A DNA stretch of 64,000 nucleotides from Moritella sp. PE36 (GTDB lineage: Bacteria > Pseudomonadota > Gammaproteobacteria > Enterobacterales > Moritellaceae). The stretch covers positions 62,001 through 126,000 of the forward strand of contig NZ_ABCQ01000005.1 in NCBI RefSeq assembly GCF_000170855.1, in the 5' to 3' direction. Every line of letters begins with the position of its first letter. The first letter of the stretch is position 1. The position numbers were made by a program, and so were the translations under genes. Of this stretch, positions 1 to 64,000 are shown piece by piece. Under the pieces are notes generated by a model. The model saw only the letters and a program-made list of their open reading frames with translations. It was not told the DNA's origin and did no database searches.

Positions 1-2
1 TC

Positions 3-446
3 GGCAGTAAAGCACCGATTCAATTGCTAACGACACCGACACAAGTTGCACAACCTGCGATGATTAAAGTGAAACAGCCGAAAGCTGACATTAAGCCTGT
101 TGTACCAGTATTAACGTTTGAGCAAGAGCTAGACAAACTAGAAAATGATGCACGCTTAAGTGGTCTATTACTACGTTTAGATAACAATGAAGTGTTAAAC
201 AGTGATGACCAAGATTATGTCGATCAAGGTGTGGAACGTCATGAATTCTTACTTGAAGAACTTGGCTATGCTGATGACGAAGAGTTTGAAGAAGATTACG
301 ACGAAGATGAGTGGGATGAAGCGATGATGGCTGAACTTGATGCTAAATCACTGCAAACTAATCATGAAAAATTATCGGAAGATGAGTTGTATGAACGTTT
401 CTTAGCAACAGAAAAAAAGTTGAAAAATAACGACAACGAGGGCTAA
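3..446 (+). CDS. yihI: YihI, Der GTPase-activating protein (5' end outside window)
   Basis: The reading frame is open to the left edge of the window. The first visible residues (GSKAPIQL) match the middle of E. coli YihI (GSKTPIPL), so the basic N-terminal third is missing and the TTG at 24 is not a real start. The visible part is a short helical region (ELDKLENDARLSGLLLRL) followed by a very acidic tail rich in Asp and Glu, as in YihI. The family stimulates the GTPase Der and slows late 50S ribosome assembly. The position before a DUF2489 gene and hemN agrees with the usual neighbourhood. Partial only because of the window edge. Confidence 0.88.
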   Translation, partial: GSKAPIQLLTTPTQVAQPAMIKVKQPKADIKPVVPVLTFEQELDKLENDARLSGLLLRLDNNEVLNSDDQDYVDQGVERHEFLLEELGYADDEEFEEDYDEDEWDEAMMAELDAKSLQTNHEKLSEDELYERFLATEKKLKNNDNEG

Positions 447-448
447 TA

Positions 449-910
449 ATGCAAGTAAGTTGGATGATTTTAATCGGCATTGGATGCCTGATCATTCTGG
501 CATTATCAATGTATGCAGGACGTTTATTGTATCGTGTAAAAGCGAAACAAGTGCAGCAGCTTAATCAACAAAACGAAGCCATTGCTGCACGTAAAGTCCG
601 TATCACTGAAAGTGTACAGATCATTGCCAAAGCAATGGGACGTGAAGAATGTGACCTATCTGAAGGCGCGATTCGTATTAGTAAGTTACTAGCGGCTATT
701 CCTGCGGCAGAACCGGTGGACTGGGCTCTGCAATATCCTGACTTACATGCGTTTTATGACAAAATAAAACACATGCCGATCATGGATGCTCGCAGTGAAC
801 TGTCAAAAAAAGCGCGTATGCAATTTGATTTAGATCGTTTTCGTTTCGAAGGTGAATATGCAGAGCGTGTGCAACAAGACGTAGCCCGCTTAACTACGTT
901 TGAATGTTAA
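449..910 (+). CDS. DUF2489 membrane-anchored protein
   Basis: This 153-residue protein starts two bases after the yihI stop with a GAGGG ribosome site inside the end of yihI, so the two are probably translated together. Residues about 4-24 form one hydrophobic membrane helix. The rest is a soluble helical domain with a coiled-coil-like stretch (VQQLNQQNEA) and the conserved-looking segment EECDLSEGAIRISKLL. I recognise it as the DUF2489 family found between yihI and hemN in Vibrio and relatives. The function is unknown. The topology suggests an inner-membrane protein with a cytoplasmic C-terminal domain. Confidence 0.8.
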   Translation: MQVSWMILIGIGCLIILALSMYAGRLLYRVKAKQVQQLNQQNEAIAARKVRITESVQIIAKAMGREECDLSEGAIRISKLLAAIPAAEPVDWALQYPDLHAFYDKIKHMPIMDARSELSKKARMQFDLDRFRFEGEYAERVQQDVARLTTFEC

Positions 911-1004
911 TTAATACTGATTTAATCGTTAGTATTATGATGTAAGACAAGCGGCATGATGTTTATTTTCGGCATACTGTCGTGAGTTGTCTTAGGGGAT
1001 GAAT

Positions 1005-2378
1005 ATGCTAAATCAAAAATTAGTCTGGGATCAGGCTATGATCGAAAAATATAATTACAGTGGTCCAAGATATACATCTTATCCAACCGCGTTGGAGTTT
1101 GATGAAACTTTTGGTTATCAAGACTTTCGCTTTGCTTGCGACGAGACGCCAGATAAGCCGTTGTCATTGTATGTGCATATTCCTTTCTGCCATAAGCTTT
1201 GTTATTACTGTGGTTGTAACAAGGTTATTACTCGCCATCGACATAAAGCCGATCAGTACCTTGATGTACTCGAGGCCGAGATCAAGCAACAAGCACCATT
1301 CTTCAAAAACCGTAATGTATCGCAATTACATTGGGGTGGTGGTACGCCAACATTTTTAACGCAGCCACAAATTCAACGTTTGATTGATGTGTTACGTGAC
1401 AGTTTTAATTTTGATGATGATGCTGAAATTTCGATTGAAGTTGACCCGCGTGAAATTGAACTGAGTACTATCGATTTATTAGCCGAAGTTGGCTTTAATC
1501 GTTTGAGTCTTGGTGTGCAAGATTTTGATAAAAAAGTGCAAATTGCAGTAAACCGTGAGCAGGATGAAGAATTTATCTTTGCGATCATCAAACGTGCACA
1601 CGAACTCGGCTTTAAATCGACCAATATTGATTTAATTTATGGCTTGCCACATCAAACCAAAGCAACCTTTCATAAAACCTTAGAACGTGTGCTTGATTTA
1701 GATCCGGCCCGTTTAACTGTGTTTAATTATGCGCATTTACCAAGCTTGTTTGCTGGTCAGCGTAAAATGAAAGAAGAAGATATGCCATCAGCTTCTGATC
1801 GCTTAGCAATTTTAGAAGATTCGATTGCATTTTTAACTGACAACGGTTATCAATTTATCGGTATGGATCATTTTGCAAAACCAGATGATGAGTTAGCGGT
1901 TGCACAGCGCAACGGCATATTACACCGTAATTTCCAAGGTTATACCACCCAAGGTGAAAGTGACTTATTGGGTTTAGGTGTATCATCAATTAGCCAAATT
2001 GGTAATGCCTATTCGCAAAACCAAAAAGAGCTGAAAAAATATTATAAGCAAGTGGACGAACTTGGTCATGCGCAATGGCGTGGCGTTGGTTTGAATGAAG
2101 ATGACTCTATTCGTCGTGCTGTGATCAAGCAATTGATGTGTAATTTTGAGCTGGATATGGACAAAATTGCAGAGACGTTCAACCTTGATTTTGCCACTTA
2201 CTTTGCTGAAGACATGGCATTATTACAAACCTTCATTAACGATGAATTGGTTATTATTGAAGGTAATATGCTACAAGTAGCCCCGAAAGGTAAACTACTG
2301 ATCCGCAATATTTGCATGTGTTTCGATGTGTATTTACGTCAACGTGCACGTCAGCAACAGTTTTCCCGTGTGATCTAA
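1005..2378 (+). CDS. hemN: Oxygen-independent coproporphyrinogen III oxidase HemN
   Basis: HemN is a radical SAM enzyme that decarboxylates coproporphyrinogen III to protoporphyrinogen IX without oxygen, in haem synthesis. The protein has the N-terminal KYNYSGPRYTSYPTA signature, the cluster motif CHKLCYYC (CxxxCxxC) near residue 60, the glycine-rich GGGTPTF segment and a HemN C-terminal domain, at normal length (about 457 residues). I chose the ATG at 1005 rather than 999 because AGGGG at 994-998 is well spaced only for 1005. It is monocistronic, with a strong terminator 27 bases after the stop. An anaerobic enzyme fits the tetrathionate respiration genes elsewhere in the window. Confidence 0.97.
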   Translation: MLNQKLVWDQAMIEKYNYSGPRYTSYPTALEFDETFGYQDFRFACDETPDKPLSLYVHIPFCHKLCYYCGCNKVITRHRHKADQYLDVLEAEIKQQAPFFKNRNVSQLHWGGGTPTFLTQPQIQRLIDVLRDSFNFDDDAEISIEVDPREIELSTIDLLAEVGFNRLSLGVQDFDKKVQIAVNREQDEEFIFAIIKRAHELGFKSTNIDLIYGLPHQTKATFHKTLERVLDLDPARLTVFNYAHLPSLFAGQRKMKEEDMPSASDRLAILEDSIAFLTDNGYQFIGMDHFAKPDDELAVAQRNGILHRNFQGYTTQGESDLLGLGVSSISQIGNAYSQNQKELKKYYKQVDELGHAQWRGVGLNEDDSIRRAVIKQLMCNFELDMDKIAETFNLDFATYFAEDMALLQTFINDELVIIEGNMLQVAPKGKLLIRNICMCFDVYLRQRARQQQFSRVI

Positions 2379-2405
2379 TTTTGTCGTTCGACATGCGTTA
2401 ATATT

Positions 2406-2428
2406 AAGGCACCTGAGGGTGCCTTTTT
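2406..2428 (+). terminator. Rho-independent terminator of hemN
   Basis: Eight-base perfect stem AAGGCACC / GGTGCCTT with loop TGAG, followed by a run of T, 27 bases after the hemN stop. Confidence 0.92.
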
Positions 2429-2531
2429 AATGTCTGGGGGGTTATGATTATTGTCGTTTTAAGGAAAATAGTACTCTCGACTTTCTGACTATTAAGTTAA
2501 TATTAGCGACTTGATTTCATAGAAGATTAAT

Positions 2532-2551
2532 ATACATACCTTGGTATGTAT
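2532..2551. promoter_or_regulatory. Perfect palindrome upstream of the HAD gene
   Basis: ATACATACC-TT-GGTATGTAT is a perfect inverted repeat with nine-base arms, about 80 bases before the likely start of the HAD-like gene. It has no T run, so it is not a terminator. The shape and base content resemble TetR-family operators, but no regulator gene lies next to it. The link to the downstream gene is inferred from position only. Confidence 0.45.
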
Positions 2552-2632
2552 GTAATATTGTTCTTCGATAACATTATCTTATTTTATATAACGATTAATG
2601 ATATAAATGATCACAAAAATGGAAGTACGCCT

Positions 2633-3238
2633 ATGAAAGCGATAGTCATTGATATTGATGATACGGTATTAGATTTTGGTTCTCGGTTGCGCGAGTTTGT
2701 TAATCATCAATATGATAAACAAGTGACTGGTAAACCATTGGCATGGGATTTATGCGAATGGTTGGGTATTAAAGAAGGTCAAGACGTTACAATATTAAAA
2801 GAGTTTGCATCAAGCTGGCAATTTGGCGCATTGGACGCGTTGCCTGGAGCGTCTCGAATCCTGACAAAATTAACGCAAGAAGGTTATGATATCTTCTGCA
2901 TTACCGCGTGTAGTCGTGACCCGCAAGTGGAAGCATTGCGTCGTGCTAATATGTATCATTGCTTTGGAAATATATTTCAGGAAATTTTCTTTGTTGAATT
3001 TGGTGAGTCAAAAGCGACTTACTTAAATAAAATTAAAGAAACGCACGAGATCCATGCTTTTGTGGATGATAAATATGCCAATTTAGTGGACGCGGAAAAT
3101 GCCGGTATTGAGCACTGTATTATGATAAAACAACCGCATAATAAAGTGTTTAGAGATAAAATTACTTGTGCGCACGATTGGTATGAAATTTCTTATATCA
3201 TTCAAACATGGCATGAAAAAACATGGTCGGTACAATAA
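2633..3238 (+). CDS. HAD-superfamily hydrolase, 5'-nucleotidase-like
   Basis: The N-terminus MKAIVIDIDDTVLDFG carries HAD motif I (DIDDT: nucleophile Asp and general acid Asp), the residues around ITACSRDP fit motif II, and HAFVDDKYANL fits the acidic motif IV that binds magnesium. At 201 residues with a helical cap it resembles small 5'(3')-deoxyribonucleotidase-like HADs. The open frame extends upstream to 2546, but the ATG at 2633 follows a GGAAG ribosome site and begins exactly at the HAD fold, so I use it. The substrate cannot be named. It stands alone between hemN and the DeoR-family gene. Confidence 0.72.
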   Translation: MKAIVIDIDDTVLDFGSRLREFVNHQYDKQVTGKPLAWDLCEWLGIKEGQDVTILKEFASSWQFGALDALPGASRILTKLTQEGYDIFCITACSRDPQVEALRRANMYHCFGNIFQEIFFVEFGESKATYLNKIKETHEIHAFVDDKYANLVDAENAGIEHCIMIKQPHNKVFRDKITCAHDWYEISYIIQTWHEKTWSVQ

Positions 3239-3387
3239 GCTAAACTTAGTATTAGCGATGAAGCTCTCAGATATGCTATGTATTTGAGTTTTTCAATTTG
3301 TAGTTTTAATTAGTACTTATGACTTTCAGGTGAAAGTGGTACTATCTATTTAATAGGTAACTTAAATTGTGTGGGATATGAGCAATC

Positions 3388-4125
3388 ATGCAGCAACGAC
3401 ATACTGATATTATTAATCTTGTAAATGAAAAGGGACGTGCTTCTGTTGGCGAAATGTCGACTAAGCTGGGTGTTTCAGAGGTTACGATCCGTCATGATCT
3501 GAACAAGTTAGAAAAAGAAGGGTTCATCCGTCGTGTTCATGGTGGTGCTACACCACATAATACCGATAACGTGTCTCATCGTATTACGGTAAATTATGAG
3601 CACAAGCGTAAAATGGCAATGTGTGCAGCAAGCCTTGTTGAACATGGTGAAACCATAATGATTGAAGGCGGTAGTGCGAATGCATTACTGGCAAAAGAAT
3701 TAGGTAAACGTAGTGATGTTACTATTATTACACCAAGTAGTTACATTGCCCATTTAATGAAAGAAACCGATGTGAAGATCATCGTGTTAGGTGGTCTTTA
3801 CCAACATGAAAGTGAAAGCATGGTCGGTACCTTGACGCGTCTTTGTATCAAACATACTCACTTTACCAAAGCCTTCTTAGGCATCGATGGTCTGCATCCA
3901 AATACTGGCTTTACCAGTCGTAATATGATGCGTGCTGATGTTGGTGTGGCTATTTTAGAGAAAGGTGCACAAAATATTGTTATCACTGACTCTTCTAAAT
4001 TTGGTCAAGTTCACAATACGCCATTATATCAATTCGAGCAGGTTGATATGGTCATTACTGACGAAGATGCGTCGTTAGAATATGTACATCTATTAGAAAA
4101 ACATAACATTAAAGTCGTAAAATAA
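3388..4125 (+). CDS. yciT: DeoR-family transcriptional regulator, YciT type
   Basis: A 245-residue DeoR/GlpR-type regulator: winged helix at residues 1-57 (ASVGEMSTKLGVSEVTIRHDLNKLEKEGFIRR) and a sugar-phosphate-isomerase-like sensor domain behind it. It matches my recollection of E. coli YciT along its length (SEVTIR.DLN.LEK, NALLAKELG, VTIIT.SSYIAHL, SESMVG.LTR.CI, GFTSRNMMR.DV), which is closer than to sugar-operon DeoR proteins. In E. coli YciT is linked to osmotic response. The ligand and targets here are unknown. The next gene downstream has its own Zur-like operators and is probably a separate unit. Confidence 0.85.
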   Translation: MQQRHTDIINLVNEKGRASVGEMSTKLGVSEVTIRHDLNKLEKEGFIRRVHGGATPHNTDNVSHRITVNYEHKRKMAMCAASLVEHGETIMIEGGSANALLAKELGKRSDVTIITPSSYIAHLMKETDVKIIVLGGLYQHESESMVGTLTRLCIKHTHFTKAFLGIDGLHPNTGFTSRNMMRADVGVAILEKGAQNIVITDSSKFGQVHNTPLYQFEQVDMVITDEDASLEYVHLLEKHNIKVVK

Positions 4126-4161
4126 TTTTCCTCTACGGCTGATTTAAACTATGTTTTATCA

Positions 4162-4204
4162 ATGCCAGCCAGAATTGTTATAATATAACAATTCTGGCTG
4201 GCAT
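4162..4204. promoter_or_regulatory. 43-bp palindrome containing a Zur-like box
   Basis: Two perfect 19-base arms (4162-4180 and 4186-4204) surround a five-base centre. The middle, TGTTATAATATAACA at 4176-4190, equals the core of the gammaproteobacterial Zur operator as I know it. The outer arms (GCCAGCC / GGCTGGC) make the palindrome long enough to form a stable RNA hairpin after yciT, so it may also help end yciT transcription, though no T run follows. Confidence 0.7.
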
Positions 4205-4219
4205 CCGTCACGACTGTTA

Positions 4220-4234
4220 TGTTATATTATAACA
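4220..4234. promoter_or_regulatory. Second Zur-like box, close to the transporter start
   Basis: TGTTATATTATAACA is the exact reverse complement of the core in the preceding palindrome (4176-4190) and ends 28 bases before the ATG of the transporter. Two perfect copies of a 15-base operator core in front of one gene make zinc-dependent repression by a Zur protein the simplest reading. An extra TGTTAT half site overlaps at 4215-4220. Confidence 0.7.
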
Positions 4235-4262
4235 CCTGTTTTACTGACCTCGTGTTTATACC

Positions 4263-6473
4263 ATGTCTTTACTTTTATTTCTGAGCATTGCGACGCTCTT
4301 CCTTGGCCCTTATTTATGTAAATTTGTCGGCTCTAAATCTGATCGTTTTGCTTTCTTTGATAGTTTTATCTTTGTTTCCATTGGCGGGTTGGTGTTATTC
4401 CATATCTTGCCTGAGTTACTGGAAACTGGGGGTATTGCCGTTCTTGGGCTCATGTTAGTCGGCTTATTCGGCCCTGGTATGGTGGAAAAAGTATTCCATA
4501 AAGTCGCCAAACAAACCCATTCTGTCACCTTGATATTAGGCGTGTTCGGTCTCGTCTTACACGCGCTCACCGATGGTGGTGCGCTGGCTATTGAAGATGA
4601 TCAAACGGCTTATTTATTAGCAATCGGAGTGGTACTGCATCGTTTTCCCGTTGGCCTTACCGTATGGTGGCTGTTACGTCCGCATTATGGCAGAGCCTTA
4701 CCGCTAGCGGTATTAACGGCGATGTCAGTGGCCACTGTTGCTGGTACTTGGCTAGGTGGAGAACTGATTGCACATGATAGTGGTAACTGGTTGATCTGGT
4801 TCCAAGCGTTAGTGATGGGTTCGATTTTACATGTGGTATTTCACCAGCCGTATAAACAAGATCACGGGAAAGAAACGCAACGTGATAAATTTGCCGCTGG
4901 TACCGGGAGTTTAATTGGCGCTGCTTGTTTGCTGGCTGTGTTACTGCCACATTGGCTAGGTTATGCGCCACATGATCACGACTCGGAAGACGTGATAGTT
5001 GTATCACAAACGACGATATCACAAATGGCGGTTTCATCTGAGTTACACGTTGATGACCATGCAGGACATGATGACCATTTGGGACACGATGACCATGTGG
5101 AACACGATGACCATGTGGAACACGATGACCATGTGGAACACGATGACCATGTGGAACACGATGACCATGCAGGACAGGATAACCATGTAGGACATGATGA
5201 CCACGCAGGACATGATGACCATGTGGGACATGATGACCACGCAGGACATGATGACCATGTGGGACATGATAACCATGTAGGACATGATGACCACGCAGGA
5301 CATGATGACCATGTGGGACATGATGACCATGCAGGACATGATGACCATGCGGGACACGATGACCATGAGGGACACGATGACCATGCGGGACATGATGACC
5401 TTGCAGGACAAGCACACGGTAGTGAAACGGCAGAGACCTTACTACGCTTCGTGAGTTTGTCGTTGCATGCTGCACCGGCGTTATTAGTTGCTTACATCCT
5501 GACGTGGCTGATTAACTTTGTGAAACCAGCGTTCAACATGGTTGGTCAATTACGCAGTACAAGTTCAGTGGCTGGAGCATTGAAAGGGACCTTGATCGGG
5601 TTACCCCTACCGATTTGCATACCCGATGCCTCGGGTATGTATAAACAATTGATTAAAGCGGGTTGTGGTTCTGCATTAGCCGTTTCATTCTTGGTGGCAT
5701 CACCTGTGCTTGGGTTTGATGCATTACTTATTTCACTGCCGTTATTAGGCGTTGAATGGGTTGGTATTCGTTTAGTGATGGCGATTATTTTAGCCGTGAC
5801 GCTGGGGTTATTGATTGGGGTATTGTTTAAGAAACATGATTTAAACACCGATACGAGTGCCACACCAGAACAGCTAAAACAATCAACATCGCGCTTGAAG
5901 CATGCCTTTGAACACGGTTTTGCCCATTTAATTGATCACACCGCGCCTTGGGTGTTGTTTGGATTAATTGCCGCGGCCACATTTACCCCGACAATTGGTT
6001 GGCAGTTCTTACAGCAAGAACCTTGGTTGCAAGTGGTGCTCGCTATTATGATTGCATTACCCTTCCATTTCTGTGCCACGGGTATTACCCCAGTATTAGC
6101 GATTATGCTAATTGCAGGTGTATCACCCGGTGCAGTTGTGGCCTTCAGTCTCGTTGGACCAACACTTAACCTCGATTTGTATCGCTTCATTAAAGATAAT
6201 CAAGGTAAGCACATCGCAGTCGCGGTGGTGATGGCTATTGTGACTGTCGCCTTGTTATTAGGTCTGGGGATTATGTATTGGGTACCTGAATTGCCTAAGC
6301 CTTGGTTAACGTTAGCACCGCATTGGCAAGATGATTGGTGGCGTTATGTCAGTTTAGTAATTGTGACGGTGTTATTTGCGATTAGTATTTTACGTCGTGG
6401 TGCACGTAGCTTTATGCTGGAATTAGTACCGCATAGTTTTAGAAGTGCCAAACCACATCACCATCATCACTAG
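4263..6473 (+). CDS. ZIP-like / His-repeat / COG0701-permease fusion metal transporter
   Basis: A 736-residue membrane protein in three parts. Residues 1-235 are a hydrophobic domain with ZIP-like motifs: HALTDGGALA (as in ZIP helix 4) and AIGVVLHRFPVGLTV (as in ZIP helix 5, with the usual Glu replaced). Residues about 264-383 are 20 copies of a DDHxxH unit. Residues about 395-700 match the COG0701 permease family (ArsP, SO_0444): TLIGLPLPICIPDASG occupies the place of the family CSCG motif, and FCATGITP with GVSPGAVVAFSLVGPT matches its second signature. The C-terminus ends in five His. Two Zur-like boxes precede the gene, so zinc is the likely substrate and uptake or storage at low zinc the likely role. 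Direction of transport is not proven. No good ribosome site is visible before the ATG. Confidence 0.78.
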   Translation: MSLLLFLSIATLFLGPYLCKFVGSKSDRFAFFDSFIFVSIGGLVLFHILPELLETGGIAVLGLMLVGLFGPGMVEKVFHKVAKQTHSVTLILGVFGLVLHALTDGGALAIEDDQTAYLLAIGVVLHRFPVGLTVWWLLRPHYGRALPLAVLTAMSVATVAGTWLGGELIAHDSGNWLIWFQALVMGSILHVVFHQPYKQDHGKETQRDKFAAGTGSLIGAACLLAVLLPHWLGYAPHDHDSEDVIVVSQTTISQMAVSSELHVDDHAGHDDHLGHDDHVEHDDHVEHDDHVEHDDHVEHDDHAGQDNHVGHDDHAGHDDHVGHDDHAGHDDHVGHDNHVGHDDHAGHDDHVGHDDHAGHDDHAGHDDHEGHDDHAGHDDLAGQAHGSETAETLLRFVSLSLHAAPALLVAYILTWLINFVKPAFNMVGQLRSTSSVAGALKGTLIGLPLPICIPDASGMYKQLIKAGCGSALAVSFLVASPVLGFDALLISLPLLGVEWVGIRLVMAIILAVTLGLLIGVLFKKHDLNTDTSATPEQLKQSTSRLKHAFEHGFAHLIDHTAPWVLFGLIAAATFTPTIGWQFLQQEPWLQVVLAIMIALPFHFCATGITPVLAIMLIAGVSPGAVVAFSLVGPTLNLDLYRFIKDNQGKHIAVAVVMAIVTVALLLGLGIMYWVPELPKPWLTLAPHWQDDWWRYVSLVIVTVLFAISILRRGARSFMLELVPHSFRSAKPHHHHH
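5052..5411 (+). repeat. 20 tandem 18-bp units encoding DDHxxH
   Basis: Exactly 20 in-frame units of 18 bases, from GAT-GAC-CAT onward. Units 3-6 encode the DDHVEH version and are nearly identical at DNA level, pointing to recent expansion; later units alternate DDHAGH and DDHVGH. The final unit is DDLAGQ. Because the unit is a multiple of three, copy-number change would alter the length of the metal-binding loop without breaking the frame. Confidence 0.95.
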
Positions 6474-6664
6474 ATTGTAATATCAATCTTGTTTCTACGA
6501 GCATTACGTCGATTATTCAAACGACGCTCGTAACGGGAACAGTGATTTGATTGACGTTGCCGCCGTTCATGGCGGTGACGTTGCTCCATGATAAACTCAC
6601 CTGCTATTTCTATCGTGTCGATGACATTGATTTCTTGATTTACAGCGTCTTGCTTTGCGTCCAT
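6470..6664 (-). CDS. Small basic hypothetical protein
   Basis: A possible 64-residue protein read toward the transporter; the two stop codons overlap. The first half is acidic and aliphatic (EINVIDTIEIAGEFI), the second very rich in Arg, Asn and His (RHRHERRQRQ, RRLNNRRNARRN), which could bind nucleic acid. A modest AGTAGG ribosome site lies about seven bases before the ATG. I do not recognise a family. The unusual composition could also be chance reading of non-coding DNA. Confidence 0.4.
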   Translation of the reverse strand: MDAKQDAVNQEINVIDTIEIAGEFIMEQRHRHERRQRQSNHCSRYERRLNNRRNARRNKIDITI

Positions 6665-6799
6665 GCTTGGCCTACTTGTTATGCGATAGAAATAGCGACT
6701 TGTTAACGCTCGATTTTACGTCTTAACTTCAAGCTTACGGTTTTTATATTTGCAAGGTTAAATCAGTTCTGGTTTACTAAGATTAGTATAATTAAGTGT

Positions 6800-6827
6800 A
6801 AATTTAGTACCAATTATTGGTAAATTT
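6800..6827. promoter_or_regulatory. Interrupted palindrome before the PilZ gene
   Basis: AAATTT-agt-ACCAAT-t-ATTGGT-AAATTT is a two-part inverted repeat centred at 6815, about 60 bases before the PilZ start. It could be an operator. No matching regulator is adjacent. Confidence 0.3.
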
Positions 6828-6876
6828 TGTATGGCGGATAAGGATATTTGTATGCAAAAGCATAAAAGGTTATGTA

Positions 6877-7503
6877 ATGCCAAAAAAAGTTAGCGATGTA
6901 TTAACCCAAGATGAACTCAATTTATTACAGGAAGTGATTGATAGTCAAGATGATGATGAGCATCACGATGTGTTTATATCGCATATATCTAAGCAGATGC
7001 TGAGCCGATTGACTGACTCTGACGATATTGTACTGGTGACATCGAATCAAAAGGAAGAGTTTCGTTTTCCGTTATATCTGGTAAGTGATGGTTTTCATGG
7101 TGAGCTAAAAGAGTTAGGACCACCGGATATTATTGATCATAACGGCAGTGAAGGACGTTACTGGCGGTTAGCTGATCCGCGAGGGGTAAAAATATTCGAC
7201 CCTCAAGGTGAAACATTACTTGGTGCGGTGATGAATATCTCAACGTCGGGTTTGTTTATGTTGTGCAGTGCGCAACAATTTTCGTCTATCGACTTTAATT
7301 TAAAGGATGGCGATAACCTGCGCTTTTATTTAAAGATCCCGCAGCGTGGTTTTCATTTGGTTGAAGCGAGAGTGGTGCGGATTGAAAATGAACATAATCA
7401 TGGCAAAGGGCTGGCGCTAAATTTTGATATTAACAATGAACTTGAGTTGATATTGCATGATTATATTATTGAACGCCATGATTCATCGAATGAATCAGAC
7501 TAG
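6877..7503 (+). CDS. PilZ-domain protein
   Basis: The C-terminal half carries a PilZ-like domain: an Arg pair in YWRLADPRG, the GAVMNISTSGLFM segment (matching the (D/N)xSxxG motif) and a closing strand ARVVRIENE...GKGLALNFD. PilZ domains bind cyclic di-GMP, though the Arg spacing here is RxxxxR rather than the usual RxxxR, so binding should not be assumed. The N-terminal half (residues 1-85) is an acidic, helical YcgR-like or unassigned domain. I use the ATG at 6877, preceded by AAAGG at seven bases, not the upstream GTG/ATG codons. It is a single gene converging with glnG. Confidence 0.75.
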   Translation: MPKKVSDVLTQDELNLLQEVIDSQDDDEHHDVFISHISKQMLSRLTDSDDIVLVTSNQKEEFRFPLYLVSDGFHGELKELGPPDIIDHNGSEGRYWRLADPRGVKIFDPQGETLLGAVMNISTSGLFMLCSAQQFSSIDFNLKDGDNLRFYLKIPQRGFHLVEARVVRIENEHNHGKGLALNFDINNELELILHDYIIERHDSSNESD

Positions 7504-7538
7504 TAGCTAATTGCAGTCAATTAACTGCGATAAGAATG

Positions 7539-7605
7539 ATTAGTAGCCCTCATCATCAGTGCATGCTCACGCTGTAAAATCGAGAGATGATGACGGGGCT
7601 AATTA
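7539..7605. terminator. Imperfect long hairpin between PilZ gene and glnG
   Basis: TTAGTAGCCCTCATCATC and GATGATGACGGGGCTAA are near-complementary arms around about 28 bases. Lying between two convergent genes, it is probably a shared transcription end. No strong T run is present. Confidence 0.45.
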
Positions 7606-7640
7606 ACGCTATCTATTAAGGTTATTTATTAACGATATAA

Positions 7641-9059
7641 TTAATTGATATCGAGTTCTTTTAACTTACGGGTGAGGGTATTTCGGCCCCAGCCTAGCAG
7701 TTTAGCTGCATCTTGTTTATGACCCTGGGTATACTCCAATGCGGTCTGTAACATGATACGCTCAAAATCTGGCATTGCCTCCGCAAGAATGTCGCTGTGT
7801 CCTGACGCGAGTTGCTGTGCTGTCCAGGTTTTTAATTGGCTGCGCCAATCGCCATCTTTAGTACTGCCTGGACTGTTGAGTTTAGTCGGTTGTTCATCAG
7901 TAATTTCATGTGGTAAGTCAGCAATAAACACTTCTTGGCCGCTTGCCATCACGGTTAACCAGCGGCAAATATTTTCGAGTTGGCGGACGTTACCGGACCA
8001 GTGGTGATTGGCTAAGTAAGTTTCTGCTTCTTTACTGAGTATTTTGGTTTCGACACCGAGTTCTTTACCCGCACTGATCAAAAAGTGATTGGCCAATTTA
8101 GGAATATCTTCACGACGTTCATTCAGTGACGGAATATGGATACGAATGACATTCAAACGATGAAATAAATCTTCACGAAAACTACCATCCGCCACTTTCT
8201 GTTCTAAATTTTGGTGCGTGGCGGCAATGATACGTACATCGACACTCACTGGCGAATGACCACCGACACGGTAAAATTGACCATCCGACAATACCCGTAG
8301 CAGTCGGGTTTGAATATCAATCGGCATATCACCGATCTCATCTAAAAATAGTGTACCACCATTGGCTTGTTCAAAACGGCCATTACGCATACCAGCGGCA
8401 CCGGTAAATGCGCCTTTTTCATGGCCAAATAGTTCTGATTCAATTAAGTCTTTTGGGATAGCTGCCATGTTTAAAGCAATGAATTCGTTGTTTACGCGTG
8501 GGCTGTGTTTGTGTAACGCTTGTGCGACAAGCTCTTTACCCGTACCAGATTCACCATTAATTAACACACTGATTGATGAACGTGATAACCGACCAATAGC
8601 ACGGAATACTTCCTGCATGGCCGGTGCTTCACCAATGATTTCAGGCACTGGTTCCACTTTATTATTTTTTCGGCGATTTTTGCTTTGCTCTTTGGCGTGG
8701 GTCACGGCGCGGGTGGCTAAGGAAACTGCTTCATCAATATCAAATGGTTTTGGCAGGTACTCAAATGCACCAGCCTGGTAAGCGCTCACCGCACTGTCGA
8801 GATCGGAGTGCGCAGTCATGATGATGATCGGCAGGTCTGGATGAATGGCGTGCACTTTAGCCATTAACTCTAATCCACTCATCTTGGGCATGCGAATATC
8901 AGAAATAATAATATCTGGTTGTTCGAATTCGAGTTTGTTTAATAAGGCATGCGCATCACTGAATGCAGACGTTTCAAACTGTTGTGATTTTAATGCTTTG
9001 TCGAGAACCCAGCGGATTGAACTATCGTCGTCGACAATCCAAATAGTTGCTGTTGTCAT
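7641..9059 (-). CDS. glnG: Nitrogen regulator NtrC (NR-I)
   Basis: A 472-residue enhancer-binding response regulator. Order: receiver domain with acidic pocket VDDDSS and phospho-acceptor in SDIRMPKMSG (about residue 54), AAA+ domain with Walker A GESGTGKE and the sigma-54 contact loop GAFTGA inside ESELFGHEKGAFTGA, and a Fis-type helix-turn-helix at the C-terminus (GHKQDAAKLLGWGRNTLTRKLKEL). When phosphorylated by NtrB under nitrogen limitation it activates sigma-54 promoters. It follows glnL by 11 bases. Matching binding sites are seen before glnA and glnL in this window. Confidence 0.97.
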   Translation of the reverse strand: MTTATIWIVDDDSSIRWVLDKALKSQQFETSAFSDAHALLNKLEFEQPDIIISDIRMPKMSGLELMAKVHAIHPDLPIIIMTAHSDLDSAVSAYQAGAFEYLPKPFDIDEAVSLATRAVTHAKEQSKNRRKNNKVEPVPEIIGEAPAMQEVFRAIGRLSRSSISVLINGESGTGKELVAQALHKHSPRVNNEFIALNMAAIPKDLIESELFGHEKGAFTGAAGMRNGRFEQANGGTLFLDEIGDMPIDIQTRLLRVLSDGQFYRVGGHSPVSVDVRIIAATHQNLEQKVADGSFREDLFHRLNVIRIHIPSLNERREDIPKLANHFLISAGKELGVETKILSKEAETYLANHHWSGNVRQLENICRWLTVMASGQEVFIADLPHEITDEQPTKLNSPGSTKDGDWRSQLKTWTAQQLASGHSDILAEAMPDFERIMLQTALEYTQGHKQDAAKLLGWGRNTLTRKLKELDIN

Positions 9060-9070
9060 AGTCTAATCCT

Positions 9071-10123
9071 TTATTTTCTTAGTGGCAGATAAATGGCAAA
9101 TTCGGTATGCCCTGGCCAGCTATGGCACTCAATTTTACCTTTGTGTTGTTTAATCAGGTTTTGAGCGATAGAAAGACCAAGTCCGGTGCCACCTTCACGT
9201 GCAGTGACCATCGGGTAGAACAGGGTATCTTTAATGTGTTCAGGAATACCAGGCCCGTTATCGATGATTTTTATTTCAGCACATAAGCGATATTTCTGTC
9301 CCTGAATATTCACTTGATGTGCTGTTCGAGTAATGATTTTTATCACGCCATGACCTTTCAGTATTTGAATGGCATTGCTAATGATATTCAGTAGTGCTTG
9401 TTGTAATAAGTCTGGCTCCATCTCAAAATCAGGGATAGATGGATCGTAATCGCGTTCGATAATAATACCAGTGGGTAAATCAAACTCGACTAATTGTTTT
9501 ACTTTTTCAATCACGGAGTGAATATTTAAAATAGTTTGCTGACCGGGCTTTTGTGGCCCTAATAAACGGTCAACAAGGGTCCGTAATCGATCGGCTTGCT
9601 CGATGATAATGCTGGTATATTCTTTTAATTCAGCGGTAGGTAATTCTTTTTCTAATAATTGTGCGGCCCCCCGTAATCCCCCTAATGGGTTTTTAATTTC
9701 ATGGGCCAAACCGCGTACTAATTCTTGTGCTGCTTGTTGTTGTACGTGCTGATAAAGTTCTTGGCTGATTTTCTTCTGTAAGTCGATTTGTCTGGCTTCA
9801 ATTAAAATACAGGTTTCTGGACCAAAGTTAGTCAAGGTAGCTGATATTTCAACTAACAACTGGCGATCATCAATGACTAAAGATACCTCATTGTCGGTAA
9901 AGCCTTGCCCGGTTTTTATCGTGCTTGCCAGTAACGAAAGGTCTAAGGTCGTGTGTTCAATAATGTCGGTTATCTTAACATCCAGTATTCGACTAGCACT
10001 GGAGCCTAGCAGTTGTTCACCTGCAGGATTGATATATTTAATATGCAGTTCATGATCGAGTACAAACACCGAAGAGACGAGGTTATTCAGTAATGATTGC
10101 TGGGGTTCTGGGATCATTATCAT
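9071..10123 (-). CDS. glnL: Nitrogen sensor kinase/phosphatase NtrB (NR-II)
   Basis: A 350-residue cytoplasmic sensor: PAS domain at residues about 12-75, dimerisation helix with phospho-acceptor His in RGLAHEIKNPLGGLRGA, and an ATPase domain with the N box (NIISNAIQIL), DNGPGIP and GGTGLGLSI motifs. It phosphorylates or dephosphorylates NtrC according to PII signals. The ATG at 10123 has AAGGA six to eight bases upstream. An NtrC-type box lies 39 bases before the start, as at the E. coli glnL promoter, where NtrC represses. Confidence 0.97.
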   Translation of the reverse strand: MIMIPEPQQSLLNNLVSSVFVLDHELHIKYINPAGEQLLGSSASRILDVKITDIIEHTTLDLSLLASTIKTGQGFTDNEVSLVIDDRQLLVEISATLTNFGPETCILIEARQIDLQKKISQELYQHVQQQAAQELVRGLAHEIKNPLGGLRGAAQLLEKELPTAELKEYTSIIIEQADRLRTLVDRLLGPQKPGQQTILNIHSVIEKVKQLVEFDLPTGIIIERDYDPSIPDFEMEPDLLQQALLNIISNAIQILKGHGVIKIITRTAHQVNIQGQKYRLCAEIKIIDNGPGIPEHIKDTLFYPMVTAREGGTGLGLSIAQNLIKQHKGKIECHSWPGHTEFAIYLPLRK

Positions 10124-10161
10124 GGCACTTCCTTATTAGGATCAATATCCCGTAACCGAAC

Positions 10162-10176
10162 GCACCAATTTGGTGC
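10162..10176. promoter_or_regulatory. NtrC box upstream of glnL
   Basis: GCACCAATTTGGTGC fits the NtrC consensus GCAC-N7-GTGC perfectly and is a palindrome. Its position close to glnL, without a visible sigma-54 promoter between, suggests repression as in E. coli glnLp. Confidence 0.75.
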
Positions 10177-10226
10177 TAACTCTAAAATATTACTGCACAG
10201 CGTGATGAAATTAAAGCAGTAATGAG

Positions 10227-10748
10227 TTAGTTGGCCTTAAAACGATGCAAATAAACAGTAATTAACTCTGATGATGCAATTACCTTGCCTAAATTGTTAA
10301 TTATTTGTAGCTGTAGTGTATGTGTCCCTGTGGGTACCTGACTGACCTTAAATTGGTTGTCTATTTGTTCGCTATGGATCACGCCATCAATTAATAAGCG
10401 AATATTTAAACCGTAGGTGAGTGTGGCACTGAGTGTTGCAGATACGGTTATCTCGCCGCTATTGCTGCGTAAGGTTTGCTGATCGATAGGGCTGTTAATA
10501 CTAACGCCAATCGGTATTAAAGGCATGTCAGTATTACTTGCATTTGCAGCACTTGCTTCTGGTATTCTTGATTGGATCAGTGATGCTATAGACGGCGGTG
10601 TGAGTTTCACATCAATTTTTGTGGCAGATTCAGGTTTGCTTTCGTCATCAGAAAAATGGGTGATACCTTGTTCATCAGTCCATTGATAAATGGCGGCGAC
10701 ACTGGCGTGGCTTGTGAGTAGTAATATTAATAACATAACGTGTTTCAT
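10227..10748 (-). CDS. DUF4124 periplasmic protein between glnA and glnL
   Basis: A 173-residue protein with a signal peptide (hydrophobic residues 4-17, cleavage around ASVAA) followed by a DUF4124 domain (IYQWTDEQGITHFSDDES). The rest looks like a beta-sandwich with INSPIDQQTLRSNSGEITVSATL, an Ig-like arrangement. The role is unknown. Genes of this type sit between glnA and ntrBC in several marine gammaproteobacteria as I recall. A strong terminator separates it from glnA; it may share a promoter region with the ntrBC genes downstream. Confidence 0.75.
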   Translation of the reverse strand: MKHVMLLILLLTSHASVAAIYQWTDEQGITHFSDDESKPESATKIDVKLTPPSIASLIQSRIPEASAANASNTDMPLIPIGVSINSPIDQQTLRSNSGEITVSATLSATLTYGLNIRLLIDGVIHSEQIDNQFKVSQVPTGTHTLQLQIINNLGKVIASSELITVYLHRFKAN

Positions 10749-10816
10749 CGCGACATCCTGTCTGTTTTTTCTTGATTTGTATGGTTATTCTCACCTAGTT
10801 ACAGGAAATTAACAAA

Positions 10817-10846
10817 TAAAAAACCCGCTAAATAGCGGGTTTTTTT
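10817..10846. terminator. Terminator after glnA
   Basis: Stem AAACCCGCTA / TAGCGGGTTT flanked by A and T runs on both sides. On the minus strand it follows the glnA stop and ends in T residues. Confidence 0.92.
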
Positions 10847-10870
10847 AGATTAATTTGTATTAATAACAAA

Positions 10871-12280
10871 TTATACGCTGTAATACATTTCAAACTCAAT
10901 TGGGTGAGTCGTCATGTTCAGTCTTTCAACTTCTTGTTCTTTTATTGCAATGTAAGCATCGATAGTATCGTCAGCCATTACATCGCCAGCCGTTAAGAAA
11001 TCACGGTCAGTATCGAGTGCTGATAGTGCTTCTTCTAGTGAAGAGGCAACCTGTGGAATTTCTGCTGCTTCTTCTGCTGGTAGGTTGTATAAATCTTTAT
11101 CCATTGCATCACCAGGGTGGATGCGGTTTTTAATACCGTCAATACCCGCCATTAACATTGCAGAGAATGCTAAATATGGATTTGCTGCTGGATCTGGGAA
11201 ACGTACTTCAATACGTGTCGCTTTTGGCGATGGTACGATTGGGATACGAATTGATGCTGAACGGTTACGCGCTGAATAAGCTAGCATTACTGGTGCTTCA
11301 AAACCTGGAACTAAACGTTTGTACGAGTTAGTTGTTGGGTTAGCAAATGCGTTAATTGCTTTTGCGTGCTTGATGATACCACCAATGTAATAAAGTGCAG
11401 TTTCAGATAGACCGCCATACAGATCACCAGAAAAAATGTTTTCGCCATTTTTCTGTAGTGATTGGTGACAATGCATACCTGAACCGTTATCGCCTACCAG
11501 TGGCTTAGGCATAAACGTTGCTGTTTTGCCGTAAGCGTGTGCCACATTATGGATCACGTATTTGGTAATTTGAACTTCATCCGCTTTTTCAACGATTGAG
11601 TTGTATAGTGCTGCGATCTCGTTTTGACCCGCTGTTGCTACTTCATGGTGATGTGCTTCAACTGTTAAGCCCATTTCTTCCATTATTAGGCACATTGCGC
11701 TACGGATGTCTTGTGCAGAGTCAACTGGTGATACTGGGAAGTAACCCCCTTTAACGCTTGGACGGTGACCCATGTTGCCGCCTTCGTACTCTTTATCAGA
11801 GTTCCAAGAAGCTTCTTCAGCGTCAATTTTGTACATACTACCTGACATGTCAGTTTTATACTTAACATCATCAAATAGGAAAAATTCTGGTTCCGGACCG
11901 AAGAATACATCATCAGCGATACCGGTTGAGCGTAAATATGCAAGTGCACGTTTTGCTACTGAACGTGGGTCACGGCTATAACCTTGCATTGTTGCAGGTT
12001 CTAGTACGTCACAACGAAGATTCAGTGTTGTTGCTTCTGTGAACGGGTCAAGTACGGCTGTTGCCGGGTCTGGCATTAAAATCATGTCAGATTCGTTGAT
12101 GCCTTTCCAACCTTCAATTGATGAACCATCAAACATTTTACCTTCTTCAAAGAAGCCGGCATTAACTTGATGATGTGGTAGAGAAACGTGCTGCTCTTTA
12201 CCTTTCGTATCTGTAAAACGTAAATCTACAAATTTAACGTCTTGTTCTTTAATTAGAGCTAATACGCTTTCTGCTGACAT
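10871..12280 (-). CDS. glnA: Glutamine synthetase, type I
   Basis: GlnA joins ammonia to glutamate using ATP. The 469-residue protein is full length for GSI-beta: beta-grasp domain with [13 protein letters not shown], metal and ATP motifs ([38 protein letters not shown]), and the adenylylation site region [12 protein letters not shown], where the Tyr corresponds to E. coli Tyr397. A GGAGGT ribosome site precedes the ATG. A sigma-54 promoter and two NtrC boxes lie upstream, so expression should rise under nitrogen limitation. Confidence 0.98.
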
Positions 12281-12354
12281 AAAAAATAACCTCCGGTGTC
12301 ATCAATATGATGGCTTCATTTAAAGTTGTTGACTGTAAACAATCATGAACTAGA

Positions 12355-12376
12355 TAATGCCATATATGTGCCAACT
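12355..12376 (-). promoter_or_regulatory. Sigma-54 promoter of glnA
   Basis: On the minus strand TTGGCACATATATGGC gives TGGCAC and the invariant GG-N10-GC spacing of a -24/-12 promoter. Transcription would start near 12348, leaving a leader of about 68 bases before the glnA ATG. Confidence 0.78.
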
Positions 12377-12437
12377 ATTTAAGTTGTTGATTTAAAAGTT
12401 TTAATGCACTTTTTGTCTGTTGCAACATTCCGCTGTT

Positions 12438-12474
12438 GCACACACATCGTGCGTGGTGTGCACCATAGTGGTGC
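12438..12474. promoter_or_regulatory. Two NtrC enhancer sites of glnA
   Basis: GCAC-acacatc-GTGC (12438-12452) and GCAC-catagtg-GTGC (12460-12474) both fit GCAC-N7-GTGC exactly. Their centres are 22 bases apart, two DNA turns, at about -97 and -119 from the predicted start, like the E. coli glnAp2 enhancer. Confidence 0.82.
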
Positions 12475-12742
12475 GACGTAGGTAGCAATCATTAAACTTA
12501 TACATTTGCTATTACTAAGATAGATATTATGGTTTATTTTCAACGATTACCAGTAAAATCGTGTTCAAATAGTTTTGGTAAAAATCAGGATATATAAGTC
12601 CATTAAGTTATTAATTGTAACACTTTACGATACTTTTATGTTCGCGTTAAAAGCATATATGCGGTCTATCGCCCGGTTTTTAAATAAAATAAATTGCAAT
12701 CATTTTACTCTGTGCCAAAATTTTGCTAGGTAGATCACAGCG

Positions 12743-12770
12743 AGGCGGTTACAATACCGCCTAATTTTTA
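12743..12770 (+). promoter_or_regulatory. Hairpin with T-rich tail in the typA leader
   Basis: AGGCGGT-tacaat-ACCGCCT followed by AATTTTTA, ending about 29 bases before the typA GTG. It looks like a weak intrinsic terminator or leader structure. It faces typA, not glnA. Confidence 0.4.
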
Positions 12771-12798
12771 CCCATATAAAATATACAGAGGCATCACA

Positions 12799-14616
12799 GT
12801 GCTAGAGAAACTACGCAACATTGCGATTATCGCTCACGTTGACCATGGTAAAACCACTTTAGTTGACAAGTTATTAGAACAGTCAGGTACTTTAAAAACA
12901 CGTGGTGGTAATGAAGAACGTGTAATGGATTCTAACGATCTTGAAAAAGAACGTGGTATTACTATTCTTGCTAAAAACACAGCAATTATGTGGAAAGATT
13001 ACCGTATCAACATCGTAGATACTCCTGGACACGCCGATTTCGGTGGTGAAGTTGAGCGTATTATGTCTATGGTAGACAGTGTATGTTTGATCGTTGACGC
13101 AGTTGATGGCCCTATGCCACAAACGCGTTTCGTAACACAAAAAGCATTTGCACACGGTCTTAAGCCAATTGTTGTTATCAACAAAATCGATAAGCCTGGT
13201 GCTCGCCCTGATTGGGTTATGGATCAAATCTTTGATTTATTCGACAACCTAGGCGCAACTGATGAACAGTTAGACTTTAAAGTTGTTTACGCTTCAGCAC
13301 TAAATGGCTGGGCTAACGGTGAGTCAGATGAACCAACTGAAAACATGGAACCTTTGTTCCAAGCTATTGTTGACCATGTTGCTCCACCTGAAGGCGATCG
13401 TGACGGTGATTTCCAAATGCAAATTTCGCAACTTGATCACAACGCATATGTTGGCGTGATCGGTGTTGGCCGTGTAACGCGTGGTTCTGTTAAAGTAAAT
13501 CAACAAGTTACTGTTATTGGTTCTGACGGTAAAGAGCGTAAAGGTAAAGTTGGCCAAGTATTAGGTTACTTAGGTCTTGAACGTCATGATGTTGAACTTG
13601 CAGAAGCGGGCGATATCATTGCAGTAACTGGCTTAGGCGAACTTAAAATTTCTGACACTATCTGTGCACAGAATAATGTTGAAGCGCTACCACCGTTATC
13701 AGTTGATGAACCAACTGTAACAATGACGTTCCAAGTAAACAACTCACCATTCTGTGGTAAAGAAGGTAAATTTGTTACATCACGTAACATCCTTGACCGT
13801 CTGAACAAAGAGTTAGTACACAACGTTGCACTTAAAGTAGAAGAAACTGCTGATCCAGATAAATTCAAAGTATCTGGTCGTGGTGAACTTCACCTAGGTA
13901 TCTTAATTGAAACTATGCGTCGTGAAGGTTTCGAGCTAGCAGTATCTCGTCCTGAAGTTATCGAACGTATGGTTGACGGTAAGCTACATGAGCCAATGGA
14001 AACATTGACTATTGATTGTGAAGAGCAACATCAGGGTTCTGTAATGGAACAGTTAGGCATCCGTAAAGCGGAACTAACTAACATGATTCCAGATGGTAAA
14101 GGTCGTATTCGTTTAGACTTTATGATCCCAAGCCGTGGTTTAATCGGTTTCCAAACTGAATTCCTAACAATGACATCTGGTTCTGGTCTTCTATACCATA
14201 GCTTCGATCACTACGGCCCCCATAAAGGCGGTACTATTGGTCAACGTCAAAATGGTGTATTAGTTTGTAATCAAACTGGTAAAGCTGTTACTTACTCTCT
14301 ATTCTTCTTACAAGATCGTGGTCGCCTGTTCTTAGGTCACGCTACAGAAGTATATGAAGGTCAAATTGTTGGTATTCATAACCGTTCTAACGATTTAACA
14401 GTTAACTGTATTCGTGGTAAACAGCTTACTAACGTACGTTCTTCTGGTACTGATGAAGCACAAACGCTTTCACCAGCAATCGTTTTGACTCTTGAGCAAG
14501 CGCTTGAATTCATCGATATTGATGAATTAGTAGAAGTAACACCGTTAAGCATTCGTATCCGTAAGAAACTTCTTTCAGAAAACGATCGTAAACGTGCTAG
14601 CCGTCCAGCTAAATAA
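12799..14616 (+). CDS. typA: Ribosome-associated GTPase TypA/BipA
   Basis: A 605-residue translational GTPase: G1 [10 protein letters not shown]3 DTPGHADF and G4 NKID near the N-terminus, then EF-G-like domains and the BipA C-terminal domain. It acts on the ribosome, mainly needed for 50S assembly at low temperature, which suits a cold marine host. It starts at GTG with AGAGG eight bases upstream. It diverges from glnA, the same arrangement as in E. coli. Confidence 0.98.
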
Positions 14617-14666
14617 TAATAGTTAACAAGGTTATGAATTAATAATCTTGGCGCTATTTCAAAAAA

Positions 14667-14695
14667 AAGGTGATACTTAGGTATCACCTTTTTTT
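14667..14695 (+). terminator. Terminator of typA
   Basis: Perfect ten-base stem AAGGTGATAC / GTATCACCTT with loop TTAG and seven T residues. Confidence 0.94.
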
Positions 14696-14957
14696 ATACC
14701 CAAGCGATTTCAAGATGCTATATCAGAGACGAACAGGGATATCAGCACAAGGCGCAATATGTAGATAATGGTTATTCCATTTTCAAATATTGTAACGCTG
14801 TGCAGTTATTCCTGCTCGCCTCCCGTAAGGCAAACCGAACGAAGGTATCTTCGGCGTTATGAAGTCTTGATTTAGAATAACTAAATCCTCGACTTCATGC
14901 CTTGAATATCCTCTCCTTTCGGTTTGCTGATTGTGCATCTTGAAGTCGCTTGGGTAT
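14696..14957. repeat. Palindrome-ended non-coding element, family A (long form)
   Basis: The ends are 23-base inverted repeats (ATACCCAAGCGATTTC... and ...GAAGTCGCTTGGGTAT, 22 of 23 matching). Inside is about 216 bases with no gene but with its own hairpin, ATGAAGTC-tt-GATTTAG-aataa-CTAAATC-ctc-GACTTCAT. It begins inside the T run of the typA terminator and ends 27 bases before the yihY start. A bare-hairpin copy of the same ends lies at 20792-20841. Size and structure suggest a miniature, non-autonomous mobile element. Confidence 0.75.
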
Positions 14958-14984
14958 TTCTTAAAATAACCAAGGAGGGAACCT

Positions 14985-15887
14985 GTGGTTAAATTTCCGA
15001 ATCAACAATCATTGCTATTACTCGCCAAAACAAAAATCAATATCTGGTCGTTCCTACTCACTTGTTTTGCCTTTCTGCGCTATCTTGGTAAACGCATCAG
15101 TGATGATCGACTCACGGTTAACGCCAGCTCTCTGGCCTATACAACACTGCTTTCTCTGGTGCCTTTAATTACGGTGTTGTTTTCTGTCATGTCTGCGTTT
15201 CCTATTTTTGAAACTTGGCAGCAGAGCGTTGAATCTTTTTTGTATACCAATCTTGTACCGCATGCGACAGGTACTATTCAAGAGTATTTACATGATTTTG
15301 TCGCCAATACCGGCAAGATGACCTCAATCGGTTCGGGGGCATTATTCATCGTGGCCTTGTTACTGATTAACACCATAGATAAGCACATTAATCATATTTG
15401 GCGTTGTAAAATAGAACGTAGTTTCTTTTTATCTTTCGCCGTATATTGGCTTATTTTAACCTTCGGCCCACTGTTTATTGCCATTAGTTTAGGTGTTTCT
15501 TCCTATTTGTTATCACTGTCATTTGTTACTGATATGACCGACGTGACGGGCACTGTGAGCTTATTAAAACTGGTGCCAGCCTTGTTAGGTACACTGGGTT
15601 TGTTTGTTATGTATGTGGTGATCCCACACCGCCGAGTACCGCTGCGTTATGCATTTATAGGCGCGTGTTTTAGTGCCTTTTTGTTTGAAAGTATTAAACG
15701 TGCCTTTACTTGGTATTTAGTACAATTTCCGTCTTATGAAGTGATTTATGGCGCATTAGCAACTATACCTATCTTATTGGTTTGGATTTATCTGTGCTGG
15801 TTAATCGTGTTGTTAGGGGCTGAAATCACGGCGTCATTAACAGAGTTTAATGACCAATTAAAACACAAAAAAGCACAGTTGGAATGA
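14985..15887 (+). CDS. yihY: YihY/BrkB-family inner membrane protein
   Basis: A 300-residue protein of the YihY/BrkB (UPF0761) family with about six membrane helices and the family features RISDDRLTVNASSLAYTTLLSLVPL near the N-terminus and IYGALATIPILLVWIYLCWLIVLLGAEI near the C-terminus. It was once called RNase BN, but that assignment was wrong; the real function is unknown. The GTG start has AAGGAGGG nearby. In E. coli it also sits just before dtd and yiiD, the order seen here apart from the inserted peptidase homologue. Confidence 0.93.
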   Translation: MVKFPNQQSLLLLAKTKINIWSFLLTCFAFLRYLGKRISDDRLTVNASSLAYTTLLSLVPLITVLFSVMSAFPIFETWQQSVESFLYTNLVPHATGTIQEYLHDFVANTGKMTSIGSGALFIVALLLINTIDKHINHIWRCKIERSFFLSFAVYWLILTFGPLFIAISLGVSSYLLSLSFVTDMTDVTGTVSLLKLVPALLGTLGLFVMYVVIPHRRVPLRYAFIGACFSAFLFESIKRAFTWYLVQFPSYEVIYGALATIPILLVWIYLCWLIVLLGAEITASLTEFNDQLKHKKAQLE

Positions 15888-15931
15888 CAAAAACAGTCAC
15901 AATAACAGCAACAAGTACACCTATCTATGGA

Positions 15932-16013
15932 TGACAGTTCTAACTAAGCAAGGTAATTTAAGTACGCAAACGCGTTACAAATCACCTTGCGATCAGGTTA
16001 GGTTCAACTGTCA
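15932..16013. repeat. Nested long hairpin between yihY and the peptidase homologue
   Basis: Successive pairing arms: TGACAGTT (15932) with AACTGTCA (16006), CTAAC with GTTAG, GCAAGGT (15948) with ACCTTGC (15984), ATTT with AAAT, and GTACGC with GCGTTAC around loop AAAC. This would fold as one 82-base imperfect stem. No T run, so not a simple terminator. It could be a structured RNA leader or another palindromic element. Confidence 0.55.
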
Positions 16014-16055
16014 GCTTCTGGTGTCCGTGCTGTGGGAAAGGAGGTTGATATTGCT

Positions 16056-17030
16056 ATGATTGGACTGTACCCCGCCATTCAGCATTATGCTGAACATTAC
16101 TTACCTGTAGCTAATCGTCATTGTCTTTATATTGAAGAAGTAGGTAACCCAGACGGTATACCGTTATTATTCCTACATGATGGTCCCGGTAAAGGGATTA
16201 TGGCCGATGATAGGCGCTTATTCGACCCAAAGCTATATCGTATAATTTTGTTTGACCAGCGTGGTTGTGGGCGCTCAAAACCGTATGCGTGTATTAAAGA
16301 TAATACCACCCAACATTTATTGCAGGATATTAGCGCTATCTTAACGTTGCTCGATATTCAGCGCTGTGTTTTGTTTGGAGAAGGTTGGGGCGCGACGTTA
16401 GCGTTACTGTATAACTTGCTCCATCGCGATAAGGTACAGGGGTTAATATTACACAGTTTATTTCTGGCGCGTAATCAGGACCTCACCTGGCAATTTTCAG
16501 CATCCGGTGGTGCGGCGCAGTTATTTCCCGATCATTTTGACCATTTGATTCGTCGTGCGAATGGCAATGATTATGCTGCACTACTATCCTCTTATAGTCA
16601 GTTATTGGTCAGTGATAATGACATTGAAAAAATGACAGCGGCAAAGGCTTGGGTGGAATGGCAGGCACAAATCGGTAATCCGCATCCGGAGTTTCGTAGC
16701 AAGGTCGACTTGATTGATGCTGATGTGGCCTTAAGCATGTCGACATTACAATGCCATTATTTTTCTCAGAACTGTTTTATTGCTGATAACTATATTTTTA
16801 AGCGCTTAGATTCATTAGCGCAAGTGCCGATGATTATGGTGCACGGCCGTTTTGATATCTCTAATCCACTCGGTCCGGCTTATGAATTATGTCAGCGTTT
16901 ACCGTTAGCTCAGCTGTTTATCGTGCCTTATGCCGGGCACTTTGACTGTGAGCCAGGCATGATCGATGCGTTACGAAAAGCGACAGAGCTCATGGCTGAG
17001 ATTATTGCGTTTGAGTTTGTCAGTGATTAA
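16056..17030 (+). CDS. Proline iminopeptidase homologue lacking the catalytic serine
   Basis: A 324-residue alpha/beta hydrolase that follows proline iminopeptidase closely: LYPAIQHYAEHYL at the start, FLHDGPGKG (family HGGPG), FDQRGCGRS, then LFGEGWGATLALLY where the family has GGSWGSTLALAY. The nucleophile Ser is Gly and the following Ser is Ala. The acid (VHGRFD) and base His (AGHFDCEPG) are still present. It should therefore not act as a normal peptidase; a binding or scaffold role, or early decay, are options. The frame is intact. The ATG at 16056 is 11 bases after AAAGGAGG. Confidence 0.82.
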   Translation: MIGLYPAIQHYAEHYLPVANRHCLYIEEVGNPDGIPLLFLHDGPGKGIMADDRRLFDPKLYRIILFDQRGCGRSKPYACIKDNTTQHLLQDISAILTLLDIQRCVLFGEGWGATLALLYNLLHRDKVQGLILHSLFLARNQDLTWQFSASGGAAQLFPDHFDHLIRRANGNDYAALLSSYSQLLVSDNDIEKMTAAKAWVEWQAQIGNPHPEFRSKVDLIDADVALSMSTLQCHYFSQNCFIADNYIFKRLDSLAQVPMIMVHGRFDISNPLGPAYELCQRLPLAQLFIVPYAGHFDCEPGMIDALRKATELMAEIIAFEFVSD

Positions 17031-17091
17031 TTTAAGCAGTTTCGGTATTATCAATAACATTAAAATTTAATAATGATTATTGAGGAAAGGC

Positions 17092-17529
17092 ATGATCGCA
17101 TTGATCCAGCGTGTGCGCAAAGCAGATGTAAGCGTTGAAGATGAAATTATCGGTAACATAGGCCAAGGTTTATTGGTGTTATTAGGCGTTGAAAAAGGCG
17201 ATACCGAAGCGAAAGCGAAACGTTTGAGTGAGAAGTTATTAGCCTATCGCGTGTTTAGTGATAGCGATGATAAAATGAATTTAAATGTGCAGCAAGTTAA
17301 CGGTGAGCTGTTAGTTGTTTCGCAATTTACCCTCGCAGCTGATACCAATTCAGGTACCCGTCCGAGCTTTTCGACGGCTGCCGCGCCTGCTGATGCCAAT
17401 CATTTATATGAGTATTTTGTTGGCCAATGTCGGCAGAAACAGATAACGACAGAAACAGGACGCTTTGCTGCAGATATGCAAGTGTCGTTAGTCAATGATG
17501 GACCGGTTACTTTTTGGCTGCAAGTGTAG
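17092..17529 (+). CDS. dtd: D-aminoacyl-tRNA deacylase
   Basis: Dtd removes D-amino acids from tRNA. The 145-residue protein starts [15 protein letters not shown], carries the active-site segment [14 protein letters not shown] and the C-terminal Gly-cisPro motif [12 protein letters not shown] start at the ATG at 17092, which follows GAGGAAAGG; an upstream TTG at 17080 would add four residues and lie on the ribosome site. It lies 61 bases after the peptidase homologue. Confidence 0.96.
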
Positions 17530-17552
17530 ATAGCAGACCATGAGTGATAGTA

Positions 17553-17713
17553 ATACCAATTGCATTAAGTAAGTGATCAATTATTTCGCAGGGAAAAGTG
17601 ACAATGACAAGACGTTAATTGCCGTAACTAGTTATTCTAATTACAAAATTAACAACGCAGTTAGTGCCAGTTTTAACCAGAAAGAATGATCATCTATTTA
17701 TTGTGATTGGTAT
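17553..17713. repeat. Palindrome-ended non-coding element, family B
   Basis: The ends match as inverted repeats: ATACCAATTGCATTAAGT... running to TGATCA on the left and TGATCA... running to GTGATTGGTAT on the right (outer eight bases ATACCAAT identical, with a matching TGATCA about 20 bases further in). The interior is about 107 bases with no gene. It contains TAGTTATTCTAA, then 13 bases, then AACGC, an arrangement found identically in the family A element. It sits between dtd and yiiD/fabY and ends 18 bases before the fabY ATG. Confidence 0.68.
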
Positions 17714-17731
17714 AATAGACAAGGAGAGACT

Positions 17732-18631
17732 ATGTTTCACGTGCATGTACCCGAAACGGAACAAGAGTTAGAAGATTATTATCATTTACGCTGGTCGCTG
17801 TTAAGAGCACCACTACAGCGTCCGCGTGGCACCGAGAAAGACATTTATGATGAACACAGTGAACATCGTATGATCTTGGATAATAGCGGCAGGCCAATCG
17901 CGTGTGGCCGGATCTATACCGCTGGTGCGGATGAATCACAAATTCACTATATGGCCGTTGATCCCAAGCACCGTAAGCAAGGTTTGGGTAGTTTGCTGAT
18001 CTCGGCATTGGAAGATGAAGCGTACAAAGCGGGTAGCGAACGAATTGTCATGAATGCGCGTGTTGAAGCTGTGCCGTTTTATGAAAAATGTGGCTTTTCT
18101 TTGGTTGGTAGTGGCCAAATCAGTGAGGGTGTTCGCCATCGTCAGATGATTAAAGAAGTGAACGCCATGGATAAAATCTTACGCCATCCAGAATGGTGTG
18201 CTGAGCTGCAAAAAGAGTGGGCAACTAAGATCCCGATTAGCCAACACATGGGCATTAATATTCGTCAATATAGCGGCTGGCGATTTGAAACTGCAGCCCC
18301 ATTAAACGCCAATGTGAACGTCCACGATACCATGTTTGCAGGCAGTATTTATAGTCAGGCTACGCTAACCGGTTGGGGATTAGTCTGGTTAATGTTAAAA
18401 GAGCAGGGGTTACTGGGGAATATCGTGCTGTCTAAAGGCAGCATTCATTATAAACGCCCGATTAATTTGGAACCGTTTGCGGTCGCACATAAATACCGGA
18501 TGAAGGGCAGTTTGCTGGAATTATTAGAGGGGCGTAACGCCAAACTTGATATTGACGTTGATGTTTATAGTGGTCCGAAATTGGCCGCGGTTTTTAGCGC
18601 GACCTTTGTGGTGATGCCTATCGGTGTGTAA
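17732..18631 (+). CDS. fabY: YiiD/FabY: GNAT domain fused to thioesterase-like domain
   Basis: A 299-residue two-domain protein. Residues 1-145 are a GNAT acetyltransferase-like domain with the acyl-CoA loop VDPKHRKQGLGSLLI. Residues 155-299 are a hot-dog-fold YiiD_C domain with NANVNVHDTMFAGSIYSQATLTGWGL. This is the architecture of E. coli YiiD, described as a malonyl-ACP decarboxylase (MadA/FabY) supplying acetyl-ACP for fatty acid initiation. AAGGAGA precedes the ATG. It follows dtd as in E. coli, with element B inserted between. Confidence 0.88.
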   Translation: MFHVHVPETEQELEDYYHLRWSLLRAPLQRPRGTEKDIYDEHSEHRMILDNSGRPIACGRIYTAGADESQIHYMAVDPKHRKQGLGSLLISALEDEAYKAGSERIVMNARVEAVPFYEKCGFSLVGSGQISEGVRHRQMIKEVNAMDKILRHPEWCAELQKEWATKIPISQHMGINIRQYSGWRFETAAPLNANVNVHDTMFAGSIYSQATLTGWGLVWLMLKEQGLLGNIVLSKGSIHYKRPINLEPFAVAHKYRMKGSLLELLEGRNAKLDIDVDVYSGPKLAAVFSATFVVMPIGV

Positions 18632-18668
18632 CCTCGCGTTGAGCCTACTACGTTATCAAATAACCGCG

Positions 18669-20741
18669 TCAGGCGTTGGAATAAATGTCTTTGTCTGCCA
18701 TCCAACGTTGGGTGATTGCATGGGCATTATCAGGGTGTTGTTGCAGTAAGTGGCGAGCAATATTTTGTACCAATGGGATCAAGTGTTGGTCACGGACTAA
18801 GTCCGCCACTTTTAGATCCGCAATCCCGGTTTGCTTACTCCCGAGCATTTCGCCAGGGCCACGGATCTCGAGGTCTCGTTGTGCAATCTTGAATCCGTCG
18901 GTGGTTTCCCGTAATACCGATAAACGTTTGCTACCGGTATCGGAAAGGGGTGCATGATAAAGCAATACACAGTGACTGGCGACTTTGCCACGACCCACAC
19001 GACCGCGCAGTTGATGTAATTGTGCCAGACCTAAACGTTCTGGATTTTCAATTATCATCAAACTGGCATTCGGTACATCAACCCCAACTTCAATCACGGT
19101 GGTGGCGACCAGTAAATCCAATTGTTTGGTTTTAAACGCGTCCATGACGTATTGTTTTTCAATGGATTTCATGCGTCCGTGCACTAAGCCAATCCGTAAA
19201 TCGGGTAACTGTTTTTGTAAATCATTGGCGGTATCTTCAGCCGCTTGCGCTTCTAATACGTCCGACTCTTCAATCAGGGTACAGACCCAATAGACTTGAC
19301 GACCTTCATTTTTAACCGCTAATTCGACGCGTTCAATGATTTTACTGCGTTTGGTATCGGGCATGACGACGGTGGTGATCGGCGTTCGCCCCGGCGGTAG
19401 TTCATCAATAACCGATGTATTTAAGTCCGCATACGCGGTCATGGCTAAGGTGCGCGGGATCGGCGTCGCCGTCATAAATAATTGGTGCGGGTATAAACCA
19501 TTGACCGCCCCTTTTTCACGTAGGGCGAGGCGTTGCTCGACACCAAAGCGATGTTGTTCATCAATAATCACCAAGGTTAAATTTAAGAATTTCACCGCCG
19601 CTTGGAAAATGGCATGGGTACCGACAATCATCTGTGTTTCGCCACTGGCAATCGATGCGAGCTCTGCTTCTCGGGCTTTGCCCTTTTGTTTACCGGATAA
19701 CCAACCGACTTTGATGCCCAGTTTATTGAACCAGCCTTTGAAATTAAGCGCATGTTGCTCGGCTAATATTTCAGTGGGTGCCATCAATGCCACTTGATAG
19801 CCATTACCGATAGCCTGTAGAGCCGCTAGCGCTGCGACAAGGGTTTTTCCTGACCCTACGTCACCTTGGATTAATCGCATCATAGGATAGCCTTTCTGGA
19901 GGTCCTGCTGGATCTCACCGACAACACGTTGTTGCGCATTGGTTGGCGTAAAAGGTAATTGTGCTAAAAATTTATCGGTAAGGGTTTTGTGCGCTGGCAA
20001 TTTGATGGCGGGATGCTGCTGCATTTTCTTGCGCAATTGCAGCATACTGATATTTTGCGCCAGCAGTTCTTCGATAATCAGACGTTGTTGCGCGGGGTGC
20101 TGACCTTGTTCTAACAGTTCAAGCGACACATCGGGTGTTGGTCGGTGCAATAATTGGATTGCATGATTTAACTCTATTTGCCCTGTATACAGTCCTTTCG
20201 GTAGCAATTCTTGTAATGTGGTTTGGCTGAGGTGCTGCAGTGCTTGGTCGGTCAGATTACGCAAGGTTAATTGCTTTAAGCCTTCTGTGGAAGGATATAT
20301 TGGTGTCAGCGTTTCTGCACTCATCTCTGAGCTGGTTGCATGCGCGAGTTTATATTCAGGATGGACAATTTCATAACCAAAGCGACCACGGCGGAATTCG
20401 CCAAATGCGGTAATGGTTTTACCGACACTGAAACTGTTTTTTTGTCCGGCATTAAAATGGAAAAATAATAACGTGATGATGCCGGTGCCGTCGTTGACTT
20501 TACAAGACATGATCTTGCGTTTACCAAAGGTGACATCGCAGCTGACTATCTCGCCTTCGATAGTACCATGCAGACCGGGTAATAGGTCTTGGATAGGATA
20601 GATGGTCGTGCGATCCTGATAGCGACTTGGCAGGTGAAAAAGCAGATCCTGAACCGTCATTAGGTTCAGCTTCGCTAACTTGTCGGCCATTTTGGCGCCA
20701 ACACCTTTTAATTCGATAACCGGGATCTTATCTAATCGCAT
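18669..20741 (-). CDS. recG: ATP-dependent DNA helicase RecG
   Basis: RecG reverses stalled replication forks and moves branched DNA. The 690-residue protein has the N-terminal wedge/OB domain (QDLLFHLPSRYQDRT), Walker A GDVGSGKT, the DEQH box in IIDEQHRFGV, motif FMTATPIPRTLA, and the C-terminal helicase lobe with QLRGRVGRG. Length is normal. It is the last gene of the gmk-rpoZ-spoT-trmH-recG series. A LexA-like site lies just upstream. Confidence 0.97.
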   Translation of the reverse strand: MRLDKIPVIELKGVGAKMADKLAKLNLMTVQDLLFHLPSRYQDRTTIYPIQDLLPGLHGTIEGEIVSCDVTFGKRKIMSCKVNDGTGIITLLFFHFNAGQKNSFSVGKTITAFGEFRRGRFGYEIVHPEYKLAHATSSEMSAETLTPIYPSTEGLKQLTLRNLTDQALQHLSQTTLQELLPKGLYTGQIELNHAIQLLHRPTPDVSLELLEQGQHPAQQRLIIEELLAQNISMLQLRKKMQQHPAIKLPAHKTLTDKFLAQLPFTPTNAQQRVVGEIQQDLQKGYPMMRLIQGDVGSGKTLVAALAALQAIGNGYQVALMAPTEILAEQHALNFKGWFNKLGIKVGWLSGKQKGKAREAELASIASGETQMIVGTHAIFQAAVKFLNLTLVIIDEQHRFGVEQRLALREKGAVNGLYPHQLFMTATPIPRTLAMTAYADLNTSVIDELPPGRTPITTVVMPDTKRSKIIERVELAVKNEGRQVYWVCTLIEESDVLEAQAAEDTANDLQKQLPDLRIGLVHGRMKSIEKQYVMDAFKTKQLDLLVATTVIEVGVDVPNASLMIIENPERLGLAQLHQLRGRVGRGKVASHCVLLYHAPLSDTGSKRLSVLRETTDGFKIAQRDLEIRGPGEMLGSKQTGIADLKVADLVRDQHLIPLVQNIARHLLQQHPDNAHAITQRWMADKDIYSNA

Positions 20742-20756
20742 AATTACTCACGAATC

Positions 20757-20776
20757 TACTGTATATATAAACATAT
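20757..20776. promoter_or_regulatory. LexA-like site before recG
   Basis: TACTGTATATATAAACATAT agrees with the E. coli LexA consensus TACTGTATATATATACAGTA at 16 of 20 positions, including CTGT and the AT alternation, but the right half is ACAT rather than ACAG. It lies 16 bases before the recG ATG. Confidence 0.35.
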
Positions 20777-20791
20777 ATTATCAGAAGACTT

Positions 20792-20841
20792 ATACCCAAG
20801 CTACTTCAAAATGATATAGCATCTTGAAGTAACTTGGGTAT
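20792..20841. repeat. Family A element, hairpin-only copy
   Basis: ATACCCAAGCTACTTCAA... and ...TTGAAGTAACTTGGGTAT form a near-perfect 23-base hairpin around a few bases. The sequence equals the two ends of the 262-base element at 14696-14957 joined without its interior. Located between recG and trmH, it could serve as a folded RNA or weak terminator. Confidence 0.75.
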
Positions 20842-20854
20842 GGATTATATTAGC

Positions 20855-21541
20855 CTAGTTTGAACTACGTAGTGCATCCCACCACGATTCGTCAGCAACA
20901 ATTTGGCCTTCTGCATCTAACTCAGGGTAAGCTAAACCTTTACGCTTGCATGCTTTCGCATAGACAGGATGGCCGCCTTCAAAGAAGATTTTGTGCTGTT
21001 CTTCAGCGGATAGTTTGCTTTCGCCTTGGTACATGCCGGCATTATCACGTTGACGCTGTGCTTCATACAAGATAGTCGCCGTTGCGACTGATACGTTTAA
21101 CGATTGCACCATGCCAACCATAGGGATGATGATATCTTGATCGGCAAGTGCCAATGCTTCGGCACTGATACCGGTCTTTTCTTGACCCATTAAGATCGCC
21201 GTTGGTTTGGTATAGTCAATGTCACGGAAATCAACAGCAGTGTCAGACAGGTTAGTTGCAAGTACTTGCATGCCTTGGGCTTTTAATTCTTTGATTGCTG
21301 CAGCAATGTTATCGTGAGAGTGTACTTTTACCCAGTTTTGGCTGCCTGTTGCAGTGCCACCCGATACCTTTGTTGGACGTATAGACCATACCGCGTGAAC
21401 ATTGTTGACACCAACAGCATCGCAAGTTCTGACTACGGCTGCAAGGTTATGTGGTTTATGCACAGATTCCATACATACAGTAAGATCTGGTTGGCGGTGT
21501 TGGAGCATTTTAGTAATGCGTTCGAGACGTTCTGGGGTCAT
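20855..21541 (-). CDS. trmH: tRNA (guanosine-18-2'-O)-methyltransferase TrmH
   Basis: A 228-residue SPOUT-class methyltransferase. Motif 1 is VHKPHNLAAVVRTCDAVGV, motif 2 ILMGQEKTGIS, and motif 3 (the knot, SAM site) IPMVGMVQSLNVSVATA. The N-terminal TPERLERITKMLQHRQPDL is TrmH-type. It methylates the 2'-OH of G18 in tRNA. It lies between spoT and recG as in E. coli, separated from spoT by about 190 bases that contain no gene. Confidence 0.96.
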   Translation of the reverse strand: MTPERLERITKMLQHRQPDLTVCMESVHKPHNLAAVVRTCDAVGVNNVHAVWSIRPTKVSGGTATGSQNWVKVHSHDNIAAAIKELKAQGMQVLATNLSDTAVDFRDIDYTKPTAILMGQEKTGISAEALALADQDIIIPMVGMVQSLNVSVATATILYEAQRQRDNAGMYQGESKLSAEEQHKIFFEGGHPVYAKACKRKGLAYPELDAEGQIVADESWWDALRSSN

Positions 21542-21733
21542 GGTCTTACTCTATCAGATTTAATTGGCGAGGTATTATACCCAAATCACGGGCTAATGCG
21601 AGTATCTGAATTTAGCTTAGACGGGTTTGGGACGGTCGAATGAGGCTTGCATAGCGAAGCAGTCTTTCACAACGGCTTCGCTATCATTGAACTAACACTT
21701 TGTTATACACGCATTACATTGCTAGTTGCAGGT

Positions 21734-23857
21734 TTAGTTATAACTGCGTGATATTTTTAGTACGTCTTGCAGGGTGCGGATCTTCTTCATGACATCGGCC
21801 ACATGTTTACGGTTTTTCGCGGTAATGAGAATATCAACGTTATACACACGGGCATCTTTTTCGTCGGTAACAATGTTATGAATATTGGCGCCAGTCGAGG
21901 CTACTGTATTGGTCAGTTTTGCTAATACACCTTGGTGATTAACGACTTGAATACGGATCTCGGTTTTAAACTCTTGACTAGGGTCGATATTTTCATCCCA
22001 TTCAACAGGGATATAACGATCCGGTTCATTTTGATAACCGTGAATATTACGACAGGTCTCAATATGTATCACCAGACCTTTACCTGGGCTTAAATGGGCC
22101 ACAATGGCATCACCTGGAATTGGGTGACAGCAGTTAGCAAAACTAACGAGCATGCCTTCTGCACCCTTAATCGGCATTTTGCCTTGTTCTTCCGAGCGCG
22201 GTGTAAGGTCGGTAAGTTCATCTACCCGGCCTTGTAGACGACGGGCAATGACAATGCTCATCATGTTACCTAAACCGATCTCGATAAGCAGCGCATCTAG
22301 GTTTTCGCACTTCGTATCTGCCAGGACTTGGGTTAAATTGTCTGCGGCTATATCATCAATTTTGACCCCGTTGAGGGCATGATTTAAGAGACGACGACCC
22401 AGGATGATCGAATCTTCGGTGCGCATGTTTTTCAATTGCTGACGGACACTAGCACGCGCTCTACCGGTGACAATGAAGTTTAACCATGCTGCATTTGGAC
22501 GCGCACCTGGTGCGGTAATAATTTCGACAGTCTGACCATTTTTCAACGGTTGACTAAGCGCATGTGGCTGACGGTTTACACGCGCGCCTACACAAGTATG
22601 ACCGACATCAGTATGGATTGAATAAGCCACGTCTACTGGGGTTGCACCGCGTGGTAATTCGATGATCTTACCTTTCGGGGTGAACACATAAATCTCATCT
22701 GGGAACAGATCGGTTTTCACACTTTCGATAAATTCAAACGATGAACCAGCGCTTTGCTGTAATTCGAGTAAGCTTTGCATCCACTTTTGTGCACGTAATT
22801 GTGCGGTGGTATTAATTTTGTCTGCACCTTGTTTATATGACCAATGCGCAGCAACACCACGGTCAGCCATCAGATCCATATCTTTGGTACGGATTTGAAT
22901 TTCCAGAGGTACGCCGTGTGGGCCAACCAAGGAAGTATGCAGAGATTGATAACCATTGGTTTTTGGAATGGCAATATAATCTTTAAAGCGGGTTATCTTT
23001 GGTTTGTACAAACTGTGCATTTGGCCAAGCACACGATAACAAGTATCAAGGTCTTCAACGATGATCCTAAACGCATAAATATCGACTACTTCATGGAACT
23101 GAACGCGTTTCTTTTTCATCTTGTTGTAGATACTAAAGATCAGTTTTTCGCGGCCATGAGTCGTCGCTGGTACACCTGCTTCGGCTAAACGGCCTTCAAT
23201 TTCTTGACTGATGTTAGACATGACTTCTTTACGATTTCCCCGCGCTGATTTGACTGATTCAGCAAGAATACGGTAACGCATTGGGTACATGGCTTCTAAC
23301 CCAAGTTCTTCTAATTCATTTTTTATATTATGAATACCAAGGCGATTAGCAATCGGGGCAAAAATTTCTAATGTTTCGCTAGCAATACGGCGGCGTTTGT
23401 CAGGTCGTAATGCGCCTATGGTACGCATGTTGTGGGTGCGATCGGCCAGTTTGATTAAGATAACGCGAATGTCTTGCACCATCGCCATGAACATTTTGCG
23501 GAAATTTTCTGCTTGTGCTTCTTTGCGATCGCGGAATTTTAGCTTATCCAGCTTAGAGACACCTTCAACCAATTCAGCCACTGTGCTGCCAAATAATGAC
23601 GCAAGGTCTTCTTGCGTTGTTGGGGTATCTTCAATCACATCATGGAGCAGGGCTGCCATAATCGTTTTATGATCAAGACGCATTTCAGCAAGAATTTCAG
23701 CAACGGCAACGGGGTGAATAATATAAGGTTCACCCGTACTTCTTTTTTGAGGTAGGTGCGCTTCCCGCGCGACTAAATAAGCATGCTCAATGAGTTCGAC
23801 TTGTTCAACCGATAGATAGGTTGATGTCGTTGCTTTTAAATTTGCGAATATATGCAA
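21734..23857 (-). CDS. spoT: Bifunctional (p)ppGpp synthetase/hydrolase SpoT
   Basis: A 707-residue RelA/SpoT homologue. The HD hydrolase domain is intact (ALLHDVIEDT and the second motif KLADRTHNMRT), followed by the synthetase domain (YAFRIIVEDLDTCYRVLGQMH, KDYIAIPKTNGYQSLHT, QIRTKDMD), a TGS domain, and a C-terminal ACT domain. The active HD residues point to SpoT rather than RelA. It controls the stringent response. It starts 256 bases after the rpoZ stop, with a terminator between. Confidence 0.97.
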   Translation of the reverse strand: MHIFANLKATTSTYLSVEQVELIEHAYLVAREAHLPQKRSTGEPYIIHPVAVAEILAEMRLDHKTIMAALLHDVIEDTPTTQEDLASLFGSTVAELVEGVSKLDKLKFRDRKEAQAENFRKMFMAMVQDIRVILIKLADRTHNMRTIGALRPDKRRRIASETLEIFAPIANRLGIHNIKNELEELGLEAMYPMRYRILAESVKSARGNRKEVMSNISQEIEGRLAEAGVPATTHGREKLIFSIYNKMKKKRVQFHEVVDIYAFRIIVEDLDTCYRVLGQMHSLYKPKITRFKDYIAIPKTNGYQSLHTSLVGPHGVPLEIQIRTKDMDLMADRGVAAHWSYKQGADKINTTAQLRAQKWMQSLLELQQSAGSSFEFIESVKTDLFPDEIYVFTPKGKIIELPRGATPVDVAYSIHTDVGHTCVGARVNRQPHALSQPLKNGQTVEIITAPGARPNAAWLNFIVTGRARASVRQQLKNMRTEDSIILGRRLLNHALNGVKIDDIAADNLTQVLADTKCENLDALLIEIGLGNMMSIVIARRLQGRVDELTDLTPRSEEQGKMPIKGAEGMLVSFANCCHPIPGDAIVAHLSPGKGLVIHIETCRNIHGYQNEPDRYIPVEWDENIDPSQEFKTEIRIQVVNHQGVLAKLTNTVASTGANIHNIVTDEKDARVYNVDILITAKNRKHVADVMKKIRTLQDVLKISRSYN

Positions 23858-24060
23858 GTACAGCCTCGTTACTGAAAAGTTGATATAAATGAGATGGTAT
23901 TATTAGCAAGATAATCAAAAGTGGGAGCAATTGCACCTTTAAATTTACATCTTGGTCATATTTCTGCCAACTCAATCTAGAATTAGCAATTTGGGTATTG
24001 GGAATATAAAAAAGTATAAAAACTTATAAATCCGTTTTTGGCTGGATCATAGGTATTAAA

Positions 24061-24084
24061 AAAGGTGCAATATGCACCTTTTTT
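24061..24084. terminator. Terminator between rpoZ and spoT
   Basis: AAAGGTGCA / TGCACCTTT stem with T run on one side and A run on the other, 30-50 bases after the rpoZ stop on the minus strand. It would end or reduce gmk-rpoZ transcription before spoT. Confidence 0.85.
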
Positions 24085-24112
24085 ATAAAATCATCAAAAA
24101 GATGATTTGGTA

Positions 24113-24388
24113 TTAACCACGACCTTCAGCGATTGCTGCTACTGCTGCAATTTGCTGTGCTTCGTGTTCTTGCTGCTCTTGACGATCGCCAGCATCCATC
24201 AATTCGTTAGTAATTAGACCTGCTTCAATTTCACGAAGGGCGATTACAGTAGGCTTATCATTCTCTGGTGCTACTAGAGGTTCTTTACCATGAATCTGTA
24301 ATTGACGAGCGCGACGTGCCGCCATTAATATTAGGTCAAAACGATTACCAACCTGTTGTACAGCATTTTCTACAGTTACGCGTGCCAT
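24113..24388 (-). CDS. rpoZ: RNA polymerase omega subunit
   Basis: Ninety-one residues starting [31 protein letters not shown], the classic omega sequence, with [15 protein letters not shown] following. Omega helps assemble RNA polymerase and contributes to ppGpp response. The tail is Gln/Ala/Glu rich as usual. It lies 59 bases after gmk. Confidence 0.98.
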
Positions 24389-24447
24389 GCAGGATCTCCC
24401 AGTGAATTAAGTCTAAAAAATGACGAGAAACTATACTTTATTTTTGC

Positions 24448-25131
<684 letters not shown>

Positions 25132-25243
25132 TTAAACTGCTTTAATGCTTTACTCTGTCACAGCCACAAAAAAGAGTTGTAAACTGTGCACTTATTATGT
25201 GACTCCAGCAACTACTTAATGGGTGAGTGGTGTTGATGACCGG

Positions 25244-25762
25244 TTAGTTACCGATATTTTTAATGGCGTTATCGAGTTGCTTGCCGTGGTTGTCCATTAA
25301 TGTTTGAATATTTTTGGCATCTTGCAAGGTATTAAACGCATTGGCGAGTGGGTGTCTCAGTAGGGTGTCGGTGGCAGATGTTTGCGGTTGCTCATTTTCG
25401 CCTGTCATTGCTGCAGTATGTGATTTGTTATTAACGGCTAGAGATGAGTTGGCTGTGATCGTGATCGCGTTGGTTTGCGCGTTCTGGTTGCGATTGGGTT
25501 GGTTGTTCTCGTCGTCGGTAAAGTGCCATTGACCTTGGTCATCTTGCCAGCGATAAAGCGTAACTGATTTGGGGCTGTCATTACTGTCTGCAAATATTTC
25601 ACGTTGAGTATTGCTGATACTGGTTGTTACTTGCGCAAAGGCATGGGTAATATCTTGTTGAATAACGGCGGGAGTTAGTGATTTTTGTCCATCAGGTTTG
25701 CTAATAAAAAACAATGAAATGACGGCGCAGAGCATTAACGAGATCAAAAATTTATAAAACAT
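25244..25762 (-). CDS. DUF4124 membrane-anchored protein
   Basis: A 172-residue protein with an N-terminal hydrophobic helix (FLISLMLCAVISLFFI) and a DUF4124 domain in the middle (TLYRWQDDQGQWHFTDDEN). It is distantly like the protein at 10227-10748, but otherwise low-complexity and rich in Asn, Gln and Thr. It is probably tethered in the inner membrane facing the periplasm. I take the ATG at 25762, not the GTG at 25771, which lies too close to AAGGA. The function is unknown. Confidence 0.68.
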   Translation of the reverse strand: MFYKFLISLMLCAVISLFFISKPDGQKSLTPAVIQQDITHAFAQVTTSISNTQREIFADSNDSPKSVTLYRWQDDQGQWHFTDDENNQPNRNQNAQTNAITITANSSLAVNNKSHTAAMTGENEQPQTSATDTLLRHPLANAFNTLQDAKNIQTLMDNHGKQLDNAIKNIGN

Positions 25763-25810
25763 AGCTATCACAATCCTTGTTTAGCTGTTGTTTAAACTAT
25801 TTAGATTTTA

Positions 25811-25851
25811 CCAATTGCACTAAACAGCAATCTGCTGGTTTAGTGCAATTG
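25811..25851. repeat. Long hairpin with family-B-like ends
   Basis: CCAATTGCACTAAAC-agca and tgctg-GTTTAGTGCAATTGG pair over about 19 bases with one bulge. The outer TACCAATTGCA resembles the left end of the element at 17553. It lies between the glutaredoxin and DUF4124 genes and may end transcription, though no T run follows. Confidence 0.55.
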
Positions 25852-25905
25852 GCTGTGCACTTATTTAGTTAAAAAAGAGACTCATTTAGTTAAAAAGAGA
25901 CTAAA

Positions 25906-26265
25906 TTAAGCAAATTTCTTTTCTAAGTGTGCAATGATGTCATTTGACTCATACATCCATTGTACTTGACCGTTTTCTTCAATACGCAGGCAAGGTACTT
26001 TACGTCGACCACCTTGTTGCTCAAGTTCGTTACCAAACGTGGCATCGTTTTTCGCATCACGTACTGTGATATCTAAGTTTAAACGTTTCATGCTACGGCG
26101 TACTTTTACACAAAATGGGCAAGCCTCAAATTGGTAAAGTGACATGTTATTAATCTCACTATCAACCTTTGCTTGTTCATCCGCAGGACGTTTCATGCTT
26201 TTTGGTGAAAAGATGAAATTAAGCGTTAAAATAAGACGACCTAGTAACCAGCGAACAACTTTCAT
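25906..26265 (-). CDS. Membrane-anchored glutaredoxin-like protein
   Basis: A 119-residue protein with an N-terminal hydrophobic stretch (WLLGRLILTLNFIF) and a glutaredoxin domain holding the dithiol motif CPFC (FEACPFCVKVRRSMKRL), cis-Pro region RKVPCLRI and closing YESNDIIAHLEKKF. It probably reduces disulfides or mixed glutathione disulfides near the membrane. I start at the ATG at 26265; the longer frame to 26313 has no ribosome site. The position after an oxidoreductase/TetR pair hints at redox stress. Confidence 0.85.
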   Translation of the reverse strand: MKVVRWLLGRLILTLNFIFSPKSMKRPADEQAKVDSEINNMSLYQFEACPFCVKVRRSMKRLNLDITVRDAKNDATFGNELEQQGGRRKVPCLRIEENGQVQWMYESNDIIAHLEKKFA

Positions 26266-26308
26266 GAATAAATACCTTGTGAAAATAGGGTGAATTTTTC
26301 GGTATGCT

Positions 26309-26424
26309 AACACATTTATAGCCAGTTAGGCGACGTCCAGCGCAGCCCCCTACTGTATAGCAATAGGGCACTGAACTTAGACTTGATTAGTTATTCTTTA
26401 TAATCAGGACGATATAAATGTGTT
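26309..26424. repeat. Inverted repeat bracketing the gap before the flavin oxidoreductase
   Basis: AACACATTTATA at 26309-26320 and TATAAATGTGTT at 26413-26424 are perfect 12-base inverted repeats 92 bases apart. The space between has a smaller pair (CCCTA/TAGGG) and the string TAGTTATTCT, part of the core shared by elements A and B. No gene lies inside. The left arm overlaps the region upstream of the glutaredoxin start. Confidence 0.45.
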
Positions 26425-26432
26425 CGCCGTGA

Positions 26433-27665
26433 TTAAGCGCGGCGTTTTTTAAATGCGTAGATCCCGGCTCCATAGAGGGTTTTGAAAAACACCGGCCAAG
26501 TACCTAGATCTGCTTTTGGCTGTTGTTGTTTAGCGATGCGCGCAAGCTGGGCTTCGTACCAGGTGATATCTAACATGGCGATGCGATCAATGGCTTTAAC
26601 ACCCGTCGTAAGACTCGGTAAGCTAATTTTATGATCATCAGATGCCATCAACTTATTCGGTAGCTGCGTATCTAACGACATAGGACGCGCTAGTCCAATA
26701 AAGTCAGTGGCATTGCTTTGCAGCGCTGACAACATAGCTCTACTTGAGCGGAAACCGCCCGTCACCACTAACGGTGTATCGGTAATTGCACGTACTTTTT
26801 CAGCATAACTGAGGAAGTAAGCTTCACGCGCTAACGTTGATTTTTTTACTTTGTGGCCAGTCATGGTTGGACTTTCATAAGTACCACCACTGATCTCAAT
26901 TTGGTCGATACCGGCATCGGATAATGCTTTTACTACTTGCATCGATTCTTCTTCGGTAAAACCACCGCGCATGAAATCGGCAGAATTAAGCTTAATACCA
27001 ATCGGGAAGGCATCACCCACTTCGGCACGTATTGCTCGATAGATAGATAATACAAAGCGCATGCGGTTTTCAATCGTGCCGCCCCATTGGTCATCACGTT
27101 GGTTGTGACGTGGAGACAGGAACTGATTAACCAAATAACCGTGGGCACCGTGAATTTGAACCCCTGTAAAACCGACTTGCTTGGCCAGTTTTGCGCTGGT
27201 TTGGAACTGACCTATGATATTCACTATCTCTGATTCCGTCAGTGCGCGTGGGGTATTAAAGCCTTTTTCTAAACCATTAGTTAATGGGATCGCTGATGGG
27301 GCAACAGGCTCGGCATTAATAAAGTTGGGTGTTTGTTTGCCGGGATGATTTAACTGCGCCCACAATTGGGTATCGTTAACACTGCCTTGTTGTGCCCAGT
27401 TTTTAAATTCAGTTAAATCGCTTTTTTCATCGAGTACCACTTGTTTTGGTTCACCCAGTGCATTGCGATCAACCATGATGTTACCGGTAATCGACAGACC
27501 TAAACCACCTAACGCCCAAGCGCGGTAAAGTATCGCCAGTCCAGGTAGCGGGTTATGTAACGCATCACTAAGCTGTTCGCTCATGGCTGACTTAAATAAA
27601 CGGTTTTTAATAAACGTGCCATTTTTTAAGGTGAAACCTTGCTGTAAGGTAATTGCTGTTGTCAT
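26433..27665 (-). CDS. Old yellow enzyme family NADH:flavin oxidoreductase
   Basis: A 410-residue TIM-barrel flavoenzyme. Recognisable parts are VQIHGAHGYLVNQFLSPRHNQRDDQWGG (active-site His-Gly-Ala-His and FMN region), PIGIKLNSADFMRGG and the phosphate loop VTGGFRSS. The family reduces activated alkenes, quinones and other electrophiles using NAD(P)H. A TetR gene with NemR-like features lies directly upstream on the same strand, and a copy of a shared operator-like sequence precedes this gene, so induction by electrophiles is likely. The exact substrate is unknown. Confidence 0.9.
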   Translation of the reverse strand: MTTAITLQQGFTLKNGTFIKNRLFKSAMSEQLSDALHNPLPGLAILYRAWALGGLGLSITGNIMVDRNALGEPKQVVLDEKSDLTEFKNWAQQGSVNDTQLWAQLNHPGKQTPNFINAEPVAPSAIPLTNGLEKGFNTPRALTESEIVNIIGQFQTSAKLAKQVGFTGVQIHGAHGYLVNQFLSPRHNQRDDQWGGTIENRMRFVLSIYRAIRAEVGDAFPIGIKLNSADFMRGGFTEEESMQVVKALSDAGIDQIEISGGTYESPTMTGHKVKKSTLAREAYFLSYAEKVRAITDTPLVVTGGFRSSRAMLSALQSNATDFIGLARPMSLDTQLPNKLMASDDHKISLPSLTTGVKAIDRIAMLDITWYEAQLARIAKQQQPKADLGTWPVFFKTLYGAGIYAFKKRRA

Positions 27666-27690
27666 TATTAATCCTGTTGTAAATAAGTCA

Positions 27691-27708
27691 TTAGACCGGT
27701 CGTCTTAA
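27691..27708. promoter_or_regulatory. Operator-like site before the flavin oxidoreductase
   Basis: TTAGACCGGTCGTCTTAA shares GACCGRTCGTCTT with the site upstream of the tetR gene (28385-28402). It is an imperfect palindrome around TAGAC/GTCTTA, 26 bases before the gene start. Confidence 0.6.
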
Positions 27709-27773
27709 CTGTGGGCCGAAAAAAGCGATATGACCATTCAACTGATAATATCGCCGTCTGCTTGTTAAGTTAG

Positions 27774-28373
27774 CTAGTTGGTTTTTAAAATGTCATCAAA
27801 AATGAAATCAGTGATCTGCGTGAGATTATCGGTATTACCGGCGATCTTCATTTCGATTAAACTGCCTTCCCACGCTGTCCACATTAATGTCGCCAGCTGC
27901 TTTGCAGGTAAGTCAGTGCGGATCAATTGCTGTGCTTGTGCATCACTGATCAATCCAGATAATAATGTGTTCAGTGCGTTCACCGAGCGTTGCATTGCTT
28001 GCTGGCATAACTCACTCGAGTCACCAATATCGTTAGCCACACTCGCAACCAAGCAACCTTGCTTACCTTGGTGCTCACTGTATTTTTGACGACCTTTTTC
28101 GAACAGCGCGCGCAATTTTTCAATTGGGTTCAGGTTCGCGTCATCCAATAGCGGCTGCATTTGTTGCGCTTGTGCGTGCATGTCGGCTTCGATTAGCTCG
28201 GCAACAAAGGCTTCTTTGCTCTTAAAATAATTATAAAAGGACCCTTTCGGTACTTTCAGCTCATCTAGGATCTGTTTTATCCCAGTACCGTGATAACCGT
28301 GTTGAGAGATATGCTTGATACCAACTTCAATCAGGGCTTCGCGGGTATGTTCGTTTTGTTTAGGTCTTGGCAT
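27774..28373 (-). CDS. TetR/AcrR-family repressor, NemR-like
   Basis: A 199-residue repressor with an N-terminal TetR helix-turn-helix (GIKQILDELKVPKGSFYNYFKSKEAFVAELI). The sensor half contains KQGCLVASVANDIGDSS, closely placed like the redox-sensing Cys106 region of E. coli NemR (SGCLTVKLSAEV). NemR controls the electrophile reductase NemA, and here the next gene is an old yellow enzyme, so the same logic is likely. Similar sites lie before both genes, suggesting self-repression. Confidence 0.87.
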   Translation of the reverse strand: MPRPKQNEHTREALIEVGIKHISQHGYHGTGIKQILDELKVPKGSFYNYFKSKEAFVAELIEADMHAQAQQMQPLLDDANLNPIEKLRALFEKGRQKYSEHQGKQGCLVASVANDIGDSSELCQQAMQRSVNALNTLLSGLISDAQAQQLIRTDLPAKQLATLMWTAWEGSLIEMKIAGNTDNLTQITDFIFDDILKTN

Positions 28374-28384
28374 TTGGTTATTCT

Positions 28385-28402
28385 ATGACCGATCGTCTTT
28401 AA
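28385..28402. promoter_or_regulatory. Operator-like site before the tetR gene
   Basis: ATGACCGATCGTCTTTAA shares GACCGRTCGTCTT with the site at 27691-27708, 12 bases before the repressor ATG. Confidence 0.6.
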
Positions 28403-28420
28403 ATGCAATCGTTAGGCGGA

Positions 28421-29071
28421 TTACATGTAAAGACGCTTAACTTTATGCGCGTAAAAAGCAATGAAAGCATAACAAAGTAGCTCGACTGTCTCTTCGGAAA
28501 TGTTTTTTACATCACGGACATAGTGCTCCTCCATCACCGCTTGCCAAAAATCACCCATGCCATAAAGCCGTGAAAATATGAATAGCAGCACAATAAAGGT
28601 AATAAGCGTTTGCATGTTCTTATCAGCGAGTAAGGTCGACATTTGCTCGGCTAACTTGCCCTCCCGCAACGCATATACCACACACCAAAAAGTGACATTT
28701 AAAGCGGGATAAATCCAAAATCCATGGAAGATAAGATCAAAGTAGGCGTCAAACTCTCTGATCAGTAACACCGCAAAAAAACCACTGACTAACATTGTTG
28801 CTCGAGGTAGGTAATTAGCGCGTTTTAGTTGATAAAAACACAGTATTGAAAATAATAACAATACTGCCTGTAATAATTCAGTAATGGATTGTTCACCTAA
28901 TGAATTTTCTAACCAGAAATAATCTAATCGTTGTACTGCTATCACGGATAAACACAATAAAGTCGTGATCATTATGTTTTTTACTGTCTGTAAAATAGCA
29001 GTATTATTTTGTTTATTATTATCAATCAGTGCTGTGTTATTCGATGAAATCGGATTCATTTCTATATTCAT
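28421..29071 (-). CDS. Unrecognised multi-pass membrane protein
   Basis: A 216-residue protein with a polar N-terminus (about 30 residues) and about five hydrophobic segments: IMITTLLCLSVIAV, LLQAVLLLFSILCFYQL, MLVSGFFAVLLI, FWIYPALNVTFWCVVYAL and LITFIVLLFIFSRLYGM. Charged motifs REFDAYFD and AVMEEHYVRDVKNISEETVELLCY lie between or after membrane helices. A GAGGTT ribosome site precedes the ATG. I do not recognise the family. It sits between the tetR gene and the symporter, all on the same strand, but with gaps that allow separate promoters. Confidence 0.65.
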   Translation of the reverse strand: MNIEMNPISSNNTALIDNNKQNNTAILQTVKNIMITTLLCLSVIAVQRLDYFWLENSLGEQSITELLQAVLLLFSILCFYQLKRANYLPRATMLVSGFFAVLLIREFDAYFDLIFHGFWIYPALNVTFWCVVYALREGKLAEQMSTLLADKNMQTLITFIVLLFIFSRLYGMGDFWQAVMEEHYVRDVKNISEETVELLCYAFIAFYAHKVKRLYM

Positions 29072-29137
29072 TGGAACCTCAAGTAATCAATCATCCGTGT
29101 TAATTAAATCCTGTAAAAATAATGATGATTTTGCTGA

Positions 29138-30406
29138 TTAGCTTTTATTCTGCTGCCATTTATCAACAACCAGCGCAGCGACAAGATCGCCTTCGACATT
29201 GACCGCGGTTCTGAATGTATCCAGCGGGCGTTCGATAATAAGCAAGATCGCGATACCTTCGAGCGGAATACCTGCAGCTAGCATTACTAATTGCATTCCA
29301 GACATAGAGCCTGATGGCATACCCGGTGCGCCGACTGACGATACCATTGCCATGATGAATATCATCACGATGCCAGTGGTACTTAAATCAATCCCAAATA
29401 ACTGGGCCAGGAAGATAGCGGCAACCCCTTCAAATAACGCGGTACCATCCATGTTCATGACTGCGCCAAGCGGTAATACAAAACTACTGGTACTTTGCGA
29501 TATACCCAGTTCTTGCTCTGCCGCTTGCATTGATAACGGTAGTGTTGCCGAGCTTGATGAGGTTGCAAACGCCATCGCTAGTGGTGCTGATATGGCTTTA
29601 AATAAGGTGCTAAATTTAATACCGGTAAAAATTTTGGCTAAGGTCGGTAAGACAATCAGACCATGAATAAGGGTGAGTACAAATACCAGTAATGCAAACA
29701 ACGCCAACTGACCAAATAAACCAGTATTACCGCGGACGGTAAATTCAAATACGATAGCAAAAACAGCAATCGGCGCGAGACGGATAATGCCTTGGACTAA
29801 TTTATTTAACCCTTTATTCAAACCGGCGATAACATCAAATACCACATGTTTTGGTGGTAATGATAATAATAACGATACCGAAAATAACAATGAGAATAGG
29901 ACTATTGCTAATAAGTTGCCGTTAACCAAGGCTGAAAACGGATTCACGAGCGCCATAGCCAATAACTTAGCGGTAATGCTGGAGCCAGTTACTGTATCTT
30001 GTTCGATAAGCCTGATGTGATCTGCGACGGTCACTGGTTCCACAAGCGGCTGCCATTCCGGCATTAATAGCGCTGCACCAAGCCCTAAGCTGATGGCGAT
30101 AATCGACGTTAGGCTATAAAAAATCAGCGTTCTTACACCCAGCGTTTTTAATTTTAGCGTTGAGCCTATATTGGTAATGCCTTGCATTAAGGACAGCATC
30201 ACCACCAAGCCGATGACCATTTTTAGCAAGCCGATATACGTGGTTTTTCCTAACAAGATTAATTGATACCAAGTTTGTTTTGTAACGTGTTCTGTAACTG
30301 GTTCGGTAATATTGGCGACGGCTGGCATTATTGTGGCAAAAAACCAAGCCAAAATAGCGGCAGTCAGTAATTGCAACGGCAATGAACGCTTGATCGTGGA
30401 TAACAT
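29138..30406 (-). CDS. Dicarboxylate/amino acid:cation symporter (DAACS family)
   Basis: A 422-residue transporter with about eight membrane segments. The serine-rich re-entrant loop (FATSSSSATLPLSMQ) and the metal/substrate motif NMDGTALFEGVAAIFLAQ are those of the GltP/DctA/SstT family (sodium- or proton-coupled uptake of glutamate, aspartate or C4-dicarboxylates). The second re-entrant loop AMVSSVGAPGMPSGSM is also present. Substrate cannot be fixed from sequence. The divergent LysR gene is a likely regulator. Confidence 0.9.
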   Translation of the reverse strand: MLSTIKRSLPLQLLTAAILAWFFATIMPAVANITEPVTEHVTKQTWYQLILLGKTTYIGLLKMVIGLVVMLSLMQGITNIGSTLKLKTLGVRTLIFYSLTSIIAISLGLGAALLMPEWQPLVEPVTVADHIRLIEQDTVTGSSITAKLLAMALVNPFSALVNGNLLAIVLFSLLFSVSLLLSLPPKHVVFDVIAGLNKGLNKLVQGIIRLAPIAVFAIVFEFTVRGNTGLFGQLALFALLVFVLTLIHGLIVLPTLAKIFTGIKFSTLFKAISAPLAMAFATSSSSATLPLSMQAAEQELGISQSTSSFVLPLGAVMNMDGTALFEGVAAIFLAQLFGIDLSTTGIVMIFIMAMVSSVGAPGMPSGSMSGMQLVMLAAGIPLEGIAILLIIERPLDTFRTAVNVEGDLVAALVVDKWQQNKS

Positions 30407-30583
30407 AATCTGTCTCGTTAGCGTTACTGGATATCAGTAAATGAGGCGCGATTATATTGGAGTTATTCGATAATGATAATGAGCCTGATAAGCAAATCAC
30501 TTTTACTGAGTTGTAATAATGTAGGTTTATTGTCGGTAATAACTTATAATTGTTACCTAACGATTGAATAAGAGCATGGATAA

Positions 30584-31468
30584 ATGAGTGATTGGTCTGG
30601 TGTCAGTGAGTTTGTTGCGGTTGCAGAAACAGAAAGTTTTACCGCGGCGGGAAAGCGTTTAGGGATCTCAACTGCGCAAGTGAGCCGACAGATATCTGCA
30701 CTTGAAGAGCGGTTATCGGCAAAGTTATTTTACCGCACCACGCGTAAGGTATCGGTGACTGAAGTAGGCGGCATTTATTATCAACATTGTCGCCAAGTCA
30801 TGGATGGATTGGCCGATGCAGAGCGCGCGATCACCAATTTACAAAGTACCCCAAAGGGTAAATTAAAAATAACTGCCCCGATCACCTATGGTGAACGCAG
30901 TGTTGCGCCATTAGTGAATGATTTTGTGACGCAATATCCTGAATTAGAAGTACAGCTGGTATTATCCAATCAACAAATTGATTTAATCGATGAAGGTTTT
31001 GATTTAGCGATCCGTTTGGGTCAGTTAGGTGATTCGACAATGATCGGGAAACGTCTTGCGACCCGTAAACAATATGTTTGTGCGGCACCTGAGTATTTAA
31101 GTGCGTTTGGTGCGCCGCATACCTTGTCAGAATTAGATCGTCATAACTGCTTGTCTGGCACATTAGACTACTGGCGTTTTCAGGAAAAAGGCAAAGCCCG
31201 TAATATTCGTGTGAAAGGGAACTTTAGTTGTAATAGTGGTCCGGTATTAGTGGATGCTGCACTGAAGGGGATGGGTATTGTGCAATTGCCAGATTATTAT
31301 GTGCAAGAACACATTAATCAAGGTCAGCTCATTGAATTACTACCGAACTACCGCGAGCCAGATGATGCGGTATGGGCGTTATACCCACAGAATCGTCATC
31401 TATCACCGAAAGTACGTATGTTGGTAGACTATTTAGCTAAAAAGTTAGCGTTGAAGCCTACATCATAA
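30584..31468 (+). CDS. LysR-family transcriptional regulator
   Basis: A 294-residue LysR protein: winged helix at residues 1-60 (FVAVAETESFTAAGKRLGISTAQVSRQISALEERL) and a periplasmic-binding-like effector domain. It is read away from the symporter across a 177-base gap, so control of that gene is plausible. Effector unknown. It belongs to the large group often annotated near DsdC/AaeR-type regulators. Confidence 0.9.
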   Translation: MSDWSGVSEFVAVAETESFTAAGKRLGISTAQVSRQISALEERLSAKLFYRTTRKVSVTEVGGIYYQHCRQVMDGLADAERAITNLQSTPKGKLKITAPITYGERSVAPLVNDFVTQYPELEVQLVLSNQQIDLIDEGFDLAIRLGQLGDSTMIGKRLATRKQYVCAAPEYLSAFGAPHTLSELDRHNCLSGTLDYWRFQEKGKARNIRVKGNFSCNSGPVLVDAALKGMGIVQLPDYYVQEHINQGQLIELLPNYREPDDAVWALYPQNRHLSPKVRMLVDYLAKKLALKPTS

Positions 31469-31504
31469 AGTGAAAATTGTTTATCGCTGAAATCTTTTTA
31501 GCGC

Positions 31505-31993
31505 TTAATGGAGCCAACAAATGTGATTAAATACTTCGCTATTATTAGCGGAGTAAAAATAAAGGAAATTACCTTCACGTTCAATCTTATAATCTATCGA
31601 AAAGTCTTTATATAGCAATTGATCATTATTAATGACGTCATCAGAATGCTTTTTTTTAAAAATAACATCGTTGAAAGTCATCGATAAGTTATTGCCTTCT
31701 AAAACATATTTACCTACGAAGAGTAAGTCTGCGGTTTCGGTTTGAGCATTTTTATTCTTAACCAATATCCTATCTTTAATATAGAAATCACTTTTTGAGC
31801 TAAACGTATAAAGCATTAATTCATTTATACTGCTGTATTTTGAATATGCATTCGTTGCAAATCCTACTTTTTTCAAGTCACATACCCATTGACTACCAGC
31901 TAAGCTAATATTGGAAGTAATTAACATTTTACCAAGTAAAATAAAAAATAAAATAAGATTTATAATCATTAGTTTAGTTAAATATATTGTCAC
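31505..31993 (-). CDS. Hypothetical exported protein divergent to a ToxR-like regulator
   Basis: A 162-residue AT-rich gene beginning with GTG, with GGAG ten bases upstream. Residues 5-30 are strongly hydrophobic, a signal peptide or anchor, followed by a mature part with two Cys (QWVCDL near the start and FNHICWLH at the very end) that could pair in the periplasm. The body is rich in beta-forming residues. No family is recognised. The head-to-head placement with a membrane-bound regulator suggests a partner role, by analogy with ToxR-type gene pairs; this is inference. Confidence 0.62.
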   Translation of the reverse strand: MTIYLTKLMIINLILFFILLGKMLITSNISLAGSQWVCDLKKVGFATNAYSKYSSINELMLYTFSSKSDFYIKDRILVKNKNAQTETADLLFVGKYVLEGNNLSMTFNDVIFKKKHSDDVINNDQLLYKDFSIDYKIEREGNFLYFYSANNSEVFNHICWLH

Positions 31994-32152
31994 TCGACCA
32001 CTACTCCGTTGATTCTTATTTTTGTTGCCTAACTACAAGATATAAATAGTCAACAGTATAAGTTAAGAACTTACATTATAATGTATTATATACAACTTTA
32101 TTGCTCGAGATGAAGTAGGCCATCATTTCCACTTAACAAAATGCAGGAATTA

Positions 32153-33058
32153 ATGATTCATAAACAACCAGTAACCCAACATATCAGTATTGATCCTGAA
32201 ATGCGGGCCATAACTTGCCTTCTTTCAAGCATTACAGTGAACATGCGTCCTTTGCCCTTTAGAGTGCTAATGCACTTATTAAAAAATCAAGATAAATGCA
32301 TTTCTAGAGATGAGTTATTCGAAGAGTGCTGGCAAGGCGCAGTTGTTTCTGAACAATCATTAACGAATACGATTAGTTATATAAGAAATAAGATAAAGAA
32401 ACTAGAGTCTAATGAGTTGAAAATCAAGACCATTAGCAAAAAAGGATACTCATTAGTAATTACTTTAAATCATGAATTACCCGAAAATAATCATAATGGA
32501 GATCTTAAAGATAGAGCTGAAGAGTCGGGTGAAACACAAGAGTTAGATAAAGTTATTGAGCTAGATGATAGCCCTGGTGACAGCGATAAAGACAATGGCT
32601 TTAATCGTATATTAAGTGAGAATGAAAAAATAAATTTACCAGCAGTTAAGGGTGTCTACATAAGGGGTATGTGGTTTTTTGTTAATTTAATGTTGATATC
32701 GACGTTGATTTTTTTAATAGCAAAAAACAATAAGGGTAACGCATCTTTTATGGATGAAAAAAACTATCAACGTTATGAACTGGGTAATATTGATGTCTAT
32801 ATTAGTGATCCTGATGGATTACTTGTTGAGGGTGAATTTAGAAAAGAATTGGATGGTTCAAACCTAAATTCATGTGATATAAATAAGGTCTATATTAGGG
32901 TTTACTCCTCGCCCTACAATAAAGACAACATCGCGATGAGTGCTTTTATCATAACCAAAAATAGTGAAAGTCAGAATATTATTAACTACAAACTAGTGGA
33001 GGGGGAACTCTACAACTCTATATTAGAATCTATTCAAGATGATGATTTGTGTCATTGA
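32153..33058 (+). CDS. ToxR-like membrane-bound winged-helix regulator
   Basis: Residues about 20-105 form an OmpR/ToxR-type winged helix (LPFRVLMHLLKNQDKCISRDELFEECWQG, SEQSLTNTISYIRNKIKKLE, IKTISKKGYSLVI). An acidic linker follows, then one membrane helix (MWFFVNLMLISTLIFLIA, about residues 175-192), and a periplasmic domain with two Cys. This is the ToxR/CadC layout: cytoplasmic DNA binding, periplasmic sensing. ATG at 32153 has AGGA four bases upstream; an ATG at 32141 is an in-frame alternative. An outer-membrane protein gene follows at 33355, a typical ToxR target type. Confidence 0.85.
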   Translation: MIHKQPVTQHISIDPEMRAITCLLSSITVNMRPLPFRVLMHLLKNQDKCISRDELFEECWQGAVVSEQSLTNTISYIRNKIKKLESNELKIKTISKKGYSLVITLNHELPENNHNGDLKDRAEESGETQELDKVIELDDSPGDSDKDNGFNRILSENEKINLPAVKGVYIRGMWFFVNLMLISTLIFLIAKNNKGNASFMDEKNYQRYELGNIDVYISDPDGLLVEGEFRKELDGSNLNSCDINKVYIRVYSSPYNKDNIAMSAFIITKNSESQNIINYKLVEGELYNSILESIQDDDLCH

Positions 33059-33354
33059 TCTACTAAGACCCATTAGCCTCTAAAATTTGACCACTGAAAC
33101 CTAAGGCAATCAATTTTGCACTAAGCATTATACTTTACCGTCATTTTTATAATGAATATATAACGAATAATAAAGTCTGGTGCTTGTTTGAGTTTGGTTT
33201 AACGCCACCTGAATGTTTTTAGTTGTTTTAATACATGTGTTTATGTTGTTTTTTCGAAATTATAAAGATGTTTCATTTTTGTTTGTTTTTTTTAAACAAT
33301 TAGTTTTATTCTGATGCCCAGATTTAGATTGAAATTCAGATTAAAAGGTAAGTA

Positions 33355-33978
33355 ATGAAAACAACAATGATGGTAACAACAGCTTTAATGTCGGTATTGA
33401 TGGTAAACACTGCATCGGCTAATGAATCAAGAGGCTTTTATCTTGGTGGTGCAATCGGTACTTCTGGTATTGATGATGGTGGATTAGTTGAAAAATCATT
33501 GGTTCCAATAGAGGTTAAAGCTGAGGATTCTACCTATAAAATCATTGCAGGTTACCAGTTTAATAATATTGCGGCGATAGAAGCACAGTATACAAACTAT
33601 GGTGATATTAATTTCAGTTCTCCATCGCCATTATATCCTTCAGGTAAGTATTCATGGACCCCGACGATATTATCGTTAAGCGCGAATTTAGGTTATACCT
33701 TCGCTAACGGTATTCGCCCGTTTGGTATTATGGGTGTCACTTCTATAGACTTAAATGAATCAACACAAAATATATCCGGTAGTGATAATGGCGGAGGCGT
33801 TCGATATGGTTTTGGCATCGAGTACACCCCATATAACCCGTATGAAACATACATTGATGTTAGCTTTCGACTTGGCTACGAAGCCGATTATTTCACTATT
33901 GAAACGGGTGTAAGTGAAGTCGGTGATAAAGATATCGTTTTAGATTCTTACTATGTAGCGGTTAATTTTCGCTTCTAA
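33355..33978 (+). CDS. Outer-membrane beta-barrel protein
   Basis: A 207-residue protein with a signal peptide cleaved near NTASA-NE, then alternating strands typical of an eight-stranded barrel (GFYLGGAIG, YKIIAGYQFNNIAAIEAQYTNYG, TPTILSLSANLGYTF, GVRYGFGIEYTP) and a C-terminal Phe (YVAVNFRF) used by the Bam machinery. It belongs to the OmpA-like/Opacity-type small barrel group. The function is unknown. A decayed duplicate follows directly, and a ToxR-like regulator precedes it. Confidence 0.85.
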   Translation: MKTTMMVTTALMSVLMVNTASANESRGFYLGGAIGTSGIDDGGLVEKSLVPIEVKAEDSTYKIIAGYQFNNIAAIEAQYTNYGDINFSSPSPLYPSGKYSWTPTILSLSANLGYTFANGIRPFGIMGVTSIDLNESTQNISGSDNGGGVRYGFGIEYTPYNPYETYIDVSFRLGYEADYFTIETGVSEVGDKDIVLDSYYVAVNFRF

Positions 33979-34029
33979 GTACTCCCTTTCATTTTATTCT
34001 AATAGCCGACTTAGATTGAAAGGTAAGCA

Positions 34030-34320
34030 ATGAAAACTGCAATAATAATGACGACAGCGCTGATGTCGTCATCATCAATGGTAAGTACTGTATCGATTAA
34101 TGAGCTAAGAGGTTTTTATTTTGGTGATGCAATGGTTTCTTCTAAAAGTGATGATGGATTACTTGCAGGAGAAGTATTTACAGCAACAGCCAAGATAGAG
34201 ACGCCTTGTACAAACTATGGTGATAGCTGCATGGGGTCCCCACTGAAAAAATTTAGGCGTACACGCGTTAATTCCAATTATATTATTTTTAAGCAAAAAA
34301 CTAGATTATCTCTTCGATAA
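34030..34320 (+). pseudogene. Decayed tandem copy of the beta-barrel gene
   Basis: The first 50 residues repeat the upstream barrel gene (MKTAIIMTTALMSSSSMVST versus MKTTMMVTTALMSVLMVNTA, then ELRGFYFGDA), and the 5' leader is also copied (TTTATTCT...TTAGATTGAAA...GGTAAG). After residue 50 there is a deletion that joins to the CTNYGD region, then the frame is lost and ends at residue 96 without any barrel. It should not make a functional outer-membrane protein. Confidence 0.75.
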
Positions 34321-34422
34321 TGGTATTTGCCAGATCTAAGTTTCAGAGTGTCTCAATAGTTTGAATAGGGCGTCCAAATCCGTGAACTCAGACCCCCTTT
34401 GTCATTTGAGGAGTTAAAACAT

Positions 34423-35097
34423 TTATTTGATTAATAGATCTACAGTTTCTTGTAATTCTGTTAACTGCGCTTTAAGCGTAGCGACTTCTTGTTCAAGTTC
34501 ATCAACACGCGTTGTTAATACGTCATTTTCATCGGCGCTGATGTTTCTCGTTAGTACAGGGCTATCCGTTGCGGTAGCTGTTGACGCGGCGGTACCACTG
34601 AAGAGATGCGCGTAGCGGCAAGCGCTCTGACCTGGTTCACGGTCGAGCTTTACTACAAACGGGTGCAGCTCATGATTAATCAGCTGTTCTAATGCCGTTT
34701 CAACTTCTTGTACATCATTGAATTGGCATTGACGTGCAGAACGGGTTCTTAGCTCGCCCGGTGTTTGTGGCCCACGTAAAAATAGCAAGGTTATGATCGC
34801 TAATTGTTGTGGGTTGAAACGAATTTTACTGAACTCGGTATTACCAAAACGATGGCGAATTTTAGCGCCGCGTTTACCGCCATGCTCATCATTCACCACT
34901 AAGCGTTTTTTGACTAAATCATCAACAATGTTTTGTACGTCGTCTTGGCTTAATGACAGTACTGGCTCACGACTGCTTTTTTGATTACAGGCCGAGGTTA
35001 ATGAGTTCAACGATAACGGGTAGTTATCTGGCGTGGTATGTTCTTTTTCGATTAACGCGCCTAATACGCGGGTTTCATGTAGTGATAGTTCATCCAT
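34423..35097 (-). CDS. yceH: YceH-family protein (DUF480)
   Basis: A 224-residue member of the YceH family with two winged-helix-like repeats: LSLHETRVLGALIEKEHTTPDNYPLSLNSLTSACNQKSSREPV and LLFLRGPQTPGELRTRS. The C-terminus is a coiled coil (RVDELEQEVATLKAQLTELQETVDLLIK). The fold suggests DNA binding, but no role is established. The start codon overlaps the stop of cobO by one base (TAATG), so both are probably translated from one message. Confidence 0.92.
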   Translation of the reverse strand: MDELSLHETRVLGALIEKEHTTPDNYPLSLNSLTSACNQKSSREPVLSLSQDDVQNIVDDLVKKRLVVNDEHGGKRGAKIRHRFGNTEFSKIRFNPQQLAIITLLFLRGPQTPGELRTRSARQCQFNDVQEVETALEQLINHELHPFVVKLDREPGQSACRYAHLFSGTAASTATATDSPVLTRNISADENDVLTTRVDELEQEVATLKAQLTELQETVDLLIK

Positions 35098-35705
35098 TAC
35101 CAGTCGATCCCTATTTGCGCTTTAATACCTGAGCGAAAGGCATGTTTTTCTTCTCTGACTTCACTCACCGTGTCGGCGATTGCGACTAGCTCTTTATGGG
35201 CGCTGCGGCCGGTGACGATAACCGTTTGATCGACAGGGCGGTTGCGAATAGCGCTAAGCACTTCTTCCAAGTCTAAATATTGGTAACTGAGCATGTAAGT
35301 CAGTTCGTCTAATAGCACCATTTTAAGATCTGGATTAGCTAACATCGCTTTAGCATGAACCCATGCTGTTTCTGCGGCGGCGATATCTGCGGCTTTATCT
35401 TGGGTATCCCAGGTAAATCCGGTTTTCATGGCGTGATAAGGCATATCAGGACGTACTTGCTGGATAAATTTAACTTCACCGGCTTCCCAAGTGCCTTTGA
35501 TAAATTGCACCACGCCTGCATTAAAACCATGGCCAATACAACGAATAACATTACCAAAACCAGCGCAGGTTTTACCTTTACCATTGCCCGTCATCACGAT
35601 CAAAATACCACGTTCTTTCGTGGCTTTATCAACACGTTTAGCGACAGTGCTTTGGATTTTTTGCATCTTTTGTTGGTGTTTATCTTGGCTATTTTCTTCC
35701 GTCAT
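35097..35705 (-). CDS. cobO: Cob(I)yrinic acid a,c-diamide adenosyltransferase
   Basis: A 202-residue CobA/BtuR-type corrinoid adenosyltransferase with P-loop TGNGKGKT, the FIKGTWEAGE segment and LLDELTYMLSYQYL. It attaches the 5'-deoxyadenosyl group to cobalamin. No other cobalamin synthesis gene is in the window, so a salvage role is likely (gene also called btuR). It leads a two-gene unit with yceH. The upstream gap is too short for a cobalamin riboswitch and I see none. Confidence 0.95.
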   Translation of the reverse strand: MTEENSQDKHQQKMQKIQSTVAKRVDKATKERGILIVMTGNGKGKTCAGFGNVIRCIGHGFNAGVVQFIKGTWEAGEVKFIQQVRPDMPYHAMKTGFTWDTQDKAADIAAAETAWVHAKAMLANPDLKMVLLDELTYMLSYQYLDLEEVLSAIRNRPVDQTVIVTGRSAHKELVAIADTVSEVREEKHAFRSGIKAQIGIDW

Positions 35706-35777
35706 TACGCATTCCTTTTATGCCTTGAACTGTTAACTTCAGTGTAAGGCTTTTATCATTAAATGGAAGTAGATAAG

Positions 35778-36023
35778 TTAAAAATCACCTTGAATTAGTT
35801 TTTGATAAATCTGATCTTTTAAGGCAACTCGGCGACTTTTTAATTCGCTAAAGTGGCTGTCTGTGGTGGGGATATCACTGGCTTCAAGCCCGTAAATATG
35901 ATGATCGAGTTTATGATATTCTTTGGCGAGGGCGGAAAATTCGGGATCATCGCTTTTTAATTTGGCGATATCGATGGCATGCTCTGGAAATTCGTGTGGA
36001 AGAGGATGTTTTTCATTTTGCAT
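35778..36023 (-). CDS. YdcH/DUF465 small helical protein
   Basis: Eighty-one residues: HPLPHEFPEHAIDIAKLKSDDPEFSALAKEYHKLDHHIYGLE, followed by a second helix ending KDQIYQKLIQG. This is the DUF465 (YdcH) helical hairpin family. Function unknown. It is transcribed alone or with cobO-yceH, 72 bases upstream of cobO. Confidence 0.87.
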   Translation of the reverse strand: MQNEKHPLPHEFPEHAIDIAKLKSDDPEFSALAKEYHKLDHHIYGLEASDIPTTDSHFSELKSRRVALKDQIYQKLIQGDF

Positions 36024-36087
36024 TATGATGACCTTGTAGTGATGAACGGATCCTTTTTAGTTTAGTCGAACCCGTTCATTGCGGCAT

Positions 36088-37290
36088 TTAATGCGTTGTT
36101 TGTTCCTGGTGCCAGTGATCAAGACGTGGCGTTAGCATGATGGCCAGTAATACCAGCGATAAACCACCCATCAAGACGATCACTGCGTAAGGGGCTGTTA
36201 AATCAGTTTGTTGGATTAATCCGGCAAGCAATGCTGCACCACTCATTTGGATACAACCTAACATAGCCGCGGCTGTGCCTGCGCGTTCGCCAAATGCGGC
36301 CAATGCCATGCTTGTTGCTGGCCCTAGCAATAAGGCAAAACCAATGCAAAGCAACATCATAGGTAACATAAAGCTAAAGGCTGCAGCCATACCCACTGTT
36401 GGTCCCCATTGTTGAACTGCAAGTTGTAATGCCGCTGATGATAACAAGGCAAACAGGGCAATAATAACCGTGGGGCGATTACCAAAGCGTTTGATCACTA
36501 AAGGTGCAGCAAAACAAGCGGCGATATTCACGATGGCATTCAGACCAAATAAAGCACTAAACTCTAACTCTGCGATGCCTAAATTGCGGATCAGCCAATC
36601 GGGTGCATAGGATACATAGGTTAAAATTGAAGCCATACCAACCATGCAAGCAACGGCATAAAACATAAAGTGCGAGTCGTGTAATACTGGTTTAAAGCGA
36701 TCCCAGTGATAAAGCGAACCTGAGGTGTCGGTATTATCGGGGCGCGTTTCTGGTAACTTGTTAATGATCAACGCCAGTATAATTAAGCCGTATATCGCCA
36801 TGAAGATAAAGGTAGAGCGCCAGCCAAACTGCAGTGCTAACAGACCACCTAAGGTTGGTGCTAATGCTGGGATAACACAAATCACACCATTCAAATAACT
36901 GTAATAATGCGCGCTTACTTTAGAATCAAAGCTATCGCGCACAGCACTAAATACCACGATTGAAGTGGCACAAGCGGCGATACCTTGTAATACACGCGCT
37001 ATTTGTAACCAATGAAATTCAGCGGCACCAGCGGCAAGCAGACTGCTTAAGCAATACAGTATGACCCCGCCAATCGCGACAGGACGGCGACCAAAACGAT
37101 CGGCCAGTGGCCCAATTAATATCTGACCAACACCCATGGCAAATAAGAATAAGATTAACGTTGATTGCATTTCACTTGAGGACACCTGAAACTCGGTTGC
37201 CATGGTCGGCATAGAGGGCAGGTAGATATCGATGGCGAGGGGGCTTAACACCACCATAGCCATTAAAATAGGTAATATATTTCGGCGCAT
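36088..37290 (-). CDS. Bcr/CflA-family multidrug efflux MFS transporter
   Basis: A 400-residue, 12-helix major facilitator protein with the drug-H+ antiporter features LSPLAIDIYLPSMPTMATEF at the start and GPLADRFGRRPVAIGG (motif A) after helix 2. This is typical of Bcr/CflA. The open frame extends to 37371, but MRRNILPILMAMVVLSPLAID at 37290 matches the family start. It is divergent from a LysR gene 108 bases away, the likely regulator. The exported compound is unknown. Confidence 0.92.
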   Translation of the reverse strand: MRRNILPILMAMVVLSPLAIDIYLPSMPTMATEFQVSSSEMQSTLILFLFAMGVGQILIGPLADRFGRRPVAIGGVILYCLSSLLAAGAAEFHWLQIARVLQGIAACATSIVVFSAVRDSFDSKVSAHYYSYLNGVICVIPALAPTLGGLLALQFGWRSTFIFMAIYGLIILALIINKLPETRPDNTDTSGSLYHWDRFKPVLHDSHFMFYAVACMVGMASILTYVSYAPDWLIRNLGIAELEFSALFGLNAIVNIAACFAAPLVIKRFGNRPTVIIALFALLSSAALQLAVQQWGPTVGMAAAFSFMLPMMLLCIGFALLLGPATSMALAAFGERAGTAAAMLGCIQMSGAALLAGLIQQTDLTAPYAVIVLMGGLSLVLLAIMLTPRLDHWHQEQTTH

Positions 37291-37398
37291 TGTTATTCTC
37301 AAATAAAAGCATGGATTAATGCCGGGCAGTTTACGTAAAGCATGATATGAATGGAAGTGGTATAATTTCAATACTGAATTTCCTTTAAGGAATATCTT

Positions 37399-38367
37399 AT
37401 GAATTTAGATAACCTCGCCAAAATAGATCTTAATTTATTGGTGATATTACAAATATTACTCGAAGAAGAAAGCGTAACGCGTGCTGCGAATCGCTTGCAT
37501 TTGAGTCAATCGGCGTTAAGTAAAAGCCTTAATCGTTTGCGGGATACCTTGGGTGATCCGTTATTCTTGCGTACCGCTCATGGCCTGAAACCTACGGCGC
37601 ATGCGTTGCAATTAAAAGCCCAACTACCAACCCTATTGCAGGGCTTATATCAGATAAGTCTACCGCCGAGTTTTACCCCCGCGACCAGCCATCGGCAGTT
37701 TTCGTTTGCGATGTTAGAAAGCGCCTACGAAACTTCGTTACCTTATTATATCGGCCCGATCTTATCGCAAGCCCCGCAGCTTAATTTAGAAATTTACGGT
37801 TGGAATGAAAAATCATTATTAGACTTACAGCAAGGGCAAATTGATTTTGGTATTACCGCCAGAGAATTACACCCAACGGCGGATTTTCGTTTGAATAATT
37901 TGCCTGATGGCATTGCCCATCAACGTTTATTTACTGATAACCAGGTGTGTCTAGTGCGTCGTGATCATCCCGTGTTCGCGATAATTAATGCGGATGAGAA
38001 TGCTGGATCTTGGGATTTAGAGACTTATTTAGCGATGTCACATGTGCAAGTACGTTGTGAAGGTAATGACTGGTGGTTATTGGATTATCAATTAGCCGAA
38101 TCAGGACAGCATCGTCATATCTGCGCGACGTTACCAGACTTTTACGGTGCCGCCAGTGTTTGCGCGAACAGTGATCTGGTATTGACCTTACCGTCGAGTT
38201 TTGTGCCTCAAGCGCAGAAATTATATGGTTTGGTGCAGTTACCTTTGCCGATAGATTTTTCTTCGCTAGTGTATGTGCTGTTATGGCATGAACGTAATAA
38301 TGATGAACCCGGGCATAAGTGGGTAAGGGAAACCATATGTGAAAATATTGAAAAGGCACGAGGTTGA
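37399..38367 (+). CDS. LysR-family transcriptional regulator
   Basis: A 322-residue LysR regulator: LDLNLLVILQILLEEESVTRAANRLHLSQSALSKSLNRLRDTLGDPLFLR is the N-terminal winged helix, close to the NodD/LeuO-like branch. The effector domain has typical alternation. AAGGAA lies before the ATG. It faces away from the MFS transporter and is the likely controller of it. A terminator follows. Confidence 0.9.
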   Translation: MNLDNLAKIDLNLLVILQILLEEESVTRAANRLHLSQSALSKSLNRLRDTLGDPLFLRTAHGLKPTAHALQLKAQLPTLLQGLYQISLPPSFTPATSHRQFSFAMLESAYETSLPYYIGPILSQAPQLNLEIYGWNEKSLLDLQQGQIDFGITARELHPTADFRLNNLPDGIAHQRLFTDNQVCLVRRDHPVFAIINADENAGSWDLETYLAMSHVQVRCEGNDWWLLDYQLAESGQHRHICATLPDFYGAASVCANSDLVLTLPSSFVPQAQKLYGLVQLPLPIDFSSLVYVLLWHERNNDEPGHKWVRETICENIEKARG

Positions 38368-38370
38368 TTG

Positions 38371-38401
38371 AATACCGCAGCCAAGTTACCCCTGCGGTAT
38401 T
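38371..38401. terminator. Terminator between LysR gene and acyltransferase
   Basis: AATACCGCAG / CTGCGGTATT with an 11-base loop, between two convergent genes. Confidence 0.8.
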
Positions 38402-38414
38402 TATGCGTGTTTAT

Positions 38415-40343
38415 TTAGTCCCAGATTTGTTTGAATGCGGGCATAATATATTGACCACCTTCTTCATTAAGGTGGTCGTCATCAGAATATAATACGGTGC
38501 CGATATAGTCACCGTAACAGGCTTTATCATCACAGAGGTAAGGCGTTGGGTCGATAATTTTAACGCCACACTTTAGCGCCATTTTATCCTGGATTTGCCA
38601 CGCCAGTTGGTGTCTTTTTTGATAATCATCTAAGCTAATTGAAACGCGTTTGGTGGTATCTCCGGTCATTAAATCACGCATCTTTTGGTTATATACGTTA
38701 GTAATGAGTTCTGGTGTCGGTCTTACAACATACACGGGATTACTCTTCGCAAACTCACATGCTGTATTTATCATGCCTTCGGTAATTGATTGTCGATAGG
38801 CATCGTTGCGTTCTGAAAATGTTTCTCCAACAAATCGTTTTGGCTTAGTGGCTGTTTTTTCATTACGGCCATATAGGCTTTGAGATGTACGATTGACAAT
38901 AATAATGGGTACATTTTTATATTTTTCTTTGGCTTCTTTTAGCGCGTAATTTACAAAATCACCGCATCCTGTCCCTTTCATCCCTCTACTTATCTCATAC
39001 AATCCATCGATAGTTGGACACATTTTCATACTCCAATCTAATACAGATTGGTTAGGCATCGCTCTGCCTATCGCACTTACGATTGCACTTGCATGGCTAT
39101 CCCCAATCACGATGGCGCCGAGTTCGCCTTCGCCATAAACACATTCAGGCATTTTTTTATTCCAATGGCCGTTACAACGACCTGGTTTACCTTCATAAGT
39201 TGAAGTTTGCATAAACGAAATTAACTTATCTGATAGACGATAGTGCGAATAAATATGTTCTTTCGCTAAGCCCGCTAATATGGCGATGCCGAATACCATT
39301 AATAATGGTTTGTATAATAATATGTTTTTAAGATTTAAATTCGCTGGATTTACATTGGATTGCTCAATATAACGGTAGCTTAAAAAACCCAGTAAGATTG
39401 ATAGCGGAGCGCCAATATAGAGCCAATTTGTTCCTAGTGATAAGTAAATTCCCAATACCGATAGCGGCCAATGCCATAAATAAATAGAGTAAGACCAGAG
39501 ACCTATTTTTTGAAAGATAGGATTATCGGTAAATATACTGTGTTGGCGGTTTGCTTGAAGAATACAGAACGTACCTAACACGGGGATTAATGCTAAATAA
39601 CCGGGCCACGGAGTATTTTTCGAAATGAATAGATAAGCGATAACGATTAAACTAATCCCTATTATTTCTAATCGTGCTTTATTTTTACTATTTAAATATT
39701 GCAATGGGAATAGGAATGCAATGCCGCCTAGCATCATTTCCCATGCGCGACTTGGCAGTAAATAGTAAGCTAATTCAGGCGTTTGGTATGTCGAATATAC
39801 GCTATAAATCAAACTGATTATTGTGCCAATCAGTATCGTTATTTTTAGTTGAGATAAAGAGAATACTTTTTTTAGGCAAACTAGTATTAATGGGTAAATA
39901 ATATAAAATTGCCATTCCGCAGATAAAGACCAAGTATGTAATAACCAACGCTCTTTCGAGGTTGCATCAAAATAACCTGCATCGCCACCATAAAAGAAAT
40001 TTGAGATGAAGACGATACTATTCAAAGTATCATTTGATAGCGTTTTATAATCCGCAGGTGTGAGATAAAACCAGCCTATAGCAAGCGTTGTTAAGCAAAG
40101 CATTGCTAATGCAGGAATAATTCGATTGGCTCTGGCTTTGTAAAATGTACCTAAAGAAAAAGTATTTTTGTCAAAACCGTTGAAAATAATGCGGGTCATT
40201 AAAAAACCGGAGATAACAAAAAAGATATCTACGCCAGCAAACCCTCCCGGTAATAATTCCGGAGCGAAATGAAATAATACTACGGCTAAAACAGCAATTG
40301 CCCTTAACCCATTTATGTCTGTTCTGAACTGCACAATACTCAT
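38415..40343 (-). CDS. Acyltransferase family 3 protein with SGNH domain (OafA-like)
   Basis: A 642-residue protein. The N-terminal 350 residues are an acyltransferase-3 domain with about ten membrane helices and the motif FRTDINGLRAIAVLAVVLFHF (essential Arg and His) plus GVDIFFVISGFLM. The C-terminal part is a periplasmic SGNH hydrolase-like domain with IGDSHASAI (nucleophile Ser) and DDDHLNEEGG (Asp and His). Such proteins O-acetylate lipopolysaccharide or other surface sugars. The gene is more AT-rich in appearance than its neighbours, compatible with transfer. No other surface polysaccharide gene is next to it. Confidence 0.92.
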   Translation of the reverse strand: MSIVQFRTDINGLRAIAVLAVVLFHFAPELLPGGFAGVDIFFVISGFLMTRIIFNGFDKNTFSLGTFYKARANRIIPALAMLCLTTLAIGWFYLTPADYKTLSNDTLNSIVFISNFFYGGDAGYFDATSKERWLLHTWSLSAEWQFYIIYPLILVCLKKVFSLSQLKITILIGTIISLIYSVYSTYQTPELAYYLLPSRAWEMMLGGIAFLFPLQYLNSKNKARLEIIGISLIVIAYLFISKNTPWPGYLALIPVLGTFCILQANRQHSIFTDNPIFQKIGLWSYSIYLWHWPLSVLGIYLSLGTNWLYIGAPLSILLGFLSYRYIEQSNVNPANLNLKNILLYKPLLMVFGIAILAGLAKEHIYSHYRLSDKLISFMQTSTYEGKPGRCNGHWNKKMPECVYGEGELGAIVIGDSHASAIVSAIGRAMPNQSVLDWSMKMCPTIDGLYEISRGMKGTGCGDFVNYALKEAKEKYKNVPIIIVNRTSQSLYGRNEKTATKPKRFVGETFSERNDAYRQSITEGMINTACEFAKSNPVYVVRPTPELITNVYNQKMRDLMTGDTTKRVSISLDDYQKRHQLAWQIQDKMALKCGVKIIDPTPYLCDDKACYGDYIGTVLYSDDDHLNEEGGQYIMPAFKQIWD

Positions 40344-40630
40344 CCCTGATTATAATTTCACGAGAGTCTAGCATTTAAAAAAATCCATTTCCTAACCGAT
40401 TTACGTTAGTGTGAACTTACTTTTTCCCGTGTATTACGCTTGTGAATTTTATGTTTAGAATGAACTTTATGAACTTATTTTTATGGCTCTGTAAACGTTA
40501 TGGTTTATATGTATAAGGAGTGTTTAAATATTATTTTTGGTGGTGTGGAAGTAGAGTGAAGTGTACGTTTTTATTTTTATTTTATGGTTGGTAACCCCCC
40601 CTAAGTTAGATGAACTTAAGGTGGTTAGCG

Positions 40631-41683
40631 TTAATCTACCGTTTTAACCGGAAAGGCATGCTCGCCGAGTACTTTGCCGTTAACTGACTTGCCGTAATAA
40701 CCTTGATGGTTATGATACTGTGCTTGGTTGGCTTTTAAGTCACCGCTAAAGCGTGGATCTTGTGGGCGTTCATGGCTATTCATAAATGCGGCTACATCCC
40801 ATGCTTGTTGTTTACTTAACTGCACACTTTTACCCAGCGGCATGTTTTCATAAATGAAGTAGGCCGCGGTATTGATACGGTGCATACCTGCGCCCCAGTT
40901 GAACGCGTCTTTGCCCCACAGTGGCGGGAATGATTGTACGTCATCTTGTTTCAAGCCTTGGCCGCTATCACCATGGCAATTAGCACAGGTTTGTTTATAC
41001 ACCACTTCACCACGTTCGATAGACGGTGTTTCGGCTGGTTTAGCCAGTTTTGGATAACCACGCCCGGCGAGTTTGTTACGCTGCTCAATCGGTAACGCTT
41101 GCGCTATCTGAGCTGGTAAAACAAATGCATCGGCTTTGCCACCCAGTTGTACCACAGCATCGCTCATTTCTGGAATAGGAGTGCTGTGCATATCGTATTT
41201 ATCTAACAAACCGCCCATTGCTAACCAATATGAATAGGCGGTTAATGCGACTAGTTCTGGTGAGTCGACTGCCGGTGCTACACCGTTCATCGAATATTTA
41301 AAGCAGCCTTGGATACGCTCTGCGTAAGTATTCACTTTATCGTTCTTTTTTCGGTACGCCGGATAAGACATGAACGCGCCCCATAATGGCGCTGAGTTGG
41401 CTTTCATGCCCGCTTGCATGTGGCAGTTGGCACAGTTTTGTTCGTTCCCTACATATTGACCACGCATAGGTTGCGAGTTAACGAATAATGAATAACCTAG
41501 TTTTACTTTATTGCCAAACTCGGTATCTGGGATGGTGGCTAAATCACGCGGCACTAAGTATTCACTGCTCGCCGCTTTGGCATGGGCTGGCAATTCGGTT
41601 TGGCGATCGGGTAAGTTAGCATCTGCGTTGGCAAACGTTGTTAACAATAAACCTGCGCTAATGATGAGAGATAATTTTTTCAT
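40631..41683 (-). CDS. tsdA: Dihaem cytochrome c, TsdA-like thiosulfate dehydrogenase
   Basis: A 350-residue periplasmic protein with a signal peptide (residues 1-20) and two c-type haem sites CANCH at residues 84-88 and 233-237. The segment QGCFKYSMNG (Cys127) sits where TsdA has its unusual axial cysteine, and NMPLG supplies a likely methionine ligand for haem 2. TsdA joins two thiosulfates to tetrathionate and, in some bacteria, runs in reverse. The gene lies 9 bases after a c4-type cytochrome, next to the ttr genes, which supports a sulfur role. Direction in vivo is unknown. Confidence 0.85.
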   Translation of the reverse strand: MKKLSLIISAGLLLTTFANADANLPDRQTELPAHAKAASSEYLVPRDLATIPDTEFGNKVKLGYSLFVNSQPMRGQYVGNEQNCANCHMQAGMKANSAPLWGAFMSYPAYRKKNDKVNTYAERIQGCFKYSMNGVAPAVDSPELVALTAYSYWLAMGGLLDKYDMHSTPIPEMSDAVVQLGGKADAFVLPAQIAQALPIEQRNKLAGRGYPKLAKPAETPSIERGEVVYKQTCANCHGDSGQGLKQDDVQSFPPLWGKDAFNWGAGMHRINTAAYFIYENMPLGKSVQLSKQQAWDVAAFMNSHERPQDPRFSGDLKANQAQYHNHQGYYGKSVNGKVLGEHAFPVKTVD

Positions 41684-41692
41684 GGGATAACC

Positions 41693-42307
41693 TTATTTTA
41701 TCGTCGCAAAATATTGTGCAAGCTGTTGAATTTCTGTTGCTGTTAATTGCTGCGCTATGGTTGCCATGACATTGTTATGATTACCGCTGCGCTGCTTGGT
41801 TTGCCATGCGATTAACTGTTGGCTGATATAATCGGCATGTTGACTGGCTAAGCGCGGAAAGTGCTCAACACCCAAACCACTAGGGCCATGACAAGTGGCA
41901 CAGGCGGGAATGTTACGCTCCCTATCACCTTGGTAAACGAGTTTTCGTGCCGGGTCGGTAATGATGACGTTATCACCACGTTTTTCGATATTACTGATTG
42001 CTGGTGCAGGCAAGGCGGCAAAAAATGCCGAGACTTCTTGTACTGCTTCTGGCGTTGCTAACATCATTGCCATCGAGGTCATTAATGGACTTTTGCGCTG
42101 ACCATTTTTAAAATTATTAATTTGTTCGACGAGATGATTTTCATCCATACCCGCGATCATTGGTGCTAGGTTGGGGTTACCTAAACCATTCATACCATGG
42201 CAACTCGCGCATACCATTGCGGCTGGTGGCGTAGCTAATGCGGGCGTTGCAGAAAGCAACAAAGCACTGATGCTTATTAAGCTGTGAATGAGTTTTTTTA
42301 TGGGCAT
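41693..42307 (-). CDS. tsdB: Dihaem cytochrome c4-type protein, TsdB-like electron carrier
   Basis: A 204-residue periplasmic protein: signal peptide (MPIKKLIHSLISISALLLSATPALA), haem sites CASCHG near residue 33 and CATCHG near residue 130, each followed by methionine-rich ligand regions (MTSMAMM, NNVMATI). It is built like two cytochrome c4 halves, as TsdB is. I use the ATG at 42307 because GGAG lies at the right distance and a signal peptide starts there; the longer frame adds 19 residues. It likely moves electrons to or from the TsdA-like partner encoded just after it. Confidence 0.82.
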   Translation of the reverse strand: MPIKKLIHSLISISALLLSATPALATPPAAMVCASCHGMNGLGNPNLAPMIAGMDENHLVEQINNFKNGQRKSPLMTSMAMMLATPEAVQEVSAFFAALPAPAISNIEKRGDNVIITDPARKLVYQGDRERNIPACATCHGPSGLGVEHFPRLASQHADYISQQLIAWQTKQRSGNHNNVMATIAQQLTATEIQQLAQYFATIK

Positions 42308-42441
42308 GGGATATCTCCAAGTGAGTGAACTGTTTGCAGAGTTAATGTCATTATTACTAATCACTGGTCATTATTATTTTTATTATCTTTATGAGCAGAA
42401 ATAGAGCGTGGCTAGTCTGGCGGTTTGAAAAAAGGAAAGAT

Positions 42442-42458
42442 ATTGTGGTTATCCACAT
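42442..42458. promoter_or_regulatory. Palindrome before the tsd genes, shared with the ttr promoter
   Basis: ATTGTGGTTATCCACAT contains TGTGG-N4-CCACA and differs by a single base from the sequence in the ttrB/ttrS intergenic region (47641-47657). A shared regulator, most simply TtrR, is inferred. The right half alone (TTATCCACA) also reads as a DnaA box. Confidence 0.6.
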
Positions 42459-42497
42459 AAATTAGAGGGTTTTGTGATGAGGCTTACAGTTGTTATT

Positions 42498-42535
42498 AAT
42501 AAGCCCACTGTCGCGGGTACGACAGTGGGCTTATT
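42498..42535. terminator. Perfect 16-base hairpin between ttrA and tsdB
   Basis: AATAAGCCCACTGTCG and CGACAGTGGGCTTATT pair perfectly around six bases. It lies after the ttrA stop on the minus strand and separates the ttr and tsd units. T residues are mostly on the plus-strand side, so its strength for ttrA is uncertain. Confidence 0.72.
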
Positions 42536-42583
42536 TTATTAAGTCTATTCGATAACTAGGCCTATTTATTAATCTTCTGCATT

Positions 42584-45500
42584 TTAGCTCAGGCTAATTT
42601 TAGCAGGCAGTGCTTGTCTTGCCGCAGCGCCTACAACCCAGTCAAGGAGTACACCTTTACCTTCACGGGTCGGGTCGATTAAGCCGATATCATTGATATT
42701 CACCCCATCATTGGATTTCATTTTTACTGGCTGTTGTTTATCGCCAATCCAATGGGCACGTTCGCCGAGTTCGGTATGGCCAAAGCCGTGTTCAAAACCG
42801 AGTGTGCCGGGTTTAACGCCATCGACCAATAATGCCATGGCTTGCGTGGCGCTGGTTGGCGTAGTGATGGTGAACATCGCTCCTGTGGTTAAGCCTATTT
42901 TGGCGGCATCGCTTGGATGTATGTAGACCGGATTCACGCCTTTAATCGAATTTAACCGCGGTGACAGGTTTGATACTGCACTGTGAATATTGGATTTAAA
43001 GTTAGTTAAGGTAAACGGCCATTCACTCGCTGGGTATTTTTCGTCTAACGGTGTGCCGTCGGCTAATTTTTGTGGATACCAAGTAGGGCAACCAGAATAA
43101 TACTCACCGGTCATGGTATTACGCGAGGTACCGACCTTTTCATTCCAGATCGCTAACGGTTTTTTCCATTGGTATTTCATTTCGTCGCCTTTGTAGGCTT
43201 CGGTCGCATCTTCAAAGCGGCCACCACGAGCAAAGATAAACGCGACTTTACCGAGTTCTTCCGGTGTCAGCACCCGTTGCATAGCTGGTAACAAGCGTTC
43301 TAATCCAGACAAGACCATGTCTTCACTACTGGCAGCGGGAACGCCATTGGCGACATAAGCTAAATTGGCCGCAGAGCGCAAGTAAAAATCTTCAGCGTTG
43401 TGAATACCGTGCCAATTACCTTGGTTGTCAGAAATGGCGTTATCACCAAATCCACCCAACTGTATCTTTTTAGCGATATCAATTAGGAAGTTTTCTAAAT
43501 TGATTGCACGGCCATCCGCGGTTTTTTCCGTTAAGGCATTCACAATCGGCCAGCGCGCGGTTACTGTTTTAGTCGGTACGCCATGCCAAGGTGTCGTCAT
43601 GCCCCAGCTTTCATACGTGACTGTGTCCGGCACGATGTAATCGGATAAGGCTGTGGTTTCATTAATGAAAGCATCAACAGATACAATCAGGGGTAATTGT
43701 TTTGGATCTTTTAATTTATCACCCAGTAAGTTGGCTAACCCTGGTACGCCATACATCGGATTCGCCATGTGATTGATCCAGGCTTTAGCACGATACGGAT
43801 AACCATCAACAGCAGCAGATAAATGTTCTGTTAGCAGCGGCGCAGAGATCGGGTACCAAGGTGATCGTGTTGGATAGGGCGACTCACCTGCGGCCACACG
43901 ACGTTTATATTCACTGGTTTTGTGGTACGGGAATTTACTGCGCGATAAAAAGATCCCTTTTGGTTTTACCTTGTTCTTAAATTTGGTGAAATCGTAACGA
44001 GGGCCTTTACCGGATGTTGGATAACCGCCCGATTTTGCCATTACCCCGCCTTTTAGATTGATATTACCAATCAGCGCGTTAAGCATCAGGATGGTATATG
44101 CATTGTAGAAACCATTGCTGTGCATGTTGCCACCATGGCTATCGACAACGGCTTTAGTACCGTGGCTAGTAAAGCGTTTCGCCAGTGCGGTGATCGTCGC
44201 CACCGGAATATCACACTGAGTGCTGTAGAAATCAAGATCGTGTGTAAATGCCGATTCTTTTAAGTGCTGCAGTGATGATTTAACCTGTACGTCACCTTGT
44301 TTGGTGGTGACCACTTGATCAACAAATAGTTGCGCTGGTTGATCTTGAGTATGTACCGATAGATCACCGCTTTGGGCATCGACGATCACATACGGATCTG
44401 CTTCTGACAGTGCTGTGCCAGTAAAGCCAAGATCGACTTCTGAAGCACGCAGGAAAAAACCGTAGCGTGGATGATCTTTATCGCTGATCACCAAATGTGT
44501 GGCATTACACCAATGCGCCGTGCCTGCGGTTTTCATCGCGTTCGGTCCCGGCTGGGTTAAGAAGGTGTTATTAAATTTATCATTGGCTAATATCCATTGG
44601 ATCATACCGAGTACTAATGCGGAATCAGTACCGGGTTTGATCGGCAGCCAGTTGTTATTATCACCCGCGGCCAAGCTTGATGATATAGGTAGCGCTGGTG
44701 ATACCACTGTATAGCTAAAGTTACCTTTAGTGCGGGCTGTCGCTAACTGACGTGCTTGGCGTTTAAAGGGGTTACCGGCTTGCGCTGGTGACATACCGAT
44801 ATACAGGGCAAATTCACAGTTTTCTAGATCTGGCTTAACATGGGCGAATTTATTTAAATCATTCATTAACGCGCCGGAACCAGCACGGAAACCATAACCA
44901 CAGTATGAACCATGATGACCAAAGTTACGGGTACCATAACTATTAAAAGCAAAACGTTTAAATAGATCGTCACGGCCTTCATTACCGGCATTGGTCATTA
45001 ATAACTGGTTGGCTTTCGGGCCATATTCCGGATTGAGTGGATCGAGTGGGGTTTTCACATCGCGGATCGCGCGTAAGCCGTCCACATGACCTTCACCAAA
45101 CAGATCGCCACCTTCAACTACTTCTTCGAGTAGTTGTTCGTAGCTGATCGGGATCCATTTACCTTCACCACGGTTACCGACACGTTTTAACGGTTGGGTG
45201 ATCCGATACGGGCTTTTACGAATTTCCATCATGCCATTACCACGGGCACAGGCCGTTGAGCGACCGTCTAATCCAGCTTCTCCAGCCATGCCGATATAAG
45301 CGTCTTTTACCGGGGTATTAAAGGGGATCTGATGTTCGTTTGATAATGGGTGATAAGGGTTACCGGAAATACGTAAGATCTCATCACTGGCATTGTCGAT
45401 ACGTACGCGTAACCCACACAGGGTCCAGCAACCAAAACACATCGATGGTGCCACACGTTGCGCCGGGTTATTAATTAGTTTACCCGTTTCTGTGACTTTA

Positions 45501-45673
45501 TATTCAGGGCTTAATGAATTACCAAAATGCGGGTGTTTGGTCTTTTCTCCGGCAGTACCGTCGATAAGGCCATGTACCGCGTGCGATGTAGTGGTTGCGT
45601 AACCCGCTGCGAAAGCGCCAGCACCACCCACAGCAAGACCTGCTTTCAGAAATTGACGACGTTTGTTATCCAT
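42584..45673 (-). CDS. ttrA: Tetrathionate reductase catalytic subunit TtrA
   Basis: TtrA is the molybdopterin subunit that reduces tetrathionate to thiosulfate in the periplasm. The 1029-residue protein starts with a Tat-type leader (KRRQFLKAGLAVGGAGAFAAG), has an Fe-S motif CFGCWTLC with a fourth Cys in STACARG, the Mo-ligand region HHGSYCGYG, and the C-terminal molybdopterin dinucleotide domain (VNPVYIHPSDAAKIGL). AAGGA lies seven bases before the ATG. It begins two bases after ttrC, so ttrBCA form one operon as in Salmonella. Confidence 0.96.
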   Translation of the reverse strand: MDNKRRQFLKAGLAVGGAGAFAAGYATTTSHAVHGLIDGTAGEKTKHPHFGNSLSPEYKVTETGKLINNPAQRVAPSMCFGCWTLCGLRVRIDNASDEILRISGNPYHPLSNEHQIPFNTPVKDAYIGMAGEAGLDGRSTACARGNGMMEIRKSPYRITQPLKRVGNRGEGKWIPISYEQLLEEVVEGGDLFGEGHVDGLRAIRDVKTPLDPLNPEYGPKANQLLMTNAGNEGRDDLFKRFAFNSYGTRNFGHHGSYCGYGFRAGSGALMNDLNKFAHVKPDLENCEFALYIGMSPAQAGNPFKRQARQLATARTKGNFSYTVVSPALPISSSLAAGDNNNWLPIKPGTDSALVLGMIQWILANDKFNNTFLTQPGPNAMKTAGTAHWCNATHLVISDKDHPRYGFFLRASEVDLGFTGTALSEADPYVIVDAQSGDLSVHTQDQPAQLFVDQVVTTKQGDVQVKSSLQHLKESAFTHDLDFYSTQCDIPVATITALAKRFTSHGTKAVVDSHGGNMHSNGFYNAYTILMLNALIGNINLKGGVMAKSGGYPTSGKGPRYDFTKFKNKVKPKGIFLSRSKFPYHKTSEYKRRVAAGESPYPTRSPWYPISAPLLTEHLSAAVDGYPYRAKAWINHMANPMYGVPGLANLLGDKLKDPKQLPLIVSVDAFINETTALSDYIVPDTVTYESWGMTTPWHGVPTKTVTARWPIVNALTEKTADGRAINLENFLIDIAKKIQLGGFGDNAISDNQGNWHGIHNAEDFYLRSAANLAYVANGVPAASSEDMVLSGLERLLPAMQRVLTPEELGKVAFIFARGGRFEDATEAYKGDEMKYQWKKPLAIWNEKVGTSRNTMTGEYYSGCPTWYPQKLADGTPLDEKYPASEWPFTLTNFKSNIHSAVSNLSPRLNSIKGVNPVYIHPSDAAKIGLTTGAMFTITTPTSATQAMALLVDGVKPGTLGFEHGFGHTELGERAHWIGDKQQPVKMKSNDGVNINDIGLIDPTREGKGVLLDWVVGAAARQALPAKISLS

Positions 45674-45675
45674 AA

Positions 45676-46809
45676 TTAAGTCCTTACTGTGTGTTGTTTA
45701 GCGAGTGGCTTCGTGATTGAGTTATTTTTTGTTGGTTTAGCGGGTATCGCGACGATCTCTGAAGCGGCTAATGCCAGTGCTAACCACAAGCCTGCCATAC
45801 CAAGAATACCGAGCAGTCCAGCAGAGCCCATCGGCAGTTCGTAGGGATACGGGCCTTGGTCAAATTTAGCAATAATTTGTACATCCATGATGGTGACCCA
45901 ACGTAAATACCAGCAACAGATCAAACTGATGGCACTCATGAGCAACAATTGTGCGCGGTTATACAGGGCAATTTTAGAGGCCAATAAAGCAATGCCCATA
46001 CAGGCTAAAAAGCTCACCGCTAAACCGCCGAGACGGACTAACCATGCTTGGCTTTCATATAATGAGAATGACGGGTTGTTGGATGCCCAGATTGGCAGTA
46101 ATACCGCGGCTAAGATCGCGCTGACTAACAGGGCGCGTTTTATTAGCCCTTGGTCGCTTTGGGTAAAGACGTTGGCTTTTGCTGGAATAGGGAATAAAGC
46201 TAATAACAATAACGCAAAACCAATGGCGCCGATAAAGGCGGTCACAAACCATAATAGCGGCGCAGCTGGTTGATGCCATAGTGGGCGACTTTGCACCACG
46301 TAGATCTCGGCACCTGTGTACAAGGCAATGGTTAAACCAGCGAGACACGTCACCACCGTTACTGCAATAATTTGGCTGCTGGTGGTTTTCCAGTTACCGA
46401 AACTAAACCAAGCAACTTTCTGCGCAATAGCACTGTCACTGTGTTTAAGTTTGGCAATATCATCACGTAAATATAACCAGGCGGTTAATATCGCTAATGC
46501 TGAGAATAACGGTAAAAACAGCGAGCCTAACGACATCCATGACCAAGGCGTTATATTGGTATAAAAATGCCAAGCGCGACCCGGTTGGTGTAAGTCACCG
46601 GTTAATGCGAGTGGGCCAACAACCGCGCCAATCGACATGGTGAGTACTAATGCCGAACGCAAATAATGACTGGTGTGGGCGCGGAATAAATAACTTAATA
46701 AAAATAATATCGCCGCCGCATACGCAGAACCAATATAGAAAAAGTATTGCACTGCCCACGGGAGCCAAGCAATGGCTTGTGGTTGCACTAAAATTTCGGT
46801 GATGTTCAT
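45676..46809 (-). CDS. ttrC: Tetrathionate reductase membrane anchor TtrC
   Basis: A 377-residue NrfD-type integral membrane protein with about nine helices and no haem motif, starting MNITEILVQPQAIAWLPWAVQYFFYIGSAYAAAILF. It should oxidise quinol and pass electrons to TtrB. The start overlaps the ttrB stop by four bases (ATGA), indicating translational coupling. Confidence 0.94.
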   Translation of the reverse strand: MNITEILVQPQAIAWLPWAVQYFFYIGSAYAAAILFLLSYLFRAHTSHYLRSALVLTMSIGAVVGPLALTGDLHQPGRAWHFYTNITPWSWMSLGSLFLPLFSALAILTAWLYLRDDIAKLKHSDSAIAQKVAWFSFGNWKTTSSQIIAVTVVTCLAGLTIALYTGAEIYVVQSRPLWHQPAAPLLWFVTAFIGAIGFALLLLALFPIPAKANVFTQSDQGLIKRALLVSAILAAVLLPIWASNNPSFSLYESQAWLVRLGGLAVSFLACMGIALLASKIALYNRAQLLLMSAISLICCWYLRWVTIMDVQIIAKFDQGPYPYELPMGSAGLLGILGMAGLWLALALAASEIVAIPAKPTKNNSITKPLAKQHTVRT

Positions 46810-47579
46810 GCGTTATCTCCTGCTGGATCGTAGATGGCGACTTTGCCGGCAACCTTACTGGTGAACGCGTCATCCATGCCGATGTAGAACACATGTGGCT
46901 GGGTATTTTCTTCTGGCTTTAATACCTTGATATCATCTTGATGGTCACGCATGAGCTGGCTGATTTGGCTATTTGGATCTTTGATATCACCAATAATGCG
47001 GGCCCCGCCAACGCAAGTTTCTACGCATGCGGGTAATAATCCGACTTCTAAGCGATGGGCACAGAAAGTACATTTATCCGCGGTGAGGGTTTCTTCATTG
47101 ATAAAACGGGCATCGTAAGGGCAAGCCTGAACGCAGTAAGCACACGCCACGCAACGCTCGTTATCAACCATGACAATGCCATCTTCACGTTGAAACGTGG
47201 CCTGTACCGGACATACTTTCACACAAGGTGGGTTTTCGCAGTGATTACATAAGCGCGGTAAGGTAAATGATTTTACATTTTGTAATTCACTGCTACCGTC
47301 ATCTAAGGTGACTTCGTATTGTTTTACCGTGGTACGGAATTGACCAATAGGGGCTTGGTTCTCAATGCTACAACCGACAGTACACGCTTGGCAGCCCACA
47401 CACTTACGTAAATCAACAACCATGGCATAACGCTTACCGGTATGACCTTTACGGTCTGGCGCTTGATTGTTTCTGATAATGGTGGTGGTGAACGGGTTAG
47501 CCGCCGACACCGGGATGATTGCAGCACCAGCGGTTAATGCGCCGAGGCGGGTCATTAAGCGTCGTTTACTTGAGTCCAT
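46806..47579 (-). CDS. ttrB: Tetrathionate reductase iron-sulfur subunit TtrB
   Basis: A 257-residue protein with an N-terminal Arg-Arg leader (KRRLMTRLGALTAGAAIIPVSA) and four cysteine clusters for 4Fe-4S centres: CVGCQACTVGC, CNHCENPPCVKVCP, CVACAYCVQACP and CTFCAH...CVETC. It carries electrons from TtrC to TtrA. AAGG precedes the ATG. It is the first gene of ttrBCA, read away from ttrS. Confidence 0.95.
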   Translation of the reverse strand: MDSSKRRLMTRLGALTAGAAIIPVSAANPFTTTIIRNNQAPDRKGHTGKRYAMVVDLRKCVGCQACTVGCSIENQAPIGQFRTTVKQYEVTLDDGSSELQNVKSFTLPRLCNHCENPPCVKVCPVQATFQREDGIVMVDNERCVACAYCVQACPYDARFINEETLTADKCTFCAHRLEVGLLPACVETCVGGARIIGDIKDPNSQISQLMRDHQDDIKVLKPEENTQPHVFYIGMDDAFTSKVAGKVAIYDPAGDNA

Positions 47580-47640
47580 GAGAACACCTTGTGGTTAATA
47601 GTGAATAAGGCCATTGTCTGGAAATTAAGTGGTAGTTTGT

Positions 47641-47657
47641 ATTGTGGTTTTCCACAT
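47641..47657. promoter_or_regulatory. Palindrome in the ttrB/ttrS divergent promoter region
   Basis: ATTGTGGTTTTCCACAT (TGTGG-N4-CCACA) matches the sequence before tsdB at 16 of 17 positions. Placed between ttrBCA and ttrSR, it is a good candidate for the TtrR binding site. TTTTCCACA also loosely reads as a DnaA box. Confidence 0.62.
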
Positions 47658-47670
47658 ACACAGGGTTGGA

Positions 47671-47684
47671 TTGATCTAAAACAA
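47671..47684. promoter_or_regulatory. FNR/CRP-like half-conserved site
   Basis: TTGATCTAAAACAA keeps the TTGAT half of the FNR consensus (TTGAT-N4-ATCAA) and four of five bases of the other half. Anaerobic control of ttr by FNR is known in Salmonella. Confidence 0.42.
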
Positions 47685-47765
47685 TAAATATTTTGGCTTT
47701 ATGGCTATTTTGGTATGCTTAGGTGGTTGTTGGGTGAATTGGATAGTATGAGCAGGAGAATTGGC

Positions 47766-49598
47766 ATGGGTAACGTATTAATACAGACAGTGATTGCTGC
47801 GTTATTGTTGGTGATGACTCAGGTGCATGCCAGCAACACGATTGATAACGCTATCAATAAAAATAGCGCTAGCGAAGCGCGGGTGCATACCAAGCAAGTT
47901 ATTACCACCGTTGATGTGGGTGTGTTAGCCACACGTGGTGTCTTTGAAGCTAAACAACGCTGGCAACCGACGTTAATATGGTTACAAAGCCAGATCCCTA
48001 ATAGCGAGTTTCGTTTACATCCATATACCTTGGCGGAAATGGAAACCGCAGTAAAACAGCAGAGTGTTGATGTGGTCGTGACGAACCCAGGTCAAGCGGT
48101 ACGTTTAGGTCGCCAATATCCACTGTCTTGGTTAGCGACGTTGAACAGTAAACTCGGTGATGGCACCCATGTGATTGGCTCGGCTTTGATTGTCCGTGCG
48201 GATTCTCACTATCAGCACTTAGTGGATGTCAGCAGTGAGAAGATCGCCGCTGTTGCCAGTAATGCTTTCGGTGGTTACTTAACCATGCAACTTGCGGTGC
48301 AAAATAAAGGTATTAACCCAACCGCTTTTTTTGCCGATGTATCGTTTTTAGGTTTTCCCATCGATGCCATCATTTATCAGTTACGTGATGGTTATTTTGA
48401 CGCGGCGGTGGTGCCAGTGTGCCAACTAGAAAGTATGTTAGAAGAAGGACTGATCCAACCCGGGGTTTTTCGCGTATTGGATGATATCAGCCCGGATAAC
48501 TTTGCTTGCGCGCTGTCTACTGAGTTATACCCGAACTGGTCGATTGCCAAAACCAGTGCCATTTCTGCCAAATTAGCCAAGAAAATAACCCGTGCTTTAT
48601 TAGCACTGCCGAGTGATCATGCTGCCAGTATTGCAGCTTATTCAACGGGCTGGACACCACCGATTAGTCAGTTATCTGTCGACCAATTATATCGTGATTT
48701 AGATATGCACCCCCTGCAACGGCCTTGGTGGCAAGAGGCGGCAGTATGGATCAAGAAAAATCAGCAATGGGCCTGGGTGGTATTTTTATTTGTGCTGTTA
48801 TTAAGTGTTTATCATTTAATGTTGGAATACCGCTTTAGCCGTAGTGAGCGTAAATTGAAAGCTACCTTAAATCGTTTAAAAGAAAAAAATGCCATGTTAG
48901 AACATGCCCAACGGGTAGCAATTGTCGGTGAATTGGGCAGCAGTTTAGCCCATGAAATTAATCAACCGCTGGCGGCGATCCTGAATTACAGCCAAGGTGG
49001 ATTATTGCGGATCCATAAAGGTGCAGATGCCAGTGCGGTGGTGCCGGCATTAGAAAAAATACAGCAGCAAGTGAAACGGGCTGATGATATTGTGCAACGG
49101 CTGCGCACACTTATTAATAAACGTGCAGTAGCGAAATCTAGTTGTGATATGCAAGTATTATTAACGGATACCTTAGAGTTGTTAGAGTATGACTTTCAGC
49201 AGAAAAATATTACTGTGAGCCGAACCTGTTTAGGTAATGCGGTTGCACTTGATACCGATGTTGTTGGTTTGCAGCAAGTATTATTAAACGTATTGAATAA
49301 TGCCGCGGATGCCTGTTTGATGCGTGAAGCTAGCGCGCCGATAAACGCTAACATTCGTATTGCAAGCCAGTATAGCGATGACAGATTAATATTAACGATC
49401 ACAGATAACGGTATTGGCTTAACAGCGACGAGTGAAGAATTACAGAATGCGTTTTTCACCACCAAAAAAGACGGGTTAGGGCTAGGGTTAGCCATTTGTC
49501 GGGATGTGATTGAAGCGCATCATGGCCAATTCTCGTTAGCGCCCGCTGATCCAGCAGGTTGTCGCGTAAGCATACATTTACCACTACCCCCACAATAA
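47766..49598 (+). CDS. ttrS: Tetrathionate sensor kinase TtrS
   Basis: A 610-residue sensor. After a signal peptide or anchor (MGNVLIQTVIAALLLVMTQVHA) comes a periplasmic phosphonate-binding-like domain (VDVGVLATRGVFEAKQRWQPTLIWL, VVVTNPGQAV), a membrane helix (WAWVVFLFVLLLSVYHLML), and a histidine kinase core with phospho-acceptor His396 in SLAHEINQPLAAILNYSQGG and ATPase motifs NNAADAC, DNGIGL and GLGLGLAI. It senses tetrathionate. I use the ATG at 47766, which has AGGAG about eight bases upstream; longer starts at 47715 and 47748 are possible. Confidence 0.94.
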   Translation: MGNVLIQTVIAALLLVMTQVHASNTIDNAINKNSASEARVHTKQVITTVDVGVLATRGVFEAKQRWQPTLIWLQSQIPNSEFRLHPYTLAEMETAVKQQSVDVVVTNPGQAVRLGRQYPLSWLATLNSKLGDGTHVIGSALIVRADSHYQHLVDVSSEKIAAVASNAFGGYLTMQLAVQNKGINPTAFFADVSFLGFPIDAIIYQLRDGYFDAAVVPVCQLESMLEEGLIQPGVFRVLDDISPDNFACALSTELYPNWSIAKTSAISAKLAKKITRALLALPSDHAASIAAYSTGWTPPISQLSVDQLYRDLDMHPLQRPWWQEAAVWIKKNQQWAWVVFLFVLLLSVYHLMLEYRFSRSERKLKATLNRLKEKNAMLEHAQRVAIVGELGSSLAHEINQPLAAILNYSQGGLLRIHKGADASAVVPALEKIQQQVKRADDIVQRLRTLINKRAVAKSSCDMQVLLTDTLELLEYDFQQKNITVSRTCLGNAVALDTDVVGLQQVLLNVLNNAADACLMREASAPINANIRIASQYSDDRLILTITDNGIGLTATSEELQNAFFTTKKDGLGLGLAICRDVIEAHHGQFSLAPADPAGCRVSIHLPLPPQ

Positions 49599-49647
49599 CA
49601 ATAACAATAACAATAACAATAGTAATAGTAATAGTAATAGTAATAAC
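49594..49647 (+). repeat. Nine hexanucleotide repeats between ttrS and ttrR
   Basis: Four AATAAC units, four AATAGT units and a final AATAAC run without a break from the ttrS stop codon (which lies inside the first unit) to 10 bases before the ttrR ribosome site. Such a tract can change length by slippage and so alter the ttrS-ttrR spacing. Confidence 0.9.
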
Positions 49648-49669
49648 AGCATAACTGAGGATGATGAAT

Positions 49670-50305
49670 ATGAGTCAAGAATTTGTAACCGGATCGGTTG
49701 TTGTCGAACATGATGTTTCAGTCCCTGTTTATGTTGTCGATGATGATGAATCAGTACGTGATTCGTTGGCATTTATGCTCGGTGGTTATGATATCAATGT
49801 CACGAATTATGCTGGTGGCCAGGCATTTTTAGATAACGCTGAGATCATGCAGCCGGGTTGTGTGATCTTAGACAGTCGGATGCCGGGATTACGCGGCCAA
49901 GAAGTACAAGCTATTTTGACTCAATGCCACAGCCCACTGTCAATTATTTTTCTCACAGGCCATGGTGATGTATCGATGGCGGTGGATGCGTTTAAATCGG
50001 GTGCGGTGGATTTCTTGCAAAAACCCGTCGATGGGGAAAAATTAGTACAGGCGATTACCATTGCCGCCGAGAAATCATTAGTGCGTAGCGAGCAGCTCAG
50101 CGCATTATTATCTTATCAATCTCTGACAGAGCGTGAGCTCGATATATTATTGTTATTGGTTCAAGGTAAGCGTAACCAACAGATCGCGAATGACTTATGT
50201 ATTGCGGTGCGGACTGTGGAAGTACATCGATCGAGTTTGATGAAAAAATTTAACGCTAAAACCATTGCTGAATTGGTCTTGCAATATGGTCTTGCGATTA
50301 ACTAG
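49670..50305 (+). CDS. ttrR: Tetrathionate response regulator TtrR
   Basis: A 211-residue FixJ/NarL-type regulator: receiver domain with VVDDDESVRDS and phospho-acceptor Asp68 in ILDSRMPGLRG, and a LuxR-type helix-turn-helix (LTERELDILLLLVQGKRNQQIANDLCIAVRTVEVHRSSLMKKF). Phosphorylated by TtrS, it activates ttrBCA. The ATG at 49670 is nine bases after GAGG; ATG codons at 49661 and 49664 are too close to it. Confidence 0.95.
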   Translation: MSQEFVTGSVVVEHDVSVPVYVVDDDESVRDSLAFMLGGYDINVTNYAGGQAFLDNAEIMQPGCVILDSRMPGLRGQEVQAILTQCHSPLSIIFLTGHGDVSMAVDAFKSGAVDFLQKPVDGEKLVQAITIAAEKSLVRSEQLSALLSYQSLTERELDILLLLVQGKRNQQIANDLCIAVRTVEVHRSSLMKKFNAKTIAELVLQYGLAIN

Positions 50306-50478
50306 CTGAATATATTGTTAAAACGACTAACGAAATGCATTGTCAGCATAATACTTTGTTTTATTGTTAAGCGTTTATTTACGGTTGCAGAATACGTGAT
50401 TTCGCTTAGACTCCCTTATGTGATTTAACATTTATCTCACATCTTTGTTTTGGATTAATTAGTTAACTGGAGGTACAC

Positions 50479-50598
50479 ATGAAAAACTTAAATTTTGTTC
50501 AACTCGTCTGTGTATCTTTTGATCATACCTGTTCCATGATGGCCGTTCATCACGCCTTTCTGGCCAGTTCCGATCGAAAACCTGGCACCAATAACTAA
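50479..50598 (+). CDS. Possible 39-residue small protein or leader peptide
   Basis: CTGGAGG lies six bases before an ATG that opens a 39-codon frame (MKNLNFVQLVCVSFDHTCSM...) ending TNN-stop. The ribosome site is among the best in the window. The peptide has two Cys and two adjacent His but resembles nothing I know. Its stop lies about 20 bases before a set of alternative hairpins leading to the next gene, so it may act as a leader peptide. Confidence 0.4.
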   Translation: MKNLNFVQLVCVSFDHTCSMMAVHHAFLASSDRKPGTNN

Positions 50599-50618
50599 CT
50601 AATCCGTACCTCTTAAAG

Positions 50619-50712
50619 GCTGCGGAAAAATGGCAGCTTGATAGGGTTCTAATCTCATTAATATCTCTAGATAGCCGAATTGTTTCACGCCATTTTTCCC
50701 AGTATTTTTTAT
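50619..50712 (+). promoter_or_regulatory. Attenuator-like alternative hairpins
   Basis: GGAAAAATGGC (50624-50634) pairs perfectly with GCCATTTTTCC (50689-50699), followed after a few bases by a run of T (terminator-like). A competing short stem GCTGC (50619) / GCAGC (50633) uses part of the same left arm. The set lies between the 39-codon frame and the gene at 50755. Confidence 0.45.
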
Positions 50713-50754
50713 ATACAAAAGTTATATATCCAAACTATATACTGGAGAATTATT

Positions 50755-51006
50755 ATGCGTCATTCACTTTATTTACACCTTGCTGTTTTCTTTGTTCGTG
50801 CCGATATCCGTCGTGAAGAACGCGTGTGGGTAGCAAAAGTTCGTCGTGCTACCAGCGAGATCCCATTGGGTAATGCGTATCTGTTAAAAGATATTGGACT
50901 TAATGCCGAGGGTCGTCCACTTTGTAGCTCAGAACCCCGCAATGTCACTGCTAAACGTCGAGTGCGTCATCTACGCCGCACTTGCCGATTGAAAATAGCA
51001 ACGTAA
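50755..51006 (+). CDS. DUF1127-like small basic protein
   Basis: An 83-residue protein starting MRHSLYLHLAVFFVRADIRREER after a GGAG ribosome site. The segment NAYLLKDIGLNAEGRPL fits the DUF1127 (YjiS-like) pattern LLxDIGL. The C-terminus is very basic (RRVRHLRRTCRLKI). Members of this group have been linked to RNA turnover and phosphate or carbon responses in alphaproteobacteria; the role here is unknown. A hairpin GGGGCTA / TAGCCCC follows at 51012-51039. Confidence 0.7.
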   Translation: MRHSLYLHLAVFFVRADIRREERVWVAKVRRATSEIPLGNAYLLKDIGLNAEGRPLCSSEPRNVTAKRRVRHLRRTCRLKIAT

Positions 51007-51057
51007 TGATAGGGGCTAGGCTGTGTGCAGTTTAGCCCCCGAACTTAATGAGGCTTG

Positions 51058-51240
51058 TTAGTGTTCAATCGCTGCCGAGCCGTCTTCATTGATATGCAGT
51101 ATGGCTTTTGATTGCTTGATTAACTGTGCTGCATAAGATGGTGAGACTGAGCGTAAACTACCTTTCCCGGTGCGGAATGAAGGTTCCCAAACTTTATCCT
51201 TGTATCGACCTGTTTCCATAAATTCCACTACTACTTTCAT
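51058..51240 (-). CDS. Small hypothetical protein
   Basis: Sixty residues, MKVVVEFMETGRYKDKVWEPSFRTGKGSLRS..., with an AGAGGT ribosome site at the right distance. The sequence looks like a compact alpha/beta domain with Lys and Arg on the surface. I do not recognise it. It is read toward the DUF1127-like gene. Confidence 0.6.
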   Translation of the reverse strand: MKVVVEFMETGRYKDKVWEPSFRTGKGSLRSVSPSYAAQLIKQSKAILHINEDGSAAIEH

Positions 51241-51651
51241 AACGTACCTCTATTTTGTTGGTCTTACGGTGCCCTATTACAACGCGAATATCGTCGTTGC
51301 TATGGTCACTCAGAGGGTTAGTCGTAAAAAGTGCCTTGTAAGTTCAAATATAATCGTCCTTATTTCAAATGAAACTAAGAGCTGTTTTCTTATTCTTTTA
51401 TCGCCTTCATTCGGATAATAAGTGCAACGGTGATTATTCTATGTTGATGACGTAAATAATTATGCTTGTCATTACAACTCGCTAACGTGGTTTGACTGAC
51501 ACAGGGGAAATTAGCAACTAAACTATTAGCAACTAGGGTATAAAAAAACAACCTATGCTCGATCACCATTTTAGCGTTCCTGAGACGTGTTAATGTGCGA
51601 GGCTTAAATTAATCAGTCTCGCTGTACGGCACATTCGGGAGGAGGATCCGT
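51241..51651. other. Gene-free stretch between divergent genes
   Basis: About 410 bases with no convincing frame. Visible details are a ten-base direct repeat TTAGCAACTA (near 51510 and 51526) and an imperfect hairpin AATGTGC-GAG ... CTC ... GCACATT just before the next gene, which has an excellent ribosome site, GGGAGGAGG. It presumably holds promoters for the two divergent genes. Confidence 0.5.
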
Positions 51652-52563
51652 ATGAGAGATAATTCTGCCATCGAAGCATACCGTAAAGACCATGGATTGG
51701 AACAACTCACTTACCACACGGTTGAAGAGATTCAATCTGGCCATTTTGACTTAGACAAGGCGCAAGCTTTTCTGGCCTTTCAAACGCGTATCAATAACGA
51801 ATTACTTAATCACAAGGTGATCACGGCTAATCCCTATACCCAGTGGTTTTGCGATGCGTCACTCAATGATGTGCAGATTAAACAGTTGATCGTGCAATTC
51901 TCGGTTTTTTCCAATCAATTTTTAGTCGCACAACTCGAAAAAATGCTTAATGCCGAAACCCTTGAAGAGATGCGCGCCTCGAAAGAAATCTTAGCCAATG
52001 AAATCGGTGTTGTGTACAAAAATCCGAAGCGAAACCGTGCTACGCAATTGAGCCAAGAGGAACGTGATTTTGGTGATATAGAAGGCAGTATTGATGGTGG
52101 CGCGTTCCATTTTAAAGCCGCGCATTTTGAACTGTTAAGTCAGTTAGCGGATTATTTTGGGATCGGCTTTAATCAAATTGGACGACGCCAGTTTGGTTCT
52201 GCCAAGACCTTGTTCTTTTGTGATGAATTAGTGCGGCTCTATGGCTCGGCAAGTTATGCAACGTCAACCGCAGCCTCTTATGCCGTTGAGAACTGGGCAG
52301 CTGCAGGGTTCTGGGATGAACTCGTTGCTGGGTTTAATAATTACCGCCAAACGCGTGATTTGAAAGGTTTACCGCTGACCTTTTTTACTTGGCATGCCAA
52401 ACTCGAAGCCAATCATGCCAACCATACTCAGGAAGAGCTCGAGGCCTATTATTTTAATAATGAGGTTGATGAAGAACACTTTATTGTCAGTGGTAACGAA
52501 ATGCTCGATGGTGTCTATGCGTTTTGGCAAGGGCTTGATGAAGAAAGAAAACGTATTCATTAA
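51652..52563 (+). CDS. Haem-oxygenase-fold, putative diiron enzyme
   Basis: A 303-residue all-helical protein. The spacing of likely metal ligands fits the haem-oxygenase-like diiron (HDO) superfamily: Glu in SKEILANEIGVV, His in FHFKAAHFELL, Glu in ASYAVENWAAAGFWDELVAG, and a helix with His/Glu in TWHAKLEANHANHTQEE. This group includes enzymes that use oxygen to cut or oxidise amino acids and fatty acids (UndA, CADD-type). The substrate is unknown. It converges with the tyrosine degradation operon, but a link is not shown. GGAGGAGG precedes the ATG. Confidence 0.68.
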   Translation: MRDNSAIEAYRKDHGLEQLTYHTVEEIQSGHFDLDKAQAFLAFQTRINNELLNHKVITANPYTQWFCDASLNDVQIKQLIVQFSVFSNQFLVAQLEKMLNAETLEEMRASKEILANEIGVVYKNPKRNRATQLSQEERDFGDIEGSIDGGAFHFKAAHFELLSQLADYFGIGFNQIGRRQFGSAKTLFFCDELVRLYGSASYATSTAASYAVENWAAAGFWDELVAGFNNYRQTRDLKGLPLTFFTWHAKLEANHANHTQEELEAYYFNNEVDEEHFIVSGNEMLDGVYAFWQGLDEERKRIH

Positions 52564-52650
52564 CATACGTAGTTTAGTCATTTATATAAGTAGTTTAGTG
52601 ATGACTCTACGTCGGCCATTTGTCTGCGCCGGATTATTTTCTGCGTCAGC

Positions 52651-53310
52651 CTATTTGTCTACATCAGGTTGACTTTCTGGCGCCGCGTCGCTAAATGCAG
52701 GCAATTGAATACAGTGTTGATAGATACGGTTGATAGCAGGATAGGGTGTCATATCAAGCTTAAACCGCAGCGCGTTATAAACTTGGGGGATCAAATAGGC
52801 ATCAGCGATGGTCAGTTGGTCGTCGTAACAATAGTGGGTACTACCTTTGCTTGTGAGTTGTGCTTCAATAGCGGCAAAACCGCTGGTCAGCCAATGGTGA
52901 TACCAGGTCATTTTTTCGGGTCCATCGCAGTCGAAAGACTCTTCGATATAATGTAATACCCGTAAGTTATTCAGTGGATGCATATCGCAGGCAATGATTT
53001 GCGTTAATGTGCGCACATAGGCGCGCTGGGTTAAATTGATTGGCAATAAAGCGGGTTGCGGAAAAGCTTCTTCTAGATATTCAATAATAGCGCCTGACTG
53101 AGTGATAATTTGTGGTTCACTGCCTGGCGCCGCGATATCAAGGCTTGGCACCAAGCCTTGTGGATTAACATTCAGATATTCTACCGAGTGTTGCTCTCCG
53201 CCATTACGCACTAAATGTACCGGCACAATGGTATAACTGATCTGCTTTAAATTTAATACGATCCTAACGCGGTAAGCGGCCGTTGAACGGGAATAGCTAT
53301 AAAGTTTCAT
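52651..53310 (-). CDS. maiA: Maleylacetoacetate isomerase
   Basis: A 219-residue zeta-class glutathione transferase: MKLYSYSRSTAAYRVRIVLNLKQI with the SxxxxRVR active-site pattern, NPQGLVPSLD (cis-Pro) and SGAIIEYLEEAFP (glutathione site). It converts maleylacetoacetate to fumarylacetoacetate in tyrosine breakdown. The start overlaps the end of fahA by 14 bases. It is the last gene of the operon. Confidence 0.95.
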   Translation of the reverse strand: MKLYSYSRSTAAYRVRIVLNLKQISYTIVPVHLVRNGGEQHSVEYLNVNPQGLVPSLDIAAPGSEPQIITQSGAIIEYLEEAFPQPALLPINLTQRAYVRTLTQIIACDMHPLNNLRVLHYIEESFDCDGPEKMTWYHHWLTSGFAAIEAQLTSKGSTHYCYDDQLTIADAYLIPQVYNALRFKLDMTPYPAINRIYQHCIQLPAFSDAAPESQPDVDK

Positions 53311-54289
53311 CTTGCATTACCACCCTTTGCTCTATCGCGCCAAAAATGGATCGTCCGGTCTTATCCAGCATTTCAATTTTTACCTTGTCACCCTCTTGGA
53401 GAAAGGGTGTGCTGATTTCCCCTGAGGCGATTTTTTCTAACATTCTTTTTTCTGCGATACAGGATGAACCTACTGTGCGATCACAATTAGACACAGTGCC
53501 TGAACCGATAATGGTGCCCGCTGTTAAGGTGCGGGTTTTGGCTGCGTGCGCAATTAAGCGCGGGAAATCAAATGTCATATCCGTGCCTGCGTCAGGTTTG
53601 CCAAATAAGGTGTCATTGAGATAACTGTATAGCGGTAAATGTAATTTAGCGCCGTCCCAGGCATCGCCGAGTTCATCTGGGGTAACGGCAACGGGAGAGA
53701 AGGCGGTGGAGGGTTTACTGTGAAAGAAGCCAAAACCCTTGGCTAATTCATTGGGGATCAAATTACGTAATGATACGTCGTTGACTAAGGTAATTAATAA
53801 GATGGCCTGACTGGCCGCGGCGGTGCTTACGCCCAGTTTTACATCACTGGTGATCACGGCTACCTCACCCTCAAAATCCAGCCCCCAATCTGAGTCTAGC
53901 AGGGGGATATTGTCTTTAGGACCTAAAAAACTGTCACCACCGCCTTGGTACATTAACGGATCTGACCAAAACGATACTGGCATTTTAGCGCCTCTGGCTT
54001 TACGCACTAACTCGACATGATTAACGTAAGCACTGCCATCAGCCCATTGGTATGCTCTGGGCAGTGGCGACTCCAGTTGGCAATGTGAGAACTGAATAAT
54101 ATCGTCTAATGCCCCGTTATTTAATTGCGCATAATGAGCTTGTAACTGGGGTTCGATAGTCGGCCAATTCTCTAACGCCCATTGTAAGTTTTCCGCTATC
54201 GATGCAACACACACTGCCGTTTGTAAGTCTTTACTGACGAGATATAAGCAGCCATCTCTAGAACCATTTCGTAATGTTGCTAATTTCAT
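53297..54289 (-). CDS. fahA: Fumarylacetoacetate hydrolase
   Basis: A 330-residue FAH-family enzyme. It has the metal-binding motif DFEGEVAVI, preceded by LDSDWGL, and TIIGSGTVSN near the C-terminus. It splits fumarylacetoacetate into fumarate and acetoacetate. It overlaps maiA and follows hmgA by 63 bases. Confidence 0.94.
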   Translation of the reverse strand: MKLATLRNGSRDGCLYLVSKDLQTAVCVASIAENLQWALENWPTIEPQLQAHYAQLNNGALDDIIQFSHCQLESPLPRAYQWADGSAYVNHVELVRKARGAKMPVSFWSDPLMYQGGGDSFLGPKDNIPLLDSDWGLDFEGEVAVITSDVKLGVSTAAASQAILLITLVNDVSLRNLIPNELAKGFGFFHSKPSTAFSPVAVTPDELGDAWDGAKLHLPLYSYLNDTLFGKPDAGTDMTFDFPRLIAHAAKTRTLTAGTIIGSGTVSNCDRTVGSSCIAEKRMLEKIASGEISTPFLQEGDKVKIEMLDKTGRSIFGAIEQRVVMQDETL

Positions 54290-54352
54290 CTCAACCTCTC
54301 GCCAATGTGTTCGTTAAGTGTTTTATCTGTTATAAGCGTATTTTTAATAACG

Positions 54353-55477
54353 TCATTCTTTCCAGCTATCGACATAACCGTGCCATTCCACATCTTGCAT
54401 CAGGGAGCCAATATCCAGGCCATCGCGAGTATCTATCATCACTGCTACTTCATCTGTTGCTTTGCGCTGAGACTTACAACCTGCGCGATAGGCTTTAGGA
54501 TGAGGGCCATGAGTAAAACCACAAGGGTGGAAGGTCAACATACCGGGTTCAATATTGTCGCGGCTAAAGAACTCGCCTTGGTGATAAAAGATAACTTCAT
54601 CAAAGTCATCATTACTGTGGTAAAAGGGCACTTTCAATGCGCCCGGATCGGTTTCTATTGGTCTGGGCACGAAAGTACACACCACAAATCGACTGGTTAC
54701 AAAAGTGGAATGCGCGGAGGGTGGCAGGTGAAAACGGTGGCTCATTAACGGGCGAATATCTTGCCAGTTGATCCTGACTACCGACACATCGCCATGCCAG
54801 CCAACCACATCAAGCGGGTTGAAAGGGTACTCAATAATCGACAGTTCATTAAAACGTTTAAGCACCACTTGCCACGGCTGTTCATCTTGTTGTTGCAGGT
54901 AGGCTGCGTCTATTTCTGGGGTATCCAGTACCGCTTGATCAAATATCGCATGCTGGCCGACGATAGTTTTATCAGGTAAACCATAATAATCATTGGTGGC
55001 TTCGATCATCAGTAATGTGATGGGTTCGGCAGGTTCTAAGCGCCATAAACAAGAACGTGGAATTAATACGTAATCGCCTTGTTTAACACTCAAATGACCG
55101 TAATCACAAAACAATTCGCCGTGGCCTTGATGGATAAATAACAGATCATCCCCGTCAGCATTTCTGACTAAGGTTTGCATGTTTTCGTTACATCGCCAGA
55201 AGCGGATCTGACAATAGGCATTATGTAACAGTAATGGCGCATCCCAAGGCGATATTTGCGAGTAGGACAGCTTTAATAGGTTATATGCCCTAGGCCTGTG
55301 ATTACCTGACCATTCACTCCAGCCTGTCGGTGGATGTTTATGATGCAGGTGTGTTGCGGGTCCATAGAAACCTTCCCGACTGACTTCTCGCTCAAATATA
55401 CCTTGTTCAGGCAGGTCTGCATGCGCCTGCCGAGAATAGGTGCCTTTGCGTAGTGGAAAGCTGATCCTACGGTTCAT
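54353..55477 (-). CDS. hmgA: Homogentisate 1,2-dioxygenase
   Basis: A 374-residue cupin-type dioxygenase: iron-ligand region near the C-terminus in MLTFHPCGFTHGPHPKAY, and the EVIFYHQGEFFSRD strand, as in HmgA. This is the shorter form known from Shewanella-type bacteria rather than the ~430-residue Pseudomonas form. It opens the ring of homogentisate. Loss of this gene gives brown pyomelanin in related bacteria. Confidence 0.93.
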   Translation of the reverse strand: MNRRISFPLRKGTYSRQAHADLPEQGIFEREVSREGFYGPATHLHHKHPPTGWSEWSGNHRPRAYNLLKLSYSQISPWDAPLLLHNAYCQIRFWRCNENMQTLVRNADGDDLLFIHQGHGELFCDYGHLSVKQGDYVLIPRSCLWRLEPAEPITLLMIEATNDYYGLPDKTIVGQHAIFDQAVLDTPEIDAAYLQQQDEQPWQVVLKRFNELSIIEYPFNPLDVVGWHGDVSVVRINWQDIRPLMSHRFHLPPSAHSTFVTSRFVVCTFVPRPIETDPGALKVPFYHSNDDFDEVIFYHQGEFFSRDNIEPGMLTFHPCGFTHGPHPKAYRAGCKSQRKATDEVAVMIDTRDGLDIGSLMQDVEWHGYVDSWKE

Positions 55478-55501
55478 ATTTTTCCCTCTTGAGCGCTGTG
55501 G

Positions 55502-56590
55502 TTATTTATTTTTTGCCGAAAGCACACCGCGCGCGAGCTGGTCTCTTTCAATGGATTCGAATAAAGCTTGAAAATTACCTTCGCCAAATCCTTCATCGCC
55601 TTTACGTTGGATAATTTCGAAGAAGATAGGGCCGATTAAGGTCTTGGTGAAGATTTGCAGTAATAGGACTAATTTGCCAGATTCGATATGACCATCAATG
55701 AGAATACGATTTTTTCTTAGTTGCTCAATCGCTTCATGATGACCAGGTAAACGTTCTGTGATCATGTCGTAATAGGTGTCGGGTATATCCAAAAACTCAA
55801 TACCGCTAGCCCTTAACGTTGAAACAGTCTGATAAATATCATCCGTGCCTAAGGCGATATGTTGGATCCCTTCGCCGTGGTACTCCTGCAAGAATTCTTC
55901 AATTTGTGACTTGTTATCGCTGCTTTCATTAATGGGAATGCGCAGATTTCCGCACGGGCTGGTCATGGCGCGGCTGCGCAACCCAGTCATGGTGCCTTTA
56001 ATATCAAAATAACGGATTTCTCGAAAGTTAAAGATGCGTTCATAAAATTCAGCCCACGGATCCATATGCCCACATTGCACATTGTGAGTGAGGTGGTCGA
56101 TATAAGTGAGTCCTGCCGATTTAGACTGGTCTTCAGTTTCGCCAGTTAATTGAAATTGTTCCTGATAAAGCCGCTTCCTGACATCATCATCGACCAAATA
56201 CAGCAGGCTTTCGCCAATACCGTAAATAGCCGGTACACCGAACTCAAGAATTTTACGCTCACACGGTTTGGCTTCACGGTTTAACGCATGTTGATAGGCT
56301 TTATTAGCATCGGTGACTTTAAAACCCATGGCACAGGCGGAAGGACCATGTTGCTCAGCAAATTCAGAGGCGAAACCACGACCTTCTGTACTGACTAAAA
56401 AGTGGATATCACCTTGTTTGAACCAAGTTAACGGGCGTGTTTTGTGCTGGGCATGAGGATGAAACCCCAACTGTTGGAAAAGCATAGCAAGCTGTTTTGG
56501 ATCGGGAGACGAGAATTCGACAAATTCGAAGCCTTCGGTCCCCGCAGGATTACTAAACAGCTGTTTAGTATCATCGTACGCGTGGTCCAT
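55502..56590 (-). CDS. hpd: 4-Hydroxyphenylpyruvate dioxygenase
   Basis: A 362-residue vicinal-oxygen-chelate enzyme. The iron ligands are visible as His in YIDHLTHNV, His in GIQHIALGT and Glu in PIFFEIIQRKG. It converts 4-hydroxyphenylpyruvate to homogentisate. AAAGGAGGT precedes the ATG. It is the first gene of hpd-hmgA-fahA-maiA, the whole route from tyrosine ketoacid to fumarate and acetoacetate; no regulator gene is adjacent. Confidence 0.96.
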   Translation of the reverse strand: MDHAYDDTKQLFSNPAGTEGFEFVEFSSPDPKQLAMLFQQLGFHPHAQHKTRPLTWFKQGDIHFLVSTEGRGFASEFAEQHGPSACAMGFKVTDANKAYQHALNREAKPCERKILEFGVPAIYGIGESLLYLVDDDVRKRLYQEQFQLTGETEDQSKSAGLTYIDHLTHNVQCGHMDPWAEFYERIFNFREIRYFDIKGTMTGLRSRAMTSPCGNLRIPINESSDNKSQIEEFLQEYHGEGIQHIALGTDDIYQTVSTLRASGIEFLDIPDTYYDMITERLPGHHEAIEQLRKNRILIDGHIESGKLVLLLQIFTKTLIGPIFFEIIQRKGDEGFGEGNFQALFESIERDQLARGVLSAKNK

Positions 56591-56891
56591 TTTGACCTCC
56601 TTTGCAGACTATCGAGTTGCAAAAAGCCTACAAATTTAAAAGGAACTTAGAAGCTAGTATGGATGATTTATGGTGGTTCTGCTTGAGGGTGGTGCCGAAA
56701 AAATCGGATTCAGCTATTTATCAGTCTTTTAGTTATTTATGAGCTGGTATTATTTTTTTCGCTAAAAACAGTTGCTGGTTACGTGTAGATTTCTGTGATT
56801 CGAGGTTAGGTGATTATGATGAAATATTAAATGAAAAGCAGTATGATGCATGGTATTCAACTCGATAAATCTAATGGAAACGTATCACTTA

Positions 56892-58883
56892 ATGCCAAAT
56901 CTTATTTTAAACGAATTATCTGATATCGAGTTATTACAAGAAAGCTGCTAGGTTGAATGCAAGCTTGCTGGTGGCCGAGATGGCTGTGGTGCAGTCCCTG
57001 GTGACATGTGGGAAAGCTATAGTGCATTTGCCAATACCCGTGGCGGCGAGATATTACTTGGCATTAAAGAGAAGAAAGGAAAATTTACTCTCGAAGGCAT
57101 TAAGAACCCTGCGCCTTTAGTTAAAAACATTTGGGATACGGTTAATAACACCAATAAGGTGAGCCATAATTTACTAAATGAAGTCGATGTTTCTGTTATT
57201 ACGATAGCTGAAAAACAGCTTATTAGAATTTTAGTGCCCCGTGCACCAAGAGAAATTCGTCCAATTTATATTAACGGTAATCCACTCGCGGGCTCTTATG
57301 TTAGACGCTATGAAGCCGATCAAAAGTGCTTGCCTGACGCTGTAACTCGTATGATAGCTGAACGCGAAGATGTACGAGATAACCGTATTTTAGAAGGTTA
57401 TGGCTTAGATGATATCGACGCCGAGTCATTGCGAATATATCGCCAAATGTTTATCGATGCGAAACCACAAGGTCACCCATTTTTAGAACAGGATACAGCG
57501 GGCTTTCTACGAAGCATTAAAGCATGGAGAAAAGACCGAAAGACTCAACAAGAAGGTTTAACCTTAGCGGGTTTAGTAATGTTTGGTACTTGGGATGCGA
57601 TTCAAGACGCCTTGCCTAATTACTTTGTTGATTACCAAGAAAAAGACGACAGCTCACATCGCTGGATTGATAGAGTATTTCCTGATGGTTCTTGGTCGGG
57701 TAATATTTTTGATTTCTATCGCAAGACTTTTCGTAAACTGACCGCTGATTTTAAAATAGGTTTTCAGTTGAAAGATGGACAACGCATTGATGATACGCCA
57801 GCGCATGAGGCAATTCGTGAAGCCTTGGTTAATATGCTCGCGCACGCTGATTACACCAGTGATAGCTCATTGTTTATAGAGAAACATCCCGACTTTATTG
57901 GTTTTCGTAACCCCGGTTTAATGCGCGTTCCGGTTAAAGATGCGATTGCTGGTGGTGATAGCCTTTGTCGTAATCCTGCGATCCATCAAATGTTTCTCAA
58001 CATTGGTTTAAGTGAAAAAGCAGGCTCGGGCATACCTAAAATTTACAGTAATAGTCGCAGACAGAATTGGCAAATACCTAACCTTTATGAAAAAGACTCG
58101 CCAGAACAAACCCTGTTAGAGTTGAGAATGGTTAATTTGGTCTCTGAAGAGATGCACTCTAATTTAATTGAACTCTTTGGAGCTAGTTATAATGCACTTA
58201 GCGAGCTAAAACGTTCGATTCTAATCACTGCATCTACCGAGTCTTGGTTTAACCATGAGCGAATTTGCTCGTTAACATCAAAGCACACAAGAGATATCAC
58301 CTTAGCCCTATCACAACTTGTAAAAGGTGGCTATTTGGCATCTGGTGGTAACCACAAGGGTAAGGTTTACCACCTAAAAGGTGTTGATGTCCCGACACCA
58401 GATAATGATGCAGGAAAAGGTATTACATTTGTGTCTTCCCCCGATCTTTCACAATTATCACTGTTTGGTGAAAATGAAGAATTTGATAGCAAAAGCCCGG
58501 ACCTAAACGTCGAAAGCCCGGACTTTGATAGCAAAAGCCCGGAGCTAAGCTTTGAAAGCCCGGACCTTAATATTGAAAGCCCGGACCTCGACGAAGAAAA
58601 ACAGCTATGGCAAGAACTACTTGAAATTGCGTCGCCGATTCGAAATGGGTCATATCGAGCCAAACGTAACGATATCGAAAAAGTGATAATTCAACTATGC
58701 GAAAAATCTGATCAGAAGTACTTAGGGCTGACTGATATAGCAAAACTATTAGGCCGAAATACGGATACATTAAGAAAAAGTTATCCCAGTCCAATGTTAA
58801 AAAATCAGCAATTGACGTTAGCGTATCCAACTAAACCAAATCATCCAAATCAGGGCTATAAGATTAAAAAAGGAAGATCATGA
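56892..58883 (+). pseudogene. AlbA_2 / RecG-like ATP-binding protein, interrupted by an in-frame TAG
   Basis: Reading from ATG 56892 gives LLQESC-stop-VECKLAGGRDGCGAVPGDMWESYSAFANTRGGEILLGI, an AlbA_2 (schlafen-like) N-terminus with an amber codon at 56949-56951 after residue 19. Everything after is open for 625 residues from the ATG at 57006: the rest of the AlbA_2 domain, a central region, an HATPase_c_4-like segment (AIREALVNMLAHADYT, GFRNPGLMRVPV, EKAGSGIPKI), five seven-residue repeats, and a C-terminal winged-helix-like end (LGLTDIAKLLGRNTDTLRKSY). The family is common in mobile regions; function is mostly unknown. One base change (such as GAG to TAG) would explain it, and a shortened protein from 57006 could still be made. 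Confidence 0.78.
58494..58598 (+). repeat. Five 21-bp units encoding SPDLxxE heptads
   Basis: In-frame repeats giving SPDLNVE, SPDFDSK, SPELSFE, SPDLNIE and SPDLDEE, each starting AGCCCGGA. They form an acidic linker between the ATPase-like and C-terminal parts of the interrupted gene. Confidence 0.9.
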
Positions 58884-58888
58884 TAACA

Positions 58889-58914
58889 AAAGTGCCACGT
58901 AATAACGTGGCATT
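58889..58914. terminator. Bidirectional terminator before yicC
   Basis: AAAGTGCCACGT / ACGTGGCATTT stem with loop AATA, between the two convergent genes. Confidence 0.85.
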
Positions 58915-58951
58915 TCAGTGTGTTGAATTCTATTGGATGCGTATCAAAACA

Positions 58952-59815
58952 TCATTCTATGTTCTGTAACTGCTCACGCATTTGCTCAATTAAAACTTTA
59001 AGCTCTACAGCTGACTTAGTAATATCTGTACTAATCGATTTTGAACCTAAGGTATTTGATTCACGATTGAATTCTTGCATCATAAAATCAAGACGACGGC
59101 CACAAGCGCCACCTTTTTTAAGAATGCTGTGGGTTTCTGTTACGTGGGCATTTAAGCGATCGATTTCTTCTGCCACATCTAATTTTTGCGCCATTAAAAT
59201 AAGTTCTTGTTCAACGCGGGTTTCATCAAGTTCGATTTTCGCATCAGCGAATTTCTTTTGAATGCGCTCACGTTGCCATACGATGATCTCTGGCATTTTA
59301 CTGTGCACAAACGCCGCTTGTTCAGTGATACCGGCTAAACGTTGTTCTAGCATCGCTTGTAGTTTTTCACCTTCTGACGCGCGAGACTCTAAAAATTCAG
59401 TCAGGGTTTCGTTGAAAAAGCTTAATAGGTCGGTTGATAACTCGCCCATGTCTTTTTCTTCGGCTTCCATAACGCCAGGCCAGCGTAGAATATCAACCGG
59501 GTTTAGTTTGGCTTTACCGGCCTTTTTCGATACCCAGTTTGCGCTTTCAATTAATTTCTCGGCTAATGCTTCATTGAGTTGTAATGCGCCGCTGTTTGCT
59601 GAGCTGGCTTCAAAACGCAGGTTACATTCTACTTTGCCGCGTTGTAATTGTTTACGGAAACGCTCACGTAGTACCGCTTCTAAACCACGAAATTGCTCTG
59701 GTAATCGGATGTACGTTTCCAGATAACGTTGATTAACCGAACGGATCTCCCATACAGCTGTACCCCAATCGCCTTTAAACTCTTTACGGGCATATGCCGT
59801 CATACTATGAATCAT
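58952..59815 (-). CDS. yicC: YicC-family endoribonuclease
   Basis: A 287-residue YicC protein with the N-terminal domain MIHSMTAYARKEFKGDWGTAVWEIRSVNQRYLE and the C-terminal DUF1732 domain containing KLDVAEEIDRLNAHVTETHSILKKGGACGRRLDFMMQEFNRESNTLGSKS. In E. coli YicC is an endoribonuclease that helps degrade the small RNA RyhB. It diverges from rph, as in E. coli. Confidence 0.96.
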   Translation of the reverse strand: MIHSMTAYARKEFKGDWGTAVWEIRSVNQRYLETYIRLPEQFRGLEAVLRERFRKQLQRGKVECNLRFEASSANSGALQLNEALAEKLIESANWVSKKAGKAKLNPVDILRWPGVMEAEEKDMGELSTDLLSFFNETLTEFLESRASEGEKLQAMLEQRLAGITEQAAFVHSKMPEIIVWQRERIQKKFADAKIELDETRVEQELILMAQKLDVAEEIDRLNAHVTETHSILKKGGACGRRLDFMMQEFNRESNTLGSKSISTDITKSAVELKVLIEQMREQLQNIE

Positions 59816-59936
59816 GTTAAATCCGTTAATTAAGTAAATTAAGCTAATTATACCTGTAGGTTATTACAACTTGCTATAGCGATAGTTTAGCTTAGCTCAT
59901 ATAATATTGGCCAATCATCATTGAAGAGTCAAAATA

Positions 59937-60668
59937 ATGCGTCCAAGTCAAAGAACATTAGGTCAAGTTCGACCTGTAACAATTACCCGTAACTTCACCG
60001 CGAATGCAGAAGGTTCTGTCTTAGTTGAATTCGGTGGTACGAAAGTATTGTGTACTGCGACTGTTGAAAAGGGTGTACCACGTTTCTTAAAAGGCAAAGG
60101 CCAAGGTTGGGTGACAGCTGAATACGGCATGTTACCGCGCTCTACGCACAAACGTATGCATCGTGAAGCTGCACGTGGCCAACAAACTGGACGTACGATG
60201 GAAATTCAACGCCTGATCGCGCGTTCATTACGTGCTTGTATCGATCTTGAGTCATTAGGTGAACACACAATTATCATCGATTGTGATGTTATTCAAGCTG
60301 ACGGTGGCACGCGTACGGCTGCTATTACAGGCGCTTGTGTGGCATTGGCGGACGCGATTGAATTTCTGATCCGTAAAGGTAAATTAACTGTCAGCCCAAT
60401 CAAATTTATGATCGCAGCTGTGTCTGTGGGTATCTATAAAGGTGAAGCGGTTTGCGATTTAGATTACGCAGAAGATTCAGACGCTGAAACAGACATGAAC
60501 GTAGTGATGACTGAAACCGGTAAATTCATCGAAATTCAAGGTACTGCGGAAGGCGTGCCGTTTAGCCACGAAGAAATGTTAGACATGCTGGCGTTAGCGA
60601 AAGATGGTATCGAGATGATCATTATCGAACAAAAGAAAGCACTCGGTGATAGTTTAATTAAAGCGTAA
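59937..60668 (+). CDS. rph: Ribonuclease PH
   Basis: A 243-residue phosphorolytic exoribonuclease that trims tRNA 3' ends. It has [33 protein letters not shown] at the start, [18 protein letters not shown] (phosphate site) and [19 protein letters not shown]. Full length and frame are intact, unlike the frameshifted rph of E. coli K-12. It leads into pyrE with an attenuator between. Confidence 0.97.
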
Positions 60669-60723
60669 AGCTTGTTAGAATGGCGGCGCTTATCGTTAGC
60701 CGCTCACGCTAACAATATTAATT

Positions 60724-60757
60724 GCCTAATAATATGCCCCATATTATTAGGCTTTTT
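60724..60757 (+). terminator. Terminator/attenuator between rph and pyrE
   Basis: GCCTAATAATATG / CATATTATTAGGC is a perfect 13-base stem followed by TTTTT, 56 bases after the rph stop and 55 before the pyrE start. In E. coli the same place holds the UTP-sensitive attenuator of pyrE, coupled to rph translation. Confidence 0.88.
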
Positions 60758-60811
60758 AGGTGAAGTGGCTTTTAGCCTCTAACATCTAATTAATCATAAT
60801 AGGGGAAAACG

Positions 60812-61453
60812 ATGAAAGATTACCAACGCGAATTTATTGAGTTTGCTTTAGAAAAAGAAGTGCTTAAGTTTGGTGAGTTCACTCTAAAGTCTGGTCGTAC
60901 TAGCCCTTATTTCTTCAATGCTGGTTTGTTTAACACGGGTCGTGATTTATCCCGTCTTGGTCGTTTCTATGCCGCTGCTTTAGTTGATTCTGGTATCGAA
61001 TACGATGTGGTATTTGGTCCTGCCTACAAAGGTATCCCAATTGCGACGACAACTGTTGTGGCGCTGAACGATCATCATGATATTGATGCACCTTATTGCT
61101 TTAACCGTAAAGAGAAAAAAGACCACGGTGAAGGTGGTACATTAGTCGGCGCTGCGCTTGAAGGTCGTATTATGCTGGTTGATGACGTGATCACTGCGGG
61201 TACAGCAATCCGTGAATCAATGGACATCATCCAAGCCCATAACGCGGAACTTTCGGGTGTGTTAATTGCGCTAGACCGCCAAGAAAAAGGCAAAGGCGAG
61301 TTATCTGCAATCCAAGAAATCGAACGTGATTATGGCTGTAAAGTATTATCAATTGTGACATTAGGTGATCTTGTTTCTTTCTTAGCGGATAAGCCAGAAA
61401 TGCAACAGCATCTTGAGACTGTAAAAACATACCGTGAAAACTACGGTATCTAA
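60812..61453 (+). CDS. pyrE: Orotate phosphoribosyltransferase
   Basis: PyrE makes orotidine 5'-phosphate from orotate and PRPP in pyrimidine synthesis. The 213-residue protein has [14 protein letters not shown], the loop [13 protein letters not shown] and the PRPP motif [18 protein letters not shown] lies before the ATG. The attenuator upstream suggests control by pyrimidine level. Confidence 0.98.
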
Positions 61454-61529
61454 TCAGCATCTTTAACCGCAAGGTTAGACGTTGTTCGTTAGACATGAGC
61501 AGTTATGAATATAGCTGTTATAAAAAATA

Positions 61530-61559
61530 AAAGGCTACCTCGGTAGCCTTTGTTGTTTT
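61530..61559. terminator. Bidirectional terminator between pyrE and slmA
   Basis: AAAGGCTACC / GGTAGCCTTT with A run before and T-rich tail after. Just beyond it TGCAATTGGTATTA (from 61567) matches one end of the family B element without a partner end. Confidence 0.9.
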
Positions 61560-61599
61560 TACACTTTGCAATTGGTATTACACATTAACGTTGTAACGA

Positions 61600-62193
61600 T
61601 TAACTTTGTAATAGCTGCTTGTGTAAGAAGTCCCACTGCTGATCAAAGTCTGTGGTTGGTTTTAACGCAAAGCGGGTTCGTACATATTGATTAATACGCC
61701 CTTCGGCATACGCCAGTAATAAGTTTGCCAACATACTTTCATCTAAATTAAAGCCAGTGCCGTCACGCATTTTCTTTTCACGTAGCACTTGTTTTAAATG
61801 GGTTTCAATCTTGGCGTACAGTATGCTGATCTGCTGGCTAAGACGCTCGTGTTCACCTTGCAGTGCATCGCCAGTCATAATACGGGTGATGCCGGGGTTA
61901 CGCTCGGTAAAGACCAACAGCAGATGCAGGATGTGATGACAACGAGTAATGGTATCTTTCTCTTCATTTAATATTTGATTAATACCGGCTAATATTGAAT
62001 CTTCGATAAAGGTAATTAAACCTTCAAACATACGCGCTTTACTTGGGAAGTGGCGATAGAGGGCTGCCTCTGATACGCCGACTTCTTTCGCGAGTTTTGC
62101 GGTCGTGATACGCTGACCTGGATGGGTTTCCAGCATATGTGCTAACGCTTGTAAAATCTGTTCTCGACGATTCTTTTTAGTGCTTGTTGACAT
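61600..62193 (-). CDS. slmA: Nucleoid occlusion factor SlmA
   Basis: A 197-residue TetR-type DNA-binding protein that stops FtsZ assembly over the nucleoid. [33 protein letters not shown] is the family helix-turn-helix, and [15 protein letters not shown] precedes it. I start at the ATG at 62193 (AGGA eight bases upstream) rather than 62202. It lies 28 bases after dut on the same strand, as in E. coli (dut-slmA). Confidence 0.95.
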
Positions 62194-62221
62194 CTTTTTC
62201 ATCCTAGAATGGTGTTAACCG

Positions 62222-62677
62222 TTATTGCTTACCCGAATGGCCAAAGCCACCTTCGCCGCGTTCACTACTATCAAACTCTTCAACTATGATGAGTTCTGCT
62301 TGGATCACTGGCACTATCATCATCTGAGCAATACGATCGCCCGGTTGAATAATGAAGCTATCTTGACCGCGATTCCAACATGAGATCATTAACTCACCTT
62401 GATAATCGGAATCAATTAAACCCACTAAGTTACCCAATACAATACCGTGTTTATGGCCTAAGCCTGAACGCGGTAAAATGGTTGCTGCCATGCTTGGGTC
62501 GGCAATATGAATGGCAATACCCGTTGGGATCAAATGTGTTTCGCCTGGGTTAACCGTTAATGGTTGTGCAAGGCAAGCACGCAGATCTAAACCCGCCGAA
62601 CCCGGTGTTGCATAACTTGGTAATGGAAATTCGGTACCCACGCGTGGATTTAATATTTTAACTTCTATTTTTTTCAT
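62222..62677 (-). CDS. dut: dUTP diphosphatase
   Basis: A 151-residue trimeric dUTPase: [36 protein letters not shown] (motif 1), [28 protein letters not shown] (motifs 2 and 3), [12 protein letters not shown] (motif 4) and [12 protein letters not shown] (motif 5). It prevents uracil entering DNA and makes dUMP. The ATG at 62677 matches the family start; a longer frame to 62701 has no ribosome site. Confidence 0.97.
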
Positions 62678-62770
62678 TGTTTGCTTCACTGAATATATCA
62701 ATTGATGGCTCGACAGTGCCTTGCGTTAGCGCAACACACTGTAAACTTCTGAGTATAATTTTAATTATGG

Positions 62771-63988
62771 CTAGGTATTCGCATTGAACTGCGTGGCAAT
62801 TAACTGTAATAACTGTGCTGCCACATCTTGTTTGCTCGCTAATGCAATTTGCGTCATACCTTGGGGCCAGAATACGGTTAATGCGTTGTTTTCGGCATTA
62901 AATCCTTGGCCGGATTGTGACACGTCATTTGCGGCGATCATAGCAAGATTTTTACGTTGCATTTTGTCGCGTGCATAATGTTCAACATCTTGTGTTTCTG
63001 CAGCAAAACCGACAGTAAAAGGAGAATTTTCGAGCGCTGCCACACTGGCAACGATATCGGGATTTTTGATCATGCGCACGATCATTTCGTCGCTATTGGT
63101 TTTTTTGATTTTTTGTTCGGCAATTGTTTCTGGGCGGTAATCTGCTACCGCTGCACACGCAATGAAAATGTCTTGCTGACGAATATCAGACATAACGGCA
63201 TCGTGCATATCCAGCGCACTGATCACTTTAACCAGATTACATTCGGCAGGTGCGGCTAGTGCCACTGGACCGCTTACGACGGTCACATTGGCGCCGAGTG
63301 AACGCGCGGCTTGGGCAAGGGCATAACCCATCTTACCGGAGCTATGATTACTGATATAACGCACCGGATCAATCGCCTCGCGAGTTGGCCCTGCGGTGAT
63401 CATGACATTTTTACCCGCTAATAATTGCGGTTGTGCTTGTTGGATAAAGTAATCAACAACCGCGGTCACGAGCTCATCTGGATTAACCATTCTACCGGGT
63501 CCCACATCACCACAAGCTTGCACGCCTGCGGCTGGGCCCCAAAGCGTTACTTGGCGCTGTTTGAGTGTGGCTAAGTTCGCTTGGGTTGCTGGCGCTTGAT
63601 ACATCACTTGATTCATCGCTGGTGCAATGGCAATCGGTGCTGGCGTCGCTAAGCATAATGTTGAGAGTAAATCATCGGCAATACCGGCGGTCAACTTGGC
63701 GATAAAATTAGCGGTTGCGGGCGCGATCAACACTAAGTCTGCCCATTTAGCTAATTCAATGTGGCCCATACCTGCTTCAGCTGCTGGGTCGAGTAAACTA
63801 TGTGAAACGGGGAATCCAGAGACTGCTTGCAGGGTAAGTGGCGTAATAAACTCTTGCGCCGATTGGGTCATTACGACGCGGACTTGTGCGCCGCGTTCCG
63901 TTAATCGACGGGTTAATTCCGCACATTTATAAGCGGCTATGCCACCTGTAATACCGAGCAAAATGCGTTTGTTGGCAATAGCAGTCAT
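62771..63988 (-). CDS. coaBC: Bifunctional CoaBC (phosphopantothenoylcysteine decarboxylase/synthetase)
   Basis: A 405-residue two-domain enzyme of coenzyme A synthesis. The CoaC flavin domain has [14 protein letters not shown], the catalytic His in [23 protein letters not shown] and [10 protein letters not shown]; the CoaB domain has [27 protein letters not shown]. The ATG at 63988 gives [12 protein letters not shown] and a GGA-containing ribosome site, so the gene is complete in the window. It heads the dut-slmA direction, as in E. coli. Confidence 0.96.
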
Positions 63989-64000
63989 TGTGTATTCCAC

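Follow-up and report, generated by a model that had tools for sequence, protein, structure and literature searches.

What is the task of a membrane protein that joins a ZIP-like half to a relative of the SO_0444 permeases, and in which direction would it move metal when its gene stands behind boxes for the zinc regulator Zur? The question is raised by a gene of Moritella sp. PE36 (GCF_000170855.1), found in the window analysed here, which is the whole 64,000-nt stretch of contig NZ_ABCQ01000005.1 from position 62,001 to 126,000. The first-pass annotation of this DNA described a ZIP-like domain, a His repeat and a COG0701 permease in one gene, and that description holds, since a single open reading frame (ORF) of 736 aa matches both ZIP and ArsP_1 of Pfam. 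Its parts, in window positions, are the following.

4263..6473, + strand: fusion gene, 736 aa, comprising a ZIP-like half, a His/Asp-rich linker and an ArsP_1/SO_0444-like half (ORF and profile matches)
4263..4964, + strand: N-terminal ZIP-like half, residues 1-234, with eight predicted TM helices and the N-terminus out (Pfam, alignment, hydropathy)
4560..4580, + strand: TM4 motif HALTDGG, residues 100-106, aligned with HNLPEG/HSFIDG of ZIPs
4638..4655, + strand: TM5 motif HRFPVG, residues 126-131, with Val at the Glu position of ZIPs
4965..5426, + strand: His/Asp-rich linker, predicted periplasmic (composition, hydropathy)
5051..5400, + strand: tandem array of an 18-bp unit, 19.4 copies, encoding HDDHxG-type repeats (TRF)
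5427..6455, + strand: C-terminal ArsP_1/SO_0444-like half (Pfam, NCBIfam, alignment, tree)
5616..5627, + strand: CIPD, residues 452-455, replacing CSC(G/S) of SO_0444-like proteins
6072..6083, + strand: CATG(ITP), replacing CA(T/S)ASTP of SO_0444-like proteins

The motifs HALTDGG, HRFPVG and CIPD are thus present as first annotated, and the two halves fare differently in a domain search: ArsP_1 is recognised above its gathering score, whereas the similarity to ZIP, also real, stays below. The ZIP match (PF02535) covers residues 84-193 with an E-value of 1.1e-5 when the full protein is searched and of 1.3e-6 with residues 1-246, at 25.3 bits (full) and 28.3 bits (N-half) against a gathering score of 35.1 bits. 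The ZIP similarity claimed for residues 1-235 is also found reciprocally, as an N-half profile aligns to six ORFs which score 94-148 bits with Pfam ZIP. In these alignments H-A-x-T-D-G of the N-half falls on HNLPEG, HNIPEG, HSFIDG or HSLIEG of ZIPs, and H-R-x-P-V-G on forms such as HEFPEG or QNMPEG.

The metal ligands of canonical ZIPs are provided by an HNxxEG-type motif in TM4 and by HxxxE in TM5. This set is incomplete in the N-half, where H, D and the TM5 H are kept and the TM5 Glu is absent; the acid position of TM5 holds Val in 24/24 fused proteins, and Glu in only one of 11 stand-alone proteins. As this glutamate position is Val, the half may not transport as ZIPs do. At the same time all 35 proteins counted share H86, H100, D104, H126 and H190, and TM2 carries His47 in 24/24 fused proteins. 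What is shared with the ZIP family (PF02535; ZupT, GufA-type) is the eight-helix layout, the TM4 H-x-x-x-D-G and the TM5 His; unlike ZIPs, the N-half lacks the TM4 Asn and the TM5 Glu, has Arg after the TM5 His, is fused to a second transporter-like half, and belongs to a group of its own with stand-alone members. Judged by its residues, it represents a ZIP-like group whose metal site has changed; we do not count it among the ZIP members. A search of PDB sequences with the N-half profile gave no hits, and AlphaFold2 models reached a pLDDT of 40.8 and a pTM of 0.23 for the N-half (from an alignment of three near-identical rows) and a pLDDT of 35.3 for the C-half (from an alignment of four sequences, the window protein and Moritella loci). 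In some bacteria zupT itself is under Zur, according to passages of PMC6103462.

The C-half is recognised by ArsP_1 (PF03773) over residues 393-668 (E 2.7e-26, 92.9 bits, gathering score 32.3). Against the SO_0444 model NF033936 it is homologous in two stretches (E 2.1e-40), with 138.9 bits below the cut-off of 300, while three SO_0444-like controls pass at 428-526 bits. For comparison, 11 SO_0444-like proteins were hand-picked from the matches of the C-half, the three that pass the cut-off being among them; these carry LCSC(G/S) and CA(T/S)ASTP, ten of them have a CC pair in the loop between the two motifs, and a MerR-type gene adjoins all 11 genes (10 by Pfam, 1 by reading). The alignment and tree of fused C-halves comprised 13 sequences and left out family f5 (f-labels denote the families of the genomes compared, f1 being that of the genus Moritella). 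The exchange of the usual CSCG for CIPD, singled out by the first-pass annotation, is real, but it is not peculiar to this gene, as the first motif reads CxPDA in nine of the 13, CVPNA in one f20 sequence and CSPSA or CSAQA in three from f11. The second motif is CATG in the 13, and the CC pair is present in none. Both motif cysteines (Cys66, Cys218) and DHTAPW are invariant in 13/13; f5 C-halves lack the region of the first motif (CxPDA) and have CNLG.

In the tree the 13 fall together in a single clade (100/100), borne on a long stem (2.95) and separate from the 11 SO_0444-like proteins; with a very remote outgroup, the clade may be sister to these 11 or nested among them. The C-half thus differs from the SO_0444 family (NF033936), whose second motif it keeps in changed form, by its separate clade, by having mostly CxPDA for CSC(G/S), by the absence of the CC-bearing loop, by its fusion and His-rich linker, and by a Zur box in place of a MerR neighbour. 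Some SO_0444 proteins have selenocysteine in a UxC motif (PMC13188914), which is probably the CxC compared here, and for this reason the loss of one of the two CxC cysteines is likely to matter. The annotation of SO_0444 itself as Cu/Zn efflux goes back to fitness data and to a ZntR-like gene beside it (PMC3219624). The genome of PE36 has no separate SO_0444-like protein that matches the C-half at an E-value of 1e-3. A second ArsP_1 protein in it is of YraQ size (324 aa).

Between the halves lies the His-rich repeat of the earlier description, with 40 His and 40 Asp among the 150 residues 239-388. ZnuA and other His-rich periplasmic zinc collectors offer an analogy for such an acidic His/Asp-rich segment; unlike in these, it ties two membrane halves together in one chain. 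Hydropathy gives eight helices for the N-half of the window protein, where the outer loops before the linker are without Lys or Arg and the inner ones have 3, 3, 2 and 4, so that the linker is predicted to be periplasmic; the protein of locus L152 agrees. The C-tail with its His run is predicted inside in the window protein, and the helix count of the C-half is odd, with one inner-looking loop landing outside. In six of the eight fused proteins run (L145, L149, L150, L153, L154, L158) one N-half helix, TM7 or TM4, falls below threshold, so that the raw count places the linker inside; in the alignment the sub-threshold segment is present in those six. These weakly hydrophobic helices make the periplasmic placement less clear in the relatives. 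The segment from TM7 to TM9, which holds the linker, measures 211 aa in the window protein, 96 aa in one Moritella and 60-68 aa in two f16 proteins, and a long array therefore cannot be essential.

Control of the gene was judged from the upstream region, which holds the following features.

4156..4184, + strand: predicted promoter TTATCA-17-TATAAT with TG before the -10 (consensus match only)
4162..4204, no strand: perfect 43-nt palindrome centred on Zur core 1 (repeat search)
4176..4190, no strand: Zur box core 1, TGTTATAATATAACA, overlapping the predicted -10 (motif scan)
4220..4234, no strand: Zur box core 2, TGTTATATTATAACA (motif scan)

As had been pointed out before, the cores TGTTATAATATAACA and TGTTATATTATAACA are perfect 15-bp Zur-like sequences and reverse complements of one another. 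They start 87 and 43 bases 5' of the start codon of the fusion, and most box-bearing relatives have a core that starts 37-52 bases before theirs. The window holds these two cores at up to one mismatch where 0.04 were expected, and two were reached in 0/100 shuffles; the consensus promoter scan found 2 against 0.8 expected in shuffles. With core 1 covering the predicted -10, zinc-loaded Zur should block the promoter, although part of this overlap follows from the core's own sequence, which includes TGTTATAAT or something close to it and so resembles an extended -10. The first-pass annotation let its feature begin at 4162, the first base of the 43-nt palindrome. As a terminator this palindrome was rejected, the terminator scan having found none, and as a known RNA likewise, there being no Rfam match.

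Across the whole genome (5.22 Mb) there are 3 perfect copies of the core and 13 at up to one mismatch, the latter including three pairs that overlap each other, compared with about 0.07 and 2.9 expected from the base composition of the window. All 13 lie at seven places.

Place 1: fusion gene
Place 2: operon of a znuC-type ATPase, an ABC-3 permease and ZnuA
Place 3: cluster with ZnuA and an ABC-3 permease
Place 4: DUF1007 gene, then NicO
Place 5: folE2
Place 6: CobW/COG0523, then DUF1826
Place 7: type-B L31

One of the two FUR-family genes in the genome is Zur (NF008646, 173.9 against a cut-off of 167). The genome-wide scan that had been proposed as a check thus finds the same site at znu-type loci and at type-B L31, and the 15-bp palindrome of the gammaproteobacterial Zur regulon (znuABC, COG0523, rpmE2, folE2) is that of the fusion gene in the same genome. 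Passages of PMC6103462 list znu, COG0523, rpmE2 and folE2 as Zur targets; among the regulon members given in these passages and in part of a table there, the fusion does not appear. At up to two mismatches the core is no more frequent genome-wide than its reversed control (42 vs 49), so that in this genome weak sites carry no information by themselves.

The fusion and its box have different distributions among relatives. All 11 genomes of the genus carry the fusion gene, which is intact in 10 and truncated at contig ends in one, and Moritella relatives show 86-96% identity. Across the order, the N-half is present in 130/394 genomes, and 83 count as fused by frame length (an open frame of at least 500 aa), in families f1, f5, f11, f12, f15, f16 and f20; 23 of the loci were inspected directly for the two halves, the C-half match being weak in the three from f5. 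The N-half profile matches 15/369 genomes of a class sample, with one more fused gene by reading (G418). Another, G559, first suggested by open-frame length, was dropped, as there the N-half ends the frame.

A box was scored as a core at up to two mismatches within 200 bp 5' of the inferred start; a genome held as two loci was counted once, and a fragment (L233) and two remote ZIP loci (L236, L237) were left out as lacking an anchor. By this measure boxes precede the fusion in 11/11 genomes of f1, 18/20 of f11, 4/4 of f12, 4/5 of f15 and 8/9 of f16, that is in 45/49, and in 0/25 elsewhere (f20 0/7, f5 0/17 examined of 29 fused, f52 0/1), so that 45/74 fused genes examined have one. Stand-alone N-half genes have it in 1/17 cases and shuffled upstreams in 9/2140. 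A candidate in several f5 genomes, TGGTATACT at about -40, was rejected as an extended -10 without palindrome; two f5 upstreams come within 3 mismatches of the core. Because Zur-type targets in the same genome share the box and because it is conserved in relatives, the fusion gene is almost certainly under Zur control, as the first-pass annotation had proposed, and judging from the box and the overlap with the predicted -10 it is very probably switched on when zinc is scarce.

In a quick tree of 53 N-halves, the fused sequences of f1, f11, f12, f15, f16 and f20 fall together (SH-aLRT 89), with f5 and its unfused kin next (81), both values being under the program's mark of 95; the fused f52 sequence stands elsewhere on long branches. 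Labelled by family, the fewest changes on this tree are three for the fusion and three for Zur. The tree thus gives no more than a rough outline of how the fusion arose. A hemN-like gene (named by reading) stands near the fusion in the window and in L152, L153 (f20) and L156 (f5), an indication of a single old locus. Reading of the loci recognised no zinc gene beside the listed fused genes, and in the listed stand-alone loci no split pair of a ZIP-like gene adjoining a separate C-half gene.

Given its control, the predicted side of its linker and the loss of exporter hallmarks, which agree with one another, we suggest that the protein serves zinc shortage and collects zinc outside. A role in zinc acquisition is probable; the best reading, which we regard as fairly likely, is an inner-membrane protein for zinc starvation, which would capture zinc in the periplasm and help to take it up. 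When zinc is plentiful, zinc-loaded Zur would shut the gene, given two boxes 5' of it and core 1 over the predicted -10; when zinc is scarce, the protein would be made, its linker would collect periplasmic zinc and pass it to the membrane halves, and the net movement of zinc would be inward. Compared with the SO_0444 exporters, the part that collects metal would no longer be a Cys-rich loop, presumed cytoplasmic, but the His-rich linker in the periplasm, and the gene would respond to a shortage of zinc through Zur where the exporters respond to its excess through a MerR-type regulator. In the Zur-linked group the invariant residues of the helices favour activity of the two halves; that both move zinc inward is a tentative proposal which we hold to be somewhat doubtful. 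Loss of the TM5 glutamate, variability of the linker and the existence of lineages without a box caution against too simple a picture.

Direction is where an alternative combining import with proofreading departs from this reading: the ZIP-like half or the linker would import zinc, and the SO_0444-like half would keep its ancestral outward direction and remove copper and cadmium slipping in at low zinc, the Zur-controlled gene thereby raising zinc selectivity. The NicO family includes nickel/cobalt exporters, and the presence of the NicO-DUF1007 pair in the same Zur-box set could be taken as a parallel, but NicO proteins may also be importers. The nearest characterised kin of the C-half are likewise exporters, SO_0444 being needed under ZnSO4 or CuCl2 stress (PMC3219624) and a member of its family being induced by Cd and Cu in Nitratiruptor (PMC10092412). 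However, the fused C-halves have lost one CxC cysteine and the CC-bearing loop of these exporters, and we think proofreading unlikely. Export by the kin of the C-half could also point to a zinc exporter or buffer, either activated by Zur or made against the zinc surge when starved cells regain zinc. In Pseudomonas aeruginosa Zur does activate czcR, which positively regulates zinc export (PMC9827704), and in Xanthomonas and Streptomyces it activates efflux genes (PMC6103462), but core 1, covering the predicted -10, sits in the position of a repressor, the same sites precede gene types that Zur represses elsewhere, and reading of the listed fused loci revealed no MerR gene next to them; such an exporter appears very unlikely.

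With its ZIP site altered, its CxC changed, part of the C-half absent in f5 and the linker His-rich and variable, the protein might also be a membrane-bound zinc store or sensor, in which degenerate membrane halves anchor a periplasmic zinc-binding linker. Anchors need no invariant residues, however, and H86, H100, D104, H126 and H190 are kept in 35/35 N-halves, as are Cys66, Cys218 and DHTAPW in 13/13 C-halves (f5 not included), while the linker is the part that shrinks in relatives; we consider a store or sensor highly improbable.

No published description of the fusion was recognised among the titles and opening lines of abstracts in an open-access library, and this agrees with the earlier statement that no described system has this composition. 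Beyond the zinc-capturing protein preferred above, we put forward a more specific version, which we rate as speculative and on balance unlikely, namely a new kind of single-chain zinc scavenger in which an exporter-type permease of SO_0444 kinship with a periplasmic His antenna and a ZIP-type partner runs inward under Zur. The permease would have lost one CxC cysteine and the Cys-rich loop and acquired the antenna and the partner; such a lineage of transporters would have turned round in direction as well as in regulation, with the halves acting as a single relay.

If the protein does serve zinc acquisition, zinc-starved marine gammaproteobacteria would possess, next to ZnuABC and ZupT, a further means of obtaining zinc, in which a fold of importer type is united with one of exporter type. 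SO_0444-like proteins (MerR-linked, with CSC(G/S) and a Cys-rich loop) and the fused clade (with Zur box, CxPDA and His linker) would then provide a natural test of a change in transport direction, and the finding would warn against transferring the label ‘Cu/Zn efflux’ to the fused proteins.

Zur core 1 (window 4176-4190), which lies upstream of the fusion gene, is embedded in a larger symmetrical element:

Window 4162-4204: perfect 43-nt palindrome surrounding Zur core 1.

The arms of this palindrome beyond the core covary among the upstream regions of 10 Moritella genomes, aligned without G010, with 92.9% of the arm cells paired as compared with at most 39% in slid controls. Changes on both sides were seen in four pairs, a level reached by 12 of 500 shuffles, and the covariation score was matched by none of the 500; the count of further pair types was not elevated. 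Both Zur core 1 and the palindrome are missing from G010, one of the 11 genomes. The RNA fold z is -7.4. The palindrome could be an RNA hairpin 3' of the deoR-type gene, or its perfection could be maintained via template switching.

The His-repeat array is fast-changing in L168, the G010 locus, and in other Moritella loci: the TM7-to-TM9 segment that holds it ranges from 96 to 245 aa (10 Moritella proteins), and the G010 protein has hardly any His repeat.

Outside the fusion, the N-half also occurs alone:

L159-L167, L183, L184: stand-alone ZIP-like N-half proteins, 232-283 aa.

Most of these 11 proteins carry a His-rich tail, and none of their loci has a Zur box. In family f7 the gene adjoins one that reads as FAD-linked oxidase-like. 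Among the fused genes of family f5 (L156-L158, L214-L227), a Zur box was found in 0 of 17 with two mismatches allowed; in the three f5 proteins that were aligned, the region of the first C-half motif is absent. SO_0444-like paralogues are also present in f5 genomes.

Two further loci of the source genome carry Zur cores:

L178 (contig C109), 1661-4496: second ZnuA/ABC-3 cluster, perfect Zur core.
L179 (contig C76), 5691-7427: DUF1007 gene and NicO-family gene, one-mismatch Zur core upstream.

The first gene of the L178 cluster (382 aa) had no Pfam match at 1e-3; by reading, its start resembles a signal peptide. The DUF1007-NicO pair is of a nickel/cobalt-transporter type and appears to be controlled by zinc.
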